Source of the DNA: Chelativorans petroleitrophicus
Lineage (GTDB): Bacteria > Pseudomonadota > Alphaproteobacteria > Rhizobiales > Rhizobiaceae
DNA: 64,000 nt
Assembly (NCBI RefSeq): GCF_025398195.1
Contig: NZ_JAODNV010000003.1
Coordinates: 1-64,000 of the forward strand
Direction: 5' to 3'
Shown: piece by piece, positions 1-64,000 of the stretch
Layout: every line of letters starts with the position of its first letter
How positions within the stretch are numbered: the stretch's first letter is position 1
Program-made: the position numbers and the translations under genes
Notes under the pieces: generated by a model
Databases searched by the model: none
Told to the model about the DNA's origin: nothing
Seen by the model: the letters and a program-made list of their open reading frames with translations, nothing else

Positions 1-1
1 G

Positions 2-3000
2 GGACTATCCCCGCGTGTGCGGGGGAACCCATTCCAAGCGGCGGGCGCCACCGAGAAGAACGGGACTATCCCCGCGTGTGCGGGGGAACCGGCTTTCGGC
101 GCCATCGGCGGCCTCTTTTCGTCGGACTATCCCCGCGTGTGCGGGGGAACCGAGAACGTTCGCCACGAAGTATGCGGGTGATTGGGACTATCCCCGCGTG
201 TGCGGGGGAACCGCGAGGCAACCGCCCATGATGTAATGGCCACGGGGACTATCCCCGCGTGTGCGGGGGAACCAGCCGTACTTCTCAGCAAGGAACTTCT
301 CTGCAAGGACTATCCCCGCGTGTGCGGGGGAACCGCCTCGAAGTAGCAGCGCTTTTTGGGATTGACGGGACTATCCCCGCGTGTGCGGGGGAACCTTTTG
401 GGCATAGCCCCACCACCATTACTTCCAGGGACTATCCCCGCGTGTGCGGGGGAACCGCCCCTTGCGAAGCTGCGGCCATATTCGATATGGGACTATCCCC
501 GCGTGTGCGGGGGAACCTTGGCGTCACAGTCGGCGTGATGGCTTCTCCGGGGACTATCCCCGCGTGTGCGGGGGAACCCGCTTTTGCGGCTCTGTCGATC
601 AGATGCGTCAGGGACTATCCCCGCGTGTGCGGGGGAACCTACTGGCGCTAAACGCCGCGCTGGCAAACGGCGGGACTATCCCCGCGTGTGCGGGGGAACC
701 CGGCGACCGGCCGGGGGCCGCGCCGCCGGCGTGGGACTATCCCCGCGTGTGCGGGGGAACCTCAGGCTCTTAACAAGAGCAAGGGGAAGACCGGGGACTA
801 TCCCCGCGTGTGCGGGGGAACCAAGTTTTGAACTCTGGCGTCTCGTCTGCTTTGGGGACTATCCCCGCGTGTGCGGGGGAACCACGACCTCCCGGAACTT
901 TCCGCCGTCAAGATGGGGACTATCCCCGCGTGTGCGGGGGAACCTGATTTGGGAATTCAAGACGCGAAACTTCACCGGGACTATCCCCGCGTGTGCGGGG
1001 GAACCGAGTACGACGAGCATTACAACGCGGCGGACTGGGGACTATCCCCGCGTGTGCGGGGGAACCGGCCGGACAAGCCAAGACCAAAACCCGGAAGGCG
1101 GACTATCCCCGCGTGTGCGGGGGAACCATACTTGTGTACGCATACGTCAGGGAGTACACGGGACTATCCCCGCGTGTGCGGGGGAACCATGCCGAAACCG
1201 TCAATGAAGCTTGCGATATGGGGACTATCCCCGCGTGTGCGGGGGAACCATCCCGTAATCGAGAACGGCAAGCTGGTGCTGGGGACTATCCCCGCGTGTG
1301 CGGGGGAACCTCGGCCGCAGCACTAGCGAGAGCTACTTGATAAGGACTATCCCCGCGTGTGCGGGGGAACCCCTCTATTTCGGCCATAGAAGGCCGCTGA
1401 CGCGGGACTATCCCCGCGTGTGCGGGGGAACCCGCGCCCGGCGAAGACCGTGCGTGACATGGGTGGGACTATCCCCGCGTGTGCGGGGGAACCTTTGCCG
1501 AACTGCAGAAGCTGCAGCCTGTCGAGGGACTATCCCCGCGTGTGCGGGGGAACCGCAGCGCCATTGCTGCCCTTCTTGTCGCATTCGGGACTATCCCCGC
1601 GTGTGCGGGGGAACCGGTCTCGGTCGTATTCTTCTTGGGAAACCATCGGGACTATCCCCGCGTGTGCGGGGGAACCACTGTGTTTTCGTCAAAGGCCGAT
1701 CCCGTGCCGGGACTATCCCCGCGTGTGCGGGGGAACCTGTCCATGATCTCCCTCAGGCGCTCGAATGTGGGGACTATCCCCGCGTGTGCGGGGGAACCTG
1801 CGCCAAAGTAGCCTTGCGGGCGAGTCCAGCGGGACTATCCCCGCGTGTGCGGGGGAACCGGTATTCGTTCGCGCGGATCCCCTCCTCAACCGGGACTATC
1901 CCCGCGTGTGCGGGGGAACCTTTCGCATAATCCAACAGTCAACAACAAAAGGGGGACTATCCCCGCGTGTGCGGGGGAACCTCGAAGCCTCTGAGTGCCC
2001 CCTTTGACCCACAGGGACTATCCCCGCGTGTGCGGGGGAACCGCTTGATTTGGCGCGCGCCGCCCATGTGCTAGGGGACTATCCCCGCGTGTGCGGGGGA
2101 ACCCGCGGGCAGAAGCGGCCGGCGTGAAGATTGTGAGGACTATCCCCGCGTGTGCGGGGGAACCTCTGTCACGCAATCGCGGGAGGCCGTGGCGCGGGGA
2201 CTATCCCCGCGTGTGCGGGGGAACCCTGTCCCATTCGCGGCCGCGCGTGCGGTCTTTGGGACTATCCCCGCGTGTGCGGGGGAACCGGCGATCTGCATCG
2301 GACAAACCGGCACGGGCGGGGACTATCCCCGCGTGTGCGGGGGAACCAAGCTCTCGTCCCAAATGGCATTATCCCATTCGGGACTATCCCCGCGTGTGCG
2401 GGGGAACCCCAGGGGCTGCGTGAGGAACAACCTCGCCAGAGGGACTATCCCCGCGTGTGCGGGGGAACCAATGGGTTGCCAGCAAGCTCGACGGATTCGC
2501 CCGGACTATCCCCGCGTGTGCGGGGGAACCACATGGCTCGAGTGGCGTCCGGCAAAGCCGCTGGGACTATCCCCGCGTGTGCGGGGGAACCTTTTGGGCA
2601 TAGCTCCGCCACCATTACTTCCAGGGACTATCCCCGCGTGTGCGGGGGAACCGTGCTACGATAATGAGCATTTTCTGGCGATGAGGGACTATCCCCGCGT
2701 GTGCGGGGGAACCTGTACGATTACGAGTCAAGTACTAAATGTACGAGGACTATCCCCGCGTGTGCGGGGGAACCCAGGTCGGACAGATCCTCTCCCCGTC
2801 TCTCAAGGGACTATCCCCGCGTGTGCGGGGGAACCGCTGTGACGGCACAGGGGCGCGGCTCATGCCAGGGACTATCCCCGCGTGTGCGGGGGAACCCGAG
2901 CATCAGCAGCGCGCTTGATGCGATTGAGGGGACTATCCCCGCGTGTGCGGGGGAACCCTCATCCGAGTAGATGTGAAACTTCGGGAACGTGGACTATCCC

Positions 3001-4848
3001 CGCGTGTGCGGGGGAACCACAATTGTCGAGCTGATCTGCCCCGCAAGGTCGGGACTATCCCCGCGTGTGCGGGGGAACCCCGTGGCCATGCCTCGGCGGC
3101 GGCTTGGCGCGGGGACTATCCCCGCGTGTGCGGGGGAACCGTTTCGGCATTCGCCAACATCTCCCATGCCGCGGGACTATCCCCGCGTGTGCGGGGGAAC
3201 CTCGATACGCTCGACCGACGCAAGCGCCTCGAAGGGACTATCCCCGCGTGTGCGGGGGAACCGTGGTCGCCGCTTGGGAACTTCTGCCGGATGCCGGACT
3301 ATCCCCGCGTGTGCGGGGGAACCCCTGCTTACGAGGAATCCAGCGCAGGCTGCTCGGGACTATCCCCGCGTGTGCGGGGGAACCTATCCGTAGGAGCGCG
3401 ACACTTGACCGTCGCCGGGACTATCCCCGCGTGTGCGGGGGAACCTGCTGTGGTGTCGGCCGGCCGGGGGTAAGCCCGGGACTATCCCCGCGTGTGCGGG
3501 GGAACCGGTTTCATACTTGATGGTCGGTGTCGTGTTTTGGGACTATCCCCGCGTGTGCGGGGGAACCTGGCTTGGCCGTGACGGAACCGCTCTCAGGCTG
3601 GGACTATCCCCGCGTGTGCGGGGGAACCCTGCGGCTGGTGGACCTTGAACTGGGTGAGCAAGGACTATCCCCGCGTGTGCGGGGGAACCAGGCGTTTCGG
3701 CGTGTAATTTTCCATGATCGGGGGACTATCCCCGCGTGTGCGGGGGAACCGTTGAAATTTGCGAAGATTTTGTGTGGCCGACGGGACTATCCCCGCGTGT
3801 GCGGGGGAACCCGGATCGACTACATTCGCCGATTCCGCGATCAAGGACTATCCCCGCGTGTGCGGGGGAACCCCTCTCGATCCTCAAGACGGTCTTCCTG
3901 CCACGGGACTATCCCCGCGTGTGCGGGGGAACCGACGAAGATTCGGAAGTTTACGCATATTTCGTGGGACTATCCCCGCGTGTGCGGGGGAACCTGTAAG
4001 ATTCGCTCCTGCACGAGGTAGGACTTGGGACTATCCCCGCGTGTGCGGGGGAACCGTGCACTGCTTCAGACTTAGATCGGATTCGGTGGGACTATCCCCG
4101 CGTGTGCGGGGGAACCCGATGTGGAACCCAGAGCCATGGCCGCCCTTAGGGACTATCCCCGCGTGTGCGGGGGAACCCCGGGCGAGGGCAGCTGTAACCC
4201 TGCCCTTAAGGGACTATCCCCGCGTGTGCGGGGGAACCCCGCCGAAGATCACGCCGACCGGCCCGAAGCGGGGACTATCCCCGCGTGTGCGGGGGAACCC
4301 AGGTCACGCCATTCGGGAACTTGATCTGACAGGGACTATCCCCGCGTGTGCGGGGGAACCAGCATCCTTTGTAGTATGCTACACGCTGCATCGGGACTAT
4401 CCCCGCGTGTGCGGGGGAACCCCAGCACGCGTCGACCAGCTCGCCAGCGCAGAGGGACTATCCCCGCGTGTGCGGGGGAACCCGCTGGTCGCTCGACGAC
4501 TGCCAGTGAGCCAGGGGACTATCCCCGCGTGTGCGGGGGAACCGTGTAAACTTTGCTCCCGCTACCCAACGTATTGGGACTATCCCCGCGTGTGCGGGGG
4601 AACCCGGCAGGCAGGTATCGACGTGGCAGCATTCGAGGGACTATCCCCGCGTGTGCGGGGGAACCCCGCCGCTCTGCCACGGCAGACCGACAAATCTGGG
4701 ACTATCCCCGCGTGTGCGGGGGAACCCAGGGCGCTGAGATAGTCGGCTCGCAATTTTTGGGACTATCCCCGCGTGTGCGGGGGAACCACCGTCACCTTAC
4801 CCGGGTGATCCCGGAGCATGGGACTATCCCCGCGTGTGCGGGGGAACC
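2..4848 (-). CRISPR. Type I-E CRISPR array, at least 80 repeats and 79 spacers, open at the left edge
   Basis: A 28-bp repeat recurs at position 2+61n from n=0 to n=79, so repeat plus spacer is always 61 bp (33-bp spacers). On the transcribed minus strand the repeat begins GGTTCCCCC and ends GGGGATAGTCC, with a short GC-rich stem in the middle, as in type I-E repeats cut by Cas6e. I saw no base change in any repeat copy. The newest spacer should be 4788-4820, beside the leader; the old, usually degenerate end lies outside the window. The base next to each spacer's leader-proximal end is not fixed (see findings). Spacers at 396-428 and 2592-2624 are near-duplicates; the rest look unrelated by eye. 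Confidence 0.99.
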
Positions 4849-4916
4849 TCTGCCGCTTAATCCATTGTTTCATATACACAATGTCAAAGAACATGGAAGA
4901 GCTTCGGACGGCTCTT
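4849..4916 (-). promoter_or_regulatory. CRISPR leader with candidate pre-crRNA promoter
   Basis: The 68 bp between the cas2 stop codon and the first repeat is the only sequence that can serve as leader. On the minus strand it holds a perfect -35 hexamer TTGACA (4887-4882) and, 17 nt on, a weak -10 TGGATT (4864-4859), which would start transcription just before the first repeat. A dyad CATTGT-N9-ACAATG spans 4863-4883, and a second stem (AAGAGC/GCTCTT) spans about 4898-4916. The stretch is much more AT-rich than its flanks, as leaders usually are. Promoter strength is inferred only. Confidence 0.7.
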
Positions 4917-5219
4917 TCAGCTGCGCAGCGCACGGCGCACCAGAAGCATCGCGTCATGCGCGATGATCTGCTTGGGCGGCTCGCCCAGCGTCAAAAGGCC
5001 AAGTCCGCCATTGGCGCTGCTGTCCGCCCACGTCATGACGATGCTTCCCTGGCCCAGCTGAAGGTGCCAGTCCGACAGCACTTCCCAGATTCGGGTGCGC
5101 ACGCCGGCGCTCATGCGTGGATGGGCATAGACACCTGCGGCAAGCTCCAGCATGGTGGAGCCTAGGAAGCCCCGGTAGCGCGGTTCGACATCTCGTGTGA
5201 TGACAACCACCATAGGCAT
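4917..5219 (-). CDS. cas2: CRISPR-associated endoribonuclease-fold protein Cas2 (type I-E)
   Basis: A 100-residue protein of the Cas2-E family (E. coli Cas2 is 94 residues), with the typical opening MPMVVVITRDVEPRYRGFL and the conserved stretch LELAAGVYAHPRMSAGVRTRIWE. Cas2 forms the dimer at the centre of the Cas1-Cas2 spacer integrase; in type I-E its role is structural. The ATG overlaps the cas1 stop as ATGA (5217-5221), so the two are translationally coupled. It is the last cas gene before the leader, the usual I-E arrangement. Confidence 0.97.
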   Translation of the reverse strand: MPMVVVITRDVEPRYRGFLGSTMLELAAGVYAHPRMSAGVRTRIWEVLSDWHLQLGQGSIVMTWADSSANGGLGLLTLGEPPKQIIAHDAMLLVRRALRS

Positions 5220-6106
5220 CAGCCGGCCACGTCCGCTTTCGTTTCGCCTTCCGGGCCCACGAGCATCTTGATCCGGTCGATCATCGAGGGGATCACCCCT
5301 CGCTGGCGGAAGAGCAGCGCCGCGCGCCGGCGGGTTAGGCGCTCGACGGGCTCTCCTGTCTTCATGGCTTCCTTGGCCGCGCCGAAGGCGATGTCCAGCG
5401 TCACGTCGTGGCGGTAAAGATCCGCGATGTCGAGGACGAAGGACTGGCCGGAATCCTCATGGATGAAGCCTAGCTGCGGAATGGCCCCCACGCTGGCAAC
5501 GGCCACGGCAGCCGCCGCCCGCATGGCGCTCGCGGCGTGGTTGATGGCCTGATTGGGCAGGTCGCCCGAGTTCGGGTTCTCCCGATCATAATTGCGCCCG
5601 CGCCAGGGAACGCCATAACGTTCGGCCATGAGCTGATAGCTGCGCTTGATGCGGGCGCCTTCCTGGCCACGCAGCACCTCGATGTCGCGGGTCCGCACAA
5701 TCTCGTCGAAGCGGATGGCATACATGGCGCGCGCCACTTCCATGCGCTTGGCGGGATCCGCCCACAGGCGCACCTGCTCGCGCGCCAACGCGGATGTGTC
5801 CGGCATCAGCGGCGGGGCGGTGTAAAAGCGGACTGCGCCCTCGCCGATTGTCGCCAGCGCGCAGCCATGCCGTGCCAGAAGCCGGAGCGCATCATGCGTG
5901 ACGCTGGATCCGGGCCCTAAGAGCACGATGGAAAGGGACTGATGCGGAATTTGATAATCGCCCGCAGGCAGCTCTCCTCCGCCGGCAGTGACGAAGCGCA
6001 GGCACCCGTCCTCAACCTCCAGCCGGCCTCTGTCGAGCCAGACGAGACCATGGCGGTCGGCATGGGGGATGCGTGCCTTCTCAAGCCCCAGCCGGCCGAT
6101 CAGCAT
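5219..6106 (-). CDS. cas1: CRISPR spacer integrase Cas1 (type I-E)
   Basis: A 295-residue Cas1-E. Cas1 joins prespacers to the leader-repeat junction in complex with Cas2. The metal-binding residues can be placed as E149 (RGQEGARIK), H216 (GFIHEDSG), D226 and D229 (FVLDIADLY). Their spacing (67, 10, 3) equals that of E141, H208, D218 and D221 in E. coli Cas1, so the active site appears intact. It starts 2 nt after the cas6e stop and overlaps cas2 by ATGA. Confidence 0.98.
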   Translation of the reverse strand: MLIGRLGLEKARIPHADRHGLVWLDRGRLEVEDGCLRFVTAGGGELPAGDYQIPHQSLSIVLLGPGSSVTHDALRLLARHGCALATIGEGAVRFYTAPPLMPDTSALAREQVRLWADPAKRMEVARAMYAIRFDEIVRTRDIEVLRGQEGARIKRSYQLMAERYGVPWRGRNYDRENPNSGDLPNQAINHAASAMRAAAAVAVASVGAIPQLGFIHEDSGQSFVLDIADLYRHDVTLDIAFGAAKEAMKTGEPVERLTRRRAALLFRQRGVIPSMIDRIKMLVGPEGETKADVAG

Positions 6107-6108
6107 GG

Positions 6109-6900
6109 CTATCTCCCTGCCGGCCGCAGCAGCAGCATGCCGTAGCCATAGGCCGTGTGGCGGCCGAGGCCGGAGGCAAGCAGATCGGCAAAGGCTGCAC
6201 CGTCGGTAATCGTTAGTTCGCCATGGAGGGTGGCGTCCGGGCCCTCGATGCGCCCATTGCGCTCGATGATTGTACGCTCGAAATGGGCCAGACGCGTCTT
6301 GTCCGCGCAGAGCTCCGCCGCGCCGCCAAGGCGCTCGGCCAGCCAGTCGCGATAAATGGCCTCGCGCGTCAGGCCTGCATTGTCCGGCTCTTCATCGGGC
6401 ATGCCTTCGGGATATCGCCGCAGGCGCGCGACAAGAAAGGCGTCCACCTCGCTTCCCTTCCTGAAGGCGCCTTTTCCCTGTTGGCCTTTGAGCTGCCGGC
6501 GCTGTTCCTCTCGGCTCCAGCCCTCTAGCGGGCTGTTCAGGCGGCGGACGGGGCGGATGCGCACATCGAAGGCAAGGTGACGGCCCTCCCGCCATGTAGG
6601 GGGCATCTCTTTGGCTTTGATCCGCGCCGGGTCAGCCACGGCCACCGCTTCCGGCATCCCCACCTCCCGCGCCATCTGGCGCAGGCTTTCCGCGTCCTGG
6701 CGGGTGTAGGCATAGAGCATCCCCCTTCGCGCCCCGCGCGCCACCATGAGACGGAAGGGCTGGAGTGCGCCCTTGCCGAAGGTTTCGCTAAGCAGATGAT
6801 GCAGGGCGCGCCCCTCATCGAGCGCGACGGAGCGCAAGGCTGCCCAGCGCCGGAAATCGCCTAGGTCAAGCGGTAGGCTGATCATGAAAAGCGTGCTCAT
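6109..6900 (-). CDS. cas6e: Cas6e (CasE) pre-crRNA endoribonuclease
   Basis: A 263-residue protein of the Cse3/CasE family. It cuts each repeat transcript at the base of the hairpin and stays bound to the crRNA 3' end in Cascade. Visible features are an N-terminal ferredoxin-like opening (MSTLFMISLPLD), a histidine pair in DEGRALHHLLSE (residues 34-35), near where E. coli Cas6e has catalytic His20, and a C-terminal glycine-rich GLGRHTAYGYGMLLL. The frame is open upstream to 7077, but the ATG at 6900 overlaps the cas5e stop as ATGA and gives the family's usual N-terminus, so I chose it. Confidence 0.95.
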   Translation of the reverse strand: MSTLFMISLPLDLGDFRRWAALRSVALDEGRALHHLLSETFGKGALQPFRLMVARGARRGMLYAYTRQDAESLRQMAREVGMPEAVAVADPARIKAKEMPPTWREGRHLAFDVRIRPVRRLNSPLEGWSREEQRRQLKGQQGKGAFRKGSEVDAFLVARLRRYPEGMPDEEPDNAGLTREAIYRDWLAERLGGAAELCADKTRLAHFERTIIERNGRIEGPDATLHGELTITDGAAFADLLASGLGRHTAYGYGMLLLRPAGR

Positions 6901-7622
6901 GGGCCGGGCCTTTCTGCCGTCACAGTCCCTTCCACCACCTTTCGCACGCCGCCGTGCAGGCCCGTGCGCCAGTTGCGGATATCGGGCAGATCGATGATGC
7001 GATGAACCTCCGCGCCCTCCTGCGGCCCTTCGCCGAGGGGCCAGAGCGCGCGTGCCGCCCCCTTGCACGGAATGCACTTCAGTGCGGCATAGGCGGTTGG
7101 CGCCGTTACGAATCCGCCGTTCAGCCGGCAGGAAGGCAGGCAGGGCTTGCGTCCGATGAAAAGGGGCCGTGCCGGCCGGTCAAGCGCTTCCGCAAGTGCC
7201 TCGATATTGGGCGATTCATGCTCAGGCTCAAGGCGCAGAGCGATGGTGACAGCGGCATCCATGTGATAGTCCCGCCTGCGGCGGTGCGGTGCCGAAAAAG
7301 TGTTCAGCCCGCCGGCTCTGCCTTCAGGTTGCCCCCACGTAGTCCATCCCTTGTCATCGTTTTTGAGTTGCGCGTTCTGAACATCCGTCAGGACGCCTGC
7401 AGGGTTTTCCCGGTCGCGCCGGGCTGCGAAAACAAGCCGGTCCTGCAGACATTGGTGCTTTTCCCATTCCGTCCGGCGCCAGCCCAGTGCGTTGGCGAAA
7501 AGCCCCGTCAGCATGGATGTCGCGGGAAAATCGCGTATCACGCCGATGGCATCGATGGTCACGCCACCGAAGGCCATCAGGGGCGCTTCCAGGTGTATGA
7601 TGAGCCAGCGGTGTTCAGCCAT
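6897..7622 (-). CDS. cas5e: Cas5e (CasD), Cascade subunit
   Basis: A 241-residue Cas5 of the I-E type (CasD). It caps the 5' handle of the crRNA in Cascade. The N-terminus (WLIIHLEAPLMAFGG) and the glycine-rich PTRSM-like segment (IRDFPATSMLTGLFANALGW) fit the family. A GTG two codons upstream (7628) is possible, but AGGAAGG lies about 7 nt before the ATG at 7622, which favours that start. A 48-nt gap separates it from cas7e, the largest gap from cse1 to cas2. Confidence 0.95.
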   Translation of the reverse strand: MAEHRWLIIHLEAPLMAFGGVTIDAIGVIRDFPATSMLTGLFANALGWRRTEWEKHQCLQDRLVFAARRDRENPAGVLTDVQNAQLKNDDKGWTTWGQPEGRAGGLNTFSAPHRRRRDYHMDAAVTIALRLEPEHESPNIEALAEALDRPARPLFIGRKPCLPSCRLNGGFVTAPTAYAALKCIPCKGAARALWPLGEGPQEGAEVHRIIDLPDIRNWRTGLHGGVRKVVEGTVTAERPGP

Positions 7623-7670
7623 AGGCACCTTCCTGCCATCGCAAGCGCGGGTTGTCCGGGAAGCGCTTCA

Positions 7671-8795
7671 TCATGCCGGCGCTTCCGCCACCCGCTCCGC
7701 TGCCCAGCGGGCAAGCCTACCGAGCGACATTTTCTCGATGCCGGTGAGCTCGCCGCTCGTGCAAAGATGAGCGCGCATTTCTCCCGTCTCATAGGCGGCA
7801 TCGAGCTCGCCCAGCCGCTTCTGCAGGGCATCGCGCGCTTCGGCAAAATCGTTGCGGACCGGCTTCTGATAGGCGGTGGCGAGAGAACGTGGCTGGCGGT
7901 CTCCCGCTTCGATCAGCATCAGGTCAGCACGGCCATAGGGCGCCGTCGAGCCAAGCTTGGCGCCGGGGGAGACCTCGGCAATGAGATGCACCAGATTGTG
8001 CACCACACAGGCCGCCAGCTCCTTGTCCTTACCGCAGTTGCTGATGAGGCCGGGAAGATCGATCACGACATAGCCGTAGAAGAGGCCGCAGGTGAGTTCG
8101 GTCTCCTGTATGGTGTCGGCGCCGCTGTCGTCCTCATCGCGCTTCAGATCGTCCACCGCGGTGAAGTAGTCTTGATCCGCTTCGGCGGCGTGAACCGTAA
8201 ATGCGTGTGCCACATGCACCGGCGCGTCGATATTAGCAGCCGGATCGGAAGTCACCATGCGGCCAAACAGAGCTGCGATGAGGCCGCCCGGCAGACTGGC
8301 ATTCTCGCTCATCGCCTTGAAATTCTGGCTCTTGGCCCATTCGGCTACCGCCTTTTCCGCCTCGCTTCCGTCCCTGACGGAGGCCGCGATCTCCTCTGCG
8401 CGCTTTGCCAGCCACTCAAGCTCAGGTTGCCCCAGAAGCAGCGTTTGGCGGCTCTTCTTGCCCTTGTGCGCCTCCTTGCCGTAGACGAGATTCTGAAAGG
8501 CGGGCTCCAGCGCATCGACAATTTCGTCGGCATACCGACCGCGCAACGGCCTGATGACTAGTTCTGTAACCAGCTCACGAGAGCGGAAGGAGTTTACGAA
8601 GCCCGCCAGCTTGTCGAGCGAATGGGGATCGTCCGTCGCCATGCGCCAATGGCGCTTGAGGCATTGTGAAGAAACGCGTGTGCGGTTTACCCCGTTATAG
8701 GTCAGCCGCTTGGCCTGACCGGTGTCGTCCCGATTGAGCAGCGCGGCCGTATAGGAATGCAATGTGTGGATTTGCAGGAAGCGGGCGGTGGTCAT
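7671..8795 (-). CDS. cas7e: Cas7e (CasC/Cse4), Cascade backbone subunit
   Basis: A 374-residue Cas7 of the I-E type. Six copies form the helical backbone along the crRNA spacer in Cascade. The opening FLQIHTLHSYTAALLNRDDTG and the following RVSSQCLKRHWR are hallmark Cse4 segments. The ATG overlaps the cse2 stop (ATGA at 8792-8795), and an AAGGGG ribosome-binding site lies 8 nt upstream. Length is normal (E. coli CasC 363). Confidence 0.97.
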   Translation of the reverse strand: MTTARFLQIHTLHSYTAALLNRDDTGQAKRLTYNGVNRTRVSSQCLKRHWRMATDDPHSLDKLAGFVNSFRSRELVTELVIRPLRGRYADEIVDALEPAFQNLVYGKEAHKGKKSRQTLLLGQPELEWLAKRAEEIAASVRDGSEAEKAVAEWAKSQNFKAMSENASLPGGLIAALFGRMVTSDPAANIDAPVHVAHAFTVHAAEADQDYFTAVDDLKRDEDDSGADTIQETELTCGLFYGYVVIDLPGLISNCGKDKELAACVVHNLVHLIAEVSPGAKLGSTAPYGRADLMLIEAGDRQPRSLATAYQKPVRNDFAEARDALQKRLGELDAAYETGEMRAHLCTSGELTGIEKMSLGRLARWAAERVAEAPA

Positions 8796-9322
8796 TCGGA
8801 TTCCCCTTCTTCTTGAGCTTTCTTCCGGTCAAGCTGGCGGTAATAGGCTTCGGCAAGCCTACGTACGGGCCTCACGTCGCTGGAAAACAGGAGGTAAGCG
8901 AAGTCAGCGCAATTAAGTGCACCGGTATTCTGCGCGGCCAGGAAGCGTGCCCACCGCTCCAGTGCCTCTCCCCGCTGCTGAACGGGCAGCGCAAGAAACC
9001 GCGCGAGGCGAGCTTCCGAAAGGCCTGCATCACAAAGCGCTGCGCCAAGCGGCCGCTCGAAATCATGGAACGAGCGCCGGGACGCGGACTCCCCCTTTGG
9101 CGCCAATGTCGCCAGGATTTTAACGAGACGCAGCGTTTTGCCGTCACCAGGCAGATCAACAGCGGTGACCAGTTTCCAGAACTCCAATTCTCCGGGTCCG
9201 CAGACATCCATGCGCCTGAGGCGGGCAAGGGCGCCCGGATCGAGCTCAAGCATCTTGGCGGCAAGAGACGCCACTTTCGGGCCGAGGGATGTGGCCTGCG
9301 TTACGGCATCTTCAGGCGGCAT
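8792..9322 (-). CDS. cse2: Cse2 (CasB), Cascade small subunit
   Basis: A 176-residue alpha-helical, arginine-rich protein matching CasB in size and position. Two copies form the belly of Cascade that steadies the R-loop. Conserved-looking pieces are RRMDVCGPGELEFWKLVTAV and the C-terminal LLFSSDVRPVRRLAEAYYRQL. The reading frame is open further upstream, but the ATG at 9322 has GGGAGG 9 nt before it and gives an 11-nt overlap with the end of cse1. Family membership rests on context as much as sequence, since Cse2 is poorly conserved. Confidence 0.93.
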   Translation of the reverse strand: MPPEDAVTQATSLGPKVASLAAKMLELDPGALARLRRMDVCGPGELEFWKLVTAVDLPGDGKTLRLVKILATLAPKGESASRRSFHDFERPLGAALCDAGLSEARLARFLALPVQQRGEALERWARFLAAQNTGALNCADFAYLLFSSDVRPVRRLAEAYYRQLDRKKAQEEGESE

Positions 9323-10892
9323 TCCGATGAGCCTCCCTGTTTTCAAAGAGTTCGGGATAATTCTTGCGTACAGCGGAGCGCAGAGCCCGCCGCGCCCGGA
9401 CCTCGGCCCGGTGGCGAAAGAGCGTGGGGCATGGCATGACGGGCAGGAATTGATCGAAGATCGCCTGCGTCCGTTCCCAGAGTTTTTCGGCGAACTCCGT
9501 TTCGACGCTTTTCCGTGCGTCTTCTTCCATCTCCTCGGCGTCAAAACGCCGCCACAGGAAGTCGAAGAAGATGGAATCCGCGTAGCGATCGAGATGAGAG
9601 CGGGCAGCCTGCGTCAATGTATAGCTTTCGCGTGTAATCTTCTCCCGCTCGCCGCCAGCGATGACAAGTACGAGCGAGTAGGCGAGAGCCTGATCAAATC
9701 TCCTGATCGTTTCCGCCTGCGCAGTCGCGAGAGTATGAAGAATCCCCCGCGCGTCCGTGTCCCAGCCCCAAAGGGCCCTGCGGCTGCTGATGGGAACGAT
9801 TCGGCTCTTGAAGCCTCCTGTCTTCGAGTTTCCGCGTGCCAGCGCCTGGGCCACGATGGCCAAAGGCACCTCATCCGTCTCAAACGGTGCGCGCCCGGCG
9901 AGAAGCGGCAGGTGCCAATTGCCTGAAAACAGCAGGTCGATCAGCCGCGAGTATTGAAAATCGCCGTTCTCGCCCAGTGTGAGACTCTTTCTGTCCCCGG
10001 CATGGACAGGCACCCACGGGTCGCCAACCGCGCCCCTGCAATGAGCAGCGTCAATGCGCGTGGCGCGGGACGTGCCCCTGACGCCCTCGATGCGGCCATC
10101 ACGGTCCGCAAGGCGGATGCGACGGCAAATTTCAATGAACAGGATATCGAGCTCTTTGAGCTGGAGCTGTTCTCCCTCGGGCCAAGGCTTCAGCCAGACA
10201 AGACCAAGGCCTCCTTCATCTGGATAGTCATCGATTTGCTCCAGCAGCCGGTCCCGTGCCGCAAGCAGAAATCGCACATCGCGGAGAAACCATGCCCCGG
10301 GCCGTGGTGCCAAAATCCTGAGGCTCTTTTCCGGCATGGGTGCCAGGGTCAGCATCGGCCGGGAGGAGTTGCCTCCATTCATGCGGGCGATGCCGTAATT
10401 GCCGGCGCCGCCAAAGCCTTCTCCTGTTTGCAGACTGATCAGCGCGAACAGCCAGTCTTCCGGCTCAGAGCTGCGTGCTACCTGCCGTTTAAGGTCATGG
10501 TTCTTCGAGGTGATCGGCAGATCGAGCTCGTCGGGCGTGGCGACACCGCTCTTCAGTTCCACTCCATCCGGCACTGGCGGCTGCATGAAGGCGGGTTTCG
10601 ACCAGTCCTCCACCACGAGGCGCCATGGCTCGTCGCCCGGAAAGCCGGGCGTGAGCCCCCGCAGGAGCTCCGTCCATTGTGCTTCCCCCTCCGGAATTTC
10701 AGCACGCCCCGCCTTATGCAGAGCGAGCGCTGCAAGCTGCACGAGGAACATGTGCCAGAACATGCCCTGATGAGGCCGGAGCGCCGGAAAACTCTTCACT
10801 TCATCACGCGCAAGGGCGGCGAGAACGCCGGGGAGAGTTAGCCGCCCAAGAGGCATTGTATGAATGAATGGCCGGGAAAGAAGATTATGCAT
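9312..10892 (-). CDS. cse1: Cse1 (CasA/Cas8e), Cascade large subunit
   Basis: A 526-residue Cas8e (E. coli CasA 502). It recognises the PAM and recruits Cas3 to the R-loop. The family signature around residues 160-175 is present (WLFALISLQTGEGFGGAGNYGIARMNGG), as is a C-terminal helical bundle. A GGGGAG ribosome-binding site lies 4 nt before the ATG. The start overlaps the end of the small ORF 10885-11112 by 8 nt, so its translation may be coupled to that ORF rather than directly to cas3. Confidence 0.96.
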   Translation of the reverse strand: MHNLLSRPFIHTMPLGRLTLPGVLAALARDEVKSFPALRPHQGMFWHMFLVQLAALALHKAGRAEIPEGEAQWTELLRGLTPGFPGDEPWRLVVEDWSKPAFMQPPVPDGVELKSGVATPDELDLPITSKNHDLKRQVARSSEPEDWLFALISLQTGEGFGGAGNYGIARMNGGNSSRPMLTLAPMPEKSLRILAPRPGAWFLRDVRFLLAARDRLLEQIDDYPDEGGLGLVWLKPWPEGEQLQLKELDILFIEICRRIRLADRDGRIEGVRGTSRATRIDAAHCRGAVGDPWVPVHAGDRKSLTLGENGDFQYSRLIDLLFSGNWHLPLLAGRAPFETDEVPLAIVAQALARGNSKTGGFKSRIVPISSRRALWGWDTDARGILHTLATAQAETIRRFDQALAYSLVLVIAGGEREKITRESYTLTQAARSHLDRYADSIFFDFLWRRFDAEEMEEDARKSVETEFAEKLWERTQAIFDQFLPVMPCPTLFRHRAEVRARRALRSAVRKNYPELFENREAHRNAA

Positions 10893-11112
10893 CCTTCTCC
10901 CCCGGCAAGTCGTACTTTCCCCGCATTAGCGGCGGGGGAACTGCTTCACTATGATGGGACATCATAAGTGGCAGCGGGCTATCCCCAATTGATTGTTTTG
11001 GGGCGTCAGCGCCGGCATCCAATGCGAAACCAGCCGTCACTCTGGTCGATGCCGCAACTCCTCCTCCAATAGCAGCAATGATCTCAGAATTGAAGAAAGC
11101 GCGAATCTTCAT
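10885..11112 (-). CDS. Small unknown protein between cas3 and cse1 (75 aa)
   Basis: A 75-residue ORF in the cas3-cse1 gap with a clear GGGAG ribosome-binding site 7 nt before its ATG, ending 8 nt inside cse1. I recognise no family. It opens MKIRAFFNSEIIAAIGGG, has a mildly hydrophobic glycine/alanine stretch to about residue 30, and ends in a polar, proline-rich tail (SEAVPPPLMRGKYDLPGEK). G or C ends about 51% of its codons by my count, lower than its neighbours appear. It may be a real small Cas-associated protein, a leader peptide coupling translation into cse1, or chance. Confidence 0.5.
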   Translation of the reverse strand: MKIRAFFNSEIIAAIGGGVAASTRVTAGFALDAGADAPKQSIGDSPLPLMMSHHSEAVPPPLMRGKYDLPGEKDA

Positions 11113-11147
11113 GTGATAACTCCCATAGATGTTTATCGATGGGCTCC

Positions 11148-11176
11148 AAAATAGCTATCGCCACTGGGGTTTTCAA
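11148..11176 (-). promoter_or_regulatory. Candidate internal promoter for the Cascade genes
   Basis: On the minus strand TTGAAA (11176-11171) is followed after 17 nt by TATTTT (11153-11148), placing a start near 11141, about 30 nt before the small ORF. E. coli also has a Cascade promoter in the cas3-casA gap. By-eye match only. Confidence 0.4.
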
Positions 11177-11197
11177 GAACCTGCCACTTATAAAGTC

Positions 11198-13771
11198 TCA
11201 TAGTCTGGAAAGCCCGCCCCTATCGTAAGTAAATTCACTATCCCCCACGCGGAATCGAAGTGCATTTTCCGCCTGCTCCACGGGCAGGGCGTCTGTTGAT
11301 TCTACCCCTCTCCAATGCGCCGGAAGCGTGATGCTCTCGATCTCGAGACCGAAGGGGCTGCGTACTTTGCCGGCAAAGCGTATCATCGCGCCCTCTTCGC
11401 CGAGCCGCGTGCGAATCTTCTCTTCAAGGTCGGGAAAACGGAGCTCCGAAAAAGGCTCGTTCACCGGCAGGCATACCATCCTGGCTGCCTGAGCCATCCC
11501 CACGGCGTTGCCGTAATGGGTGTTCCAATAGGCGGACCACCGCTCGCCGAGCTCCGCATTCAGCCTCTCGATAGCCTCCTCATGCGTGGCCAGTTCCACG
11601 AGCGCACGATTCATCTGCGGAATGATCCACTCTTCCTTTTCCGCCGCGAGCCGTCGCGTCAGCTCGCAGGCATGCAGATTCGTGTAAACGCCCTGCAATG
11701 TGCGCAGCGCCCTGTCTTCCCAGCCGCCAAGGCCGTTCTCGAAGCTGGGGGCCGTAAAGCGCTCCAGGCCACCCTCGGGCGAAAGGACGACACATTGCGG
11801 CGCCTCGAACCCTTCGGGACGGGGCAGGGCATGGCGGTGCAGTCGCCCGATCCGCTGCAGGAGCACGTCCACGGGGCAAAGATCGGTGATCAGGAAGTCC
11901 GCGCAGATATCGAGAGACTGCTCCAATGTCTGCGTGCCGATGACGATCACGCCGCGATGGGGGCGTATATCCGCTTGCGGGGAAAGGGCCGCTTCCACTT
12001 CCATGTCGAGGAGAGCCCGGTCCTCCGCCGCAAAGCGGGAATGATGCAGCGCCGGCCCTTTCGCCACTTTCCATAAACAATCTTCGGCGCCGGCCTGCAG
12101 CACGGCCTCGAACGTTTCGCGCGCCGCCTTCACCGTGTTGCGGATGACGAGCACCTTCGCGCCCTTCCGCGCTGCTTCTATGGCGCGCGTGGCGGCCATA
12201 TCCGCAGCCCAGGAGTTCACGAGTTCCATCCGGACGCGCTTTTCGCGGGCGGCCGGTCCCTCGGGCACGCGGCAGCCATCCCTGCTCCAGGCCGCCGGAT
12301 AGGGCGCGGCCAGAGCCTGAGCCAGCGGCGGCGCGGCTCTTTCCCTCCGGTTGCGGGCCAGCCAGATGCTGCGCGCCTGCGAACCCAGAGTGGCGGACAT
12401 CAGCATGGCATAACCGCCGCGCCCCAGATGGGTCTTCAGCAGATGATTCTGTACCTCCGTCATGTACCGGTCGGAGGCATGCACTTCGTCGATGATCAGG
12501 AGCGACCGTGAAAGCGCCGCGCTGCGCAGATGCGCATGCTTTACCGTCAATGCGGCAAGCATGGCCTGATCCACCGTGCCAACCGCGATGGGCGCAGCAA
12601 GATAGCGCTTCGCGTTTTCCGCCGCCCAGCGGGCGAGCCTTTTGGCCTCGTCGGGCTCATCCTCCCACAGCACCTCAAAGTGCGGCAGAGCCTGCCCTTG
12701 CGCCTCTCCGGCCCTGAGATAGCCCGGGACGGCAAGAATCGCCTCTGGTGCCCGTTCCCCGAACAGGCGCTTTATAGCCTCGTTCACCCGCCCATGAATT
12801 TGCTTGGCCGCCGCGCGGGTCGGCAGCGCGAAATAGAGACTGTCCACCTTCCCGGCCTCGAAGAGGCGGGCAAAGCGCCATAAGGCGGCCTCCGTTTTTC
12901 CGGAGCCTGTCTCCGCTTCGAGGATGATGAGCTGGTCATCGAGCGGCCACTCGCCGATAAGGCGTTGAGCGGGCCTGGGCATGCGCCCTGGCGCAATCGC
13001 CTCAAACTCTGCCCGCCCGGCAACGGCGGCCTGCCAGTGCCGCGTATCGAGCCCGATTCCGCGCACCGCTTCGCGGGCCTTTTCACGCGCTTTGTCCATG
13101 TAGAAGGGATCGAGCACAGCCACGAAGGGAAAAATTGACCGGGTCGAGCCCAGCCAATCCGCCAGCGAAACAAGGCCGCAGAACAGATGCGCAAAATCCG
13201 GGCAATCAGGCAGCCGCGTGCCGCTTTCGGTGAAGGCCAAGCCAAACCACTTTTTCATGATGGCGCCAAGTTCCGCCGAGGCGGCAAGCGGATCATATCC
13301 CGCCTCCGGCACTGCATCCCATCGTTTTGCGGCACCCGGTTCCACATTGAAGGGGCGGCCATGATGCGCGAATGCGGCGGCCAGAAGATCGCTGCTAGCC
13401 CACCGGAGGAGGTGTTCGATGTGCAGGTTCCGGGCGATCTGGCCATCGCGGTCCGGCCGGTTTCTCATGAAGATTGCCGCTCCCGCCTCCACATGTCCCT
13501 GATGGAAATCCCACCACCATCCTTCAGGCCACCCTTTGGCCTGAAAGCCGGGGTGCAGCTTGCCGCAGTCATGAAGGAAGGTGATGACGGCGAGACGCGC
13601 TATATCGAGAGTTGATAAGGCTCTGCCCGCCGCCCGCTCCATCCGGCCCCTGATCACCGGTAGCTCGGCCAAGGCCTCGAAACAGGCCGTCACATCCGCA
13701 CAGTGATGTGCGAGATGATGGATCAGATTTCCGTCCGTCTTCCCCCAAGGCGGGCGATTTGAGCTCCCCAT
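11198..13771 (-). CDS. cas3: Cas3 HD nuclease-helicase (type I-E)
   Basis: An 857-residue single-chain Cas3 (E. coli 888), recruited by Cascade to nick and processively degrade target DNA. The N-terminal HD nuclease shows LIHHLAHHCADV (about 17-26) and FLHDCGKLHPGF (H67-D68). The SF2 helicase has Walker A ETGSGKTE (about 287-294), DEVH (428-431), a SATLG motif III, and the C-terminal GTQTLEQSLDI and QRIGRLHRH motifs. All key motifs look intact. It is first in the operon; 26 residues separate the HD region's first histidines from the start, as expected for the ATG chosen. Confidence 0.97.
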   Translation of the reverse strand: MGSSNRPPWGKTDGNLIHHLAHHCADVTACFEALAELPVIRGRMERAAGRALSTLDIARLAVITFLHDCGKLHPGFQAKGWPEGWWWDFHQGHVEAGAAIFMRNRPDRDGQIARNLHIEHLLRWASSDLLAAAFAHHGRPFNVEPGAAKRWDAVPEAGYDPLAASAELGAIMKKWFGLAFTESGTRLPDCPDFAHLFCGLVSLADWLGSTRSIFPFVAVLDPFYMDKAREKAREAVRGIGLDTRHWQAAVAGRAEFEAIAPGRMPRPAQRLIGEWPLDDQLIILEAETGSGKTEAALWRFARLFEAGKVDSLYFALPTRAAAKQIHGRVNEAIKRLFGERAPEAILAVPGYLRAGEAQGQALPHFEVLWEDEPDEAKRLARWAAENAKRYLAAPIAVGTVDQAMLAALTVKHAHLRSAALSRSLLIIDEVHASDRYMTEVQNHLLKTHLGRGGYAMLMSATLGSQARSIWLARNRRERAAPPLAQALAAPYPAAWSRDGCRVPEGPAAREKRVRMELVNSWAADMAATRAIEAARKGAKVLVIRNTVKAARETFEAVLQAGAEDCLWKVAKGPALHHSRFAAEDRALLDMEVEAALSPQADIRPHRGVIVIGTQTLEQSLDICADFLITDLCPVDVLLQRIGRLHRHALPRPEGFEAPQCVVLSPEGGLERFTAPSFENGLGGWEDRALRTLQGVYTNLHACELTRRLAAEKEEWIIPQMNRALVELATHEEAIERLNAELGERWSAYWNTHYGNAVGMAQAARMVCLPVNEPFSELRFPDLEEKIRTRLGEEGAMIRFAGKVRSPFGLEIESITLPAHWRGVESTDALPVEQAENALRFRVGDSEFTYDRGGLSRL

Positions 13772-13850
13772 CCCCCCAGCTCAACACAAAATCGAATGAG
13801 GCCGTTGCCCTCAGCCTCAACCCAAAGACGAATCAGCGCCGCGTGATAAA

Positions 13851-13878
13851 ATTAAACGGGATTTTTCCACCTTGGCAA
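13851..13878 (-). promoter_or_regulatory. Candidate cas operon promoter
   Basis: On the minus strand TTGCCA (13878-13873) and TTTAAT (13856-13851) are 16 nt apart, each matching the sigma-70 consensus at 5 of 6 positions, about 80 nt before the cas3 ATG. The surrounding 13840-13930 is AT-rich compared with the genes. I see nothing else in the 13772-14135 gap except a GC-rich hairpin (CCGCCT, 3 nt, AGGCGG) near 14030. Confidence 0.4.
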
Positions 13879-14135
13879 TACGGTAGGTTGCAGGCGCTCT
13901 TTTCTGCACATCTTTTAGAGGTGATTCCGCTTTGAATGAAGGTGATTGCGCGTTGAATAGGAGGGGCGGCGTGCCGTTTAATGGACTGGAGGCGCAAGAT
14001 GCCCGCAGCTGGCCACCCAATTGCCGCCCCGCCTGCCAGGCGGCACCGCTGGTCCGTAAAAACCCGCTCCCCGGAGCAAAAGGCAGGAGGAGCCGCTTCT
14101 CGCGCCTACTAAAAGATTGATTTCGTTGAGAAACA

Positions 14136-14180
14136 TGGAGCGGGCGAAGGGATTCGAACCCTCGACCCCAACCTTGGCAA
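14136..14180. repeat. attL: 45-bp copy of the tRNA-Gly 3' part
   Basis: These 45 bases are identical to 24148-24192, which lie inside the intact tRNA-Gly gene and run from its 3' CCA to its anticodon loop. Left of the repeat is the cas3 side of the chromosome; right of it, about 150 nt on, is the integrase. This is the signature of a tyrosine-recombinase element that recombined at a tRNA anticodon loop. Between attL and int lies a short direct repeat AGCTAGTT (14265-14272, 14275-14282), possibly a regulatory or integrase arm site. Confidence 0.93.
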
Positions 14181-14334
14181 TTGCAGGGTGACCATACCGC
14201 GCAAGTGCGGACTTGTAAACATGTGAGAGTATAAGCTGTTGCTTCTGCTGGGGAAATGGCGCAGAGCTAGTTCGAGCTAGTTTGCGCGGAAACGGGGACT
14301 TCTCGCTCCCCCGCTGCTCCCCCAGGAGATGCCT

Positions 14335-15603
14335 ATGGCCAAGAGCAAGAACCGAAAGACCTTCAATCCGCAGTGGATCGAGCGGCTGAAGTACGATCCA
14401 AAGCTCGCGCCGCCGAGCGGCCGCATGGAGATAGAAGACGAGGCGTGCCCTGGGCTCCTCCTTCGGGTCACCCCGCGCGGCGTGAAGTCGTTCAGCGTCA
14501 TCTATAAGGTGCCCGGCGAGGGCGGTGTCAGCCCGAACGGCCGTCTTCTCGTCGGCCGACAGCATCGAATCACCCTGGGCACCACCCCGCCGATCGAGCT
14601 GAAGGATGCCCGGCAGCAGGCTCGCGACCTCATGCAGGCCGCGTCCGAGGGACGGGACCCGCGCGGCGAGCGACGCGAGGAAAACCTTATCCGACACACC
14701 AACACCTTCGAAGCAGTCCGAAAGCGCTTCATCGATCGGATCAAGCCCAACGTGCAGGCATGGAAGAATGTGGAGCGCGTCCTGAAGCTGCACGTGGAGC
14801 CCCATTGGAAGGACAAGCCCCTCCGGGACATCCGCCGCGCCCACGTACATGAGGTGCTGGACGCGCTCATAGCGGAGGGCAAGGTTGGCACTGCACGCGA
14901 GGTCAAGAAGCACCTCTCCCGGTTGTTCAACTGGGCCGTAGATCGCGAGATCATCGTGGATAACCCGGTGCACGGCCTTAAGCGCGACGAACTGGGGCCC
15001 AACGAGGAGGCGGGGCGCGCCCTCACAGACGAGGAGTTGCGATACATCTGGAAGGCGGCCGATGGCCTGGGCTATCCCTTCGGTCCCATGTACAAGCTGC
15101 TCATTCTCACCGGGCAGCGGCGTGGTGAATGGGCTTCGGCAATGCGTTCGGAGGTGAACACCGAAAAGCGGTGGCTGGAGGTGCCGAAGGCTCGCTACAA
15201 GGGCGGCCGGGATCATATTGTGCCCATGGCGGACGAGGTGTTTTCGATCTTTGAGGGGCTGCCAGTTTGGGAGGGCAAGGATTATTACCTGCTCTCCACG
15301 ACGGACGGGAAGGTGCCTGTGTCAGGCTTCTCAAAGGCCAAGGCCCGGCTGGATGCAGCCGTTCTCAAGGCCATGCGCAAGGCGGACCCGGAAGCGCAAC
15401 TGACCGATTACCGCGTGCATGATTTCCGCGTTTCCTGCAAGTCCCGGCTGGCCAGCTTGGGATTTAAGCCAGATATCAGCGAAGCGGTGCTTGGGCATGC
15501 CAAGGTCGGGCTGGAGAGGACTTACAACAAGCACGAATATTTAGACGAGAAGCGCGAGGCGCTCGCCGCCTATGCCAAGCATGTCATGGAGGTGGTGAAG
15601 TGA
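14335..15603 (+). CDS. int: P4-type tyrosine integrase
   Basis: A 422-residue integrase of the P4/CP4-57 family. The N-terminal arm-binding domain (PGLLLRVTPRGVKSFSVIYKV; GTTPPIELKDARQQARDLM) is followed by the SAM-like core-binding domain (about 125-210) and the catalytic domain with arginine in LLILTGQRRGEW, HDFRVSCKSRLASLG, LGHAK and the nucleophile tyrosine in ERTYNKHEY. It sits beside attL in the direction expected for integration into a tRNA 3' part. An ATG six bases upstream is in frame, but AGGAG directly abuts it, so the second ATG (6-nt spacing) is better. Confidence 0.95.
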   Translation: MAKSKNRKTFNPQWIERLKYDPKLAPPSGRMEIEDEACPGLLLRVTPRGVKSFSVIYKVPGEGGVSPNGRLLVGRQHRITLGTTPPIELKDARQQARDLMQAASEGRDPRGERREENLIRHTNTFEAVRKRFIDRIKPNVQAWKNVERVLKLHVEPHWKDKPLRDIRRAHVHEVLDALIAEGKVGTAREVKKHLSRLFNWAVDREIIVDNPVHGLKRDELGPNEEAGRALTDEELRYIWKAADGLGYPFGPMYKLLILTGQRRGEWASAMRSEVNTEKRWLEVPKARYKGGRDHIVPMADEVFSIFEGLPVWEGKDYYLLSTTDGKVPVSGFSKAKARLDAAVLKAMRKADPEAQLTDYRVHDFRVSCKSRLASLGFKPDISEAVLGHAKVGLERTYNKHEYLDEKREALAAYAKHVMEVVK

Positions 15604-16361
15604 GTCGGTTCACCGAACAGGATGCCGCTCGACTGGCAATCCTAGCTGTCCGTCCACGCAACGGCCAGACGGAGGAGGAGGCCCAACAGAATGCGCCGCT
15701 CCTCGGGAAGGAGGCGGCGCTGCTCGAAGCGCTTCGGGCGGCGGAACGGGCTCATGACGAAGCCATGCGGGAAGCAAGATCCGACGCAGAGCGGCTGGAG
15801 GACCTCAAGAGCTCTCGGGAGCGACACCATGTCTTCTTCAAGTACATCGACGCCGCCTTAGCTGAGTGGCGTAACATGGATGGGGAGACCCGGCTCGGGC
15901 TGGCATGGCACGCCCATTCAACTGGTTCGAACGGCGGGGATTATGACGAAACGTCGAGCTATCTCGATGCTATCCTCGCGCGGTTCGATGCATCTCTTGG
16001 CGAGATGCATCGGGCAGCCCATTCGGCGTCATCTGATATTGAGTTTTCACCCGGCCGTAAGAAGGGCATCAGCCAGAGTGTAGGCGCAAACAATGTGCCC
16101 CTCGCTCCCCTCGAAGCCTTTGTGGGGGTTCTCCGCGATTTTTGGCGGAGCACAGCGGGCGAGAAATTTACGGTGGAATTTGGTGAAGTGGTGGATAGTC
16201 GAGGCATCCGGGTGACAGAGCCCAAGAGCGCGGCGGCGCGACTGGTTTTCGTTGCGACGGAGAAACTGACCAATGCCAGGGGCAAGCGTCTCTATGAGAT
16301 GGGCACGGTCGAGAACGCTATGCGCCGAGCTCGCGCCAATTCTCCCGATTTCCTGACCTAA
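15600..16361 (+). CDS. Unknown element protein with N-terminal coiled coil (253 aa)
   Basis: A 253-residue protein translated from a GTG that overlaps the int stop codon (GTGA), so it is coupled to the integrase. Residues about 35-75 (LLGKEAALLEALRAAERAHDEAMREAR and on) are charged and heptad-like. The rest is mixed, with a tryptophan-containing middle (LAEWRNMDGETRLGLAWH) and a C-terminal half that looks globular. No signal peptide or membrane segment. I do not recognise a family; genes in this spot of P4-like elements are often accessory or regulatory. Confidence 0.75.
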   Translation: MSRFTEQDAARLAILAVRPRNGQTEEEAQQNAPLLGKEAALLEALRAAERAHDEAMREARSDAERLEDLKSSRERHHVFFKYIDAALAEWRNMDGETRLGLAWHAHSTGSNGGDYDETSSYLDAILARFDASLGEMHRAAHSASSDIEFSPGRKKGISQSVGANNVPLAPLEAFVGVLRDFWRSTAGEKFTVEFGEVVDSRGIRVTEPKSAAARLVFVATEKLTNARGKRLYEMGTVENAMRRARANSPDFLT

Positions 16362-16429
16362 TGGTCCCCGTGTTGTAATCTGCGGGATCGGCCACCCTCC
16401 GGGCAAGTAAATAGCCTGGAGGTACGGCG

Positions 16430-16687
16430 GTGGCCGAACGTTTCATCAGCATTCGCGAGGTGACGGACAGGGTCTCCCTCTGTCGCACCGAGATATACGA
16501 CCGTATGAGGGCGGGAAAGTTCCCGCAGTCCGTCGCCTTGGGCCCGCAGAAGGTGGTTTGGGTCGAGAGCGAAATTGATGCCTGGATGCAGGCGCGGATT
16601 GAGAACGCCGAAGACGGCATCGACTGGCGGCGCTGGCGCGCTCGGAAGGCCGTCAACTCGCGGGGAGATCGGAAAGTTGCCGCATGA
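16430..16687 (+). CDS. alpA: AlpA-family excisionase/regulator
   Basis: An 85-residue winged-helix protein of the AlpA (MerR-like) family: FISIREVTDRVSLCRTEIYDRMRAGKFPQSVALG is the typical helix-turn-helix, followed by the WVESEIDAWMQARI recognition tail. Such proteins drive excision or act as small activators in P4-like elements. It starts with GTG, preceded by GGAGG at 7 nt. Its stop codon lies 67 nt before the helicase start. Confidence 0.9.
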   Translation: MAERFISIREVTDRVSLCRTEIYDRMRAGKFPQSVALGPQKVVWVESEIDAWMQARIENAEDGIDWRRWRARKAVNSRGDRKVAA

Positions 16688-16753
16688 AATGGCCCGCGCT
16701 GGTGGAGGAGAGCACGGGCCTGTTTCTGCTGACCGAGCACAACGGAGACTGTT

Positions 16754-18460
16754 ATGCCGACCGAAGTATCCAATATCCCTCCCTCCTCCGAAATCACTTT
16801 CGACGCCCCTCCCGGTCCCGAGGAGGTCGACAAGACCATCAGTGCCCAGCCGTGGGTGCTCCGCGCAAGGCTCACCTACGATGCGTACGCCACGCGGTGC
16901 AGGGCGGCCGGGCGTCAGCCGGACATCGCGGAGTGGCTTGAGCATCAGAGCCTCACGGAAGAAGAGCTCCAGCTTCTCGATGATTTGATAGAGGCCCGGC
17001 GGGGCGACTTCTGCCATGGCGATATCGGCCCGAAGTTCGTCATTCGCGAGTTCGGCAACAAGGCGCGTGTCGGATGGTTTGACGACCGAGGCGAACTTGT
17101 CACGATGAGCTTCGCGGAGTTCGCCAACGCTCATATTGAAAAGCTGGTACAGGTCGGCCACGACGACAACGGTAAGCCCATCCTTAGGCCGCTGGCAAAG
17201 CACTGGCTTCAGCATCCGCTTACCCGCCGGTACGACCGCGCAGAGTTCTTGCCCGGCATAGAGCCGGAGAACATGCCGGAGGGTGTGCTGAACTTATGGC
17301 GCGGCTGGCCTCCCGGGCTTGTACCCGGCTGGGCGGACACCCGCCTGGGCCCGGACGGCGAGGCCGTACCAATCACGGATGGTCCGTTTGACGGGCCGGA
17401 GATGCCGTCCGGCTATTGCGACATGTTCCTTGACCACATGTATGAGAACATGTGCGGAAGTGACGAGGTGGTGTTTCGGTACCTTCTCGGCTGGATGGCG
17501 GATGCGTTCTGGAACCCTGGCCCATGCGAGACCGCTATCGTGCTCAAGGGCCCGCAGGGCTCCGGCAAGACCTTCTGGGCCGAACGGTTCATGGAGTTCT
17601 TCGGCGTCCACGCACTCACGCTGGACGATCCCGAGCAGGTGGTCGGCAACTTCAATAAGCACCTGATGAACAAGAGCGTGATCTTCGCGGATGAGGCGTT
17701 CTTTGCCGGCAACCGAAAGCACGCGGCCAAGCTCAAGACGCTCATCACGCGGCCCGACTTGTTCGTTGAACCCAAGGGCGTGGATGGTTTCGTCGCGCCG
17801 AAGATGTTCCGGCTCATCATGGCGTCGAACGACGAGCACGTCATTCAGGCCGAACGGGACGACCGTCGCAATCTCGTGCTCGACGTCAACGCTGGGCCGC
17901 ACAATCAGGACCGCGATTACTTCGCACGCATGCATGAGGAATGGCGTTCCGGCGGGCGTCGGGCGCTGTTTCGCTGGCTGACCGGAGCGTGGTGGGGGCA
18001 GGCCGTCGGAGAGAAGCGGTTCCGCATGTGGGATCGGCCTATCACCGCAGGTCTTCAGGACCAGAAGGATATGAGCCTCCCGCGCCCGCAGATGGTCATT
18101 CATAATATGCTACGCGACGGCGAACCACCGGCCGCCTTCCTCCCAAACGTGCGGGAAGGCACGATCTTCGTGGCGACGCGGTTGCTGGCGCAGGAGAACC
18201 GCCTTGGGCCCGAACACGATCGTGCGCTTGGGGATGCGTTGCGAGTTCTGGCTGGCGAAGGAGCCACTAGCGTCCGCGAGTATCTAGGCGAGGGCAGCGC
18301 TCGTCGCCAGTATCGCGGATACTGGCTTCCGCCCCTCGGCATCTGTAGGCAGCGGTGGGAGGCCCACCATGGGCGGCAGGTCAGGTGGCCGTCCGGTGTC
18401 GATACGTGGGCCATCGAGATCGGCATGGAACGGGACCCGGAACAGGAGATGCCATTCTAA
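16754..18460 (+). CDS. SF3-like replicative helicase (DUF5906-type)
   Basis: A 568-residue protein with the P-loop helicase core of virus and plasmid replication proteins: Walker A GPQGSGKTF (about 266-274), Walker B KSVIFADEAFF (about 307-317) and an asparagine sensor RLIMASNDEH (about 353-362). The N-terminal third is not recognisable as a primase. The ATG has GGAG 6 nt upstream. It likely unwinds the element's own origin; the iteron field begins at its last codons. P4 alpha-protein plays this role in P4, but the two are not obviously the same family. Confidence 0.85.
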   Translation: MPTEVSNIPPSSEITFDAPPGPEEVDKTISAQPWVLRARLTYDAYATRCRAAGRQPDIAEWLEHQSLTEEELQLLDDLIEARRGDFCHGDIGPKFVIREFGNKARVGWFDDRGELVTMSFAEFANAHIEKLVQVGHDDNGKPILRPLAKHWLQHPLTRRYDRAEFLPGIEPENMPEGVLNLWRGWPPGLVPGWADTRLGPDGEAVPITDGPFDGPEMPSGYCDMFLDHMYENMCGSDEVVFRYLLGWMADAFWNPGPCETAIVLKGPQGSGKTFWAERFMEFFGVHALTLDDPEQVVGNFNKHLMNKSVIFADEAFFAGNRKHAAKLKTLITRPDLFVEPKGVDGFVAPKMFRLIMASNDEHVIQAERDDRRNLVLDVNAGPHNQDRDYFARMHEEWRSGGRRALFRWLTGAWWGQAVGEKRFRMWDRPITAGLQDQKDMSLPRPQMVIHNMLRDGEPPAAFLPNVREGTIFVATRLLAQENRLGPEHDRALGDALRVLAGEGATSVREYLGEGSARRQYRGYWLPPLGICRQRWEAHHGRQVRWPSGVDTWAIEIGMERDPEQEMPF

Positions 18461-18741
18461 GTCGGCTCCCGACTTGCGTCCCGACTTGCGCTTTTCCTTG
18501 GCGGAACAATTGGTTAGGTCGGTTTTAAGTCGGGAAGTCGGTAAGTCGGCGGTTTCTATTCCGTATGCAAATTGCCCAGGAGGGGGCGTGGTGGGGTCGG
18601 GCAGCTGGATTTCGGTAGGCTCTGTTTTAACCCGACTTAACCGACTTAACCGACTTAGAGAGAGCTAAGAGATTGCATTGGCAAGGAAATTGGCAAGTCG
18701 GGTTGTAAGTCGGATATAGGCCGGAAGTAGACTCCCGACTT
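18459..18741. repeat. Iteron field of 12 AAGTCGG heptamers, candidate replication origin
   Basis: AAGTCGG occurs on the plus strand at 18459, 18527, 18535, 18543, 18695 and 18707, and as CCGACTT at 18469, 18481, 18632, 18641, 18650 and 18735. Two tight triplets face each other (18527-18549 with 8-bp period; 18632-18656 with 9-bp period), giving the field overall dyad symmetry around a central non-repeated segment. It lies directly after the helicase gene in the geneless 18461-18945 stretch. This matches the layout of iteron-type origins; repressor operators are the alternative. Confidence 0.8.
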
Positions 18742-18936
18742 GTTTTCCATTCCCCTCCTCCCTGGGCATGGAGTGAGCGCCAGCGAAACCGGCCCATTCA
18801 GTCCCTAAAAAGAGAGCTGATCCGGCCGCTCCCGCATCGGAAATTTGCACTAGCTCCCCCTCCGCTCCCCCAGCGCGATCACCAGAACCAATAACCTCAA
18901 CAATTGCAGCGTAATGGCGCGAGTGGCCCCAACCTA

Positions 18937-18957
18937 GGGAGGGGTATGCTCCCCTCC
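18937..18957 (+). promoter_or_regulatory. Hairpin over the ribosome-binding site of the small terminase gene
   Basis: GGAGGGG (18938-18944) pairs perfectly with CCCCTCC (18951-18957) across a 6-nt loop that contains the ATG at 18946. The hairpin would hide the only purine-rich ribosome-binding site here, so it may restrain terminase translation. Confidence 0.4.
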
Positions 18958-19401
18958 ATGAGCACCAAGAGCACAGCCCTCGTCGCCCGCGCCGGACGCG
19001 GCAAGAGCGCCCCGGTCAGCATCACCCCAGCCGGTCTCGCCCTCGTGGAGGAGCTGGCCGGTGAGGGACAGGACTTCCGCAGCATAGCGAAGCGCCTGGG
19101 CATCAACCACCAGACCTTCAACGTCCTGCGCAAGAAGGATGAGGCGCTGGCGGAGGCCGTGGAGCGAGGTCAGGCCGTCCTAGCGGACGAGGTCACCCAC
19201 CTGCTGCTGAAGGCGGCCCGCAAGGGCAACGTGGTCGCGGCCATTTTCCTCGCCAAGGCCCGGCTCGGCTGGACAGACACGCCCCAGCCCAAGCGGCCAG
19301 AGGTCGCCGTGCAGATAAACCTTCCCGGTGCAATGGACGAGGCGGCTTACGTCCGCATGGTCGAGGCAGAGGTGAAGGAGGCGGCAGATGGCGACGCCTA
19401 A
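18946..19401 (+). CDS. Probable terminase small subunit
   Basis: A 151-residue protein with a central helix-turn-helix (DFRSIAKRLGINHQTFNVLRKKDEALAEAVERGQA) and an acidic C-terminus (MVEAEVKEAADGDA), the form of many TerS proteins that bind phage DNA and bring it to TerL. The call relies on overlap with terL (14 nt) and on this HTH pattern. The start is uncertain: ATG at 18946 lies in the loop of a hairpin, and ATG at 18958 is the alternative. Confidence 0.8.
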   Translation: MLPSMSTKSTALVARAGRGKSAPVSITPAGLALVEELAGEGQDFRSIAKRLGINHQTFNVLRKKDEALAEAVERGQAVLADEVTHLLLKAARKGNVVAAIFLAKARLGWTDTPQPKRPEVAVQINLPGAMDEAAYVRMVEAEVKEAADGDA

Positions 19402-20776
19402 GGTCACCGCGCCCACGCCCTGGCAGGAGCGGGCCCTCGCCGTGCCAGAGCGCTACAACCTCGCCCTCCTGGGTGGCCGTGGTTCCGGCAAGACCACCGC
19501 TCTGGCGCTGATCGTCCTCCGCCATTGCGTGCAGTACGAGGACAAGGCCCGCGTGCTCATCTTGCGCGCCACCTACAAGTCGCTCGCCAACCTTTGGGAT
19601 GAGCTTGAGGCACTGTTTTCCGCCGCCTTCCCCGGTGGCGTCCAGTCCAATCGCGCCGACTTCGTCATCCGCTGCCCGAACGGGGCGGTGGTCACCCTGG
19701 GCAATCTCTCCACGCAGAAGGACGTGGCGAAGTGGCAGGGGCAGGAGGCGAACCTCCTCGCCGTGGACGAGATCACGAACTTCACCACGCTCCGGCACAT
19801 CAACATGCTCCGGGCCAACCTGCGCGGCCCAGCCGGGGTTCCCACGCGCATGCTCATTCTCGGCAACCCTGGTGGCCCGCTGCACGCGACCATTGCCCGG
19901 ATGCACGTGCATGGCCGTGTGCCGTGGAAGCCCTATACGTTGGACGACGGTAGCGAATGGGTCTACGCACCCAGCACCTTCATCGATAATCCGACTATCG
20001 ACCAGGACCGCTACGCCCGCAGCATCATCGCGTCTGCCGGTGGTGACCGCGCCTTGTCCGAGGCGTGGCTCAACAACAACTGGAACGACCTCGCTGGAGC
20101 CTTCTTCGGCGACGTTTGGGGCGACCACCTTATCCTCCCCACCTCCTCATGGCGTGTGCCCCCTGGGCCCCTCCGCGAGCACGGCTGGTATTCCTGCGTG
20201 GCTCTGGATTGGGGCTGGTCCGCACCTTCGGTCGCGGTTCTGGCCGTCAGCCCACGGCGGCCGGGGCTCCTTGGCCCGGCTGGCCGCGTCTATCCGAAGG
20301 ATAGCTGGATTGTCGTGGACGAGGTGCACAGCGCCCGCTCGGACGATCCTTCCCTGGGTAAGGGATGGCCGCCGCAGATGCTGGCGGAGGAGGTTTTGGC
20401 CGCATGCGAGCGCCACAACATCCGGCCGCACGGCGTGGGAGACGATGCGCGCGGGCTTCAGAACGATACCCTGCTGGAGCAGTTCCGGTTCCATGGCCTC
20501 TACCTGCAGAAGCCGACGAAGGACCGCATTTCCGGCTGGACCAGGCTCAAGTCGCTCATGAGCGCCGCCCGCGATGGCGACCCGGACACTCCGGGCATCT
20601 GGATCAGCGAGCGGTGCCGCCTCGTAATGGAGACCTTGCCGCTTCTGCCGCGCGACGATGTGCGGCCAGAAGATGTGGACACGTCGGCCAATGATCACGC
20701 CGCCGACGCGCTCCGCTACCTCGTCAACTCCCCCACACGAATTGTCACGTCCGGCCGAACCACCGGCGATTACTGA
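19388..20776 (+). CDS. terL: Phage terminase large subunit
   Basis: A 462-residue packaging motor. The ATPase has Walker A LLGGRGSGKTT (about 27-37) and Walker B NLLAVDEIT (about 122-130). The C-terminal RNase H-like nuclease shows acidic residues in VALDWGW (D274), GVGDDARG and NDHAADALRY (about 435-443). All motifs look intact, so the gene is probably functional. GGAGG lies 6 nt before the ATG, within terS. No portal or capsid gene follows. Confidence 0.95.
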   Translation: MATPKVTAPTPWQERALAVPERYNLALLGGRGSGKTTALALIVLRHCVQYEDKARVLILRATYKSLANLWDELEALFSAAFPGGVQSNRADFVIRCPNGAVVTLGNLSTQKDVAKWQGQEANLLAVDEITNFTTLRHINMLRANLRGPAGVPTRMLILGNPGGPLHATIARMHVHGRVPWKPYTLDDGSEWVYAPSTFIDNPTIDQDRYARSIIASAGGDRALSEAWLNNNWNDLAGAFFGDVWGDHLILPTSSWRVPPGPLREHGWYSCVALDWGWSAPSVAVLAVSPRRPGLLGPAGRVYPKDSWIVVDEVHSARSDDPSLGKGWPPQMLAEEVLAACERHNIRPHGVGDDARGLQNDTLLEQFRFHGLYLQKPTKDRISGWTRLKSLMSAARDGDPDTPGIWISERCRLVMETLPLLPRDDVRPEDVDTSANDHAADALRYLVNSPTRIVTSGRTTGDY

Positions 20777-20787
20777 GGAGAACTGTC

Positions 20788-21564
20788 ATGACCACCGGGC
20801 TCGAAGACACGATTGAGACCGTACCGATCCGCGCCGATGTACCTGTTTCGATGCACCCGAGCAGCCTTATCCCTTTCGGGAAGGTGCTGAATCAAGAAGG
20901 CACAATCGGTGTGCAGGCACTGGCCGCCGCTCGCGAGGCCCTTACCACGGCCTACACCGCCTTCTCCCAGGTGGAGGACGCGGTGAAGTCCCTCCCCCTG
21001 GGCGATGAAACTCGAATGATTGGTGGTCGCCCGACGAAGGTGTCGGCAGGGGCTATCGAGGAGCTTGTGCAGGCCGTCGGAAAGTCGGAGGAGCGCGTGA
21101 TCGGGGCAGTTCAGCGACGTTACGATGAGCTCAGCCGTCACCATGGGGCGCTCAATACGCGCGTTGCCAACGCTCTCGACGTACCTAGTCGAAAGACGCC
21201 CGAGGGCTTGGCGGTGGCCGGTGCGATTTGGGCGCACGTGAAGTCGCTGCCCAGCGATAAGCGCATGTCGTTCCTGATGAAAGCGGTGGAGGACGGCGAC
21301 AAGACCACGGTGGCCGCCGTGCTGCATGCACCGGCTTACCTGTCCGGCATGACCGACAAGCAGATGGCGACGTTACGTCACCGGGCGGCCCACGTGTTCG
21401 CACCTACGGATGCGGCCCAGTTGGAAGCGGTGGAGGCTATGATGGACCGCGTCGCGGCGGCAGGCTCCCGCGTGGTCGAGCGCTACGGACGGGTGCGGGA
21501 GATGGCGTCTCCGAGTGCGGCCCATTCCAAGCAGAAGATCAAGGCGCTCGCGGAGGGAAAGTGA
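20788..21564 (+). CDS. Unknown element protein after terL (258 aa)
   Basis: A 258-residue soluble, mainly helical protein preceded by a GGAG ribosome-binding site. Residues about 45-125 look coiled-coil-like (AAREALTTAYTAFSQVEDAVKS; AIEELVQAVGKSEERVIGAVQRRYDELSRHH). It occupies the slot where tailed phages carry the portal gene, but it is far too short and does not resemble a portal. It could be a scaffold, a packaging adaptor or a satellite-specific factor; I cannot choose. Confidence 0.75.
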   Translation: MTTGLEDTIETVPIRADVPVSMHPSSLIPFGKVLNQEGTIGVQALAAAREALTTAYTAFSQVEDAVKSLPLGDETRMIGGRPTKVSAGAIEELVQAVGKSEERVIGAVQRRYDELSRHHGALNTRVANALDVPSRKTPEGLAVAGAIWAHVKSLPSDKRMSFLMKAVEDGDKTTVAAVLHAPAYLSGMTDKQMATLRHRAAHVFAPTDAAQLEAVEAMMDRVAAAGSRVVERYGRVREMASPSAAHSKQKIKALAEGK

Positions 21565-21836
21565 TGCTGTCTCGTGCCTATCGGGAAGCGCAGAAGCGTA
21601 TTCAGGCGACGGCACAGCAGCGCGCTATGCTTGCCGTGCGTGGCGACTTCGAGGCGTCCCGGCATGACCTTGAGTGCCTGAAAACGGGTGACCTTTTCTC
21701 TTACCTCGCTGCGAAGGACGAAGCTACCAACGGCCGCTACCAGCCGCCCTCCTTTCTGGCGCGACGGCTCCGGGAACCATCCATCGCCCGGTATCTCGCA
21801 GCCCGCGCACGTTTACGGAAGCGGAGCAATGGCTGA
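21564..21836 (+). CDS. Small basic unknown protein (90 aa)
   Basis: A 90-residue, arginine-rich protein (SRAYREAQKRIQATAQQRAML at the start; ARYLAARARLRKRSNG at the end). GGAGG lies 7 nt before the ATG, and TGATG overlaps the upstream stop, so it is coupled to the 258-aa gene. No family recognised; its charge suggests nucleic-acid contact. Confidence 0.65.
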   Translation: MLSRAYREAQKRIQATAQQRAMLAVRGDFEASRHDLECLKTGDLFSYLAAKDEATNGRYQPPSFLARRLREPSIARYLAARARLRKRSNG

Positions 21837-22008
21837 CCGAAAGCTAAAGCCTTCCGAACAGCGCCGCATAGACCAGCAGCAGGCCCTCCTTGAAGCCATT
21901 CGCCGCTCGCACGAGCACCGCGTTGAGGAGGCCAAGATGGAGGAGGCTGGACGCCGCCACCTGCTGGGCAAAATATTGCAGGAGGCACGGAAACGTGGCG
22001 GAGCCTGA
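21829..22008 (+). CDS. Small helical unknown protein (59 aa)
   Basis: A 59-residue, highly charged helical peptide (KPSEQRRIDQQQALLEAIRRSHEH and on) starting at ATG 21829, overlapping the upstream gene by 8 nt and the downstream gene by 14 nt. The tight overlaps and the near absence of gaps support it as a gene. Its function is unknown; the ribosome-binding site (GGAG, close to the ATG) is only fair. Confidence 0.55.
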   Translation: MADRKLKPSEQRRIDQQQALLEAIRRSHEHRVEEAKMEEAGRRHLLGKILQEARKRGGA

Positions 22009-22354
22009 GCCTCGTATCGCGGCACTCAACTTCAAGCGTCAGCCCGGCCCCCGCTGGGCTCAGATGCAGGTCGGCATGACTGTGCCAGACCTGCTGGCCT
22101 TGGGCCTACCAAAAGGGCAGATCATCGAGCGAGTGCACTTAGGCCAGATTGAATTTCAGCCGCCAATCACGTCCAAAAACGGCACCATCATCTCCAAGGT
22201 CGAGCCGAATCAACCACCGACGCGGCCCTCTTCTCTCCCTATCCGTCGCTGCCTATGTTGTGGAAAGCCGTTCCGAAGCGCAGGGCCCGGAAATCGTTTG
22301 TGTGACGACTGTCGCCGTAACTCCCGATCCCTTTCTCCCTATGCGCCGGATTAA
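21995..22354 (+). CDS. Zinc-ribbon protein (119 aa)
   Basis: A 119-residue protein from a GTG with AGGAGG 9 nt upstream. The C-terminal part carries two cysteine pairs (RRCLCCGKPF and RLCDDCRR), the layout of a small zinc ribbon. The middle (TVPDLLALGLPKGQIIERV) resembles a short helical DNA-binding segment. Zinc-ribbon proteins of this size are common in phage accessory regions; no specific role can be given. Confidence 0.7.
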   Translation: MAEPEPRIAALNFKRQPGPRWAQMQVGMTVPDLLALGLPKGQIIERVHLGQIEFQPPITSKNGTIISKVEPNQPPTRPSSLPIRRCLCCGKPFRSAGPGNRLCDDCRRNSRSLSPYAPD

Positions 22355-22441
22355 CGCTGGCAGGTTCTTGTTGTCTTCCTCGCATGCTGGCGAGATCGTT
22401 TCTCCGCAACTGAGAGTTGCCCACAAGAAAAGGAGCTCGAC

Positions 22442-22684
22442 ATGACGAAGAAGATCACTCCCCGCAAGACCAAGCCCGCCCGCCAGAGCAAGGTCGCCTC
22501 TCTCATGGAGAAATTCCTCGCGGCAGTTGCCGATCAGGCGTTCGAGGTCGAGGCCACCGCCAAGCGCTTGGGCGTCACGCCGAAGATGGTTCGCAACTGC
22601 ATCGATCAGCTTCGGCGGAAGGGCGGCAAGGCCGCCGTCGCGAACGTTGGGAAAGGCACCTTTCAGGTGGTTGCCCGGCCGTGA
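22442..22684 (+). CDS. Small putative DNA-binding protein (80 aa)
   Basis: An 80-residue basic protein with a lysine-rich start (TKKITPRKTKPARQSK) and a helix-turn-helix-like stretch (VEATAKRLGVTPKMVRNCIDQLRRKGG). AAAGGAG lies 8 nt before the ATG. It may regulate the element or coat DNA. Its stop overlaps the GTG of the following lipoprotein gene. Confidence 0.65.
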   Translation: MTKKITPRKTKPARQSKVASLMEKFLAAVADQAFEVEATAKRLGVTPKMVRNCIDQLRRKGGKAAVANVGKGTFQVVARP

Positions 22685-22944
22685 CCCGCGCCGCTTCCAT
22701 CCTGCTCGCCGCCGCCCTCTCTGGGTGCGCGGCGAGCACCGATCCGCACCTCCGGGCCTTCTACGCCAATTGGCTGCCGCCCGAAGCCCACGGCACCAAA
22801 GCTCCTGACCCGCGCTTGGATGGCCCGCTTGGCTCCGGCTACGGCCCCGACCGGACCTATGTCGTGAAAGACGGCAGAACCGTCGCGACCCTTCCCGGTC
22901 ACCCTGGGCAAGGGGCGCGTTTTGTCTACGTCCGTAACAAGTAA
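22681..22944 (+). CDS. Small lipoprotein (87 aa)
   Basis: An 87-residue protein from a GTG overlapping the upstream stop (GTGA). The N-terminus is a short lipoprotein signal with a good lipobox (ILLAAALSGC, cysteine about residue 17). The mature part is glycine- and proline-rich. In phage elements such proteins can be superinfection-exclusion lipoproteins or Rz1-like outer spanins, but no partner lysis gene is present here. The ribosome-binding site is weak, so translation probably depends on coupling. Confidence 0.6.
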   Translation: MTRAASILLAAALSGCAASTDPHLRAFYANWLPPEAHGTKAPDPRLDGPLGSGYGPDRTYVVKDGRTVATLPGHPGQGARFVYVRNK

Positions 22945-22946
22945 AG

Positions 22947-22974
22947 GGCCCCGGCCTCATGGGCGACCGGGGCC
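22947..22974 (+). terminator. GC-rich hairpin after the lipoprotein gene
   Basis: GGCCCCGG (22947-22954) and CCGGGGCC (22967-22974) form a perfect 8-bp stem directly after the stop codon. There is no T-run, so it may be a pause or RNA-stabilising hairpin rather than an intrinsic terminator. Confidence 0.4.
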
Positions 22975-23175
22975 AACTCCTCACGGAGACGGCCAGGACA
23001 GGAGCTACCCCGGCCAATCATCACGATAAGTGGCCCGCCCCGGCCCTTCACTTGGGCCAATTCTCCTCCGAATCACCCCGTATTGGCTCCCGTGCAGTGG
23101 GGACCACTTCTGTGCGGATGTGCAGTCACGCCTCGCGGTGGTCGTGGGGCGGCGAAAAAGCGAAAGGAAACAATT

Positions 23176-23520
23176 ATGCCAGGTGAAGTTGAAACCGCTA
23201 ACTGGCGCGTCCTTTTCGAGGAACTACCGAAGGCGATCAACCAGCTTGAGAGCCACGACGCACACCACTCATTGGAGGCGGCGCTGTGCCTCAGGATGGC
23301 GCTGGACGTTCTGCGCTGCGGTGGCTCGCTGGAGGTCTACGACCAGCTCATCTTCGGCATGAGCAAGATCGCGGAGACTGGCACCTCTCGGAGGAGCCTG
23401 CCCAGGGACACGTGCTGGCTCCTCGAATGCTTTGCCGACGATTTCGCGGAGTGGCAGTGCCAGGACCGGGACGCGGAGCTTGTTGCCCGGCTGAGCGAGC
23501 TGCCTGTCACTGCCGACTGA
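23176..23520 (+). CDS. Unknown element protein (114 aa)
   Basis: A 114-residue acidic, helical protein starting at ATG 23176 (AGGA 7 nt upstream). It contains a cysteine-bearing hydrophobic stretch (LEAALCLRMALDVLRCGGSLEVYDQL) and ends in an acidic helix. The frame is open farther upstream, but no ribosome-binding site supports a longer form. No family recognised. It lies in the cargo part of the element, between two hairpins. Confidence 0.6.
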   Translation: MPGEVETANWRVLFEELPKAINQLESHDAHHSLEAALCLRMALDVLRCGGSLEVYDQLIFGMSKIAETGTSRRSLPRDTCWLLECFADDFAEWQCQDRDAELVARLSELPVTAD

Positions 23521-23561
23521 CGAGCGGAGCCGCCCCGAGGCAGGGCGACTCCTCTTTTCAC

Positions 23562-23590
23562 TTGATTTACTGAAATCCCTGAGTTACCTT
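23562..23590 (+). promoter_or_regulatory. Candidate promoter of the SeqA-N/RAMA-like gene
   Basis: TTGATT (23562-23567) and TACCTT (23585-23590) are 17 nt apart, in an AT-rich patch 28 nt before the next ATG. This would let the last gene of the element be read on its own. Confidence 0.4.
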
Positions 23591-23618
23591 CTCTCCATCG
23601 AAACCCTGGAGGTATGCG

Positions 23619-24044
23619 ATGAGCGAGATGCGAACGATTGAGATTGACTTCGAGGTGCACAAGCGGATCGAGCTTGAGCGCACCAGCTTCAACGAGCCGC
23701 CCAACACGGCGCTGCGCCGCCTGCTCGGCATTGAGGGAGCGGCCCCCGCTGCCCCGCCTCAGACGGCAGCCCCATCTGGCCGCCCTTGGGCGGGCAAGGG
23801 CGTGACACTGCCTCACGGGACCGAGCTGCGCATGGAGTACAATGGCCGGGTCTACACGGGCCGTATCGAGAATGGCCGGTGGCTGGTCGAGGGCAAGGAG
23901 TTCAAGAGCCCCTCGGCGGCGGCGGGCGGGGTGGCGCTCACCAAGGACGGTCGCCACACGAGCCTCGACGGGTGGATATACTGGCACGTGAAGCGCCCCG
24001 GCGACGCGGGCTGGACCGCCATTCGGACGCTTCGGAGCCACTGA
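23619..24044 (+). CDS. SeqA-N-like plus RAMA/DUF4357-like domain protein
   Basis: A 141-residue two-part protein. Residues 4-37 (MRTIEIDFEVHKRIELERTSF then TALRRLLG) resemble the ribbon-helix-helix oligomerisation segment of SeqA. Residues about 60-135 have the pattern of RAMA-like domains: a GTELRMEYNGRVYTGRIENG start, EFKSPSAAAG in the middle and SLDGWIYWHVKRPGD at the end. RAMA domains occur with DNA methylases and other defence proteins and are thought to read DNA. GGAGG lies 6 nt before the ATG. It is the attR-proximal gene, a typical cargo position. The domain calls are by pattern, not by search. Confidence 0.65.
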   Translation: MSEMRTIEIDFEVHKRIELERTSFNEPPNTALRRLLGIEGAAPAAPPQTAAPSGRPWAGKGVTLPHGTELRMEYNGRVYTGRIENGRWLVEGKEFKSPSAAAGGVALTKDGRHTSLDGWIYWHVKRPGDAGWTAIRTLRSH

Positions 24045-24098
24045 GGCAAGCCCTCATGCCGCTCCCCCGGCTGCTCCCCGGAGGCCAGAAAAGCAAGA

Positions 24099-24116
24099 GG
24101 CCGCCTCGCGGCGGCC
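24099..24116 (+). terminator. Terminator-like hairpin at the right end of the element
   Basis: GGCCGCC (24099-24105) pairs with GGCGGCC (24110-24116) across TCGC, followed by a T-richer stretch ending in CTTGTTTT. It closes the last element gene just before attR. Confidence 0.5.
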
Positions 24117-24147
24117 CTTGTAACTTCTTGTTTTCCCGTGGGATTTT

Positions 24148-24192
24148 TGGAGCGGGCGAAGGGATTCGAACCCTCGACCCCAACCTTGGCAA
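24148..24192. repeat. attR: 45-bp att core inside tRNA-Gly
   Basis: Identical to attL at 14136-14180. The core runs from the tRNA 3' CCA through the T-arm to the anticodon loop, so integration left a whole tRNA at this end. The two copies are 10,012 bp apart. Confidence 0.93.
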
Positions 24193-24222
24193 GGTTGTGC
24201 TCTACCCCTGAGCTACACCCGC
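24148..24222 (-). tRNA. tRNA-Gly(GCC)
   Basis: Read on the minus strand, the gene starts GCGGGTGTAGCTCAGGGG and ends CGCCCGCTCCA. Acceptor arms GCGGGTG/CGCCCGC pair with one G-U-like position, the D-arm has AGCTCAGGGGTAGAGC, the anticodon loop is TTGCCAA (GCC), and the T-loop is GGTTCGAATCC. CCA is encoded. It is the integration target of the element on its 3' side. Confidence 0.97.
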
Positions 24223-24564
24223 TCATGCGGTCCGAAACCGCGCGGCGCTTATATGACCGAAAGCCTCGCCGATTGCAACAGCCAATTCGCATAACCTCAC
24301 CCGAAAACCGCAGGCGAAAGAATGCGGGCCCGGGTCGCCAGGGCGCATGGGGCGCCAGGCGCTCTTGCGCGGAACCGGTGCACGCACGTAGACCCAGATG
24401 GAAGTTGCGACTCATTGAGCATAGACCGGCCAAAAACATGGGCCAGCCGAAGGACATGGGCCGGCTGAACCGGCGCGCAGCAGCCAGCCGGCCGGAATCG
24501 AGCGGCAAGGCGAATCTGCGCATGCAGGAGAGACCGAGGAGCGAACAAGGGAGACGAAGGCCAA
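24223..24564. other. Geneless stretch after tRNA-Gly
   Basis: This should contain the tRNA-Gly promoter near its left end. I see no credible gene, RNA or repeat in the remainder; the overlapping open frames have no family features. Confidence 0.5.
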
Positions 24565-25062
24565 ATGCCAAAAACGCCGGATGAGCTGATGCGCTATCTC
24601 GCGGAGCTCGATATCGAGGTGACGACCCATCACCACCCTCCGCTCTTCACGGTTGCCGAATCGCGCAGCCTGCGCGGCGAAATCCCCGGCGCGCACACTA
24701 AGAACCTGTTCCTGAAGGACAAGAAGGACCGGTATTTCCTCGTGACCGCCGAGGAAGAGGCCGAGCTTGATCTCAAGACCATGCACCACAAGATTGGCGC
24801 CTCGGGCCGGGTTTCCTTCGGCAAGCCGGATGCCCTGATGGCGATGCTTGGGGTGGTGCCCGGCGCGGTGACCCTGTTCGGCGTCATCAACGATCCGGAA
24901 GGCAAGGTTACCGTCGTGCTGGACGAGGAACTGCTCAAGGATGAAATCATCAATGCGCATCCGCTGCACAATACGGCAACGACTTCCATCCGCACCGCCG
25001 ACCTTCTGCGATTCCTCCGCTCGACGGGGCATGAGCCGCTCATCTTGAAACTTTCGCAATGA
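24565..25062 (+). CDS. YbaK/ProX-type aminoacyl-tRNA deacylase
   Basis: A 165-residue trans-editing protein of the YbaK/ProRS-INS superfamily, closest in form to ProXp-ala (PrdX), which removes alanine from mischarged tRNA-Pro. Family marks are HHHPPLFTVAESRSL (about 22-36), the lysine in HTKNLFLKDKKDRYFLV, and the C-terminal GVINDPEGKVTVVLDEEL. Cytosolic, normal length. The ATG has a purine-rich GGGAGACGAAGG region upstream. Confidence 0.9.
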   Translation: MPKTPDELMRYLAELDIEVTTHHHPPLFTVAESRSLRGEIPGAHTKNLFLKDKKDRYFLVTAEEEAELDLKTMHHKIGASGRVSFGKPDALMAMLGVVPGAVTLFGVINDPEGKVTVVLDEELLKDEIINAHPLHNTATTSIRTADLLRFLRSTGHEPLILKLSQ

Positions 25063-25151
25063 ACGCCACATCACGTTCCGGCTTTGCGTTTCGCAAGGCG
25101 GCTGCTATGCCGCACAGGTGGTGAAGGCCGCAAGCACAGCAAGGGGCACAG

Positions 25152-26147
25152 ATGAGCAACCGTGACAATCCGTACGACACCGGCGCAGGCGAAGTGAACA
25201 TCACCTTCGGAGGCCTGAACGCTGGGTCCGACAGGAGCGCAGCCGCCGGTGCCGGCGCTAGCCAGACGGCCCCGCAGGGCACGGACGTCATAAAGGACGT
25301 TTCCACCGCCTCTTTCGCCGCCGACGTTATCCAGGAATCGCGCCGCCAGCCGGTTCTGGTCGATTTCTGGGCGCCCTGGTGCGGCCCATGCAAGCAGTTG
25401 ACCCCGATGCTTGAAAAGGTCGTCCGCGAGGCGCGCGGGCGCGTGAAGCTCGCCAAACTCAATATCGACGAGCATCCGGCCATTCCCGGGCAGCTCGGAA
25501 TCCAGTCCATCCCCGCCGTGATCGCCTTCCAGGACGGCCGGCCCGTCGACGGTTTCATGGGCGCCATTCCCGAAAGCCAGGTGCGCGAGTTCATCGGCCG
25601 CCTGACGGCGGGTGATACGGGCCGGATCGAGGAGGCGCTCGCTGCGGCAGGCCAGGCTCGCGAGGCCGGCGACAGCCAGACCGCCGTGCAAATCTATTCA
25701 GCGGTGCTCGAGCAGGATCCGGAACAGGTCGATGCGCTTGCCGGCCTTGCCGACCTGCTTTTCGAGGCGGGACGGACGGACGAGGCCAAGGCGGTGCTCG
25801 ACCGGGTTCCCGAGGCCAAGAAGGGCGCGTCGGCCGTGGCGGCGGTGCGTGCCAGGATGGCGCTTGCCGAGCAGGTTGCGGAACTCGGCGATCCGGCGGA
25901 GCTTGAGCGCCGGCTTGCGGCAAATCCCGCCGACCATCAGGCGCGCTTCGATCTGGCGCTCATCCAGAACGCCCGCGGCGAACGGGAGGCGGCGGCGGAC
26001 AGCCTGCTTGCCATCGTGAAGGCGGACCGCGCCTGGAAGGACGACGCCGCGCGCACCAAGCTCCTCGAACTTTTCGAAGCCTGGGGCATGAGCGATCCCG
26101 TCACCCTCTCGGCCCGGCGCAAGCTTTCCTCCCTTCTGTTCTCGTAA
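25152..26147 (+). CDS. cnoX: Thioredoxin-TPR co-chaperone CnoX (YbbN)
   Basis: A 331-residue protein with an N-terminal thioredoxin fold (about 45-155), active site [11 protein letters not shown] (WCGPC 76-80), followed by a C-terminal tetratricopeptide region (about 160-330). This is the CnoX layout: a chaperedoxin that protects substrates from oxidation and passes them to GroEL/DnaK. The CxxC is kept, whereas E. coli CnoX has lost it, as in other alphaproteobacterial members. A Trm112-like gene follows 8 nt downstream. Confidence 0.92.
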
Positions 26148-26155
26148 GGCCAATC

Positions 26156-26383
26156 ATGCCCACGGGTGGGCGAGACAAGTGCACCTTGATCGAGCCGAAG
26201 CTTCTTGAGCTTCTGGTGTGCCCCCTGACCAAGGGGCCGCTTGAATGGGACGCGGAGCGGAAAGAGCTGATCTCCGCTTCGGCAGGGCTTGCCTATCCGG
26301 TGCGCGATGGCGTTCCCGTCATGCTACCGTCTGAGGCACGGCCGCTTGATGCCGACAGCACACCGGCATCACGAGGGTCGTAA
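26156..26383 (+). CDS. Trm112-family protein
   Basis: A 75-residue member of the Trm112/UPF0434 family: [21 protein letters not shown] and [18 protein letters not shown] are its two conserved blocks. Bacterial members are small, often zinc-binding partners of methyltransferases; only one cysteine remains in this one. The start is uncertain: a TTG ten codons on, at IEPKLL, would give the family's usual N-terminus. Confidence 0.88.
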
Positions 26384-26459
26384 CAGGACAAAAGCGAGCG
26401 GTAATGCCGACGCTCAATCCGGTCAGTGTTTCGCGGTGAAAGGATTGAAGTCGCCTTCC

Positions 26460-26503
26460 GCAATTCCGGACGGAAAACCGGCATCCACCTTTCCTGGAGT
26501 TGC
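26460..26503. repeat. 44-bp palindromic intergenic repeat, copy 1
   Basis: Starts GCAATTCCGGACGG, contains AAAACCGG, and ends CTGGAGTTGC; its two ends are inverted complements. A second copy differing at about 8 positions is at 63266-63309. This fits a family of dispersed palindromes common in rhizobial-order genomes. Here it sits between convergent trm112-like and leuD and may end their transcripts. Confidence 0.75.
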
Positions 26504-26540
26504 GCCAGAAGGCGCGCCGGCGGATCGGGCCGCGCAAACC

Positions 26541-27146
26541 TCACGCCCAGGGGCGGCTTGCGGCGTATCTGTTCTCGAAGGCTTCGATGGTCGCGGCCTT
26601 TTCAAGCGTTAGCCCGATGTCGTCGAGGCCGTTCAGGAGACAGTGGCGCTTGAAGGCGTCGATCTCGAACTTGATCACGCCGCCATCCGGGCCGCGGATT
26701 TCCTGCGCCTCCAGATCTACAGTCAAGGTGGCGTTGGCGCCCCGCTCGGCATCGTCCATCAGCTTGTCCAGCTCCTCGGGACTTACGGTGATGGGCAGGA
26801 TGCCGTTCTTGAAGCAGTTGTTGTAGAAAATGTCGGCGAAGCTGGTGGAGATCACGCAGCGTATGCCGAAATCGAGAAGCGCCCAGGGCGCATGCTCGCG
26901 CGAGGACCCGCAGCCGAAATTGTCGCCGGCGACCAGGATCTTGGCGTTGCGGTAGGCCGGCTTGTTCAGAACGAAATCCGGATTTTCCGAACCGTCCTCA
27001 TTGTAGCGCATCTCGGCAAACAGGCCCTTGCCGAGCCCGGTGCGCTTGATCGTCTTCAGATAATCCTTGGGGATGATCATGTCGGTGTCGACATTGACGA
27101 TCGGCAGAGGCGCTGCGACCCCGGTAAGCGTTGTGAACTTCTCCAT
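26541..27146 (-). CDS. leuD: 3-isopropylmalate dehydratase small subunit LeuD
   Basis: A 201-residue aconitase swivel-domain subunit of leucine synthesis; with LeuC it isomerises 2- to 3-isopropylmalate. Signatures are [15 protein letters not shown] (about 20-34) and [22 protein letters not shown] (about 71-92). Length equals the usual 201. An ATG seven codons upstream exists, but the chosen start gives the standard [14 protein letters not shown]. LeuC is not in the window; leuB is 8.5 kb away. Confidence 0.97.
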
Positions 27147-27247
27147 GGCCCTTCGTGCCTGTCTCATCTCGTGGTATGGGTACCGGCACCCTTTACATCA
27201 TGCCCGGCGATCAAGCAAAGGCCTTGCGCAGACTTCGGCGCTGGGCC

Positions 27248-28141
27248 ATGAAGCGCTTCATGCACGAGCCTCTTCAGCGTCTCCGCCGCTCCGTTCTCTA
27301 TGTACCAGCCGACAACGAACGGGCGGTGGCAAAAAGCGCGACGCTTTCCTGCGACGCGATCATCTTCGACCTCGAGGACGCGGTGAGCCCCGACACGAAG
27401 GGAGAGGCGCGCGAGCAGCTGCGCGCCTTCCTGCAGAGCACCAGCCGGCCCAAATGCGAGATCGTCATCCGAATCAACCCGCTTGCGGGCGAGTGGGGAA
27501 CGGAGGATTTTCTGACCGCCCGCGCCTGTCACCCCGATGCCATCCTGCTTCCCAAGGTCGAGGGCCCTCGCGACATTCTCGATGCGGATGCAGCACTCGA
27601 CGAGACCGATGCACCCCGCTCCATCCGGCTCTGGGCGATGATCGAGACGCCGCGCGGCCTGCTCAATGCGGGTTCCATCGCGGAGCTTGGCCGCGATCCC
27701 GCAGCACGGCTTTCCTGCCTCGTGGCCGGCACAAACGATCTTGTAAAGGAGACCCGCGTCGCCAGCCGGGACTATCTCACGCCATGGCTTTTGCAGATCG
27801 TGCTTGCCGCGCGGGCCGGAAACCTGACGGCTCTCGACGGGGTGTGGAACGCGTTTCGCGAAACGGAGGCCTTCGCGCGGGAATGCGCCCGCGCCCGCGC
27901 CATGGGGTTCGACGGCAAGACGCTGATCCATCCGGTGCAGATCGCGCCGGCGAACGCCGCCTTCTCACCCACGTCGGAGGAGATCGCCGAGGCGCAAGCC
28001 ATCGTGGCGGCGTTCGCCAAACCGGAGAACCGATTCGCAGGCGTCATTTCGGTGGAGGGCCGGATGGTCGAGCGCCTGCATCTGGAGCATGCGGAAGCGC
28101 TTCTGAAGAAGGCGCGCGAGATCAAGGAGAAGGGTGAATGA
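27248..28141 (+). CDS. HpcH/HpaI-CitE family lyase (malyl-CoA lyase/thioesterase-like)
   Basis: A 297-residue TIM-barrel protein of the citrate-lyase beta/Mcl family: RRSVLYVPADNERAVAKS, CDAIIFDLEDAVSPDTKGEAR, VIRINPLAGEWG, ILLPKVEG, MIETPRGLLNA and GFDGKTLIHPVQIAPAN. The glutamate and aspartate that bind magnesium are present. It cleaves or hydrolyses a hydroxyacyl-CoA such as malyl-CoA; which one cannot be told. The frame is open upstream to 27155. It overlaps the DUF1737 gene by ATGA. Confidence 0.88.
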   Translation: MKRFMHEPLQRLRRSVLYVPADNERAVAKSATLSCDAIIFDLEDAVSPDTKGEAREQLRAFLQSTSRPKCEIVIRINPLAGEWGTEDFLTARACHPDAILLPKVEGPRDILDADAALDETDAPRSIRLWAMIETPRGLLNAGSIAELGRDPAARLSCLVAGTNDLVKETRVASRDYLTPWLLQIVLAARAGNLTALDGVWNAFRETEAFARECARARAMGFDGKTLIHPVQIAPANAAFSPTSEEIAEAQAIVAAFAKPENRFAGVISVEGRMVERLHLEHAEALLKKAREIKEKGE

Positions 28142-28344
28142 AGCTCTACCGTTTCTTGACAGGGCCGGATGATTCAAGTTTCTGCCATAAGGTCACGGCA
28201 GCCCTGAACAAGGGCTGGCTTCTGCACGGCTCACCCACCTATGCCTATGATCCCGAGACAAAGACGATGCGCTGCGGCCAGGCCGTCTACAAGGAGGTGG
28301 ATAGCGTCGAATACTCGCCCGATATGAAGCTTGGCGAATATTAA
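28138..28344 (+). CDS. DUF1737 protein (68 aa)
   Basis: A 68-residue protein with the compact DUF1737 pattern: KLYRFLTGPDDSSFCHKVTAALNKGWLLHGSPTYAYD. Its function is unknown. The start is coupled to the CitE-like gene (ATGA), a pairing seen widely in alphaproteobacteria, and it is followed by a strong terminator. Confidence 0.9.
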   Translation: MKLYRFLTGPDDSSFCHKVTAALNKGWLLHGSPTYAYDPETKTMRCGQAVYKEVDSVEYSPDMKLGEY

Positions 28345-28361
28345 GGTGCCTTGGAAAAGCA

Positions 28362-28386
28362 GGGCCGGTCTTCCGGCCCGATTTTT
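28362..28386 (+). terminator. Rho-independent terminator after the DUF1737 gene
   Basis: GGGCCGG (28362-28368) pairs with CCGGCCC (28373-28379) across TCTT, followed by GATTTTT. A textbook intrinsic terminator. Confidence 0.85.
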
Positions 28387-28395
28387 GTTGCAGGG

Positions 28396-28418
28396 CAAGA
28401 GGAGCCGGGCTCCTCTTG
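28396..28418 (-). terminator. Terminator hairpin of the metallopeptidase gene
   Basis: CAAGAGGAGCC (28396-28406) is inverted at 28408-28418, an 11-bp stem with minimal loop. On the minus strand it is followed shortly by ACAAAAAT rather than a T-run, so it may work mainly with the neighbouring hairpin. Confidence 0.5.
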
Positions 28419-28420
28419 TC

Positions 28421-28864
28421 TTACGATTCCGGGCGCGACGGGTTTTCGGCCGCCTCCTCGATGCGCGCCATGTCGTCGTCCGACAGGCCGAAATGATGGC
28501 CGATCTCGTGGATCAGCACATGGGCCACGATATCGCCTAGGGTCTCCTCGTTCTCGGCCCAATAGTCCAGGATCGCGCGCCGGTAGAGCGTGATGCGGTT
28601 CGGCCCCTCGCCTGTCGCCGGGTTCCAGCGCTCGGCAATGCCGCGCCCCTCGAACAGGCCGAGCAGGTCGAACGGCGTCTCCAGCGCCAGATCGTCCATG
28701 ACCTCCTCGGTCGGAAACTCGGCGACCTGGATGATGATGTCGCCGGTGAGCTTGCGGAACTCTTCCGGCAGATTGGCATAGGTTTCCATCGCCAGAAGCT
28801 CGAACTCGCCGAGTGACGGCGAAAGCTGGTCGTGCCAGGCGCGTGTCTGATAGATGCGTGCCAT
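28421..28864 (-). CDS. Zincin-like metallopeptidase family protein (DUF1025)
   Basis: A 147-residue cytosolic protein of the short zincin family with the zinc motif HEIGHHFGLSDDD (H119-E120, H123; third ligand probably in the following loop). The rest (FELLAMETYANLPEEFRKLTGDI at about 21-43; NRITLYRRAILDYW) fits the family. Substrate unknown. Confidence 0.9.
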   Translation of the reverse strand: MARIYQTRAWHDQLSPSLGEFELLAMETYANLPEEFRKLTGDIIIQVAEFPTEEVMDDLALETPFDLLGLFEGRGIAERWNPATGEGPNRITLYRRAILDYWAENEETLGDIVAHVLIHEIGHHFGLSDDDMARIEEAAENPSRPES

Positions 28865-29008
28865 TTCGTATCCTTTGCTCGGGCATATAGCGGTTTCCGC
28901 TTAAGGATTCGAGAGCATCCGGTCTCACGGCTTCCCGGAGGCACTGAACATAGGAGGTCGAGGAATAAAATCCTTGTTGACTCTTTGGTTCTCCTCTGGA
29001 ATCGATAA

Positions 29009-29023
29009 GAACATAACAGGAAC
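29009..29023 (+). promoter_or_regulatory. LexA (SOS) box of the imuA-imuB-dnaE2 operon
   Basis: GAAC, 7 nt, GAAC matches the alphaproteobacterial LexA operator GTTC-N7-GTTC on the other strand. It lies 26 nt before the imuA ATG, where LexA would block transcription until DNA damage. Confidence 0.88.
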
Positions 29024-29049
29024 AAATATGAGAAGCCGGAGCATACGCC

Positions 29050-30042
29050 ATGGCAAGGTCTGCCATGGCGCAGGAGACGATTTGTGCCCTGCGCCGGGAA
29101 ATTTCCAGGATCGAAGGCAGCCTGCCCGAGCGGCTGGCTTCGCCGCAGGCCGGGGATTCCGTTGTGCTGCGCCGTGGCATCTCGGCGGTCCGCGAAGGCT
29201 GCAGCGCCTTTCTCGGCACTGGTGTGCCAAAACTTGATTGCGCGCTCGCGGGCGGGGTGCCGCGCGCCGCTCTGACCGAAATTCACAGCCTTCAGACGCG
29301 CGATGCGGGGGCGGCGACAGGCTTTACCCTCGGCCTCCTCGCCCTGTTGCGGCGGGCCGATGGTCGGAGCCGGAAGCAGTTCCTCATCTGCTGGATAGGC
29401 CTTGCAGATGTCTTTCGTGAGGCAGGATTCCCATACGCTCCCGGCCTTGAAAAGCTGTTCGGTTTTGCCGCCGGCGGTCTTCTGTTCGTCAGTACGGCAC
29501 ATATTGCCGATGCGCTGTGGGTCGCGGAGGAGGCCGCAAGACAGAAGGATTTCGGCGCCGTGGTTCTGGAAGTCCGCGGCAATCCCGCCCGGCTCGACCT
29601 TACGGCGACCCGCCGCCTGCACCGCAGGGCGCAGGAACTGGGCCGCCCCGTCTTTCTGATCCGTGAGGCGGCCGTAGCGGAACCGACGGCCGCTCCCCTG
29701 CGCTTTACCGTTTCGGCTGAGCCCGCGGCGCCGCGCCGCTCACTCGCCGGTCTCCTGCAGGATTCAATCGGCCATCCCGCCTTCACCGTCGTCATCGGCA
29801 AGAGCCGTGCGGCTCGGCCGGGGCGTTTTATTCTGGAATGGAACCCTCATGAGCAAAGCTTCCGCGAAATCCGCCCAGCGCATTCTGGCGCTCTGGTTCC
29901 CGCATCTGGCAACCGACCGCATCCTCCGGCAGCGATGGGGACGGTCGTGGCGCTGCGCCCCGCAGGCAAAGCGCCCGCCCCTGGTGGTCAGCCACCGGGA
30001 AAGGAACGTCCAGCGCATCGCCGCCCTCGACGAGCAGGCTGA
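29050..30042 (+). CDS. imuA: ImuA, SOS mutagenesis protein
   Basis: A 330-residue RecA-like protein of the ImuA family that works with ImuB and DnaE2 in damage-induced mutagenesis. Recognisable parts are ALRREISRIEG near the start, GVPKLDCALAGGVPRAALTEIHS (about 58-80), and RRLHRRAQELGRPVFLIRE. CGGAG lies 8 nt before the ATG. The C-terminus runs about 190 nt into imuB, giving a long, basic, proline-rich tail (GKERPAHRRPRR) not typical of the family. Confidence 0.92.
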   Translation: MARSAMAQETICALRREISRIEGSLPERLASPQAGDSVVLRRGISAVREGCSAFLGTGVPKLDCALAGGVPRAALTEIHSLQTRDAGAATGFTLGLLALLRRADGRSRKQFLICWIGLADVFREAGFPYAPGLEKLFGFAAGGLLFVSTAHIADALWVAEEAARQKDFGAVVLEVRGNPARLDLTATRRLHRRAQELGRPVFLIREAAVAEPTAAPLRFTVSAEPAAPRRSLAGLLQDSIGHPAFTVVIGKSRAARPGRFILEWNPHEQSFREIRPAHSGALVPASGNRPHPPAAMGTVVALRPAGKAPAPGGQPPGKERPAHRRPRRAG

Positions 30043-31444
30043 GGCGCTGGGGCTGAAGCCGGGCCTCGGCGTGGCCGATGCGCGGGCCATGCATCCGCAG
30101 ATCGAGATCGTGGAGGCCGATCCGGAAGCCAACCGCCGCCTGCTCGAAAGCCTGGCGGACTGGTGCGACCGCTACACGCCGCTTGTCGCCATCGACGGGT
30201 CCGACGGCCTGTTCCTCGATATCACGGGCTGCGTCCATCTCTTCGGCGGCGAGGAGAAAATGATGCAGGACATTCTCTCCCGGCTCAGCCGCCAAGGGTT
30301 TGACGCGCGGGCGGGGCTAGCCTCCTCCGCCGGCGCAGCCTGGGCGGCGGCGCGGTTTCCGGGGCTTGCGAGGATCCTGCCGGGTCAGGAGGCGGACGCT
30401 CTCTCGCCGCTTCCCCTTTCTGCCCTGCGCATCGATGCGGAGACCCGCATCAGGCTGGAAAGCGTCGGCCTCCATACGATAGGAGCCATCCTCCACGCCC
30501 CGCGCGCGCCGCTTGCGCGTCGCTTCGGCGCCGGGCTTCTTGTCCGGCTCGACCAAGCGCTGGGCCAGGCCGAGGAGGCGATCTCGCCGCGCCTGCCCGT
30601 GCCGCCGCTCTCGGCGGAGCGGCAGCTCGTCGAGCCGGTCGTCCATGCCGAGGACATCGAGAACCTCGTCCATGGGCTTGCTGGCACGTTGCAGCAGGAT
30701 CTGGAGCGCCGCGGCGAAGGGGCCGATGTGGTGCAGCTTTCGCTCTTCCGGGTGGATGGGGCGGTGCAGCGGCACGTGGTCCGCGCCACCCTGCCGCTGC
30801 GCGAGCCGAACCTGATCCGCAGGCTCTTCCGTGAGCGGTTTTCCGCTTCCCGCGATGAGATCGACGCCGGCTATGGTTTCGAGCTGGTGCGGCTCTCGGT
30901 GCTGAAGGCTTCGCCCTTCACCGTTGTACAAACCGATCTTGCCGGCGACGGCATGGTCGCGGAAGAAAGTCTCGCCCTTTTCGCCGATCGGGTGCGCGCT
31001 CGCCTGGGCGAGCATGTGCTGATGCGGCCCGTGCCGGTGGAAAGCCATATCCCGGAACGCGCCGTCCGGATGCTTCCCTTCGCCGCTGGCGGCAAGGCAG
31101 CCCTGCCCGAAGCCGCAGTGCCTGCAGGCGGCACATCCGGCGTGCCGGAGCGGCCGATCCGCCTCTTTCTTCACCCCGAGCCGATTGAGGTGGCAGCGGC
31201 CGAGGTGCCAGATGGACCACCGCTCAATTTTCGCTGGCGGCGCGCCATCTATAACGTTTCCCGCGCGCAAGGGCCCGAGCGCATCGCGCCGGAATGGTGG
31301 CACGACGATCAGGAGGATGCACCGACGCGCGATTACTTCCGGGTCGAGGATACCGAGGGCCGCCGTTTTTGGCTCTACCGGCAAGGGCTTTACGGTGCTG
31401 TCGAAGAGATGCCGCGCTGGTTCATGCACGGGATATTCCCATGA
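29849..31444 (+). CDS. imuB: ImuB, catalytically inactive Y-family polymerase-like protein
   Basis: A 531-residue DinB-like protein. RILALWFPHLATDRIL is the typical opening, and the palm shows VAIDGSDGLFLDITGCVHLFGGE. ImuB is the hub that joins ImuA and DnaE2 to the clamp; it lacks DNA synthesis activity in the family. The frame begins 42 nt earlier, but MSKASAKS is the natural start. It lies inside the imuA 3' end, and its stop overlaps dnaE2 (ATGA). Confidence 0.93.
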   Translation: MSKASAKSAQRILALWFPHLATDRILRQRWGRSWRCAPQAKRPPLVVSHRERNVQRIAALDEQAEALGLKPGLGVADARAMHPQIEIVEADPEANRRLLESLADWCDRYTPLVAIDGSDGLFLDITGCVHLFGGEEKMMQDILSRLSRQGFDARAGLASSAGAAWAAARFPGLARILPGQEADALSPLPLSALRIDAETRIRLESVGLHTIGAILHAPRAPLARRFGAGLLVRLDQALGQAEEAISPRLPVPPLSAERQLVEPVVHAEDIENLVHGLAGTLQQDLERRGEGADVVQLSLFRVDGAVQRHVVRATLPLREPNLIRRLFRERFSASRDEIDAGYGFELVRLSVLKASPFTVVQTDLAGDGMVAEESLALFADRVRARLGEHVLMRPVPVESHIPERAVRMLPFAAGGKAALPEAAVPAGGTSGVPERPIRLFLHPEPIEVAAAEVPDGPPLNFRWRRAIYNVSRAQGPERIAPEWWHDDQEDAPTRDYFRVEDTEGRRFWLYRQGLYGAVEEMPRWFMHGIFP

Positions 31445-34400
31445 GCACGTCCATCCCCGCCTATGCGGAGTTTGCCGTACAGTCGAATTTCTCCTTCCTG
31501 CGCGGGGCCTCGCGGCCGGAGGAGCTGGTCGTAGCGGCAAAATTCTACGACTATGCGGCTATGGGCCTTGCCGACCGCAACACGGTGGCGGGCGTGGTGC
31601 GTGCCTGGAGCCAGTCGAAGCACATCAGGCTGGAGTCCGGAGAGGTTGTCCAACTGCGCTACCATCCCGGCTGCCGGCTCGTCTTTTCCGACGGCACGCC
31701 GGACGTGCTGGCCTACCCGCAGGACCGGCAGGGCTGGGCAAATCTGTGCCGCATGCTCACCGTCGCTAATGCGCGCGGCGAGAAAGGCGATCCCGATCTG
31801 CGCAAGGAGGATTTTCTGGAATGGGGCGAGCGCATGTCGCTCGCCGTCCTGCCGGATTTGCACGCGAATGAGGAGGAGACCCTTGCTCTCCTGCGGGCGC
31901 TCAAGGACCGGTTCGGTCGCAATCTGCGTCTTGCCGCCGCTCCCGCCTACCGAGGGGATGATCGCTGGCGGCTCGCTCAGGCGGCGGGCATGGCCGAGGC
32001 CGTGGGTCTTCCTTTCATGGCGGTCAACGACGTGCTCTACCACGCGGCAGAGCGCCGGCGGCTCCAGGACGTGCTGACCGCGATCCGCCTGAAAATCCCG
32101 GTTGCAGAGGCGGGTTTTGCGCTTCAGGCCAATGCCGAACGCCACCTGAAACCGCCCAGGGAGATGGCGCGGCTGTTCCACCGCTACCCCGAGGCGCTTG
32201 CCGAAACGATCCGTTTTGCCGAAAGCCTCACTTTCTCGCTCGATGAGCTCCAGCACAATTATCCCGACGAGCCGACGGAATCCGGCCTCCCGCCCCAGGA
32301 GGAGTTGGAACGCCTCACCTGGGAAGGCGCGGCAGAGCGCTTCCCAAAGGGCGTGCCCGAGGCACAGAAGAAGCTCATCCGCAAGGAGCTCGCCCTCATC
32401 AAACGGCAGAACTACGCGCGTTATTTCCTCACGGTCTACGACATCATGAGGTTTGCCCGCTCAAAGGGAATCCTGTGCCAGGGCCGGGGCTCGGCGGCCA
32501 ATTCCCTTGTCTGTTACTGCCTTCACATCACGGATGTCGGGCCCGATATCATGGATCATCTGCTCGAGCGGTTCATCTCCGAGGACCGCGGCGAGCCGCC
32601 GGATATCGACGTCGATTTCGAGCACTCGCGGCGCGACGAGGTCATCGCCTACATCTATGAGAAATACAGCGAAAAGCACACCGCGCTCGCCGCCTCCGTC
32701 GTCTCCTATCGCGGCCGTTCCGCGCTGCGCGAGGTGGCCAAGGCGCTCGGCCTGTCCGAAGACGTGATGTCGGCTCTGTCAGGCTCGATCTGGGGCTGGT
32801 CGAGCGCGAAGGTGGGCGAGAAGGAAACCAGTGCAGCCGGTCTCGCCGGAACCGATCCCCGCACCAAGCAGCTGATCTCCCTCGCCAATGAGATCATGGG
32901 CTTTCCTCGCCACCTCTCGCAGCATGTGGGCGGCTTCGTCATCACCAGGGATCGGCTCGACGAGATCGTGCCTATCGTCAAGACGGCGATGGACGAGCGC
33001 AAGATGGTGGAGTGGGATAAGGACGATCTCGACAATGTCGGCCTTCTCAAGGTCGACGTGCTCGCGCTTGGCATGCTGTCCTGCCTCAAGCGCTGCTTCG
33101 GGCTTCTGGAACGCCACTATGGCAGGGGGCTTGATCTTGCAAAAATCCCGAAGGAGCGAAAGCCCGTCTACGACATGATCAGCCGTGCCGATACGATCGG
33201 CGTCTTCCAGGTGGAATCGCGCGCGCAGATGTCGATGCTGCCGCGGCTGAGGCCGAAAGAGTTCTACGACCTTGTCATTGAAGTTGCGATCGTGCGGCCC
33301 GGTCCGATCCAGGGCGACATGGTGCACCCTTATCTGAAACGGCGCGAGGGCAAGGAAGATCCGGAATATGTGCGGCCCGAGCTCGAGACCATTCTAAAGA
33401 AGACCCTCGGTGTGCCGCTTTTCCAGGAGCAGGCGATGAAGATCGCGATCGTGGCGGGCGGCTTCGAGCCCTGGGAGGCCGATCAATTGCGCCGCGCCAT
33501 GGCGACCTTCAAGCGCACCGGCTCGGTCACCGACTACAAGGAAAAGCTGATCGAGGGCATGGTCTCCCGCGGCTATCCGCGCGAGTTCGCCGAACGCTGC
33601 TTCCGGCAGATCGAAGGCTTCGGCGAATACGGTTTTCCCGAAAGCCATGCCGCCTCCTTCGCACTGCTCGTCTATGCCTCCGCCTGGTTCAAGGCCTATT
33701 ATCCGGATGTCTTCTGCGCGGCGATCCTGAACTCCCAGCCTATGGGCTTCTATGCGCCGGCGCAGCTCGTGCGCGACGCGCGCGAGCACGGCGTCGAGAT
33801 ACGCTCCGTAGACGTCAATTTTTCCGAATGGGACTGCACCTTGGAAGAGGCCGCCTTTGACCCCGCCCACGTGGCGGAGCGCCATGCGGACATGCGGTCC
33901 GTCATCAGGACGCGGCATGCCGTCCGACTCGGCTTTTGCCAGGTCCAGGGGCTGTCGGAGCAGGATATGGAGCAGCTCGCAAAAAGACGCGGCGCCGGTT
34001 ACGATTCGGTGCGCGATCTGTGGCTGCGCTCCGGGCTCGGCAAATCCGTCATTGCGCGCCTTGCCGAGGCGGATGCCTTCCGCTCCCTCGGACTTGACCG
34101 GCGCGCCGCGCTCTGGGCCGTGCAGGCGCTGGACGACACGGGGACCAAACGGCTTCCGCTACTTGATCGCCCGGATCTGCGCCTTGCCGAAAACGAACCG
34201 GAAATGCGCCTGCCGCCTATGCCAATCGGCAGCCACGTCGTGCATGATTATCGGGCGCTCGGGCTGTCGCTGAAGGCCCATCCCGTCTCCTTCCTGCGAG
34301 CCAGCCTCGATGCGGAAGGCGTGACCCCCAACGAGCATCTAGGGCAGATGAGCAACGGCAGCCGCGTCTCTGTCGCCGGCCTCGTGCTCATCCGCCAGCG

Positions 34401-34788
34401 CCCCGGCACCGCCAAGGGCGTCATCTTCGTGACGCTTGAGGATGAGACCGGCATTGCCAATGCTGTCGTCTGGCACAAGATCTTCGAGCGGTTCCGGCCG
34501 CAGGTGCTGGGTGCCCGTTTCATGCGTGTGACCGGGCGCCTGCAAAGTGCATCAGGCGTAATCCATGTCGTTGCCGAGCGGATCGAAGATCTGAGTCCGA
34601 GGCTCAACGTGCTGCTTGAAGAAAAGGGCATGCATCTGCCGCAGGGCCGTGGGAATGAGGCCGGCGGGGCTGCGCTCCGGCCATCCGGTTCCAGCCCCAT
34701 GCCCCGCCCGGCAAGGCCGCGGCTGGCGCCTGTGGTCAAGCCCATGTCCGCCGCCCAGGTGATGCCCAAGGGACGAAATTTTCATTAG
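31441..34788 (+). CDS. dnaE2: Error-prone DNA polymerase DnaE2
   Basis: A 1,115-residue C-family polymerase, the error-prone paralogue of DnaE1 that acts with ImuA/ImuB. The PHP domain opens YAEFAVQSNFSFLRGASRPEEL. The palm carries the catalytic aspartates in EPPDIDVDFEHSRRDEV. The C-terminal OB-fold region (SRVSVAGLVLIRQRPGTAKGVIFVTLED) is present. The family's GPGRGSAA-like segment reads CQGRGSAANSLVCYCL. The start is the ATG overlapping imuB by ATGA. Full length and apparently intact. Confidence 0.96.
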   Translation: MSTSIPAYAEFAVQSNFSFLRGASRPEELVVAAKFYDYAAMGLADRNTVAGVVRAWSQSKHIRLESGEVVQLRYHPGCRLVFSDGTPDVLAYPQDRQGWANLCRMLTVANARGEKGDPDLRKEDFLEWGERMSLAVLPDLHANEEETLALLRALKDRFGRNLRLAAAPAYRGDDRWRLAQAAGMAEAVGLPFMAVNDVLYHAAERRRLQDVLTAIRLKIPVAEAGFALQANAERHLKPPREMARLFHRYPEALAETIRFAESLTFSLDELQHNYPDEPTESGLPPQEELERLTWEGAAERFPKGVPEAQKKLIRKELALIKRQNYARYFLTVYDIMRFARSKGILCQGRGSAANSLVCYCLHITDVGPDIMDHLLERFISEDRGEPPDIDVDFEHSRRDEVIAYIYEKYSEKHTALAASVVSYRGRSALREVAKALGLSEDVMSALSGSIWGWSSAKVGEKETSAAGLAGTDPRTKQLISLANEIMGFPRHLSQHVGGFVITRDRLDEIVPIVKTAMDERKMVEWDKDDLDNVGLLKVDVLALGMLSCLKRCFGLLERHYGRGLDLAKIPKERKPVYDMISRADTIGVFQVESRAQMSMLPRLRPKEFYDLVIEVAIVRPGPIQGDMVHPYLKRREGKEDPEYVRPELETILKKTLGVPLFQEQAMKIAIVAGGFEPWEADQLRRAMATFKRTGSVTDYKEKLIEGMVSRGYPREFAERCFRQIEGFGEYGFPESHAASFALLVYASAWFKAYYPDVFCAAILNSQPMGFYAPAQLVRDAREHGVEIRSVDVNFSEWDCTLEEAAFDPAHVAERHADMRSVIRTRHAVRLGFCQVQGLSEQDMEQLAKRRGAGYDSVRDLWLRSGLGKSVIARLAEADAFRSLGLDRRAALWAVQALDDTGTKRLPLLDRPDLRLAENEPEMRLPPMPIGSHVVHDYRALGLSLKAHPVSFLRASLDAEGVTPNEHLGQMSNGSRVSVAGLVLIRQRPGTAKGVIFVTLEDETGIANAVVWHKIFERFRPQVLGARFMRVTGRLQSASGVIHVVAERIEDLSPRLNVLLEEKGMHLPQGRGNEAGGAALRPSGSSPMPRPARPRLAPVVKPMSAAQVMPKGRNFH

Positions 34789-35110
34789 AGCGCGGCGGCG
34801 GTTCTGTGCATCAAGTTCTGCAAGAAAGAGGCGGCCATAGTTCTGGTCATGCGACGACCCTGTAACTTGGAATCGGCGACGTTCGGCGGCCACTGGAAGT
34901 CGTTGCGGAGCCAAGCCCGACGACACACAGATCTTGAAGATCGTGGGAGAGAGGGCCAACTTCACCATTTTCCCAAGCCCGAACAGTCGCTTGGGGAAAC
35001 CCTCAGCCGAGGATCCACCCCGTCTGGCGCAAGGATGGGCCAGTGAAGTGGGACCAGAGCGTAAGCCGTGAGGCATTTCGGCCTGGACTTCCAAGACAGT
35101 CGCTCTCCAC
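34789..35110. other. Geneless stretch after dnaE2
   Basis: No credible gene, terminator or RNA seen. It leads into the 98-bp palindromic element and the decayed RidA-like gene, so the 830-bp interval before leuB looks like a zone of decay and repeat insertion. Confidence 0.5.
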
Positions 35111-35208
35111 CGTCATCCCGGCCGAGCGAAACGAGAGCCAGGATCCAAAGCAGTGGAGATGGCGCTACTGGGTCCCGGATAGCCGCTTACGCGGCTTCCG
35201 GGATGACG
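35111..35208. repeat. 98-bp palindromic repeat element
   Basis: CGTCATCCCGG (35111-35121) is perfectly inverted at 35198-35208, with further inverted pieces inside (GGATCC near one end, GGTCCCGGATAGCCGC toward the other). This is the form of small non-autonomous palindromic elements with TCATCCCGG ends that are dispersed in rhizobial genomes. No second copy is visible in this window. Confidence 0.7.
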
Positions 35209-35284
35209 GAGAGGAGCGCTGCGGCTTGCGCTATGACGCCGGTATCGCGCTGTGGCTTTCGGGAGAAGCGAAGGAGAAAGGGCG

Positions 35285-35551
35285 GGCAAGCGCTACCCCG
35301 CCGGGCAGGCGTGCAATTGCGTGGCGACCATACGCGCCGCGCTCGTCGAGGCCGGGTTTGATATGGCAGACTTGGTGCGCGCGCGCCACTACGTGACCGA
35401 CTGATCCTATGTCGAGGGCGTCTTCGCCGTGCCGGGAGAGGTGTTCGGCGAAATCAGGCCAGCGGCGATGATGATCATCTGCGACCTTATCAAGCCGGAG
35501 ATGAAGGTGGAGATCGAGGTGACGACGTTGAGGTGCGGCCGCGACCGCTGA
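35285..35551 (+). pseudogene. Decayed RidA/YjgF-family gene
   Basis: The frame reads GKRYPAGQACNCVATIRAAL, then [19 protein letters not shown], stop (TGA 35402-35404), then [20 protein letters not shown] and IEVTTLR. This is the C-terminal two thirds of a RidA-type enamine deaminase, with the conserved arginine-proline (IRPAAMM) still present. The N-terminal third is missing, next to the palindromic element, and one stop interrupts the rest. No start codon or ribosome-binding site precedes it. Confidence 0.75.
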
Positions 35552-35619
35552 AGCTCTCTTGCGCTCCACCCTCCCGCCGTTTAGCAAGGGCACGGTTTTT
35601 CTTTCCTGAGAGGCTTCCC

Positions 35620-36732
35620 ATGGCTACGCGCAAGCTCCTCCTCCTTCCCGGTGACGGTATCGGCCCCGAGGCAATGGCCGAGGTCTCGAAGCTGATCGCG
35701 GTGATGAATGCCGAGTTCGGCGCCGGTTTCGAGACGGAGACAGGCCTTGTGGGCGGCTCGGCCTATGATGCGCACGGAAAAGCCATTTCCGAAGAGGACA
35801 TGCAGCGCGCGCTCGAGGCGGACGCGGTGCTCTTCGGCGCCGTCGGCGGGCCGAAATGGGACGGTGTTCCCTACGAGGTGCGCCCGGAGGCGGGGTTGCT
35901 GCGCCTGCGCAAGGAAATGGAACTGTTCGCCAATCTCCGCCCGGCCATCTGCTATCCAGCCCTGGCGGTGTCCTCTTCGCTCAAGAAGGAGGTGGTTGAA
36001 GGCCTCGACATTCTCATCGTGCGGGAATTGACCGGCGGTGTCTATTTCGGAGAACCCAAGGAGATCATCGATCTCGGCAACGGACAGAAGCGCGCCGTGG
36101 ACACCCAGGTCTATGATACGTTCGAGATCGAGCGCATCGCCGGCGTGGCCTTCGAGCTCGCGCGCACGCGGCGCAACAAGGTCTGCTCGATGGAAAAGCA
36201 CAATGTCATGAAGTCGGGTGTGCTCTGGAAGGAGGTCGTGGCGACCACCCACCAAGCGAAATATTCCGACGTGGAGCTCACCCATATGCTGGCCGACGCG
36301 GGCGGCATGCAGCTCGTGCGCTGGCCGAAGCAGTTCGACGTGATCGTGACCGACAATCTCTTCGGCGACATGCTGTCGGACGTCGCGGCGATGCTGACGG
36401 GTTCGCTTGGCATGCTGCCTTCGGCCTCCCTCGGCGCGCCCGATCCCAAGACCGGAAGCCGCAAGGCGCTCTACGAGCCGGTGCACGGCTCGGCGCCCGA
36501 CATCGCCGGCAAGGGCATCGCGAACCCCATCGCGATGATTGCGTCCTTCGCCATGTGCCTGCGCTACTCCTTCAACATGATCGAGGAGGCGGACCGGCTG
36601 GAGAGGGCGATCGCCGCCGTTCTGGAGGATGGCCTGCGCACCCGCGACATCATGTCGGACGGGATGTGCGAGGTGGGCACCTCGGCCATGGGCGACGCGA
36701 TCATACGGAAATATCGCGAGCTTTCGGCCTGA
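35620..36732 (+). CDS. leuB: 3-isopropylmalate dehydrogenase LeuB
   Basis: A 370-residue NAD-dependent decarboxylating dehydrogenase, third step of leucine synthesis. Typical segments are [14 protein letters not shown] (about 6-19), [22 protein letters not shown], the substrate-binding [23 protein letters not shown] with the metal-binding aspartates, and [20 protein letters not shown]. The start gives the standard N-terminus and follows a GAGAGG site at 7 nt. Confidence 0.97.
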
Positions 36733-36743
36733 GCTTCTGCGAT

Positions 36744-37208
36744 TCACAGAAAGCCAATAAAGCGGCCGCAGATCAGTACGCCGATCCAGAGCAGGATCGA
36801 CAGGGCGGCGAAGACGCGGGAAGGCCCGCCCTCCTGAGGCAGGCCTCCCGGGTCCGACGCTACGACGCGCAGCGCCAGCAGATTTGCGCCGGCAAGAAGG
36901 ATCAGCCCCATCTTTAGTTGCAGGGCGGGATTGAAGAAGTACTCGCTCGCACGAATGGAGAAGAGCAAGATCCCCGTGACCCCCGCTCCGCCGAAAGCGG
37001 TGAGGGCCAGTCTCCGCATCAGGCGCAGAAAGGGCTGGCGATCCTGCCTGAAAAGATAGCCGAGGATCCTGAGATCCATCAGGATCACGCTCGTCAAGAG
37101 CGCGCCGACAGCTAGGATGTGCAGGGCATTGACAAGCGGATAGGCGTAGAACGACGCCCTAAGCTCCCGGGCTGGCGCAAGCTGCTCGATTGCCTGCAGC
37201 AGCTCCAA
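36744..37208 (-). CDS. Four-helix integral membrane protein (DUF6644-like)
   Basis: A 154-residue inner-membrane protein with about four hydrophobic segments (about 22-45, 65-85, 97-117, 132-152). The histidine in PLVNALHILAVGALLTSVILMDLRILG fits a family of small cytochrome-like membrane proteins. It is transcribed after the DUF6152-like gene 22 nt upstream, so the two probably form one operon with a shared, unknown envelope role. Confidence 0.75.
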   Translation of the reverse strand: MELLQAIEQLAPARELRASFYAYPLVNALHILAVGALLTSVILMDLRILGYLFRQDRQPFLRLMRRLALTAFGGAGVTGILLFSIRASEYFFNPALQLKMGLILLAGANLLALRVVASDPGGLPQEGGPSRVFAALSILLWIGVLICGRFIGFL

Positions 37209-37230
37209 TCAGGCCGCCTCGCAGCCGCGC

Positions 37231-37626
37231 TTACTGGCTCGGAACGCGGTTCGGATAGACATCGTAGGTGGTTCCGTTGACAATGATGCGTACCGCCTTC
37301 ATGCGCCGCTCACTATGGTCGCGGGAGCGGTTGCCGACGGCCTTCACCGTATCTCCGGGCCGCGCGGCCTCCTCGGAAAAGCCTGCGCGCACGGTCTGCG
37401 AGGGTGGCGCCAGCTCGACCCGCCAGATTTCGCCAGCGACGTCGACATCCAGTGTTGCATGCGGGTTTCCCACGTAGATTTCCGTGATCGCGCCTTCGAG
37501 CTCGAAAATCTCTTCGTCCGTCCATGACCAGCCGTGATGGGCAAGGCTTGGCACGGCCGGAAGCGCTGTGAGGATGGACGCCAGTGCGAGAGCGCATACC
37601 AAACGGAATGGCAAACGGATGTTCAT
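37231..37626 (-). CDS. Exported DUF6152-family protein
   Basis: A 131-residue secreted protein: a clean signal peptide (about 1-30, ending PAVPSLAHH) followed by HHGWSWTDEEIFELEGAITEI, the mark of the DUF6152 family, a small periplasmic beta-barrel-like domain. AAGGAGG lies 7 nt before the ATG, which I prefer over the longer frame start at 37683. Function unknown; the histidine pair after cleavage could bind metal. Confidence 0.82.
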   Translation of the reverse strand: MNIRLPFRLVCALALASILTALPAVPSLAHHGWSWTDEEIFELEGAITEIYVGNPHATLDVDVAGEIWRVELAPPSQTVRAGFSEEAARPGDTVKAVGNRSRDHSERRMKAVRIIVNGTTYDVYPNRVPSQ

Positions 37627-38014
37627 TCCGCGCCTCCTTTTTCCGGTTTTTCCGACGGTAAGGCTTTCCCCTTTCCCATTCAATTCACGTTGCGGCGAGG
37701 CCGGAAACCGTTCTCACAGCGAGCCCGATTGACTCTGCTCCGTTTCGGCGTAAAACCGGCGCGGAAACGGAGATTGTCTGGGTCATGCGCGCCTTTCTTC
37801 CTGCGCAAGACATCGTAGTCAGCCAGCAACACGCTGCCGGGAACGGCGGTGGGGGTTTCCGCTTTACCAAGAAAACGGCCAAAACGACCGGCAAAACGGT
37901 CTGATCTTCCTTGGCCCGCTCGCTCTCTCCCCGAGCCAGGCCGGGGAGGCGAAGAGCCCGCACGGCCGGCGGGCCTCATCCAAGCCAAGTGGAGAGAGGG
38001 ACAGGAGCTTTCAC
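37627..38014. other. Geneless stretch between the DUF6152 gene and asd
   Basis: This should hold the divergent promoters. A small direct repeat around AAAACGG occurs three times at 37873-37899, and a GC-rich dyad precedes asd. No gene is supported. Confidence 0.5.
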
Positions 38015-39049
38015 ATGGGTTTCAAGTTGGCTGTGGTCGGCGCCACCGGAAATGTCGGGCGCGAGATGCTGAACATTCTGGAGGAGCGCGGCTTTCCTGC
38101 TGACGAGGTGGTTCCGCTCGCCTCGCGCCGTTCCATGGGCACGGAGGTTTCCTATGGCGACAAGACGCTCAAGGTGAGAGCGCTCGAAAATTACGATTTC
38201 TCCGACACGGACATCTGCCTGATGTCGGCCGGCGGCACGGTCTCCAAGGAATATTCTCCCCGGATCGGCCGTCAGGGCTGCGTCGTGATCGACAATTCCT
38301 CAGCCTGGCGCTACGACCAGGACGTGCCCCTGATCGTGCCGGAGGTGAACCCGGACGCGATCGACGGTTTCAGTAAGAAGAACATCATTGCCAACCCCAA
38401 CTGCTCGACCGCCCAGCTCGTGGTGGCGCTGAAGCCGCTGCACGACATTGCGACGATCAGGCGCGTGGTGGTCTCGACCTATCAGTCGGTTTCGGGCGCA
38501 GGCAAGGCGGGCATGGACGAGCTCTTCGAGCAGACGCGCGCAGTGTTCGTCGCCGATCCTATCTCGGTCAAGAAGTTCACCAAGCGCATCGCCTTCAACA
38601 TCATCCCTCATATCGACGTCTTCATGGAAGACGGCTTCACCAAGGAAGAATGGAAGATGGTGGCCGAAACCAAGAAGATTCTCGATCCGAAGATCAAGCT
38701 CACGGCCACCTGCGTGCGCGTGCCGGTGTTCATCGGCCATTCGGAAGCCGTCAACATCGAGTTCGAGAAGCCGATTTCGGCAGATGAGGCGCGCGAGATC
38801 CTGCGCGAGGCGCCGGGCTGCCTGGTGGTCGACAAGCGGGAGGACGGCGGCTACGTCACGCCCTATGAGAGCGCGGGCGAGGACGCCACCTATATCAGCC
38901 GCATCCGCGAGGACCCGACGGTGGAGAACGGGCTCGCCATGTGGGTGGTTTCCGACAATCTGCGCAAGGGCGCGGCACTGAATGCGGTGCAAATCGCCGA
39001 GCTGCTGCTTGCCCGCGACCTCATACAGCCGAGGAAGCGGGCCGCCTGA
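38015..39049 (+). CDS. asd: Aspartate-semialdehyde dehydrogenase
   Basis: A 344-residue NADP enzyme that reduces aspartyl phosphate in lysine, threonine and methionine synthesis and supplies diaminopimelate for the wall. Visible are the Rossmann start KLAVVGATGNVGREML, the active-site cysteine in NIIANPNCSTAQL (about C131), TYQSVSGAGKAG, and the late histidine in VFIGHSEAVNIEF. A GGACAGGAG site precedes the ATG. Full length. Confidence 0.97.
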   Translation: MGFKLAVVGATGNVGREMLNILEERGFPADEVVPLASRRSMGTEVSYGDKTLKVRALENYDFSDTDICLMSAGGTVSKEYSPRIGRQGCVVIDNSSAWRYDQDVPLIVPEVNPDAIDGFSKKNIIANPNCSTAQLVVALKPLHDIATIRRVVVSTYQSVSGAGKAGMDELFEQTRAVFVADPISVKKFTKRIAFNIIPHIDVFMEDGFTKEEWKMVAETKKILDPKIKLTATCVRVPVFIGHSEAVNIEFEKPISADEAREILREAPGCLVVDKREDGGYVTPYESAGEDATYISRIREDPTVENGLAMWVVSDNLRKGAALNAVQIAELLLARDLIQPRKRAA

Positions 39050-39067
39050 AGCGATGGCCGGGGCGTC

Positions 39068-39229
39068 GTGCTGCGTCCGGCAGAAAGCGCGGACGCAGAC
39101 GCGATCGATGAGATGATGCGCGCCGCGTTGAACGCTTTCGGCTGGATGCCCCTGCTGCACACGCCGGAGAACAATCGCGCCTTCCCGCGGAATATGAACC
39201 CGGCTCTATTGCAAGGAATGGCCTTCTGA
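39068..39229 (+). pseudogene. Remnant of a GNAT acetyltransferase gene
   Basis: The 54 codons read VLRPAESADADAIDEMMRAA then FGWMPLLHTPENNRAFPRN and stop. This is the N-terminal quarter of a GNAT N-acetyltransferase of a type with a WMP..HTPEE segment; the acetyl-CoA-binding part is gone. It lies between asd and alkB, and its stop overlaps the alkB ATG (TGATG). It may be translated only to couple into alkB. Confidence 0.6.
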
Positions 39230-39846
39230 TGCTTGCGCTTCCAAGCGGCATACGCCACTTGCCCGCCTATCTCGACCGGCCGGAGCAGGAAGCTCTGCTT
39301 GCCGAAATCCGTGCCGTCGTGGCCGAAGCGCCGCTTTTCGTGCCAACCATGCCCCGCACCGGAAAACCAATGAGCGTGCGTATGACGAATTGTGGGCCGC
39401 TCGGCTGGGTAACCGACAGGGAGCGTGGCTACCGTTATCAGTACACCCATCCCGGAACCGGCAGGCCCTGGCCTGCCATGCCGAAGCGGCTCTATGCGCT
39501 GTGGCGTGCCGTCTCCGACTATCCGCACTCGCCCGAGGCCTGTCTTGTGAACTTCTACGACAAGGGCGCCCGGATGGGTCTGCACCAGGACCGGGACGAG
39601 CAGGACTTCGACGCTCCGGTGGTCTCCATATCGCTGGGTGATGCCTGCCTTTTCCGCGTGGGCGGCACCAGCCGCTCCGGCAAGACTGTCTCTTTCCGGC
39701 TCGAAAGCGGCGATGTGGTCGTTCTGGGAGGAGAAGGGCGCCTCGCCTATCACGGCGTTGACCGGATCTATCCCGACACCTCCGACCTTCTGAAGAACGG
39801 CGGCCGCATCAACCTGACGCTGAGGAGGGTCAACCCGCCTGGCTGA
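39229..39846 (+). CDS. alkB: AlkB-type 2-oxoglutarate/Fe(II) dioxygenase
   Basis: A 205-residue DNA/RNA repair dioxygenase that removes methyl groups from 1-methyladenine and 3-methylcytosine. Iron ligands are H119 and D121 (LHQDRDE) and H175 (YHGVDR); 2-oxoglutarate is held by the RINLTLRR arginines (193, 199). The substrate loop MRMTNCGPLGWVTD is typical. The start overlaps the remnant's stop; no LexA box is seen nearby. Confidence 0.95.
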   Translation: MLALPSGIRHLPAYLDRPEQEALLAEIRAVVAEAPLFVPTMPRTGKPMSVRMTNCGPLGWVTDRERGYRYQYTHPGTGRPWPAMPKRLYALWRAVSDYPHSPEACLVNFYDKGARMGLHQDRDEQDFDAPVVSISLGDACLFRVGGTSRSGKTVSFRLESGDVVVLGGEGRLAYHGVDRIYPDTSDLLKNGGRINLTLRRVNPPG

Positions 39847-39857
39847 CCAGGAACAGC

Positions 39858-40817
39858 TCAGAGCTTTCTGAGCGCCACTTCCTCCACGAGGTGATTCGCC
39901 CCTTTGCGCAGGATGAGGCTTGCGCGCGGGCGCGTGGGCAGGATGTTCTCGCGTAGGTTTTTCAGGTTGATGTTCGTCCACAGCTGGTTCGCAATCGCCT
40001 TGGCCGCGTCCGGCGAAAGCTTCGAATAGCGATGGAAGAAGGATTTCGGGTCCTGAAACGCCGTCTCGCGCAGGCGCATGAAACGCTCTACATACCATTG
40101 ATGGATCAGGTGCTCGGGCGCGTCGATATATATCGAAAAATCGAAGAAGTCGGAGACGAAGGGCACCGCCTTGCCGTCCTTGGGCAGCTCCCGCGTCTGC
40201 AGCACGTTGATCCCCTCGAAGATGAGAATGTCCGGCCGGTCGATGGTTACGTACTCGCCGGGCAGCACATCATAGGTGAGATGGGAATAAAGCGGTGCGC
40301 GCACATTCGGTAGGCCAGCCTTGATGCTTGAAAGAAACCGCAGGATGGCGCCGACATCGTAACTCTCCGGAAAGCCCTTGCGGTCCATCAGGCCCTCCTG
40401 GCGCAGCACCGCGTTGGGATAGAGAAAGCCGTCGGTGGTGACCAGATCGACCTTGGGGCTTGAGGGCCAGCGCGCAAGCAGTTCCTTGAGCACACGTGCC
40501 GTGGTCGATTTTCCGACGGCCACGGAGCCCGCAATCCCGATGATGAAGGGAGATTTCACAGCATTGCCGGCGTTGAAAAAGATCCGCCGCTGCTCGAAGA
40601 GAAGCTGCGTGGCCTCCACATGGGCCGAAAGAAGCCTTGAAAGCGAAAGATAGACGCGGCGGACTTCCTCGAGATCGACCGGGTCGTTCAGGGAGCGCAG
40701 GCGGCGCACCTCGTCCTCGGTGAGGGTGAGAGGCGTGTCGTTGCGAAACTGTGCCCACTCGTCGGCGGAAAAGATGCGGTAGGGGGAATAGCGGTCCGCC
40801 GGAGCGAGTTGGTCCAT
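39858..40817 (-). CDS. coaA: Type I pantothenate kinase
   Basis: A 319-residue kinase, first step of coenzyme A synthesis. The P-loop [18 protein letters not shown] (about 94-110), [13 protein letters not shown], and [16 protein letters not shown] are family marks. An AAGGAAC site lies 6 nt before the ATG; an upstream in-frame start has none. It follows hisE on the same strand, the hisF-hisE-coaA order usual in Rhizobiales. Confidence 0.97.
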
Positions 40818-40869
40818 CAGTGTTCCTTCCGTGCCTGCTTCCCTTGAGCCCATATCGTTGCAGCCACTG

Positions 40870-41211
40870 TCATCCTGCCGCCTGATGCGGCGGCTTTCCG
40901 CGCGAGGCCTTTTCCTCTATCCCTGAACGCGCCGTGCGGGCTTCGAGCTCCGCCATCACCTCGTTGAGTCGCACGCCGGCAATCGCCAGCACCACCAGCC
41001 AGTGGTAGAGAAGATCGGCGCTTTCCGAGGTCAGCGCCTTTTTGTCCTCGGCGACCGCGGCGATGACGGTCTCCACTGCCTCCTCCCCCAGCTTCTTGGC
41101 TGCCTTCTCCATACCGGCCGCAAAGAGCTGCGCCGTCCACGATTCAGCGCCGCCCGAGCGGGCGCGCTCCATGATGATGGCCTCAAGCCTCGCCAGATCG
41201 AACGTACTCAT
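40870..41211 (-). CDS. hisE: Phosphoribosyl-ATP pyrophosphatase HisE
   Basis: A 113-residue MazG-fold enzyme, second step of histidine synthesis. Metal-binding glutamates sit in [14 protein letters not shown] and the aspartate in [13 protein letters not shown]. The ATG overlaps the hisF stop (ATGA). It is a stand-alone HisE, as in other alphaproteobacteria, rather than a HisIE fusion. Confidence 0.96.
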
Positions 41212-42008
41212 GCGTGCCCCGCTTGGCGTGGAGGGTCGAGCCGAACGGGAATGCCCGCTTCGGCCATGTGCCGCTTGGCTTCGGCGATCGTATAGGTTCC
41301 GAAATGGAAGATCGAGGCGGCGAGCACCGCCGCCGCATGGCCGTCGCGGATGCCTTCCACCATGTGATCAAGCGTGCCGACCCCGCCTGAAGCGATAACG
41401 GGCACGCGCACAGCATCCGCCACGGCTCGTGTGAGGGCGATATCATAACCGACCTTGCTGCCATCCCGGTCCATGGAGGTAAGCAGAATTTCGCCTGCGC
41501 CCAGATCGACCACCCGGCGCGCGAACTCCACCGCATCGATGCCCGTGGCGTTGCGTCCGCCATGAGTGAAGATCTCCCAGCGGTCCGCCTCATCCGGCCC
41601 CGACACTTTCTTGGCGTCTATCGCCACGACGATGCACTGATCGCCGAACTTTTCCGCCGCGCGCGCGACGAATTCCGGTTCCTTCACGGCGGCCGTGTTG
41701 ATGGAAACCTTGTCGGCACCGGCAAGCAGCAGCCTGCGGATGTCTGAAATCTGGCGCACGCCGCCGCCCACCGTCAGCGGCATGAAGCACTGTTCCGCCG
41801 TACGCGCGACCACGTCGAAGATGGTCTCGCGGTTTTCGTGGCTCGCCGTAATGTCGAGAAAGCACAGCTCATCCGCGCCCGCCGCATCATAGGCCTTGGC
41901 CGCCTCCACCGGGTCGCCGGCATCGACCAGATCGACGAACTGCACGCCCTTAACGACGCGGCCGTCTTTCACGTCCAGGCAGGGGATGACGCGCGCTTTC
42001 AGGGTCAT
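41208..42008 (-). CDS. hisF: Imidazole glycerol phosphate synthase subunit HisF
   Basis: A 266-residue TIM-barrel cyclase that with HisH makes imidazole glycerol phosphate and AICAR. The catalytic aspartates are D12 ([15 protein letters not shown]) and the one in [15 protein letters not shown]; phosphate sites GGGVRQISD and [10 protein letters not shown] are intact. The start giving [12 protein letters not shown] is standard. The hisB-hisH-hisA genes that usually precede it in the order are not upstream here. Confidence 0.97.
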
Positions 42009-42957
42009 AGCAACCAGCTGCCGGCCATACGCCCGGCCATTGTCTTCGGATTGAGCGCTCTCATCGTCTTCAAAGCTTCCCGTGTCTGCGACGGGCTCCC
42101 TGCATATTCCGGAATGCAGCCTATGTGAATGCGCGAGTGCGGCAATTCCAGTGGCTGAAGTTCGTTTGCGGCCGCCGCAAGGCATTTTTGCACGCTGACG
42201 GCACACATACTGCCAAAGGCGGGTCGGCAGCCGTGGGCCGGGACAGCATCCGCCCCAAGCCTAGCAACCGTTCCGCGAATCTTTTCGCTACATTCAGGCT
42301 CAACGAGCTATATTGAAAATAGTTATATCGTAGTCAAGTTATCTTACATGAACGGTGTTCAAAGTAAAAATGATGATCTAATAAAATGAAAAATTATACT
42401 TATATGTCTACTTGCAATTACTATATTTTTTATTGACTCGTATTGGGCCTGGCGCAAAGTTTCGCCATATTTGTAAACGCATCGCGTCGGGAAGCGCATG
42501 CATTTTTTATGCGTAGGGGGCTTGCTGAGGTCTGCCCGGAGCTGGCTCCGGTCTCCGCCTCATGTCTGCGGGCATTGACGCTGCTTTCGGGCGGTGTGCC
42601 CTCGGGCGGCATAGCTAGGAAGCGTTCCAAGCCCTTTCTGCCGACCAGCCGTCTCGTTGCCCCCCTCTTGCGGCGAGTCGCGGGAGGTCGCCAGGCCCAC
42701 CCTCAAATCCGGTTTTTCAGAAGCAGGTGCCGTCCGCCCTTCGGCACAGGGCCGCCGCGGCTCGCGATGCTCCTTCGGGCCCGCCTGGCCTGATTTTTCC
42801 ACCTGTTTTTTGAGGAACCGATGAGAAAGACAGTCTTTTTTAAACTGAGCGGCTCATTTCTTGCCCTCGCCGCCTTCTGAATGGTGTCCAGGGAAGCGGG
42901 TCTTTGATCTCGAAGGCCCGCTTCCGGGTAGCCGGCAGCAAGCAGGGCTGCGCTCCC
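42009..42957. other. Geneless stretch upstream of hisF with an AT-rich core
   Basis: About 950 bp without a convincing gene. The core 42301-42440 is only about 26% GC by my count, against more than 60% on both sides. The right half is GC-rich and contains hairpins such as GTGCCG...CGGCAC near 42730. A 19-codon ORF with a GAGGA site (42821-42880) has a signal-like sequence. The stretch may be a remnant of an insertion that split the his operon. Confidence 0.55.
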
Positions 42958-44631
42958 TCAGGCCGAGCGCAGCCGCGTCTGGCTGAGCATCCCCTCCGCC
43001 TCCAGCACGGGATAGGCGAGTGTGGCGAGCAGCGAGTTGATCTGCTTGAGATCGCGGATCGTGTCGAGATGGATCGAGCTCGTCTCCAGGCTCTTTTCCG
43101 TTCCCTTGCGCAGCCGCTCGAAGTGGCGTTCGCTGGAAACCTTTTCCACCTCCCGCAGCCTGTCCTTTTCTGCTACCAGCAGCCGCGCGGTCTCGGCGTC
43201 CTGGGCCACCAGCAGGTTGAAGGCAAGCCGCGCATTGGCGAGCACCGCCGCATGGAAGTTCGAGAGTTCACGCCAGCCCTCAGTCGTGAACTGCAGCTTG
43301 CGCTCCATCTTCTTCTTCACATGCGCCAGCAGGTTGCGCACGATGATGTCGCCCACCTGCTCGAGCTTGATGCAGGCATCAAGCAGCTCCTGGCACCGTT
43401 GCGCCTGCTCCTCCGTCATGTTCTGCGGGCTGATGCGGGCGAGATAGAGCTTTATGGCGCGGTGGCGGCGGTCGACTGTGTCATCGAGCTTTTCGAGCGC
43501 CTCGATCGTTTCCTTGTCCGCCTTCTCGTAGAGATCGAGGATGCGGGAGAGCATGAAGTCTACGGTCTCGCACATCCGCACCGCCTCGCGGGTGGCGTTC
43601 GCCAGCGCCTGCTGCGGATTTTCGAGCGCGCCCGGATCGAGCGCGCTGAATTCGGCCAGAAGGGCGCTCTGTTCCTCCTGCGCCTCGGGTTTTGCGGCGC
43701 TCAGGGCGACAATGCCCTCTGTGGCCTTGAGCACCAGGCGCGAAAGCGGAATGCCCGCAATCAGGATCAGCACGTTGAAGGCGATGTGCGCATGGATCAC
43801 CTGATCCTCCGCAGACGCTCCCAGAAGAGCGGGCGACGGGTCGAAGATCAGGAATGCGACCAGCACCACGATCGAGCCCAGCCCGCGCATCAACAGGTTC
43901 CCAAGCGGGACGACGCGATATGCAGGCGGCGAGGCGCGCGTGAGCATTGGCGCAATGAACGAGCTGCCCAGATTGACGCCCAGCACCATGACGATGCCGA
44001 GCTCCGGCGACAGGATTCCCTGTGCGGCGAAGGTGGCGAGCAGCAGCGCCGCCGCGATCGAGGAGTGGAACAGATAGGTGATGACGGCGGCAAGCAAGAA
44101 AGCCGTGATCGGATCGCTGTCGAGATAGCCGACAATCAGCGGCACGATCAGGCTTTCGCGCAGCGGCTGGGATGCCTGATTCATCATCTCGAGCGACAGA
44201 AGCAGAAGCCCGATGCCGACCAGAATGCGGCCCGCCTGGCGCCACCGCCGCCGCTCCGTGGCGAGAAAGATCGCGGTGCCCGCCACAAGACAGACCGGCA
44301 CCAGAAGGGCAAGGTCGAAGCTCAGGATCTTGACCAGCAGCGCCGAGCCCACCTCTGCCCCGCGCACGGCCAGGAGGCCGGAAAGGCCCGTCAGCATGCC
44401 GATGCCGGCGAAGGAGCCGATGAGCAGCGTGACGGCAGTGGAGCTTTGCAGCGCGATGGCAAGCAGCAGCCCCGTCGTTGCGGCGAGGAGCGGGTTCCCG
44501 AGCGTGCGGCGCAAGCGCTGCCGCAGCACGTCGCCATAGGCGCGCTCGACCCCGGTGCGCACGGTCCGCGTGGCCCACAAAAGCAGGGCCACCGCCCCGG
44601 CCATATGCAGGAAAAAAATGGATCCGCTCAT
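42958..44631 (-). CDS. Na/Pi cotransporter family protein with PhoU-like tail
   Basis: A 557-residue inner-membrane protein. The N-terminal 310 residues hold the two QSST-type repeats of the NptA family (IALQSSTAVTLLIGSFAG and YLFHSSIAAALLLATFA) among about eight hydrophobic segments. The C-terminal 230 residues are a helical PhoU-like domain (LDPGALENPQQALANATREAV and on). Members move phosphate with sodium or act in phosphate balance. It has divergent promoters with the ABC operon on its right. Confidence 0.9.
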   Translation of the reverse strand: MSGSIFFLHMAGAVALLLWATRTVRTGVERAYGDVLRQRLRRTLGNPLLAATTGLLLAIALQSSTAVTLLIGSFAGIGMLTGLSGLLAVRGAEVGSALLVKILSFDLALLVPVCLVAGTAIFLATERRRWRQAGRILVGIGLLLLSLEMMNQASQPLRESLIVPLIVGYLDSDPITAFLLAAVITYLFHSSIAAALLLATFAAQGILSPELGIVMVLGVNLGSSFIAPMLTRASPPAYRVVPLGNLLMRGLGSIVVLVAFLIFDPSPALLGASAEDQVIHAHIAFNVLILIAGIPLSRLVLKATEGIVALSAAKPEAQEEQSALLAEFSALDPGALENPQQALANATREAVRMCETVDFMLSRILDLYEKADKETIEALEKLDDTVDRRHRAIKLYLARISPQNMTEEQAQRCQELLDACIKLEQVGDIIVRNLLAHVKKKMERKLQFTTEGWRELSNFHAAVLANARLAFNLLVAQDAETARLLVAEKDRLREVEKVSSERHFERLRKGTEKSLETSSIHLDTIRDLKQINSLLATLAYPVLEAEGMLSQTRLRSA

Positions 44632-44732
44632 GTCGCCTCTCAGAATACGGCCGCCACGATCTTAACGCTGCGGCACGGAAGATGCTGCCGCCGCATCAAA
44701 AAAAGATTGACGGAAGTCTTCATGCGTGAAAA

Positions 44733-44746
44733 TGTACACGTGTGCA
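44733..44746. promoter_or_regulatory. Candidate LacI-type operator O1
   Basis: TGTACACGTGTGCA is a 14-bp palindrome with one mismatch and a central CG, the form of LacI-family operators. It lies 176 nt before the solute-binding protein gene, in an AT-richer promoter region shared with the divergent transporter gene. Confidence 0.55.
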
Positions 44747-44778
44747 ATATAGAGGGGATGGGCTAGAAACACAAAGAA

Positions 44779-44792
44779 TGCACACGTGCACA
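44779..44792. promoter_or_regulatory. Candidate LacI-type operator O2
   Basis: TGCACACGTGCACA shares the TGnACACGTGnnCA pattern of O1, with centres 46 bp apart (about four and a half helical turns). The LacI-family gene at 50304-51305 in the same operon is the natural ligand. Confidence 0.55.
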
Positions 44793-44908
44793 TCTGTCAT
44801 CTGATTGTCAGAGAAGGGCACTAGGGAGGAAGCCGATGGCAGCAGCAGTCCGCCATCGGTCCCAAATGGCGCCTTTCCCAAAAATGAATGCAAGGAGGAA
44901 CGTACGAG

Positions 44909-46246
44909 ATGACGAAGCGTCTACTGACAACCACTGCCGCCATTGCGCTGGTATCTCTGGCGGGTGCTGCGGCCGCCGAGGAGGTGACCATCCGCGTGTG
45001 GGCGGGCGGCAGCGGCCCTAACGATAATTACCGCGTCGACGCCATCGAGATCGCGGCGGACCTCCTGGAGCGCGAAGCTGCCATCCGTGGCGAAGACCTG
45101 ACGATCAACGTCGAGAAGAAGACCGACAACACCTGGGACGATTTCAAGCAGGCCGTCACGCTGGCCGCGGAAGCTGGCAATGCGCCGCACATCCTGGTTA
45201 CCGGCCATGAGGACATCGCGCCCTGGGCCCAGTCCGGCCTGATCGTGCCGGTCGAGGACTACCTCAACCTCGACGCTTGGCCCATCAACGACATCTATGA
45301 CAACCTTCTCGAAATCGCTTCCTTTGGCGGCGTTCTCTATGGCCTGCCGCAGGACGCCGAGTCGCGCCCCTTCTTCTTCTGGAAGGAGCACATGAAGGCG
45401 ATCGGCTATTCGGATGAGGACCTCGAGGCGCTGCCGGATCGGGTTGAATCGGGCGAATACACGCTCGACAACGTTCTGGAAGACGCCAAGAAGATGGTGG
45501 ACCAGGGTGTTGTGGAAGCCGGATACGGCTTCTATCCGCGTCCGGAGAACGGCCCCGACTACTGGCAGTTCTACACGAGCTTTGGCGGGGTGATGGAGGA
45601 GGACGGCCGGCTGGTCCTCGACAAGGCGGCTATGCAGCGCTTCTACCAGTTCTTCGTCGATGCGGTTGAGGCCGGCGTGACCCGCAAGAACCACATCGGC
45701 ACCCCCAACGACCAGTGGTACTCCGAGGTCGCCAGCGGCAAGGCCGGCATCTGGCATGGTGGCACCTGGCACTACGCCCGTTACACCAACCAGGAGGGCC
45801 TGAAGGATTTCTTCGGCAACATCGCCTTCTCGCTCATCCCGGCCGGTGAGGGCGGCAAGCCCAACACGCTCACCCATCCGCTTGTCTATGTCCTGACGGA
45901 TCAGGAAAACGACGATGAGGAAGCGATCGCCGCCGAGCTGATCAAGATCGCCTCCGAACCGCGCATCAACACGCTCCATGCCGTCAAGTCCGCTCATCTG
46001 GGCATCACGCATCAGCAGTCGAACATCGACCTCTACGCAGGCGATCGCTGGGCGCGTGAGGCCACGGAGCGCCTGCTGCCCTTCGCCAACGCCATGCCGA
46101 ACAACACGGATTTCGGCACCTACTGGAACGCGATGTGGGGCGGCCTCGAGGCCTCCTGGACCGGACAGAAGACGCCGGAGCAGGCGGTTTCCGACCTGGA
46201 GGCGGAACTGACGAGCAGCCTCGGCGAGGCGATCGTCATCCGCTGA
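44909..46246 (+). CDS. ABC importer extracellular solute-binding protein (family 1)
   Basis: A 445-residue periplasmic binding protein. Signal peptide 1-24 (LLTTTAAIALVSLAGAAAAEE) is followed by VTIRVWAGGSGPNDNYRVD. It is of the carbohydrate-uptake class 1 type. AAGGAGG lies 10 nt before the ATG. It heads an operon with two permeases, an ATPase, a diesterase, a LacI regulator and an inositol-phosphatase-like enzyme, so the ligand is probably a phosphorylated or phosphodiester-linked polyol or sugar. Confidence 0.92.
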   Translation: MTKRLLTTTAAIALVSLAGAAAAEEVTIRVWAGGSGPNDNYRVDAIEIAADLLEREAAIRGEDLTINVEKKTDNTWDDFKQAVTLAAEAGNAPHILVTGHEDIAPWAQSGLIVPVEDYLNLDAWPINDIYDNLLEIASFGGVLYGLPQDAESRPFFFWKEHMKAIGYSDEDLEALPDRVESGEYTLDNVLEDAKKMVDQGVVEAGYGFYPRPENGPDYWQFYTSFGGVMEEDGRLVLDKAAMQRFYQFFVDAVEAGVTRKNHIGTPNDQWYSEVASGKAGIWHGGTWHYARYTNQEGLKDFFGNIAFSLIPAGEGGKPNTLTHPLVYVLTDQENDDEEAIAAELIKIASEPRINTLHAVKSAHLGITHQQSNIDLYAGDRWAREATERLLPFANAMPNNTDFGTYWNAMWGGLEASWTGQKTPEQAVSDLEAELTSSLGEAIVIR

Positions 46247-46261
46247 CCTGACGCGGTAAAG

Positions 46262-47653
46262 ATGAACGCTTCCCGCGACATTGCAGAGTCCGCCCGGACG
46301 CCGATTGGCGTCCGGGCAGCTCAGAGCCGCCTGCACCTCGGCTGGTTGTCCAGCTCCAAGGGGCTTGGAATCCTGTTCCTCCTGCCGGCCGTGGTGCTGG
46401 TCGTCCTGTTCTTCCTGATGCCGGTGGCGCTGACTGGCGTCTTCGCCTTCACCAATATGACTACGGCAACGGGAATAACCGGGGGCGCCTATCAGGTCTC
46501 TCCGGGCACGCTGCGCGTGCTGACCGACCGTTACGGTATGGGTGAGCTCGCCGAGCGGCTGGGCCAGCCCACCTATGTGGTCGATGAGCAGGGCCTTGCC
46601 GCGCTTGAGGAAAAGGGGATCGACAAGAACATCATCGATAGCCTCAGGGACGGCCTTTTAGGCAAGACATATGCCTCACGCCGTGAGTTGGAGCGCGACA
46701 TCCGCGGATTGCCCGACCGCCCGAACACGCGCACTGTAAAGAGCATTTCCGAGGAGTTCAGCCGCTCCCTTGCCAATGCACGGTTTTCCAGCCGAGAGTC
46801 GCTCATCGCGGCCGCCGAGGCGATCGATCCTGATCTGACCGACGAGGAGAAGGAGGCGCTTGCCGCCAGCACCTATACCGGCTGGACCTGGACGACCGAA
46901 AATTTCCGCCGTCTTGCCTCGTCGCCCACCACGCGCCAGGTGCTCTTCAACACACTGTTCTTCGTGGCGATGACGCTCGTCATCTTCAATACGGGCTACG
47001 CCATGGTGCTGGCGATCGCCACCCATTACATCCCGGATCGGCCGGCCGGCATCTTCCGCATCATCTGGTTCCTGCCGCGCATTTCTCCGGTGGTGATCTA
47101 CGTGCTGCTCTGGAAATGGCTCGCTTGGGATACGGGCTTCCTGAGCGCCTTTCTGTCCAATTTCGGTGTCAGGCCGCGCAACTGGATGCTGGATACCGCG
47201 ACCAATGCCTGGTTCTTCGTGATCGTCATCAACGGTTTCGTCGGCGCCTCGATGGGCATGGTCATTTTCGCCTCGGCCATCAAGGCGATCCCTGAATCGC
47301 TGTTCCACGCGGCGAGCGTGGATGGTGCCTATCGCTGGCAGCAGATCCGCCACATCATTCTGCCGCAGCTCAAATGGCCGATCCTGTTCGTGACCTGTTA
47401 TCAGACCCTTTCGTTGCTGACCTCCATCGATCAGACGCTCCTGGCGACGAACGGCGGTCCGGGAGGCGCGACGGAGGTCTGGTCGCTGTGGATCTACCAC
47501 ACCGCGCTCAACAACTATGCCGGCAATCTCCAGTACGGCATGGGTGCCGCCATGGCTCTGGTCCTGGTGGTAATCGGCATCGTGCTGTCGCTGATCTACC
47601 TGCGCCTGTTCAACTACAACGCGCTTGTCGCGAAGCCGAGAATCGAGCTGTGA
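46262..47653 (+). CDS. ABC importer permease, MalF-like
   Basis: A 463-residue permease longer than usual because about 160 residues lie between the first membrane helix (about 37-62) and the rest, as in MalF with its periplasmic loop. The EAA cytoplasmic loop is AIKAIPESLFHAASVDGAYRWQQIRHIILPQLK (about 342-374). It contacts the ATPase coded downstream. The gene starts 15 nt after the binding-protein stop. Confidence 0.92.
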   Translation: MNASRDIAESARTPIGVRAAQSRLHLGWLSSSKGLGILFLLPAVVLVVLFFLMPVALTGVFAFTNMTTATGITGGAYQVSPGTLRVLTDRYGMGELAERLGQPTYVVDEQGLAALEEKGIDKNIIDSLRDGLLGKTYASRRELERDIRGLPDRPNTRTVKSISEEFSRSLANARFSSRESLIAAAEAIDPDLTDEEKEALAASTYTGWTWTTENFRRLASSPTTRQVLFNTLFFVAMTLVIFNTGYAMVLAIATHYIPDRPAGIFRIIWFLPRISPVVIYVLLWKWLAWDTGFLSAFLSNFGVRPRNWMLDTATNAWFFVIVINGFVGASMGMVIFASAIKAIPESLFHAASVDGAYRWQQIRHIILPQLKWPILFVTCYQTLSLLTSIDQTLLATNGGPGGATEVWSLWIYHTALNNYAGNLQYGMGAAMALVLVVIGIVLSLIYLRLFNYNALVAKPRIEL

Positions 47654-47660
47654 GGCGGCC

Positions 47661-48485
47661 ATGATCGGACATTTGAGGACCTGGCCCATCGTCTTGGCGC
47701 TCACCATCGTGAGTGCGCCGCTGGTGCTGATGTACGTGTTCCTGTTCGTCGATACGATTTCGAACGCGCCGGCGGGCTCCTTCATCCCGAACGAGTTCAC
47801 GCTGGAGCACTGGTCGTTCCTGTGGGAGACGCGGCCCGGGCGGCCGAGCATCTGGCGGGTGACGTTGAACTCCTTCCTCTTCGCCACCTCCACCGCTGCG
47901 CTGGTGCTGGTTATCTCTTCCATGGCGGGCTATGTGCTGTCGCGGCTCAATGTGCCAGGACGAACCTACTTCCTGGCCGGCGTCATGGTGCTGCACGCCT
48001 TCCCGGCGATCACGCTGATCGTCGCCATCTTCCTCGTGCTACAGGTAGTGGGCCTTTACAACACGCTGATCGGCGTCATTCTCGTGAAGGCCGCGATCGA
48101 TATGCCACTCGGCATCTGGCTCATGAAGGGCTTCTACGACACGGTGCCGTGGGAGATCGAGATGGCCGGAATCCAGGACGGGGCGAGCAGATTCACCGTT
48201 TGGCGCAAGCTTGTCCTGCCGCAGGTCAAGCCCGGCATCTTCGCGCTCGGCCTCTTTGCTTTCCTGCTCGGCTGGGGCGAGTTCATCCTGCCGCAGGTGC
48301 TGGCACCCAGCGGCAACGCTCAGGTGCTGTCCGTCTACCTCGCCGGGCTGATCGCCGATGATAACAACTTCGACATGAACATGTTCAAGTCGGTCGGGCT
48401 CTTCTACATGATGCCCGTTCTTATCCTGTTCTTTGTCTTCCAGAATCGCCTCATGAACATCTACGGGGGAGGCTCCAAAGGCTAA
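47661..48485 (+). CDS. ABC importer permease, MalG-like
   Basis: A 274-residue permease with six hydrophobic segments. The EAA loop is EIEMAGIQDGASRFTVWRKLVLPQVKPG (about 176-203). The frame opens 36 nt earlier inside the upstream gene, but the ATG at 47661 gives the normal N-terminus. The stop overlaps the ATPase ATG (TAATG). Confidence 0.93.
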   Translation: MIGHLRTWPIVLALTIVSAPLVLMYVFLFVDTISNAPAGSFIPNEFTLEHWSFLWETRPGRPSIWRVTLNSFLFATSTAALVLVISSMAGYVLSRLNVPGRTYFLAGVMVLHAFPAITLIVAIFLVLQVVGLYNTLIGVILVKAAIDMPLGIWLMKGFYDTVPWEIEMAGIQDGASRFTVWRKLVLPQVKPGIFALGLFAFLLGWGEFILPQVLAPSGNAQVLSVYLAGLIADDNNFDMNMFKSVGLFYMMPVLILFFVFQNRLMNIYGGGSKG

Positions 48486-49543
48486 TGCGTATCCTGCTCG
48501 AACATTTCTCGAAGTCTTTCGGTGCCGTGAAGGTCATCGAGGACATGACGCTCGAGATCAAGGATGGGGAGATGCTGGCGCTGCTCGGCCCGTCAGGCTG
48601 CGGCAAGTCCACCACGCTCTTCGCCATCTGCGGTATTCACAGGGTTACGAGCGGACGCATTTTATTCGGCGACCGGGACGTGACCAACGTTCCCTCGCAG
48701 GAGCGCAATGTCGGCGTGGTCTTCCAGTCCTACGCGCTTTACCCGCACATGACGGTGGCCGACAACATCGCCTTCCCGCTGCGCATCCGCAAAATGCCGG
48801 AGGCGGAGGTGAAGCGGCAGGTGGAAGAGATCGCTGGGCTTGTCCATATCGAGGGGCTGCTCGGCCGCAGACCCGCCGAACTGTCCGGTGGGCAGCAGCA
48901 GCGTGTGGCGCTTGCCCGCGCGCTGGTGCGCCGGCCCAACGTGCTGCTTCTGGACGAGCCGCTTGCCAATCTCGATGCCAAGCTGCGACTGGAGATGCGC
49001 TCGGAGATCCGGCGCATCCAGCTCGAAACGGGCATCACCGCCATCCTGGTCACGCACGACCAGGTGGAGGCGATGAGCATGTGCGACCGGATCGCCATCA
49101 TGAACGCCGGCGAGATCATCCAGATTGCCACGCCGCAGGAAATGTACCGCAACCCGCGAACGGCTTTTGTGGCCGGCTTCCTGGGCAATCCGCCCATCGC
49201 CTTCATCGAGGCGGAGGCGCGAGACGGCTCTCTTGCGGTCAAGAACGCGGATATCCGTCTGCCCGTGCCGAAGAATGCGACAGTGCCGCCGGACGGAACG
49301 CCCGTCATCATCGGCATACGCCCGGAAAGCCTTGGTACCGAGGGCGATGCCACCATTCGCGGCCGCGTTAGCTTCATCGAGACGCAGGGCCGCGAGAACC
49401 TCTACGACATCACACTGGAAAACGGCAGTGTGCTGCGCTCCATCCAGCGGGTGCGTGACGATATCGCGTTGGATGACGTGGTGGAATGGAAGGTGCGCAG
49501 CGACGACATCTTCCTGTTTGCCGAAAACGGGGAACGCCTTTGA
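48485..49543 (+). CDS. ABC importer ATPase, MalK/UgpC-like
   Basis: A 352-residue ATPase: Walker A LLGPSGCGKSTT (about 34-45), Q-loop FQSYALYPHM, signature LSGGQQQRVALARALVRRP (about 134-152), Walker B LLLDEPLANLD, and the H-loop VTHDQVEAM. A C-terminal TOBE-type regulatory domain follows (from about 240). It fuels the two permeases upstream. The last bases contain the TTG start of the next gene. Confidence 0.95.
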   Translation: MRILLEHFSKSFGAVKVIEDMTLEIKDGEMLALLGPSGCGKSTTLFAICGIHRVTSGRILFGDRDVTNVPSQERNVGVVFQSYALYPHMTVADNIAFPLRIRKMPEAEVKRQVEEIAGLVHIEGLLGRRPAELSGGQQQRVALARALVRRPNVLLLDEPLANLDAKLRLEMRSEIRRIQLETGITAILVTHDQVEAMSMCDRIAIMNAGEIIQIATPQEMYRNPRTAFVAGFLGNPPIAFIEAEARDGSLAVKNADIRLPVPKNATVPPDGTPVIIGIRPESLGTEGDATIRGRVSFIETQGRENLYDITLENGSVLRSIQRVRDDIALDDVVEWKVRSDDIFLFAENGERL

Positions 49544-50304
49544 GCAAGCCCGGCTTTGCCAGCTTCGCGGAACGCTTCCGTTGGCCGGCGCATCTGCGGT
49601 ATCCGCTCGTCATCGGCCATCGCGGGGCGAGCGGCCATGTAAGGGAAAACACGCTTGAAGCCTTCGCGCGCGCCAGCGATCTCGGCGCGGAGATGTGGGA
49701 GCTCGACGCGCAGGTGACCCGCGACGGCGTCTGCGTCGTCAGCCACGATGACCATCTTCAGCGGGTTTTCGGCGTCGATGCGCGGATTTCGGAGCTGAGC
49801 TGGGCGGAGCTTGCGCAGTTTCCCGGCGTGAACGTGCCCACTTTCGCCGAGGTTGCCGCGCTGGCTCAGGCGCGTTCTGCCGGTCTGTATGTGGAGATCA
49901 AGGCGCCGGAGGCCGCGCCGCTGGTCTGGCGGCACCTGCTGGAGCGCGACCAGCGCTTTGCCGTGCTCGGCTCGTTCGATACCGAACCCGTCCGGCACTT
50001 GCGCAGGCAAGGTTGCGATTTCCCGCTTTCGGTCCTCGTCCGTCTCGGTGCGGACACGCTGGCCGAGGCGGACGCGGCGGAGGCGGACATCGTGCATCTG
50101 TGCTGGGAGCGGGGCGGAGAGCGCCCGCAGGACCTAGTGACGCCCGACCTCATGGACCGTATTTTTGAAAGCGGTCGGCAGATCGTGCTCTGGCACGAGG
50201 AGCGGCCGGAGATCATCGCCGACATCGTTCGGCTGCCGGTGATCGGCATCTGTTCCGATCTGCCGGAGCGGCTGCGGGCGGCAATCGACGGGGTGGCTGC
50301 CTGA
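49540..50304 (+). CDS. Glycerophosphodiester phosphodiesterase family protein
   Basis: A 254-residue TIM-barrel enzyme that splits a glycerophosphodiester into glycerol 3-phosphate and an alcohol. The catalytic region is LVIGHRGASGHVRENTLEAF (about 24-43), with EMWELDAQVTRDGVCVVSHDDHLQR and the metal-binding YVEIKAPE. No signal peptide, so it acts on imported substrate. It starts at TTG overlapping the ATPase stop (TTGA), which is unusual but leaves no better start. Confidence 0.92.
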   Translation: MSKPGFASFAERFRWPAHLRYPLVIGHRGASGHVRENTLEAFARASDLGAEMWELDAQVTRDGVCVVSHDDHLQRVFGVDARISELSWAELAQFPGVNVPTFAEVAALAQARSAGLYVEIKAPEAAPLVWRHLLERDQRFAVLGSFDTEPVRHLRRQGCDFPLSVLVRLGADTLAEADAAEADIVHLCWERGGERPQDLVTPDLMDRIFESGRQIVLWHEERPEIIADIVRLPVIGICSDLPERLRAAIDGVAA

Positions 50305-51305
50305 TGGGTGGTCCGGAGAAGCCAGTGCGGGGCCACAAGGTCACCTCCTTCGACGTGGCGCGGCGCGCCGGCGTTTCCCGTGCGGCCGTTTCGCGTACCT
50401 TCACGCCCAATGCGAGCGTGTCGCCGGAGACACGCGAGAAGGTGATAAAAGCGGCGAAGGAGCTCGGCTACCGGGTCAATTATCTCGCGCGCAGCCTCAT
50501 CAACCGCCGCTCCGATTTCGTCGGCGTGGTCGCGGCCGGCATGGACAATCCGTTCCGTGCCATGCAGATCGAGCAGATCACGAAAAGTCTGGTCCGGCGC
50601 AACTTCCGGCCCATCCTGCTTCCTGCGGATCAGGGCGAGAGCGCCGATCATGTGATGAACCAGCTCCTGCACTACAACGTCTCCGGTGTGCTGGTCACCT
50701 CCGACGCGCCGCCCACGGCGCTGTGCGCGGAATTCGCGGCGGCAGGCGTGCCTATCGTACTCATTAACAAGGCCGACACCATTCCCTCGGTCGACCGGGT
50801 GATTTCCGACAATGCAGCCGCCGGCCGCTTGGCGGCCACCACCCTGGTGGAGGCCGGGGCGCGGCGCCTGGCGGTGGTGGCCGCAGCCGCTCCCTCCTAC
50901 ACGGCGCGCTGCCGGCAGCAGGCTTTCGTGTCCGCCTGCTATTCGATGCAGGTTGAGGCACGGGTGATTTCCGTCGCAGTCAATGATTACGATCACGGCG
51001 TTGCCGCGGCGGAAAGGCTTGAAGGGGCGGACGGCGTATTCTGCGTCAACGACTATATGGCCTGCGGGCTGATTGACGGGCTGCGCCGGAAGGGCAATGG
51101 GGCTGCCGAGGCCATTCGGGTCATCGGCCATGATGACATCCCGCAGGCCGCTTGGTCGGCCTATGAACTGACAACCATAAGACAGCCGTCCGATCTGCAG
51201 GCCGAACAGGCGATAAACCTGTTGGTCAGCCGCATGGACGAACCGTCCACGCCGGAGCGCGTGGAAACGACGCCCGTCACGCTGGTTCGGCGCCGGACGG
51301 CCTGA
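50304..51305 (+). CDS. LacI-family transcription regulator
   Basis: A 333-residue repressor. The helix-turn-helix is TSFDVARRAGVSRAAVSRTFTP (about 14-35), followed by the hinge YRVNYLARSLINRRS and a periplasmic-binding-protein-like sensor domain (about 62-330). It probably binds the two operator-like dyads at 44733-44792 and senses the imported substrate or its product. Its ATG overlaps the diesterase stop (TGATG). Confidence 0.93.
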   Translation: MGGPEKPVRGHKVTSFDVARRAGVSRAAVSRTFTPNASVSPETREKVIKAAKELGYRVNYLARSLINRRSDFVGVVAAGMDNPFRAMQIEQITKSLVRRNFRPILLPADQGESADHVMNQLLHYNVSGVLVTSDAPPTALCAEFAAAGVPIVLINKADTIPSVDRVISDNAAAGRLAATTLVEAGARRLAVVAAAAPSYTARCRQQAFVSACYSMQVEARVISVAVNDYDHGVAAAERLEGADGVFCVNDYMACGLIDGLRRKGNGAAEAIRVIGHDDIPQAAWSAYELTTIRQPSDLQAEQAINLLVSRMDEPSTPERVETTPVTLVRRRTA

Positions 51306-51319
51306 AGGAGAAAAGGCCC

Positions 51320-52123
51320 TTGAACGTTGCCGCCGATGAAGATCTTGTACAGCGCCTGAATTTTGCGCGCTCGCTTGCGGGCGAAGTGGGGCGCCAGATC
51401 GAGCAGTTCCGTGCGGAAGCCGCCCCCACCTTCGAGCGGAAAGGCTTGCAGGACTTCGTGACGGCGGCGGACCGGCGTGGCGAGGAAACGATCCGCCATG
51501 CCCTGAAGACGGCATTCCCCGAGGATGGGTTTCTGGGCGAGGAAACCGGCGGCCAGCCCGAAACGGACGGTTTCTGGGTGGTCGATCCGATCGACGGTAC
51601 CACCAACTTCATCCGCGGCCTGCGCCACTGGGCGGTGTCGATCGCCTTCGTCCGCAGCGGCGTCCTGGAACTCGGCGTCATCTACGATGCCACGACGCAG
51701 AGCGTCTATGCGGCCGCGCGGGGAGGCGGCGCCTGGCGCGGCGAGCACCGTATCGCGGTAGCCACCCGCAGCGATCCCGCCGAGGCGCTCGCCATTCTGG
51801 GCTGCTCACGGCGCACAAGTTTCGAGGATTATCAGGCTCTTCAGCGCCGTCTCAACGATATCGGGGTGGATTATCGCCGCCTCGGTGCCGCCGCTTTGGG
51901 CCTCGTGCGCGTGGCATGCGGCGTGGCCGACCTGTTCTACGAAGCGCACGTGAATTCCTGGGACATTCTCGCCGGCGCGCTGATCGCATCCGAGGCGGGT
52001 GCGATCGTCGAGATGCCACCACTTCCGGTCATGCTCGAACGGGGCGGCCCGCTGGCGGCCTATGCCCCGAGTCTGGCTAACCCGCTGGGATTTCTAAAGG
52101 AACTGGTGCACGCGCTGGCGTAA
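51320..52123 (+). CDS. Inositol-monophosphatase family protein
   Basis: A 267-residue Mg-dependent phosphatase: FLGEETGG (about 71-78), VVDPIDGTTNFIRGL (about 90-104) and the late SWDILAGALIASEAGA. Family members act on inositol phosphates, histidinol phosphate, fructose 1,6-bisphosphate or PAP. Its place after the diesterase suggests it removes phosphate from the released phosphopolyol. It starts at TTG with AGGAG upstream; no ATG is better placed. Confidence 0.9.
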   Translation: MNVAADEDLVQRLNFARSLAGEVGRQIEQFRAEAAPTFERKGLQDFVTAADRRGEETIRHALKTAFPEDGFLGEETGGQPETDGFWVVDPIDGTTNFIRGLRHWAVSIAFVRSGVLELGVIYDATTQSVYAAARGGGAWRGEHRIAVATRSDPAEALAILGCSRRTSFEDYQALQRRLNDIGVDYRRLGAAALGLVRVACGVADLFYEAHVNSWDILAGALIASEAGAIVEMPPLPVMLERGGPLAAYAPSLANPLGFLKELVHALA

Positions 52124-52174
52124 CACCGCTTGGCGTTATTCGCCAGCTCTGTGTGTCAAGCCGGCCTTAATAAT

Positions 52175-52199
52175 GGAGCTGCCGTAATACGGCGGCTCC
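52175..52199. terminator. Bidirectional terminator-like hairpin
   Basis: GGAGCTGCCG (52175-52184) pairs with CGGCGGCTCC (52190-52199), one G-U pair, loop TAATA. It lies between the convergent phosphatase and pseudoazurin genes and is flanked by T/A-richer sequence on both sides. Confidence 0.65.
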
Positions 52200-52210
52200 T
52201 GATCTTCTAG

Positions 52211-52654
52211 TTATCTGGCGGCCAGCATCTGCCCGAACAGCTCCGAAAAGACGGTCTTTGCCTTGCCTGGATGCTTCACCTGCTGGGCCGCTTCGGCGTT
52301 TTGAGGCGTGCCGACCTCTATGAGGGCGACCATGCCCATACCGTAGTGCGGCGCGCACTTCACGCCATAGACGCCCTCTTCCGTTAGCGTGACCGTAAAT
52401 TCTTCGTTGATCTTACCCTTGAAGGGCTCCGCGCCTTCGGGGATCATGCCCTTGATGGTTTCCGCGTTGTGCCCCTTGTCCACGGGAACGAAGCGGATCG
52501 TGTCGCCCGGCGCGGCCTTCACGAAGTTCGGTTCGAAGACCATCGTTCCCTTCTCGCCCTTGTTCAGCATATGGATTTCGAACTCGGCTGCGCCCGCATT
52601 CGCCGCGAACAGGGCGGCCGCTCCAATGGCAATGGCAGCAACTATCCTTTTCAT
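52211..52654 (-). CDS. Pseudoazurin
   Basis: A 147-residue periplasmic blue-copper protein. Signal peptide 1-23 (ends ANAGAA). The type 1 copper ligands can be placed as H62 (DKGHNAET), C100, H103 and M108 ([10 protein letters not shown]), with the spacing of known pseudoazurins. It carries electrons from the bc1 complex to nitrite or nitrous oxide reductase. No reductase gene is in the window. A normal AAGGAAA-type site precedes the ATG. Confidence 0.95.
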
Positions 52655-52801
52655 GGTTTTTCCTTTTTGGTTGGTACTGAACGTGTGTGTCGCCGGCATC
52701 TTTAGCGGCGTCTGCCCGCCCGATATTTGCGCTGGCTCAAACGGGAGATCGAAAGAAGCACAAGGCCGATGGTGCGAAGGCTCCGCCCGTGCCGGTTCGG
52801 C

Positions 52802-52996
52802 CTATTCTGGCTCCGGGCGGCTGTAGCGGGGACCACCCGCAGCCGCCGGGCGGTCCTCTCCGTCATCCAGCAGGATGCGCTGGGCCGCGCCGTCCAGATC
52901 TTCGTACTGCCCGTCGCGCAGCGACCAGAGGAAGGCAAGAAGCGCAGTAGCGCCCATCAGAAGGGCGATGGGAATGAGCCACGTGAGATAACTCAT
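52802..52996 (-). CDS. ccoS: cbb3 oxidase maturation protein CcoS (FixS)
   Basis: A 64-residue protein with one membrane helix (about 5-25, LIPIALLMGATALLAFLWSL) and the CcoS motif RDGQYEDLDGAAQRIL. It is needed to insert heme and copper into cbb3 oxidase. The ATG overlaps the ccoI stop. It is the last gene of the operon. Confidence 0.95.
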   Translation of the reverse strand: MSYLTWLIPIALLMGATALLAFLWSLRDGQYEDLDGAAQRILLDDGEDRPAAAGGPRYSRPEPE

Positions 52997-55272
52997 GAGG
53001 CTGCCTCCGCGAGCTTTCCTGCCCGCCGCCCGGCTGCTACCGGCTTTGGAGTGTCGCCGCGCAGCCTCAGGGCGTTGGCGACCACGAGGATGGAGGAGAG
53101 CGACATGGCGATGGCGGCGATCAGCGGCGTGACATGGCCGGCGAGGGCCAGCGGCAGAACCGTGACGTTGTAGATCACCGCCAGTCCGAGGTTCTGCTTG
53201 ACGAGGGCGCCTGCGCGCCGTGCGATGGCAAGAGCGGCGGGTACGGCGGCAAGCGAAGCGTTGAAGAAGACCAGGTCGGCGGCGTTGCGACCAATCTCGG
53301 CGGCGTTGCCGGGGGCCATTGAGACGTGCGCAGCCGAAAGCGCGGGGGCGTCGTTCAGCCCGTCGCCCACCATCAGCACCTTGCGGCCCTGACCGCGCAG
53401 TTCGTCAAGCCGCGCAACCTTGTCGGCAGGCAGCATGGCCGAGCGCCAGCGCTCAAAGCCGAGATCGCGAGCCACGGCGGCCACCGCCCGCTCTCCGTCG
53501 CCGGAAAGCACCTCCAGCTCAAATTCCCGCTCCCAGAGCGCCTGGACGGCCTCCTTCGCGTCGGGTCGGGGCGTGTCGGCAAAGGTGAAGGTTCCGGCAA
53601 GCTCGCCGTCACAGGATAGCGCGCTCATGCTTTTCTCGTTGTCCGACACCACGCCCCGGCAGGCCCAGGACGGCCGGCCGAGCATGTAGACTGCGCCGTT
53701 GATCCTCCCCTCGATGCCGAGGCCAGGATATTCTGCAAAGTCCTCCACCGCCATTCTGCTGTCCGGGCGCAGGCTCGCAATGGCGCGCGCAGCGGGATGG
53801 CGCGAATTGAAGGCGAGCGCGGCCGCGGCTTCAAGATGATTTTCCGGGACGGTGGAAGCGGCGACCCGAAGATCGCCTAGCGTCAGCGTTCCTGTCTTGT
53901 CGAAGACGACCGTATCAGTTTCGGCCAGCCGCTCCAGCGCGCTGCCTTCCTTGAGGGCGATGCCGCGCTCGAAGAGCCGGCGCGCCGCCATCACCTGCAC
54001 CATGGGCACCGCCAGTCCCAGCGCGCAGGGGCAGGTGATGATCAGCACCGAGACGGCGATCGTCAGGGCGCGGTGCCAGTCGCCGGTGACCGCCATCCAC
54101 CCGGCAAAGGCGATGAAGGCCAGCGTGTGGATGACCGGGGAGTAGAGGCTTGCGGCCCGGTCGGCGATGCGGCGATAGCCGGAGCGGCCCGCTTCGGCAG
54201 CCTCCATCATCCGGATCATTTCGGAAAGAAACGATTCCTCGGCTTCCCTTTCGGCGCGGATGGTCAGCGATCCGTTCAGGTTCAGCATGCCGGCGCTGAC
54301 GTGATCGCCAGGGCCGGCGTTGACGGGTTCCACCTCGCCGGTCACGAGCTGGGCGTCGAGTTCGCCGCGGCCCTCGGTGATGGTGCCGTCGAGGGGAATG
54401 CGCTCGCCCGGGGCGACGAACAGGGTTTCGCCCTTGGCGATCGTGCGCACGTCCTTGTACTCGCGCGTACCGTCCGCCGAGATCGTCACCGCACCTCGCG
54501 GCATGATGCGCGCCAGCCCGACGATGGCGGTTCTGGCCTTGCGCCGCATCATGTGGTCGAGCGTGCGGCCCACGAGCAGGAAGAAGGTGAGCGAGACCAC
54601 GGCGTCGAAATAGGCATGCGGCTCGTTGCGCAGCGTGTCGTGCAGGCTGAGCGCCAGCGTGAGCACGATCCCGACGGAGATCGGCACGTCCATGTTGGTG
54701 CGCCGATGCTTCAGCGCCGACCAGGCCGAGGCGAAGAAGACGCGGCCCGAATAGGCGATCGTCGGCAGCGCCAGCAGCGCCGAGATGAGGTGGAATGCGT
54801 GGCGCGTTCCGGCATCCGCTCCGGACCATACGGATACCGACAGAAGCATGATGTTCATTGCGGCAAAGCCCGCTACGGCCGTGGCGCGCAGGAGCCGGCC
54901 GAACTCCGGATCGTCCTCCGACTGGTCCTGCGTGTAGAGCGCGGCGTCGTAACCCGCCCGTGTAAGCGTCGCGAAGAAGGGCGGCACCGGTCCGTCCTTC
55001 AGCCATTGGACCGAAACCCGGCGGGTGGTGAGGTTGAGCCTCGCGGCCTCAACGCCCGGCAGGGCAAGCAGCGCCGTCTCGATAGCTCTGATGCAGGCCG
55101 CGCAATGAGCCGACGGCACGGAAAGGTCGGTCTGCATTAGCTGCTCGGAGAGCGCGCGGCTTGCCAGGCGCACCTCCTCGTCGGAGGGCCAGCGTCTAGC
55201 ACTGCCGATATCAGCTCCCGGGGCGCAGCAGACCGTCAATCCCTCAGCTCCGTGCAATTGCCGCATAGGCAT
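52993..55272 (-). CDS. ccoI: Copper-transporting P-type ATPase CcoI (FixI)
   Basis: A 759-residue P1B-type ATPase that supplies copper to the CcoN subunit. It has an N-terminal CCAPGAD segment, a heavy-metal-associated domain with CAAC (AHCAACIRAIE), the membrane CPC motif (TCPCALGLAVP), the phosphorylation site DKTGTLT, and MVGDGLNDAPAL. The frame opens to 55332; the ATG at 55272 is the most likely start, with a 29-nt overlap of the gene before it. In many relatives ccoG and ccoH precede ccoI; both are missing here. Confidence 0.93.
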   Translation of the reverse strand: MPMRQLHGAEGLTVCCAPGADIGSARRWPSDEEVRLASRALSEQLMQTDLSVPSAHCAACIRAIETALLALPGVEAARLNLTTRRVSVQWLKDGPVPPFFATLTRAGYDAALYTQDQSEDDPEFGRLLRATAVAGFAAMNIMLLSVSVWSGADAGTRHAFHLISALLALPTIAYSGRVFFASAWSALKHRRTNMDVPISVGIVLTLALSLHDTLRNEPHAYFDAVVSLTFFLLVGRTLDHMMRRKARTAIVGLARIMPRGAVTISADGTREYKDVRTIAKGETLFVAPGERIPLDGTITEGRGELDAQLVTGEVEPVNAGPGDHVSAGMLNLNGSLTIRAEREAEESFLSEMIRMMEAAEAGRSGYRRIADRAASLYSPVIHTLAFIAFAGWMAVTGDWHRALTIAVSVLIITCPCALGLAVPMVQVMAARRLFERGIALKEGSALERLAETDTVVFDKTGTLTLGDLRVAASTVPENHLEAAAALAFNSRHPAARAIASLRPDSRMAVEDFAEYPGLGIEGRINGAVYMLGRPSWACRGVVSDNEKSMSALSCDGELAGTFTFADTPRPDAKEAVQALWEREFELEVLSGDGERAVAAVARDLGFERWRSAMLPADKVARLDELRGQGRKVLMVGDGLNDAPALSAAHVSMAPGNAAEIGRNAADLVFFNASLAAVPAALAIARRAGALVKQNLGLAVIYNVTVLPLALAGHVTPLIAAIAMSLSSILVVANALRLRGDTPKPVAAGRRAGKLAEAAS

Positions 55273-56035
55273 GCCAGGTGGCGTGCCCCAGCAGCGGGAA
55301 TATGACGACAAGGCCGATAAGGCCGGTGGCAACCGCGATGAGGAAGAAGGCGAGCACGATGGCGCCCCACATCAGCATCACGGGTAGGTTGTTCCAGACC
55401 AGCGCCATGCTGGTGCCCATGGCTGTCAGCGCGTCGGTGCGCTGGTCCACCAGCATGGGAATGGCAAACACGCTGATGGCGAAGGAGAAGGCGGCGAAAA
55501 GCCCGCCGACAATTGTGCCTGTCACCAGCATGGCCCAGCCGACCGGCGTGAAAAACAGCATCGGCACGATGTGATCGAGACCGGGGAAGGGACGCAGGCC
55601 GAAAAACAGCGCGTAGATGAGAACGGCTGCGCGCATCCAGAAGACCATGAGCAGGGCCAGGATCAGGCCGACGAAGAAGATCTGGCCACCGGAGCGGAGG
55701 GGCACGAAAAGTATGTGCCTCAAGCCCAGCGGCTCGCCTTCGGTGAGCCTGCGGCTCTTTTCATAGGTGCCGATGGCGATCAGCGGCCCTACGATCATGA
55801 AGCCGGACAGCGCGGGAAACAGGATATGGTCCCACCCGGCGGCGAACATGGCGGCCACCGTAAGTGCCGAAAGGGCAAGCACGCCGACGCCATAGAAAAG
55901 GCTGAGGCCCGGCCGCGCGGTGAAGTCCCGCCAGCCATCGCCAAGCCAGTGAAAAGCCTCGAGGATCGGCAGTCCGCGGTTGCGGGTAGACAGCGCCGCG
56001 GCCTGAAAATCGTCTGCGTGAATGTCGTTTGCCAT
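55244..56035 (-). CDS. DUF2189-family integral membrane protein
   Basis: A 263-residue membrane protein with about six hydrophobic segments (from about 45 to 255) and the DUF2189 opening LEAFHWLGDGWRDFTARPGLSLFYGVGV. Unknown function. It stands between ccoP and ccoI, where ccoGH usually lie, and its end overlaps ccoI. GTG at 56053 is an alternative start, but AAGGAAC before the ATG at 56035 is preferred. Confidence 0.87.
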   Translation of the reverse strand: MANDIHADDFQAAALSTRNRGLPILEAFHWLGDGWRDFTARPGLSLFYGVGVLALSALTVAAMFAAGWDHILFPALSGFMIVGPLIAIGTYEKSRRLTEGEPLGLRHILFVPLRSGGQIFFVGLILALLMVFWMRAAVLIYALFFGLRPFPGLDHIVPMLFFTPVGWAMLVTGTIVGGLFAAFSFAISVFAIPMLVDQRTDALTAMGTSMALVWNNLPVMLMWGAIVLAFFLIAVATGLIGLVVIFPLLGHATWHAYAAIARS

Positions 56036-56055
56036 GGTTCCCGTTCCTTCCACCC

Positions 56056-56253
56056 TTAGCAGGCGGATTTGGCGGCCCGGAACTGTCCAGGCCGAGTTTC
56101 ATCCGGCATCTTGAGGTGGTCAACGCATTCGGACTGCGCCTGAATCGCGACATAGACGAGATGCGCGTTGGCGCCGAAGAAGAGGAGGAGACCGGCGACC
56201 ACCCCCGTTAGCACCAGAAGGCGCGTCCTGTGCCGCTGGGTAGCGGCTTTCAT
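56056..56253 (-). CDS. Small one-helix membrane protein in the cbb3 operon (65 aa)
   Basis: A 65-residue protein with one hydrophobic segment (about 11-35, LLVLTGVVAGLLLFFGANAHLVYVA) and a periplasmic tail with two cysteines (SECVDHLKMPDE; RAAKSAC). I cannot name a family, though the two cysteines and place suggest an assembly or redox role for cbb3. Its ATG overlaps the ccoP stop (ATGA). Confidence 0.8.
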   Translation of the reverse strand: MKAATQRHRTRLLVLTGVVAGLLLFFGANAHLVYVAIQAQSECVDHLKMPDETRPGQFRAAKSAC

Positions 56254-57155
56254 CGTTCGGCCTCCGGCTTACCGTTGATGATCTCCGTCACGTAAAGTGT
56301 CAGGATCTTGCGGTCGAGCTCGCTGAGCCGGTCTTCCCAATGCGGCATGTGGCCCTGCCGTCCCTCGGAGATGGTGCGGATCAGCGATTCCCGGTCGCTT
56401 CCCGTCAGCCATGAATCGTCCATGAGATTTGGCACGCCCATGGCCGGGTCGCCGCGTCCGTCCTCGCCGTGGCAGGCGGCGCAATTCTCGGCAAAGAGCC
56501 GCGCGCCCTCCTCCACGCCCTTGGTGTCCAGCGGGCCGAGATCCTCTATCCCTTCGGCATTGTTGCGGATGAAGGAGACGATGGAAGATATGGAAGGCCG
56601 GTCGAGGATGCCGTCGCGGCCGAAAGCCGGCATCTGGGCGAACCGGGTTTCCGGATGGGTGGAGTTGATGCCGATACGGAGGGTTTCCGCCACGATCTCC
56701 GGATCGCCGCCCCACAGCCAGGCGTGGTCGGCGAGGCTCGGAAAGCCCGGATTGCCGCTTCCATCGAGTCCGTGGCAGACGGCGCAATTGTCACCGAACA
56801 GCGTGCTGCCGGATTCGCGCACGATCTGCATGAGCTCCGGCCGTTCCCGGATTTCGGCGAAGTCCAGCTTCGCGATGTCCTCGGCCCAGGCGGCGCGCCG
56901 CGCAGCGGCGGCTTCCTCGACCGCCTTTTCCACCGTCTGGCGCTGATCGATGCCGAGCAGGCCCTTGGTGTAGGTCACGCCTATAGGCCAGGCGGGCATC
57001 AGTACCCAGTAGACGATGGAGAACAGCGCCGTGGCGATGAGGAAGAAGAGGATGGGCCGCGGGACGCGGTTGTCCAGCTCCTTGATGCCGTTCCAATCGT
57101 GCCCGGTCGTGTACTGACCGGTAACGGGATCACGCTCGCGTTCGCCTACCGCCAT
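56250..57155 (-). CDS. ccoP: cbb3 oxidase diheme subunit CcoP
   Basis: A 301-residue membrane-anchored diheme cytochrome c. The N-terminus is cytosolic (HDWNGIKELDNRVPRP), one helix follows (about 31-55), then two heme sites CAVCHG and CAACHG with later methionine ligands (QMPAFG; GHMPHW). It passes electrons from bc1 to CcoO. The start overlaps ccoQ by 10 nt. All motifs intact. Confidence 0.96.
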   Translation of the reverse strand: MAVGERERDPVTGQYTTGHDWNGIKELDNRVPRPILFFLIATALFSIVYWVLMPAWPIGVTYTKGLLGIDQRQTVEKAVEEAAAARRAAWAEDIAKLDFAEIRERPELMQIVRESGSTLFGDNCAVCHGLDGSGNPGFPSLADHAWLWGGDPEIVAETLRIGINSTHPETRFAQMPAFGRDGILDRPSISSIVSFIRNNAEGIEDLGPLDTKGVEEGARLFAENCAACHGEDGRGDPAMGVPNLMDDSWLTGSDRESLIRTISEGRQGHMPHWEDRLSELDRKILTLYVTEIINGKPEAER

Positions 57156-57316
57156 GGCCGGTCCTCCTTGTCGAGCACGCTGACCTTGGCGCGCGCGAAG
57201 CGCTTCCGGTTGCCCGGCCAGAACGTATAGACGAGCACGCCGATGGACAGCGCGATGAGATAGAAGAGGCCCCAGCTCTTGGCCATGGCGACCAGGGTGT
57301 CGTGTCCGATGTCCAT
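57146..57316 (-). CDS. ccoQ: cbb3 oxidase small subunit CcoQ
   Basis: A 56-residue protein: MDIGHDTLVAMAKSWGLFYL, then IALSIGVLVYTFWPGNRKRF and a short charged tail. This is the usual FixQ/CcoQ size and layout, one membrane helix then FWPGNRKRF. The ATG shares its A with the ccoO stop (TAATG). CcoQ stabilises the oxidase. Confidence 0.95.
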   Translation of the reverse strand: MDIGHDTLVAMAKSWGLFYLIALSIGVLVYTFWPGNRKRFARAKVSVLDKEDRPWR

Positions 57317-58068
57317 TATTCGGTCTCCTCAGCTTGCATGACCTCACCGCCCGCCGACTTCTGATAGGGGGCGTCGGTCAGCTTGCCGATGATCTGCAGA
57401 TAGGCGACCAGCGCATCCATCTCGGTGAGCCGGCCGGGATCGCCGTCGAAGGCGCGTATGTTGGTATCCTCGCCGTAGCGTTCGGCCACCCCTTCCGCCG
57501 CGGCGCTGTCGGGGAAGGCCTGGGCGAAGGCGTCATGGGTGGCGTTCTGTACCATCTCGTCCGTGTAGGGCACGCCCACCTTGCGCATGGCCTCAAGATG
57601 GGCCGGCAGGTCGTCGATCTTCAGCGTATTGCGCTGCAGCCAAGCATAGGCGGGCATCTTCGACTCCGGCACCACGGAGCGCGGGTCGATCAGATGCGCC
57701 ACGTGCCATTCGTCGGAATATTTGCCGCCGACGCGGGCAAGGTCCGGCCCCGTGCGTTTGGAGCCCCACAGCATCGGATGGTCGTATTGCGACTCCACGG
57801 CGAGTGAGTATGGGCCGTAGCGCTCCACCTCGTCGCGCAGCGTGCGGATCATCTGGCTGTGGCAGGCGTAGCAGCCTTCGCGCATGTAGATGTTGCGGCC
57901 AGCAAGTTCCAGCGGCGTGTAGACGCGCATGTCCTCAACTTTCTCCACCGTCTCATCGATGGTGAAGAGCGGCGCAATCTCGACCAGCCCGCCGATGCTG
58001 GAGACCACGATGATGGCCAGCGCGAAGCCGATGGCTGTCCGTTCGAGTTTCCTGTGTACTTCCGGCAT
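57316..58068 (-). CDS. ccoO: cbb3 oxidase monoheme subunit CcoO
   Basis: A 250-residue monoheme cytochrome c with one N-terminal helix (about 14-33) and the heme site GCYACHSQ (about 65-72); the methionine ligand is likely in KMPAYAWL. It receives electrons from CcoP and delivers them to CcoN. The frame opens ten codons earlier in ccoN; the ATG at 58068 gives the usual MPEVHRKLERTA start. Confidence 0.96.
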   Translation of the reverse strand: MPEVHRKLERTAIGFALAIIVVSSIGGLVEIAPLFTIDETVEKVEDMRVYTPLELAGRNIYMREGCYACHSQMIRTLRDEVERYGPYSLAVESQYDHPMLWGSKRTGPDLARVGGKYSDEWHVAHLIDPRSVVPESKMPAYAWLQRNTLKIDDLPAHLEAMRKVGVPYTDEMVQNATHDAFAQAFPDSAAAEGVAERYGEDTNIRAFDGDPGRLTEMDALVAYLQIIGKLTDAPYQKSAGGEVMQAEETE

Positions 58069-58072
58069 GTTC

Positions 58073-59716
58073 TTATTCTCCCGCCACCAGCGGGCCATCG
58101 GCAGCGAGCTTGCCCGCCGGGTGGCGCGCCAGCGACGGTTCGTGCCGGATGGTCATGATGATGTTGTAGGTTCCGACCACAGCCCCCGTGAGGAAGAAGA
58201 GCCCGCCCACGGTGCGCGCGATGTAGTAGGGGTGCATCGCGACCAGCGACTCGATGAAGGAATAGGTCAGCGTGCCGCTCTCATTGTAGGTGCGCCACAT
58301 CAGCCCCTGGATGATGCCCGAGTTCCACATCGCGAAGACGTAGATCAGCGTGCCGATGACCGCGCACCAGAAATGCACCTCCACCAGCGTGTTGGAGTAC
58401 ATGCGCTCACGCTTCCACATGGCGGGTGTCAGCGTGTAGAGCGCGCCGAAGGTGATCATGGCCACCCAGCCGAGCGCGCCGGCATGGACATGGCCCACGG
58501 TCCAGTCGGTGTAGTGCGAGAGCGAGTTGACGGCGCGGATTGCCAGGAACGAGCCCTCGAAGGTGGAGAGGCCGTAGAAGACCGCCGCCACCATCATGAA
58601 GCGCAGCGTGGCGTCGTCACGCACCTTGTGCCAGGCGCCGTTGAGCGTCAGCAGCGCATTGCCAGCCGAGGCCCAGGAGGGCACGAGGAGCATGATGGAG
58701 AACGTCATGCCCAGCGTCTGCACCCAGTGGGGCAGGGCGGTGTAGTGCAGGTGGTGCGATCCTGCCCACATATAGAAGAAGGTGATGCCCCAGAAGCTGA
58801 TGATCGAGATGCGGTAGGAATAGATCGGCCGTTCCGCCCGCTTCGGCAGGTAGTAGTACATCATGCCGAGGAAGCCCGCGGTGAGGAAGAAGGCGACGGC
58901 GTTATGCCCGTACCACCATTGTGTCATCGCGTCCTGTACGCCCGAGAAGAGGGAATAGGCCTTGGCGCTTGAAAGCGAGATCGGCACCGCGAGGTTGTTG
59001 ACGATGTGCAGGACCGCCACGACCAGGATGAAGGCCATGTAGTACCAGTTCGCCACATAGATGTGCGGCTCTTTGCGGCGGGCGAGCGTGCGGATGTAGA
59101 GCACGAAATAGACGACCCAGACGATCACCAGCCAGATATCCGCATACCATTCCGGCTCGGCATATTCCTTCGACTGGGTGATGCCCAGGAAATAGCCGGA
59201 GACGGCGAGCAGGCAGAACAGATTGTAGCCGAGCAGCACGAACCAGGGGCTTACCTGGTCGGGCAGGCGCGCAAGCGAGGTGCGCTGGACCACATGCAGC
59301 GAGGTGGCGATCAGCGCGTTGCCGCCGAAGCCGAAAATCACGCCCGTGGTGTGCGCCGGTCTCAGGCGCCCGAAGCTCGCCCATGCGGCGTCGAAGGTCA
59401 GCTCCGGCCAGGCCAGCAGGGCGGAGACCCAGACCCCGATGAACATGCCGAAGACCGCCCAGGCCATGGTGAGGACGATTCCGAAGCGGATGGGATCGTC
59501 GTAATACTCGGAAAGCCGACTCTCATCCGGTTCGGGCGCGTCGATGTTCCGCAGAAGCGCGACCACGACGACTGCGCCGAAAATGGTGATGAGAAGGCCG
59601 TGATAGCCCAGAACGTCATTGCGGCCGGCGATCCCGAGGGCTGCGCCCGCAAGCGTGACGAGCCCCGCAAGCCAAAGACCGATCTGTCGTTCAGCGATGG
59701 TCAGTCGTGCGATCAC
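58073..59716 (-). CDS. ccoN: cbb3 oxidase catalytic subunit CcoN
   Basis: A 547-residue heme-copper oxidase with about twelve membrane helices. Heme and copper histidines lie in RPAHTTGVIFGFGGNAL, WWYGHNAVAFFLTAGFLG, AGSHHLHYTALP and WTVGHVHAGALGWVAM. This is the high-affinity O2 reductase for low oxygen. I chose the GTG at 59716; the frame is open upstream but runs into the Rrf2 gene. The gene follows that regulator by 29 nt with no room for a promoter of its own. Confidence 0.95.
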   Translation of the reverse strand: MIARLTIAERQIGLWLAGLVTLAGAALGIAGRNDVLGYHGLLITIFGAVVVVALLRNIDAPEPDESRLSEYYDDPIRFGIVLTMAWAVFGMFIGVWVSALLAWPELTFDAAWASFGRLRPAHTTGVIFGFGGNALIATSLHVVQRTSLARLPDQVSPWFVLLGYNLFCLLAVSGYFLGITQSKEYAEPEWYADIWLVIVWVVYFVLYIRTLARRKEPHIYVANWYYMAFILVVAVLHIVNNLAVPISLSSAKAYSLFSGVQDAMTQWWYGHNAVAFFLTAGFLGMMYYYLPKRAERPIYSYRISIISFWGITFFYMWAGSHHLHYTALPHWVQTLGMTFSIMLLVPSWASAGNALLTLNGAWHKVRDDATLRFMMVAAVFYGLSTFEGSFLAIRAVNSLSHYTDWTVGHVHAGALGWVAMITFGALYTLTPAMWKRERMYSNTLVEVHFWCAVIGTLIYVFAMWNSGIIQGLMWRTYNESGTLTYSFIESLVAMHPYYIARTVGGLFFLTGAVVGTYNIIMTIRHEPSLARHPAGKLAADGPLVAGE

Positions 59717-59745
59717 TCTCAAGACCCTTTCTTCTATTGTGCCGC

Positions 59746-60198
59746 TTACGGTGCTTCGCCGTGCGGCGGCTCGATTTGAAGCATCACGCCGAGCGTGTCT
59801 TTGTTCTGGATCAAATCGGCGAGCGAGTATTTGTCGAAGACGGCGAAATAGGCTTCGAGCGCCTCGCGCACGACGCCCTTCAGCCGGCATGAGGGGGACA
59901 GAAGGCACGTCCCGCCCTTCCTCATGCATTCTACCGGCGCCAGATCGTTCTCCGTCGCGCGCACCACCGCGCCAATATTGATGTCTTCGGGCGGCTGCGC
60001 GAGCGCGATGCCGCCGGAGCGGCCGCGCGTGGCCGCGATAAGCCCCATGTTGCGCAGGTTAAGCGCCACTTTCAGCAGATGATTGCGCGAAAGCCCGTAG
60101 GAGTCGGCCACCTGCTGGACGGTGACCGGCCGGCTTTCGCTTGCGCCAAGCATCATCAGAATGCGCAGCGCGTAATCGGTATGGAGCGTCATGCGCAT
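59746..60198 (-). CDS. Rrf2-family regulator, NsrR-like
   Basis: A 150-residue winged-helix regulator: LHTDYALRILMMLG, QQVADSYGLSRNHLLKVALNLRNMGL, and RGRSGGIALAQPPEDI. Three cysteines (C91, C98, C104) in ECMRKGGTCLLSPSCRLKG are spaced as in [Fe-S] cluster-binding NsrR, which senses nitric oxide. It lies between the globin and ccoN genes, so it probably controls its own operon through the 61118-61138 dyad. Start ATG codons at 60213, 60198 and 60192 are all possible. Confidence 0.88.
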   Translation of the reverse strand: MRMTLHTDYALRILMMLGASESRPVTVQQVADSYGLSRNHLLKVALNLRNMGLIAATRGRSGGIALAQPPEDINIGAVVRATENDLAPVECMRKGGTCLLSPSCRLKGVVREALEAYFAVFDKYSLADLIQNKDTLGVMLQIEPPHGEAP

Positions 60199-60202
60199 GG
60201 GG

Positions 60203-60661
60203 CTATTCCGCAACGCGCCCCTTGGCCGGTCGCATGAGGCCGCCGAGCCCGACGGCCAGCAGGAGAAATGCCTTCACCACCTCGGCCGAGGCGTAGAGAA
60301 AGTGGTGCGAGCTCGGCGGAAGCGGCTTGCCGGCGATGATCGCTTCCACCCTCTGATCGAGCACCGGCAGCAGCCAGAAGAACTCGATCGCAAGCAGGAG
60401 GAGGGCGGCGGCCGCTCCCGCGATCATCCAGCTGCCGAGCCGCGGCAAGGCCGTAACGGCGAGAAGGAGCACGGCCGGAATCCATTCGATGCGCGAGAAA
60501 AGCGCGAAGGTGACGCGGCCCACATCCAGCGCCACCGGCAGATCGAGCGAGGGTGCCTCGAACTTCACTGGCGTGGCGAGGAAGGAAACGCCGACCAGCA
60601 TGCCGAGCCAGAAGACGGCGATGAAGGCGGCTGCCGCATAAGCGTGTCGTTTACGGCTCAT
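60203..60661 (-). CDS. Four-helix integral membrane protein (152 aa)
   Basis: A 152-residue membrane protein with hydrophobic segments at about 8-30, 60-80, 82-100 and 123-142. FWLGMLVGVSFLATPVKFEA near the start recalls small membrane proteins of the DUF4149-like kind, but I cannot assign it. It overlaps the globin gene by 11 nt and precedes the regulator by 4 nt, so it belongs to the NO-responsive group. Confidence 0.75.
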   Translation of the reverse strand: MSRKRHAYAAAAFIAVFWLGMLVGVSFLATPVKFEAPSLDLPVALDVGRVTFALFSRIEWIPAVLLLAVTALPRLGSWMIAGAAAALLLLAIEFFWLLPVLDQRVEAIIAGKPLPPSSHHFLYASAEVVKAFLLLAVGLGGLMRPAKGRVAE

Positions 60662-61103
60662 GGCTGGCCTCCTGGATCCCAGGCCTGGTGAGGGTGAAGA
60701 ACATGGCGAGTTGCAGGCTCTTGGCGATGCGTTCCGCCCGCTCGATGAAGACGACCGCGACCTGCGGCGTACAGCGCTCGTTCACCGTCTCGCGGAAGAG
60801 TCCGAGCCAGATTGCGAAATCCGTCTCGCGCACCTCCTTGAGCTTCAGATGCGCCGGAACGGGGCGGCCGCGATATTCGCCGGTCTTCAGGATCACCGAA
60901 CACCAGAAGTCCGTCATCTTCTCCAGATGCGGCTCCCAGTTACCGGCGATGTGGCGGGCGAAGATCGGCCCCAGTCGCTCGTCCTTGCGCACGCGAGCAT
61001 AGAAATCGCGTACGATTCCGCCGATGAAGGCCCGGTCGACGCCTTCGGCGACAAGGGGCTCTTCCGGTCTGGGCCGTGCAGCCTGTATGCGGATATTGGT
61101 CAT
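60651..61103 (-). CDS. Group III truncated hemoglobin
   Basis: A 150-residue globin: FIGGIVRDFYARVRKDERLGPIFARHIA, then HLEKMTDFWCSVILKTGEYRG and HLKLKEV with the likely heme histidine. Group III globins often occur with NO and low-oxygen genes and may detoxify NO or handle oxygen. It is first in the operon, with an operator-like dyad 15 nt before the ATG. The ATG chosen is nine codons inside the open frame and gives the more usual start. Confidence 0.9.
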   Translation of the reverse strand: MTNIRIQAARPRPEEPLVAEGVDRAFIGGIVRDFYARVRKDERLGPIFARHIAGNWEPHLEKMTDFWCSVILKTGEYRGRPVPAHLKLKEVRETDFAIWLGLFRETVNERCTPQVAVVFIERAERIAKSLQLAMFFTLTRPGIQEASHEP

Positions 61104-61117
61104 TGGTCGCTCTAAAA

Positions 61118-61138
61118 AGTGGTATCGCAAGTACCACT
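61118..61138 (-). promoter_or_regulatory. Perfect dyad in front of the globin-cbb3 operon
   Basis: AGTGGTA, 7 nt, TACCACT: a perfect inverted repeat. On the minus strand TTGACC lies 17 nt before the left arm (around 61160), so the dyad would cover the -10 region. Rrf2-type repressors bind palindromes of this size at such places, so the regulator at 59746 is the likely ligand. Confidence 0.65.
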
Positions 61139-61181
61139 ATTCAGAGCAGCTGCTCCGGGTCAACGGATGGGTTGTCGCAAT

Positions 61182-61212
61182 GACAAAACGTCTCGCGCGG
61201 ACAAAACGTCTC
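61182..61212. repeat. 13-bp direct repeat upstream of the operon
   Basis: GACAAAACGTCTC occurs at 61182-61194 and 61200-61212, an 18-bp period. Just left, TTGTC (61172-61176) and GACAA (61182-61186) are inverted 5 nt apart. This is probably a second regulator site 80-110 nt before the globin gene. Confidence 0.5.
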
Positions 61213-61241
61213 ATGTGGCCGCGTTTGTGCCGGGGAGGCCG

Positions 61242-61703
61242 CTACTGACCTGCGGCCTCGCGTGCGATCCCGTCCAGGATTTCGTTGACCTCGTCGCGGC
61301 CTCCGCCTTCGGGCAGGCGGCGAAAGCCGACCTTGACGACGCCCGGCTCGGCTTCCGTCTCATAGACGAAGACGATGTACGGGCAGTAGGCGATGTTGGC
61401 GACGTCCTGCTCCATTACACGGCGCGAGACCACGGCGGAGCAGAACTGGAAGAACTCTGCGTCGCGGTAGAGCTTCCTGTCCGCGCCGACGTCTTCGGCA
61501 GTGCGCGCAAGCATCTCGCCGATGTCGCCGTGGTGATCGATCACATAGCCGAGATTGATGATGGCGTCGTTGACCGCGAAAGCGACGTCCTCGAAGGGTG
61601 CTTCGGTCTGATAGAGCGTAACATCATCCTGCGCCCGGGCGCTGGCGGCGGAAAGCAGGAGCCCGAAAGCTAGGGCTGGCCAGGCGGCGCGCAACATCGT
61701 CAT
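61242..61703 (-). CDS. Exported DUF302 protein
   Basis: A 153-residue periplasmic protein: signal peptide 1-24 (ends SASARA) and a DUF302 domain (PFEDVAFAVNDAIINLGYVIDHHGDIGEML; FCSAVVSRRVMEQDVANIAYCPYIVFVYE). Function unknown; DUF302 genes often lie next to sulfur-oxidation genes. It is 22 nt after the DsrE-like gene on the same strand. Confidence 0.87.
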   Translation of the reverse strand: MTMLRAAWPALAFGLLLSAASARAQDDVTLYQTEAPFEDVAFAVNDAIINLGYVIDHHGDIGEMLARTAEDVGADRKLYRDAEFFQFCSAVVSRRVMEQDVANIAYCPYIVFVYETEAEPGVVKVGFRRLPEGGGRDEVNEILDGIAREAAGQ

Positions 61704-61725
61704 GGTCAGGTCCCTCCCTTCCCGC

Positions 61726-62166
61726 TCACGGTCTTATGTACGCATATCCCTCGGCCTGAAGCTCCATGAGCCGCACCACGCCCGAAGGTACCATGACCGC
61801 CTCGCTCATCAGCGGCACGTCCTTGCCAGCCTTCTTCACCATGTTCCTGTGGGTATTCTCGCAGGCGGCGAATGTGATCTCCGGACTTTCGAGCGACATG
61901 GCTGAGATGCGCTCCTCCACCGGGCTTTCTCCGGCAACGAGCATGTTGAGGCCCGGTCCATAGGCGACGATCTCGATCTGCACTTTCTCGCCCTTGGCCT
62001 CGTAATAGTGTCGGACGTTCTCGGCATTGTTGAGCGCCAGATTCATCACGGCCGGATCGTTCTGATCGACATGAATGGCGAGCTTGTGCACAACCTCTTC
62101 AGCCTGGGCCGCGATGGTGAGCATGGAAAAGGCGGCGGCAATGGCCGCGGATCTGATCGCAAACAT
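61726..62166 (-). CDS. Exported DsrE-family protein
   Basis: A 146-residue DsrE/F-like protein with a signal peptide (1-22, ending IAAQA). Key parts are VVHKLAIHVDQNDPAVMNLALNN and the cysteine in FAACENTH, the place of the sulfur-carrying cysteine in DsrE-type proteins. Export suggests a periplasmic persulfide carrier or a structural relative. The operon partner is DUF302. Confidence 0.88.
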   Translation of the reverse strand: MFAIRSAAIAAAFSMLTIAAQAEEVVHKLAIHVDQNDPAVMNLALNNAENVRHYYEAKGEKVQIEIVAYGPGLNMLVAGESPVEERISAMSLESPEITFAACENTHRNMVKKAGKDVPLMSEAVMVPSGVVRLMELQAEGYAYIRP

Positions 62167-62302
62167 TTCGCTTCCTTCTGGTCTTGCACGATCACCTGCT
62201 ATCCTTGAGCATCATGCGTTGACCAGGCAACCGAAAAGATCAAGGATGCAAAAATCTGAATATGTCGATTGCGCATCTGGGCGCGCTTAAGGGAAGTTGC
62301 CG

Positions 62303-63214
62303 ATGCCCATCTCACGCCGGAACCTGATGAAGGGCACCGCAGCGCTTGCGCTTGCCGGGCTCGCCTTACCGCAGGCCCGCGCTATGGGCCGGCTGGCCGT
62401 CGGAGAGGGAGAGTTGATCATCGTCAGCGATGGTCACATGACGTTGCCGCTCGAATTTCTCTTTCCCGATCTTCCGGAAGCGGAGCTTAAGGCGCTGCTT
62501 GCCGCAAACGGCATGCCCACGGACGGCTACAGTCCAGACTGCAACGTGACATTCCTGCGCGCCGGAGACCGCCTGGCGGTCTTCGATGTCGGCGCCGGTC
62601 CGAATTTCACGCCGACCACCGGCAGGCTTTTCGACAATATGGGCGAGGCGGGCATCGATCCGGCGGAGGTGACTGATGTCATCTTTACCCACGCCCATCC
62701 GGATCATCTCTGGGGCCTCTTCGATGATTTCGATGAACTTGTCTTCCCCAACGCCGCCTACCGGATGGCCGAGGCCGAATGGGATTTCTGGCGCGCGGAG
62801 GATACGCTGGACAAGATGCCGGAGGAGCGTAAGAGCTTCGTCGTAGGCGCTCAGAATCGGCTGCCGCGGATCGAAGAGAGCATCAGGCTGTTCAAGCCCG
62901 GCGCGGAAGTTATTCCGGGTGTGGAAGCGGTGGACACCGCTGGCCACACGCCGGGCCATGTCTCCTTCATGGTCCATGGCGGTGTGGAGCCGGTTCTGGT
63001 GGCGGGTGACGCGGTCACCAATTTCGCCTCCTTCGCCCAGCCGGAGTTGCGGGCCGGTAGCGATCAGGAGCCGGAGCTGGCGGCTGCAACTCGGGCGAAG
63101 CTGCTCGAGCGGCTGGCAGTCGAGAAGGCGCGGCTGATCGGCTATCATCTGCCGCATCCGGGAGCCGGAACGGTCGAGCGCAAGGATGGTGCCTACCGGT
63201 TCGTGGCTGCGTAG
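62303..63214 (+). CDS. Exported MBL-fold metallohydrolase
   Basis: A 303-residue metallo-beta-lactamase-fold enzyme with a twin-arginine-type signal (MPISRRNLMKGTAALALAG). Metal ligands are in FTHAHPDHLWG (about 130-140), H in DTAGHTPGHVSFM, D in LVAGDAVTN and a late histidine in GYHLPHPG. Neighbours suggest a role with sulfur compounds, but the family is broad (hydrolase, lactonase or dioxygenase). GGGAAG precedes the ATG; a TTG two codons upstream is less likely. Confidence 0.88.
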   Translation: MPISRRNLMKGTAALALAGLALPQARAMGRLAVGEGELIIVSDGHMTLPLEFLFPDLPEAELKALLAANGMPTDGYSPDCNVTFLRAGDRLAVFDVGAGPNFTPTTGRLFDNMGEAGIDPAEVTDVIFTHAHPDHLWGLFDDFDELVFPNAAYRMAEAEWDFWRAEDTLDKMPEERKSFVVGAQNRLPRIEESIRLFKPGAEVIPGVEAVDTAGHTPGHVSFMVHGGVEPVLVAGDAVTNFASFAQPELRAGSDQEPELAAATRAKLLERLAVEKARLIGYHLPHPGAGTVERKDGAYRFVAA

Positions 63215-63254
63215 GGTTGGTCTGATCTATCGGTCCGGAAGAGCGCGATCCAAG

Positions 63255-63677
63255 TTATTGTTTACGCAATTGCGGACGGAAAACCGGTATCCGTCTTTCT
63301 TGGAATTGCTTTATGCCTGCCGAACCCCTCGGCCCGGCCTTGCGCGCCGGTGCACAGAACAGGCCGTAAAGGGCCTCGATCACCGGCTCGACCTCCTGCC
63401 TCGCGATCGAATAGTAGATCAAGCGGCCTTCCCGACGCGCGTTGACGAGACGGTCGAAGCGCAGCCTTGCCAGTTGCTGCGACACGGCCGCCTGCGGCAT
63501 GTTCATGGTCTCTTCGAGCTCCGAGACCGACTTTTCGCCCTCAGCCAGAAGGCACAAGATGAGCAGCCGGCCTTCATGCGAGAGCGCCTTAAGAACGTTG
63601 CTTGCCTTGCGCGCTTGCTCCAGAAGCCGTTTGAAATCGTCGGGCGGGCGGGCGGGTTTCGGCTCTGGCAGGCTCAT
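63255..63677 (-). CDS. ArsR-family thiol-sensing repressor (BigR/SqrR/SoxR type)
   Basis: A 140-residue winged-helix repressor: LKALSHEGRLLILCLLAEGEKSVSELEETM, and PQAAVSQQLARLRFDRLVNARREGR. Cysteines C42 and C108 sit at the same numbers as the persulfide-sensing pair of BigR. It likely controls sulfide or thiosulfate genes. Its last 15 or so residues are coded by the 44-bp palindromic repeat, giving an odd basic tail. The ATG overlaps the SoxS-like stop (ATGA). Confidence 0.9.
   Translation of the reverse strand: MSLPEPKPARPPDDFKRLLEQARKASNVLKALSHEGRLLILCLLAEGEKSVSELEETMNMPQAAVSQQLARLRFDRLVNARREGRLIYYSIARQEVEPVIEALYGLFCAPARKAGPRGSAGIKQFQERRIPVFRPQLRKQ
63266..63309. repeat. 44-bp palindromic repeat, copy 2, inside the repressor gene
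   Basis: Starts GCAATTGCGGACGG and ends TTGGAATTGC, about 82% identical to 26460-26503. It supplies codons of about residues 124-138 of the ArsR-type gene, so the repeat has become the end of a protein. Confidence 0.75.
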
Positions 63678-64000
63678 GCGCCCTCCGGTGGATCGAGCTT
63701 TGCAATGAGCTCATCGAGAAGATACCAGAAGAACTCGCCGCCGGGATAGCCGCGGATTCGGCCGACTTCCTTGCCGTCTTCGATAAGAACAAAGCTGGGC
63801 GTGATGCGCTCGCTGGCGATACCCTGAAGATCCTCCGGCCACTCCTTGGTTATATCAACCCGGCGAAGCGGCGCGCGCCGCCCCTGCTCGGTCTTGGCAT
63901 AGGCGGGCGCGATCTCCTCGTTGAATTTGGCGCACCAGACACAGCCTGGCCGCTCCAGCATGATGAGCTCCGCCGCCTGAAGCGGCAGGGCGGTGGCCAG
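63674..64000 (-). CDS. SoxS-like periplasmic thioredoxin, 5' end cut by the window
   Basis: The frame stays open to the right edge, reading TALPLQAAELIMLERPGCVW and then CAKFNEEIAP. The upstream part looks like the end of a signal peptide, so the ATG at 63961 is probably internal. The CVWC motif replaces CGPC of thioredoxin and fits SoxS/SoxW-like proteins that keep Sox proteins reduced. It precedes the repressor by ATGA, echoing the soxRS pair of sulfur oxidisers. Confidence 0.85.
   Translation of the reverse strand: MATALPLQAAELIMLERPGCVWCAKFNEEIAPAYAKTEQGRRAPLRRVDITKEWPEDLQGIASERITPSFVLIEDGKEVGRIRGYPGGEFFWYLLDELIAKLDPPEGA

What the first reader, a model, noticed from the sequence alone, without database searches (positions are those of the whole stretch)
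14136..24192. A 10-kb tRNA-Gly element with a full terminase but no virion genes: candidate phage satellite
The sequence shows exact 45-bp att repeats, integrase, AlpA, SF3-like helicase, an iteron field, TerS and an intact-looking TerL. It shows no portal, capsid, protease or tail gene. Known P4-like and PICI satellites usually carry at most a small terminase subunit, and capsid-forming satellites carry capsid genes, so TerS plus TerL without a shell is an unusual set. A simpler reading is a prophage that lost its structural genes. The small, tightly overlapping genes after terL would be the place to look for helper-hijacking functions.
Basis: partly seen in the sequence, partly recalled or inferred. 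Interest (0 to 1): 0.78.

Follow-up and report, generated by a model that had tools for sequence, protein, structure and literature searches.

The report
Phage satellite with its own terminase
A 10-kb DNA element sitting in a tRNA gene carries the motor that stuffs DNA into virus shells but no recognisable shell genes, and belongs to a widespread family built the same way, so it probably travels inside shells made by other viruses.

Summary
Observation confirmed. A 10,012-bp element lies between exact 45-bp repeats of a tRNA-Gly 3' end, with integrase, AlpA, SF3-type helicase, iterons, TerS and intact TerL; no portal, capsid, protease or tail gene was recognised. It is not a lone remnant. TerL searches gave 123 loci for comparison; 53 could be bounded by tRNA-linked repeats, 29 strongly (median 11.06 kb). 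Three layouts recur: A (window type, ORF8 family by TerL), B (a different helical protein) and C (scaffold plus capsid protein, portal not found). TerL is under purifying selection (dN/dS 0.026-0.165 in 11 of 11 pairs). Satellite-type TerLs group apart from annotated phage TerLs, with five phage-like contigs nested inside. ORF8 has no blast match in 50,697 phage records, but one phage-like contig has a relative. Two relatives are circle-like contigs. Best reading: a phage satellite packaging its own DNA with its own terminase into a helper's procapsid. Helper, encapsidation and terminase use are inferred, untested. New variant of a known kind.

The parts
14136..14180 (.). left att copy (3' end of tRNA-Gly)
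   Evidence: exact 45-nt repeat
14329..15603 (+). tyrosine integrase, 424 aa
   Evidence: PF00589, PF13356, phrog_1. 58% identical to the integrase of relative L024
15600..16361 (+). orf2, 253 aa, unknown; no phmmer relative among the loci then held at E 1e-3; five relatives carry an unrelated-by-search 204-262 aa gene (cluster c24) at the same place
16430..16687 (+). AlpA-type regulator/excisionase, 85 aa
   Evidence: PF05930 6.2e-16
16754..18460 (+). SF3-type helicase (DUF5906/VapE-like), 568 aa; no primase domain recognised
18461..18957 (.). iteron field, likely replication origin and possibly packaging site
   Evidence: 11 AAGTCGG/CCGACTT in 497 bp
18958..19401 (+). terminase small subunit TerS, 147 aa
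   Evidence: phrog_309 8.7e-13
19388..20776 (+). terminase large subunit TerL, 462 aa; Walker A, Walker B and three acidic positions kept
   Evidence: phrog_2, PF03237; invariant columns (motif names recalled)
20788..21564 (+). ORF8, 258 aa, mainly helical; family found beside these terminases, with one relative in a phage-like contig (L145)
   Evidence: 31 loci, 53 loci by profile; AF2 pLDDT 92; no fold match E<=1e-3; no tblastn match in phage records
21561..21836 (+). orf9, 91 aa, unknown; cluster of 4 loci
   Evidence: cluster 30
21829..22008 (+). orf10, 59 aa, unknown
21998..22354 (+). orf11, about 118 aa (start uncertain); matched in 21 other distinct loci, C-terminal zinc-ribbon-like part
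   Evidence: phrog_13335 7.9e-12
22442..22684 (+). orf12, 80 aa, HTH-like
   Evidence: phrog_323 4e-5
22681..22944 (+). orf13, 87 aa, lipoprotein-like signal (by eye)
   Evidence: no significant family
23176..23520 (+). orf14, 114 aa, unknown; relatives in L042, L043
23619..24044 (+). orf15, 141 aa, weak RAMA-like match below cut-off
   Evidence: PF18755 1.8e-6, 28.2 bits against 35.2
24148..24192 (.). right att copy, inside the intact tRNA-Gly
24148..24222 (-). tRNA-Gly(gcc), kept whole

Best explanation
The element is a phage satellite. Shown from sequence: it is integrated at the 3' end of tRNA-Gly, carries integrase, AlpA, its own helicase with an iteron field, and an intact TerS-TerL pair of a family under selection, and no recognised shell or tail gene; the same plan recurs in many lineages. 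Inferred: on helper infection or induction AlpA and integrase excise it as a circle; the helicase starts replication at the iterons and makes concatemers; TerS marks the satellite DNA and TerL, rather than the helper's TerL, docks on the portal of a helper procapsid and fills it; helper tails complete the particle. ORF8, encoded right behind TerL, most likely adapts the procapsid or motor (size or portal access) to the satellite; this last step is the weakest (about 30%).
For: Exact att at a tRNA. Same layout in separate elements at tRNA-Lys, -Thr, -Gly and others with own att repeats. Sizes: 29 strongly bounded, 5-95% range 9.5-13.6 kb, inside a script window of 5-20 kb. In 40 bounded A and B elements, 191 genes outside integrase, AlpA, helicase, TerS, TerL, ORF8, c6 and serine recombinase gave 136 clusters; 135 were scanned with PHROGs, and 21 of the 23 longest were tabulated: methyltransferases, restriction enzymes, a reverse transcriptase, regulators, unknowns, no head or tail family. 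TerL dN/dS 0.026-0.165 in 11 of 11 pairs. TerL group of 59 rows with 100/100 support apart from the annotated phages used. Two circle-like contigs, L121 with a tRNA-type terminal repeat and L117 opened inside ORF8. Module exchange: L035 and L036 share TerL (dS 0.33) but differ strongly in integrase and helicase.
Against: No experiment. Helper unknown: the host genome has no second TerL of this family and none of 79 CRISPR spacers convincingly matches the element or the host's other phage-like loci. One search shows only 25 of 173 matched families, and five of the 21 tabulated longest genes had no PHROG match, so unrecognised structural genes cannot be excluded in those relatives. Window orf2, 9, 10, 13 and 14 are unclassified. 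Iteron-like repeats beat all resamplings in only 15 of 29 relatives and window gaps tested. The TerL search was seeded with satellites, so sampling favours them; the gene caller was home-made; 24 of 53 bounds rest on 12-18 bases.
Confidence: 0.72

Rival explanations
1. A prophage that lost its structural genes and is decaying.
For: TerS-TerL are phage-type genes; phage-like contigs with TerL of the same clade exist (L112, 50% identical to the window); two relatives have broken TerL.
Against: Same reduced plan and size in many separate elements with intact int and TerL; TerL under purifying selection; conserved genes after terL.
Confidence: 0.07
2. A satellite whose terminase mainly interferes with or redirects the helper's packaging, while the satellite DNA is moved by the helper's own terminase.
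For: PICIs interfere with helpers and borrow their packaging by several routes (passages of PMC6092414 and PMC10690885).
Against: Presumed catalytic ATPase and nuclease positions are invariant in the five aligned TerLs and TerS was called beside TerL in 42 of 51 typed bounded elements; a decoy would need less (inference).
Confidence: 0.12
3. A mini-phage with virion genes too diverged to recognise.
For: Several unknown small genes; ORF8 and the B-type protein have no fold match at E<=1e-3; an ORF8 relative lies near a head-morphogenesis gene in contig L145.
Against: ORF8 is predicted mainly helical with high confidence, unlike capsid and portal folds (recalled); about 3.4 kb after terL is too little for head and tail.
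Confidence: 0.05

Closest known systems
Gram-negative PICI (EcCICFT073, PmCI172; PMC6092414, passages read)
   Same: integrase, specific att, AlpA regulator, replication module with origin, sometimes TerS
   Different: carries a complete TerL as well; the passages read mention TerS or helper cos only
Capsid-forming PICI (described in passages of PMC10690885; original paper not held)
   Same: both terminase subunits
   Different: cf-PICIs also carry capsid, protease, portal, connectors and HNH; none recognised here
P4-like satellites (memory, and passages of PMC10690885 and PMC4936722)
   Same: AlpA-type gene, P4-class size (size recalled), no shell recognised
   Different: P4 is packaged by the P2 terminase; no Psu, Delta or Sid family hit in the Pfam scans
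phiAH14b of Pseudomonas sp. ANT_H14 (PMC4936722: outline, passages and section 23 read; record shown)
   Same: integrase, AlpA, primase and helicase, packaged in a helper's capsid
   Different: authors could identify no terminase gene; 16.8 kb
Streptomyces satellites MiniFlayer and MulchRoom (PMC10690885, passages read)
   Same: carry TerS and TerL
   Different: also carry portal, capsid and scaffold
VEIMEs and tycheposons (named in passages of PMC11389934; original papers not held)
   Same: proposed phage-satellite families
   Different: gene content could not be compared

Membership tests
PICI | integrase and specific att site | tested here: met
PICI | AlpA-type regulator (Gram-negative) | tested here: met
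PICI | primase/rep module followed by an origin | tested here: inconclusive
   helicase plus iterons present; primase domain not recognised
PICI | no structural genes | tested here: met
   none recognised; small unknown genes remain
PICI | phage-dependent induction, interference, packaging | not testable with these tools
   needs culture
capsid-forming PICI | own capsid, portal, protease and connectors | tested here: not met
P4-like satellite | Psu, Delta, Sid-type genes | tested here: inconclusive
   no such hit in the Pfam scans; no dedicated search
decayed prophage | disrupted core genes or relaxed selection | tested here: not met
VEIME | found encapsidated in virions | not testable with these tools
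   paper not held; two relatives are circle-like viral contigs

The most novel reading that the evidence does not exclude
A widespread superfamily of motor-carrying satellites, for which I found no description in the open library, present in Pseudomonadota, Acidobacteriota and Planctomycetota bins: they bring their own packaging motor and borrow the shell, including the portal on which the motor must dock. One branch also brings coat and scaffold but apparently no portal. If right, terminase-portal pairing is loose enough for a parasite's motor to run on foreign portals, with ORF8 or its type B counterpart as the likely adaptor.
Probability: 0.55. Interest if true: 0.78.

Novelty: new variant of a known kind. 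Interest (0 to 1): 0.66.

Why it matters
In the literature I could read, shell-less satellites redirect the helper's motor with at most a small terminase subunit. A large family that keeps a selected, complete motor without any recognised portal would make it testable how specific motor-portal docking is, and would give a marker (this TerL clade plus ORF8 or the type B gene) for satellites in Pseudomonadota and beyond that capsid-based or TerS-based definitions could miss.

Tried and rejected
Helper by CRISPR: the 79 spacers of the array at the left of the window gave at best 17 identical bases (E 0.003) or 19 at 95%, taken as chance. Helper in the host genome: four portal hits with PF04860, none with PF05133, on other contigs or far along the same contig, but no second TerL of this family. 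ORF8 and the type B protein c6 as one family: profile comparison probability 9%, not accepted, and no locus is hit by both profiles, although both models are helical with a similar order of long and short helices. Fold searches: no match at E<=1e-3; the best were a tail fibre protein at 0.025 (viral) and cytolysin-like chains at 0.10 (PDB) for ORF8, 0.079 for c6; c6 was not searched in the PDB. AH14b as a terminase-bearing precedent was rejected after reading that no terminase was identified. Direct DNA relatives among phages: one 63-base tRNA-region match only. L212, L216, L217, L211 from the TAG pattern scan are other elements and were set aside. Before counts I dropped loci with TerL E>1e-40 (40 of 80 viral loci, no distinct genome locus) and the duplicate or short loci L002, L003, L004, L015, L016, L030, L077. 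From the careful tree I left out 12 rows, mostly long branches, and thinned types B, C and others; only 8 annotated phage TerLs of 526 phage records hit were used, one of them (Colucci) left out of the careful tree.

Nothing about publication is claimed beyond nine searches of an open-licence library; the original papers on cf-PICIs, VEIMEs, tycheposons and the large satellite survey are not held, and one search was a wrong DOI of mine.
Full report
The thing itself. The element spans 14136-24192. A 45-nt exact repeat marks both ends and the right copy is the 3' part of an intact tRNA-Gly. To the left lie a cas3-like gene and a CRISPR array, to the right ordinary chromosomal genes (gene names by eye). 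All main genes run rightwards: integrase, a 253-aa gene, AlpA, an SF3-type helicase, a 0.5-kb iteron field, TerS, TerL, ORF8 and seven small genes. No structural family was recognised.

Is TerL alive? In the first alignment of five relatives the Walker A motif, the DE of Walker B and three acidic positions that I take (from memory) as the nuclease triad are invariant. In 50,697 phage records 526 have a tblastn match, all under 60% identity; the 40 listed lie at 26.6-30.3%, so no recorded phage is close. Nei-Gojobori dN/dS of TerL was 0.026-0.165 in 11 of 11 pairs, window against L033 and L034 included (0.121, 0.165); for those two dS exceeds 1, so they are rough. Other genes are less constrained: ORF8 0.19-0.47, TerS 0.05-0.63 where dS was above 0.1, and integrase and helicase of mixed kinship.

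Relatives. The window's genome holds one such TerL. Matches at E<=1e-3 occur in 13 of 297 genomes of the order and at E<=1e-20 in 8 of 385 of the class, both counts including the window's own genome; only three others, G094, G443 and G560, exceed 250 bits. Their surroundings show the same plan: integrase, helicase/primase, TerS, TerL, an AlpA-type gene in G443 and G560 by direct match and in G094 by cluster, and for G094 and G443 an ORF8 homologue, inside att repeats at tRNA-Lys (9.8 kb) and tRNA-Thr (10.4 kb); G560 sits at tRNA-Ser with a 14-base repeat. A pattern-based scan of 84,980 species genomes kept 80 of 92 confirmed loci, one of IMG/VR 80 of 99. The closest, at 78-82% TerL identity, are six Sphingomonadales loci, one unclassified alphaproteobacterial bin and one viral contig.

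Anatomy of the family. tRNA-linked repeats bound 53 of 123; 29 have repeat E<1e-6, with sizes of median 11,055 and 5-95% range 9.5-13.6 kb; the script accepted 5-20 kb only, and the other 24 bounds rest on 12-18 identical bases. Of the 53, 20 are type A, 20 type B, 11 type C and two unassigned. Types were assigned by gene clusters, two type A loci by hand; family profiles then hit ORF8 in 20 of 20 A and no B or C, and c6 in 20 of 20 B and no A or C, which is partly by construction. Type A puts ORF8 behind terL (in a few, before it). Type B mostly has a serine recombinase before terS, and c6, a 250-aa protein, usually after terL. Type C has a scaffold (phrog_206) and a major capsid protein (phrog_247) next to terS-terL. 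In the 11 bounded type C elements the genes of at least 280 aa other than integrase, TerL and capsid are a helicase/primase-cluster gene (9 elements), a helicase (L052), a methyltransferase by eye (L058, besides its helicase) and one unmatched 521-aa gene (L049), so a portal was not found but is not excluded in L049; of the nine cluster genes only L065's was scanned itself. Six relatives share the window's tRNA-Gly sequence as repeat, two of them with small changes: L039, L041, L042, L043, L048, L055.

No shell genes in A and B? The 40 bounded A and B elements have 191 genes outside the shared ones; one per cluster gave 136, of which 135 were scanned (one antisense window frame was left out). 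Only the 25 commonest of 173 matched families are displayed, so I tabulated 21 of the 23 longest one by one: methyltransferases, restriction enzymes, a reverse-transcriptase protein, regulators, an ATPase, primase or helicase, unknown families, and five without a match. None of these 21 matched a portal, capsid or tail family. The 25 PADLOC families shown of 329 are methyltransferases.

Trees. In a quick tree of 139 TerLs all type A, B and C rows fall in one group of 111 rows apart from the eight annotated phages used; the careful tree of 72 rows puts 59 in one group with 100/100 support, seven annotated phages outside it together with L145 and five unplaced prophage-like rows. Type A is not one clade (11 changes at least), so ORF8 and TerL have partly separate histories. 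Five phage-like contigs fall inside: L112, L113 and L114 have PHROG portal genes; L148 and L150 have a roughly 500-aa gene after terL that I take for a portal by size and place only. L112 and L113 are the neighbours of the window's own group. The motor was thus probably exchanged between phages and satellites, in an unknown direction; the root is not inferred.

ORF8. AlphaFold2 with 32 family members gives a helical model with one hairpin, pLDDT 92. Foldseek finds nothing at E<=1e-3 in viral or solved structures; tblastn finds nothing at E<=0.01 in phage records for ORF8 or c6. A family profile hits 53 of the loci held, among them L145 at 1.6e-8, a 5.9-kb phage-like contig with a head-morphogenesis gene, but none of L112, L113, L114, L148, L150 and none of the eight phage stretches held. 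ORF8 is therefore characteristic of these elements, not proved exclusive.

Mobility. Two IMG/VR relatives end in direct terminal repeats: L121 (9,839 bp, 47 bp, tRNA-type sequence; type C) and L117 (7,866 bp, 123 bp, opened inside ORF8). This fits excised circles, though assembly at repeats can also do it. L035 and L036 share TerL and ORF8 (dS 0.33 and 0.77) but have very different integrase and helicase (the integrase call of L035 is short), as expected of a mobile, modular element.

Iterons in relatives. In 29 of the bounded A and B elements (window included) the gap after the helicase was at least 150 bp; its commonest 8-mer exceeded every one of 200 resamplings in 15, equalled or stayed below the maximum in 14. 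So an iteron field is common, not universal, by this crude test.

Comparison with the known. In the passages read, Gram-negative PICIs share integrase, att, AlpA, replication module and absence of shell genes, with TerS only sometimes; capsid-forming PICIs carry both terminase subunits but the shell too; for AH14b no terminase was identified. The element therefore looks and probably works like a PICI and passes most of its sequence criteria, but its complete motor and unrecognised primase domain set it apart, and the functional criteria are untested. I file it as a new variant of a known kind and do not claim PICI membership.

What stays open. The helper; whether the own TerL packages the own DNA; head size; the role of ORF8. 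The host genome also holds a prophage-like head module, two islands with integrase-like, portal and terminase-size genes, and a GTA-like cluster (names beyond the portal and Terminase_6 hits by eye), any of which might interact, but nothing ties them to the element.

Noticed in passing
window 2-4848: CRISPR array with 80 exact copies of a 28-bp repeat (I-E-like by eye) and 79 spacers of 33 bp; no convincing spacer match in the loci held.
   Followed up: partly
L118, L120, L122, L126, L127, L131, L134, L213 (viral contigs): A TerL lineage of this clade with in-frame TAG in terS and terL, in a tail-assembly-like gene and (L213) in a 981-aa tape-measure gene with 7 TAGs. In L122 the AlpA-like, the 417-aa and the ORF8-like genes have none, but a 341-aa early gene and two others have one each. 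One TAG column of TerL holds Q in 70 of 105 homologues, the others are not Q-rich. No suppressor tRNA found in the contigs. Possibly late genes readable only in a TAG-recoding state.
   Followed up: partly
L208 (G000:C16) and L210 (G000:C23:150001-170000): Two further islands of the host genome with an integrase-like gene, a portal hit, and capsid-size and terminase-size genes, resembling capsid-forming PICIs (portal by Pfam, other names by eye).
   Followed up: partly
L209 (G000:C9) and L207 (G000:C13): A GTA-like cluster with portal and Terminase_6 hits, and a prophage-like head module with a portal hit (other names by eye).
   Followed up: no
L052, L049, L059, L102 and other type C loci: About 10-kb tRNA elements with scaffold (not called in L102), major capsid protein and terminase but no portal found.
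   Followed up: partly
L117 and L121: Circle-like contigs of 7.74 and 9.79 kb with direct terminal repeats.
   Followed up: partly
type B loci such as L086, L097, L105: A serine recombinase cluster (phrog_125) occurs in 29 loci, usually just before terS; its role is unknown.
   Followed up: no
L090:13588-15624: A 679-aa protein with a reverse-transcriptase match as cargo of a type B element.
   Followed up: no
L071 and L107: Relatives with a split or shortened TerL frame (Moraxella sp. bin, Bradyrhizobium vignae), so some copies may decay.
   Followed up: no
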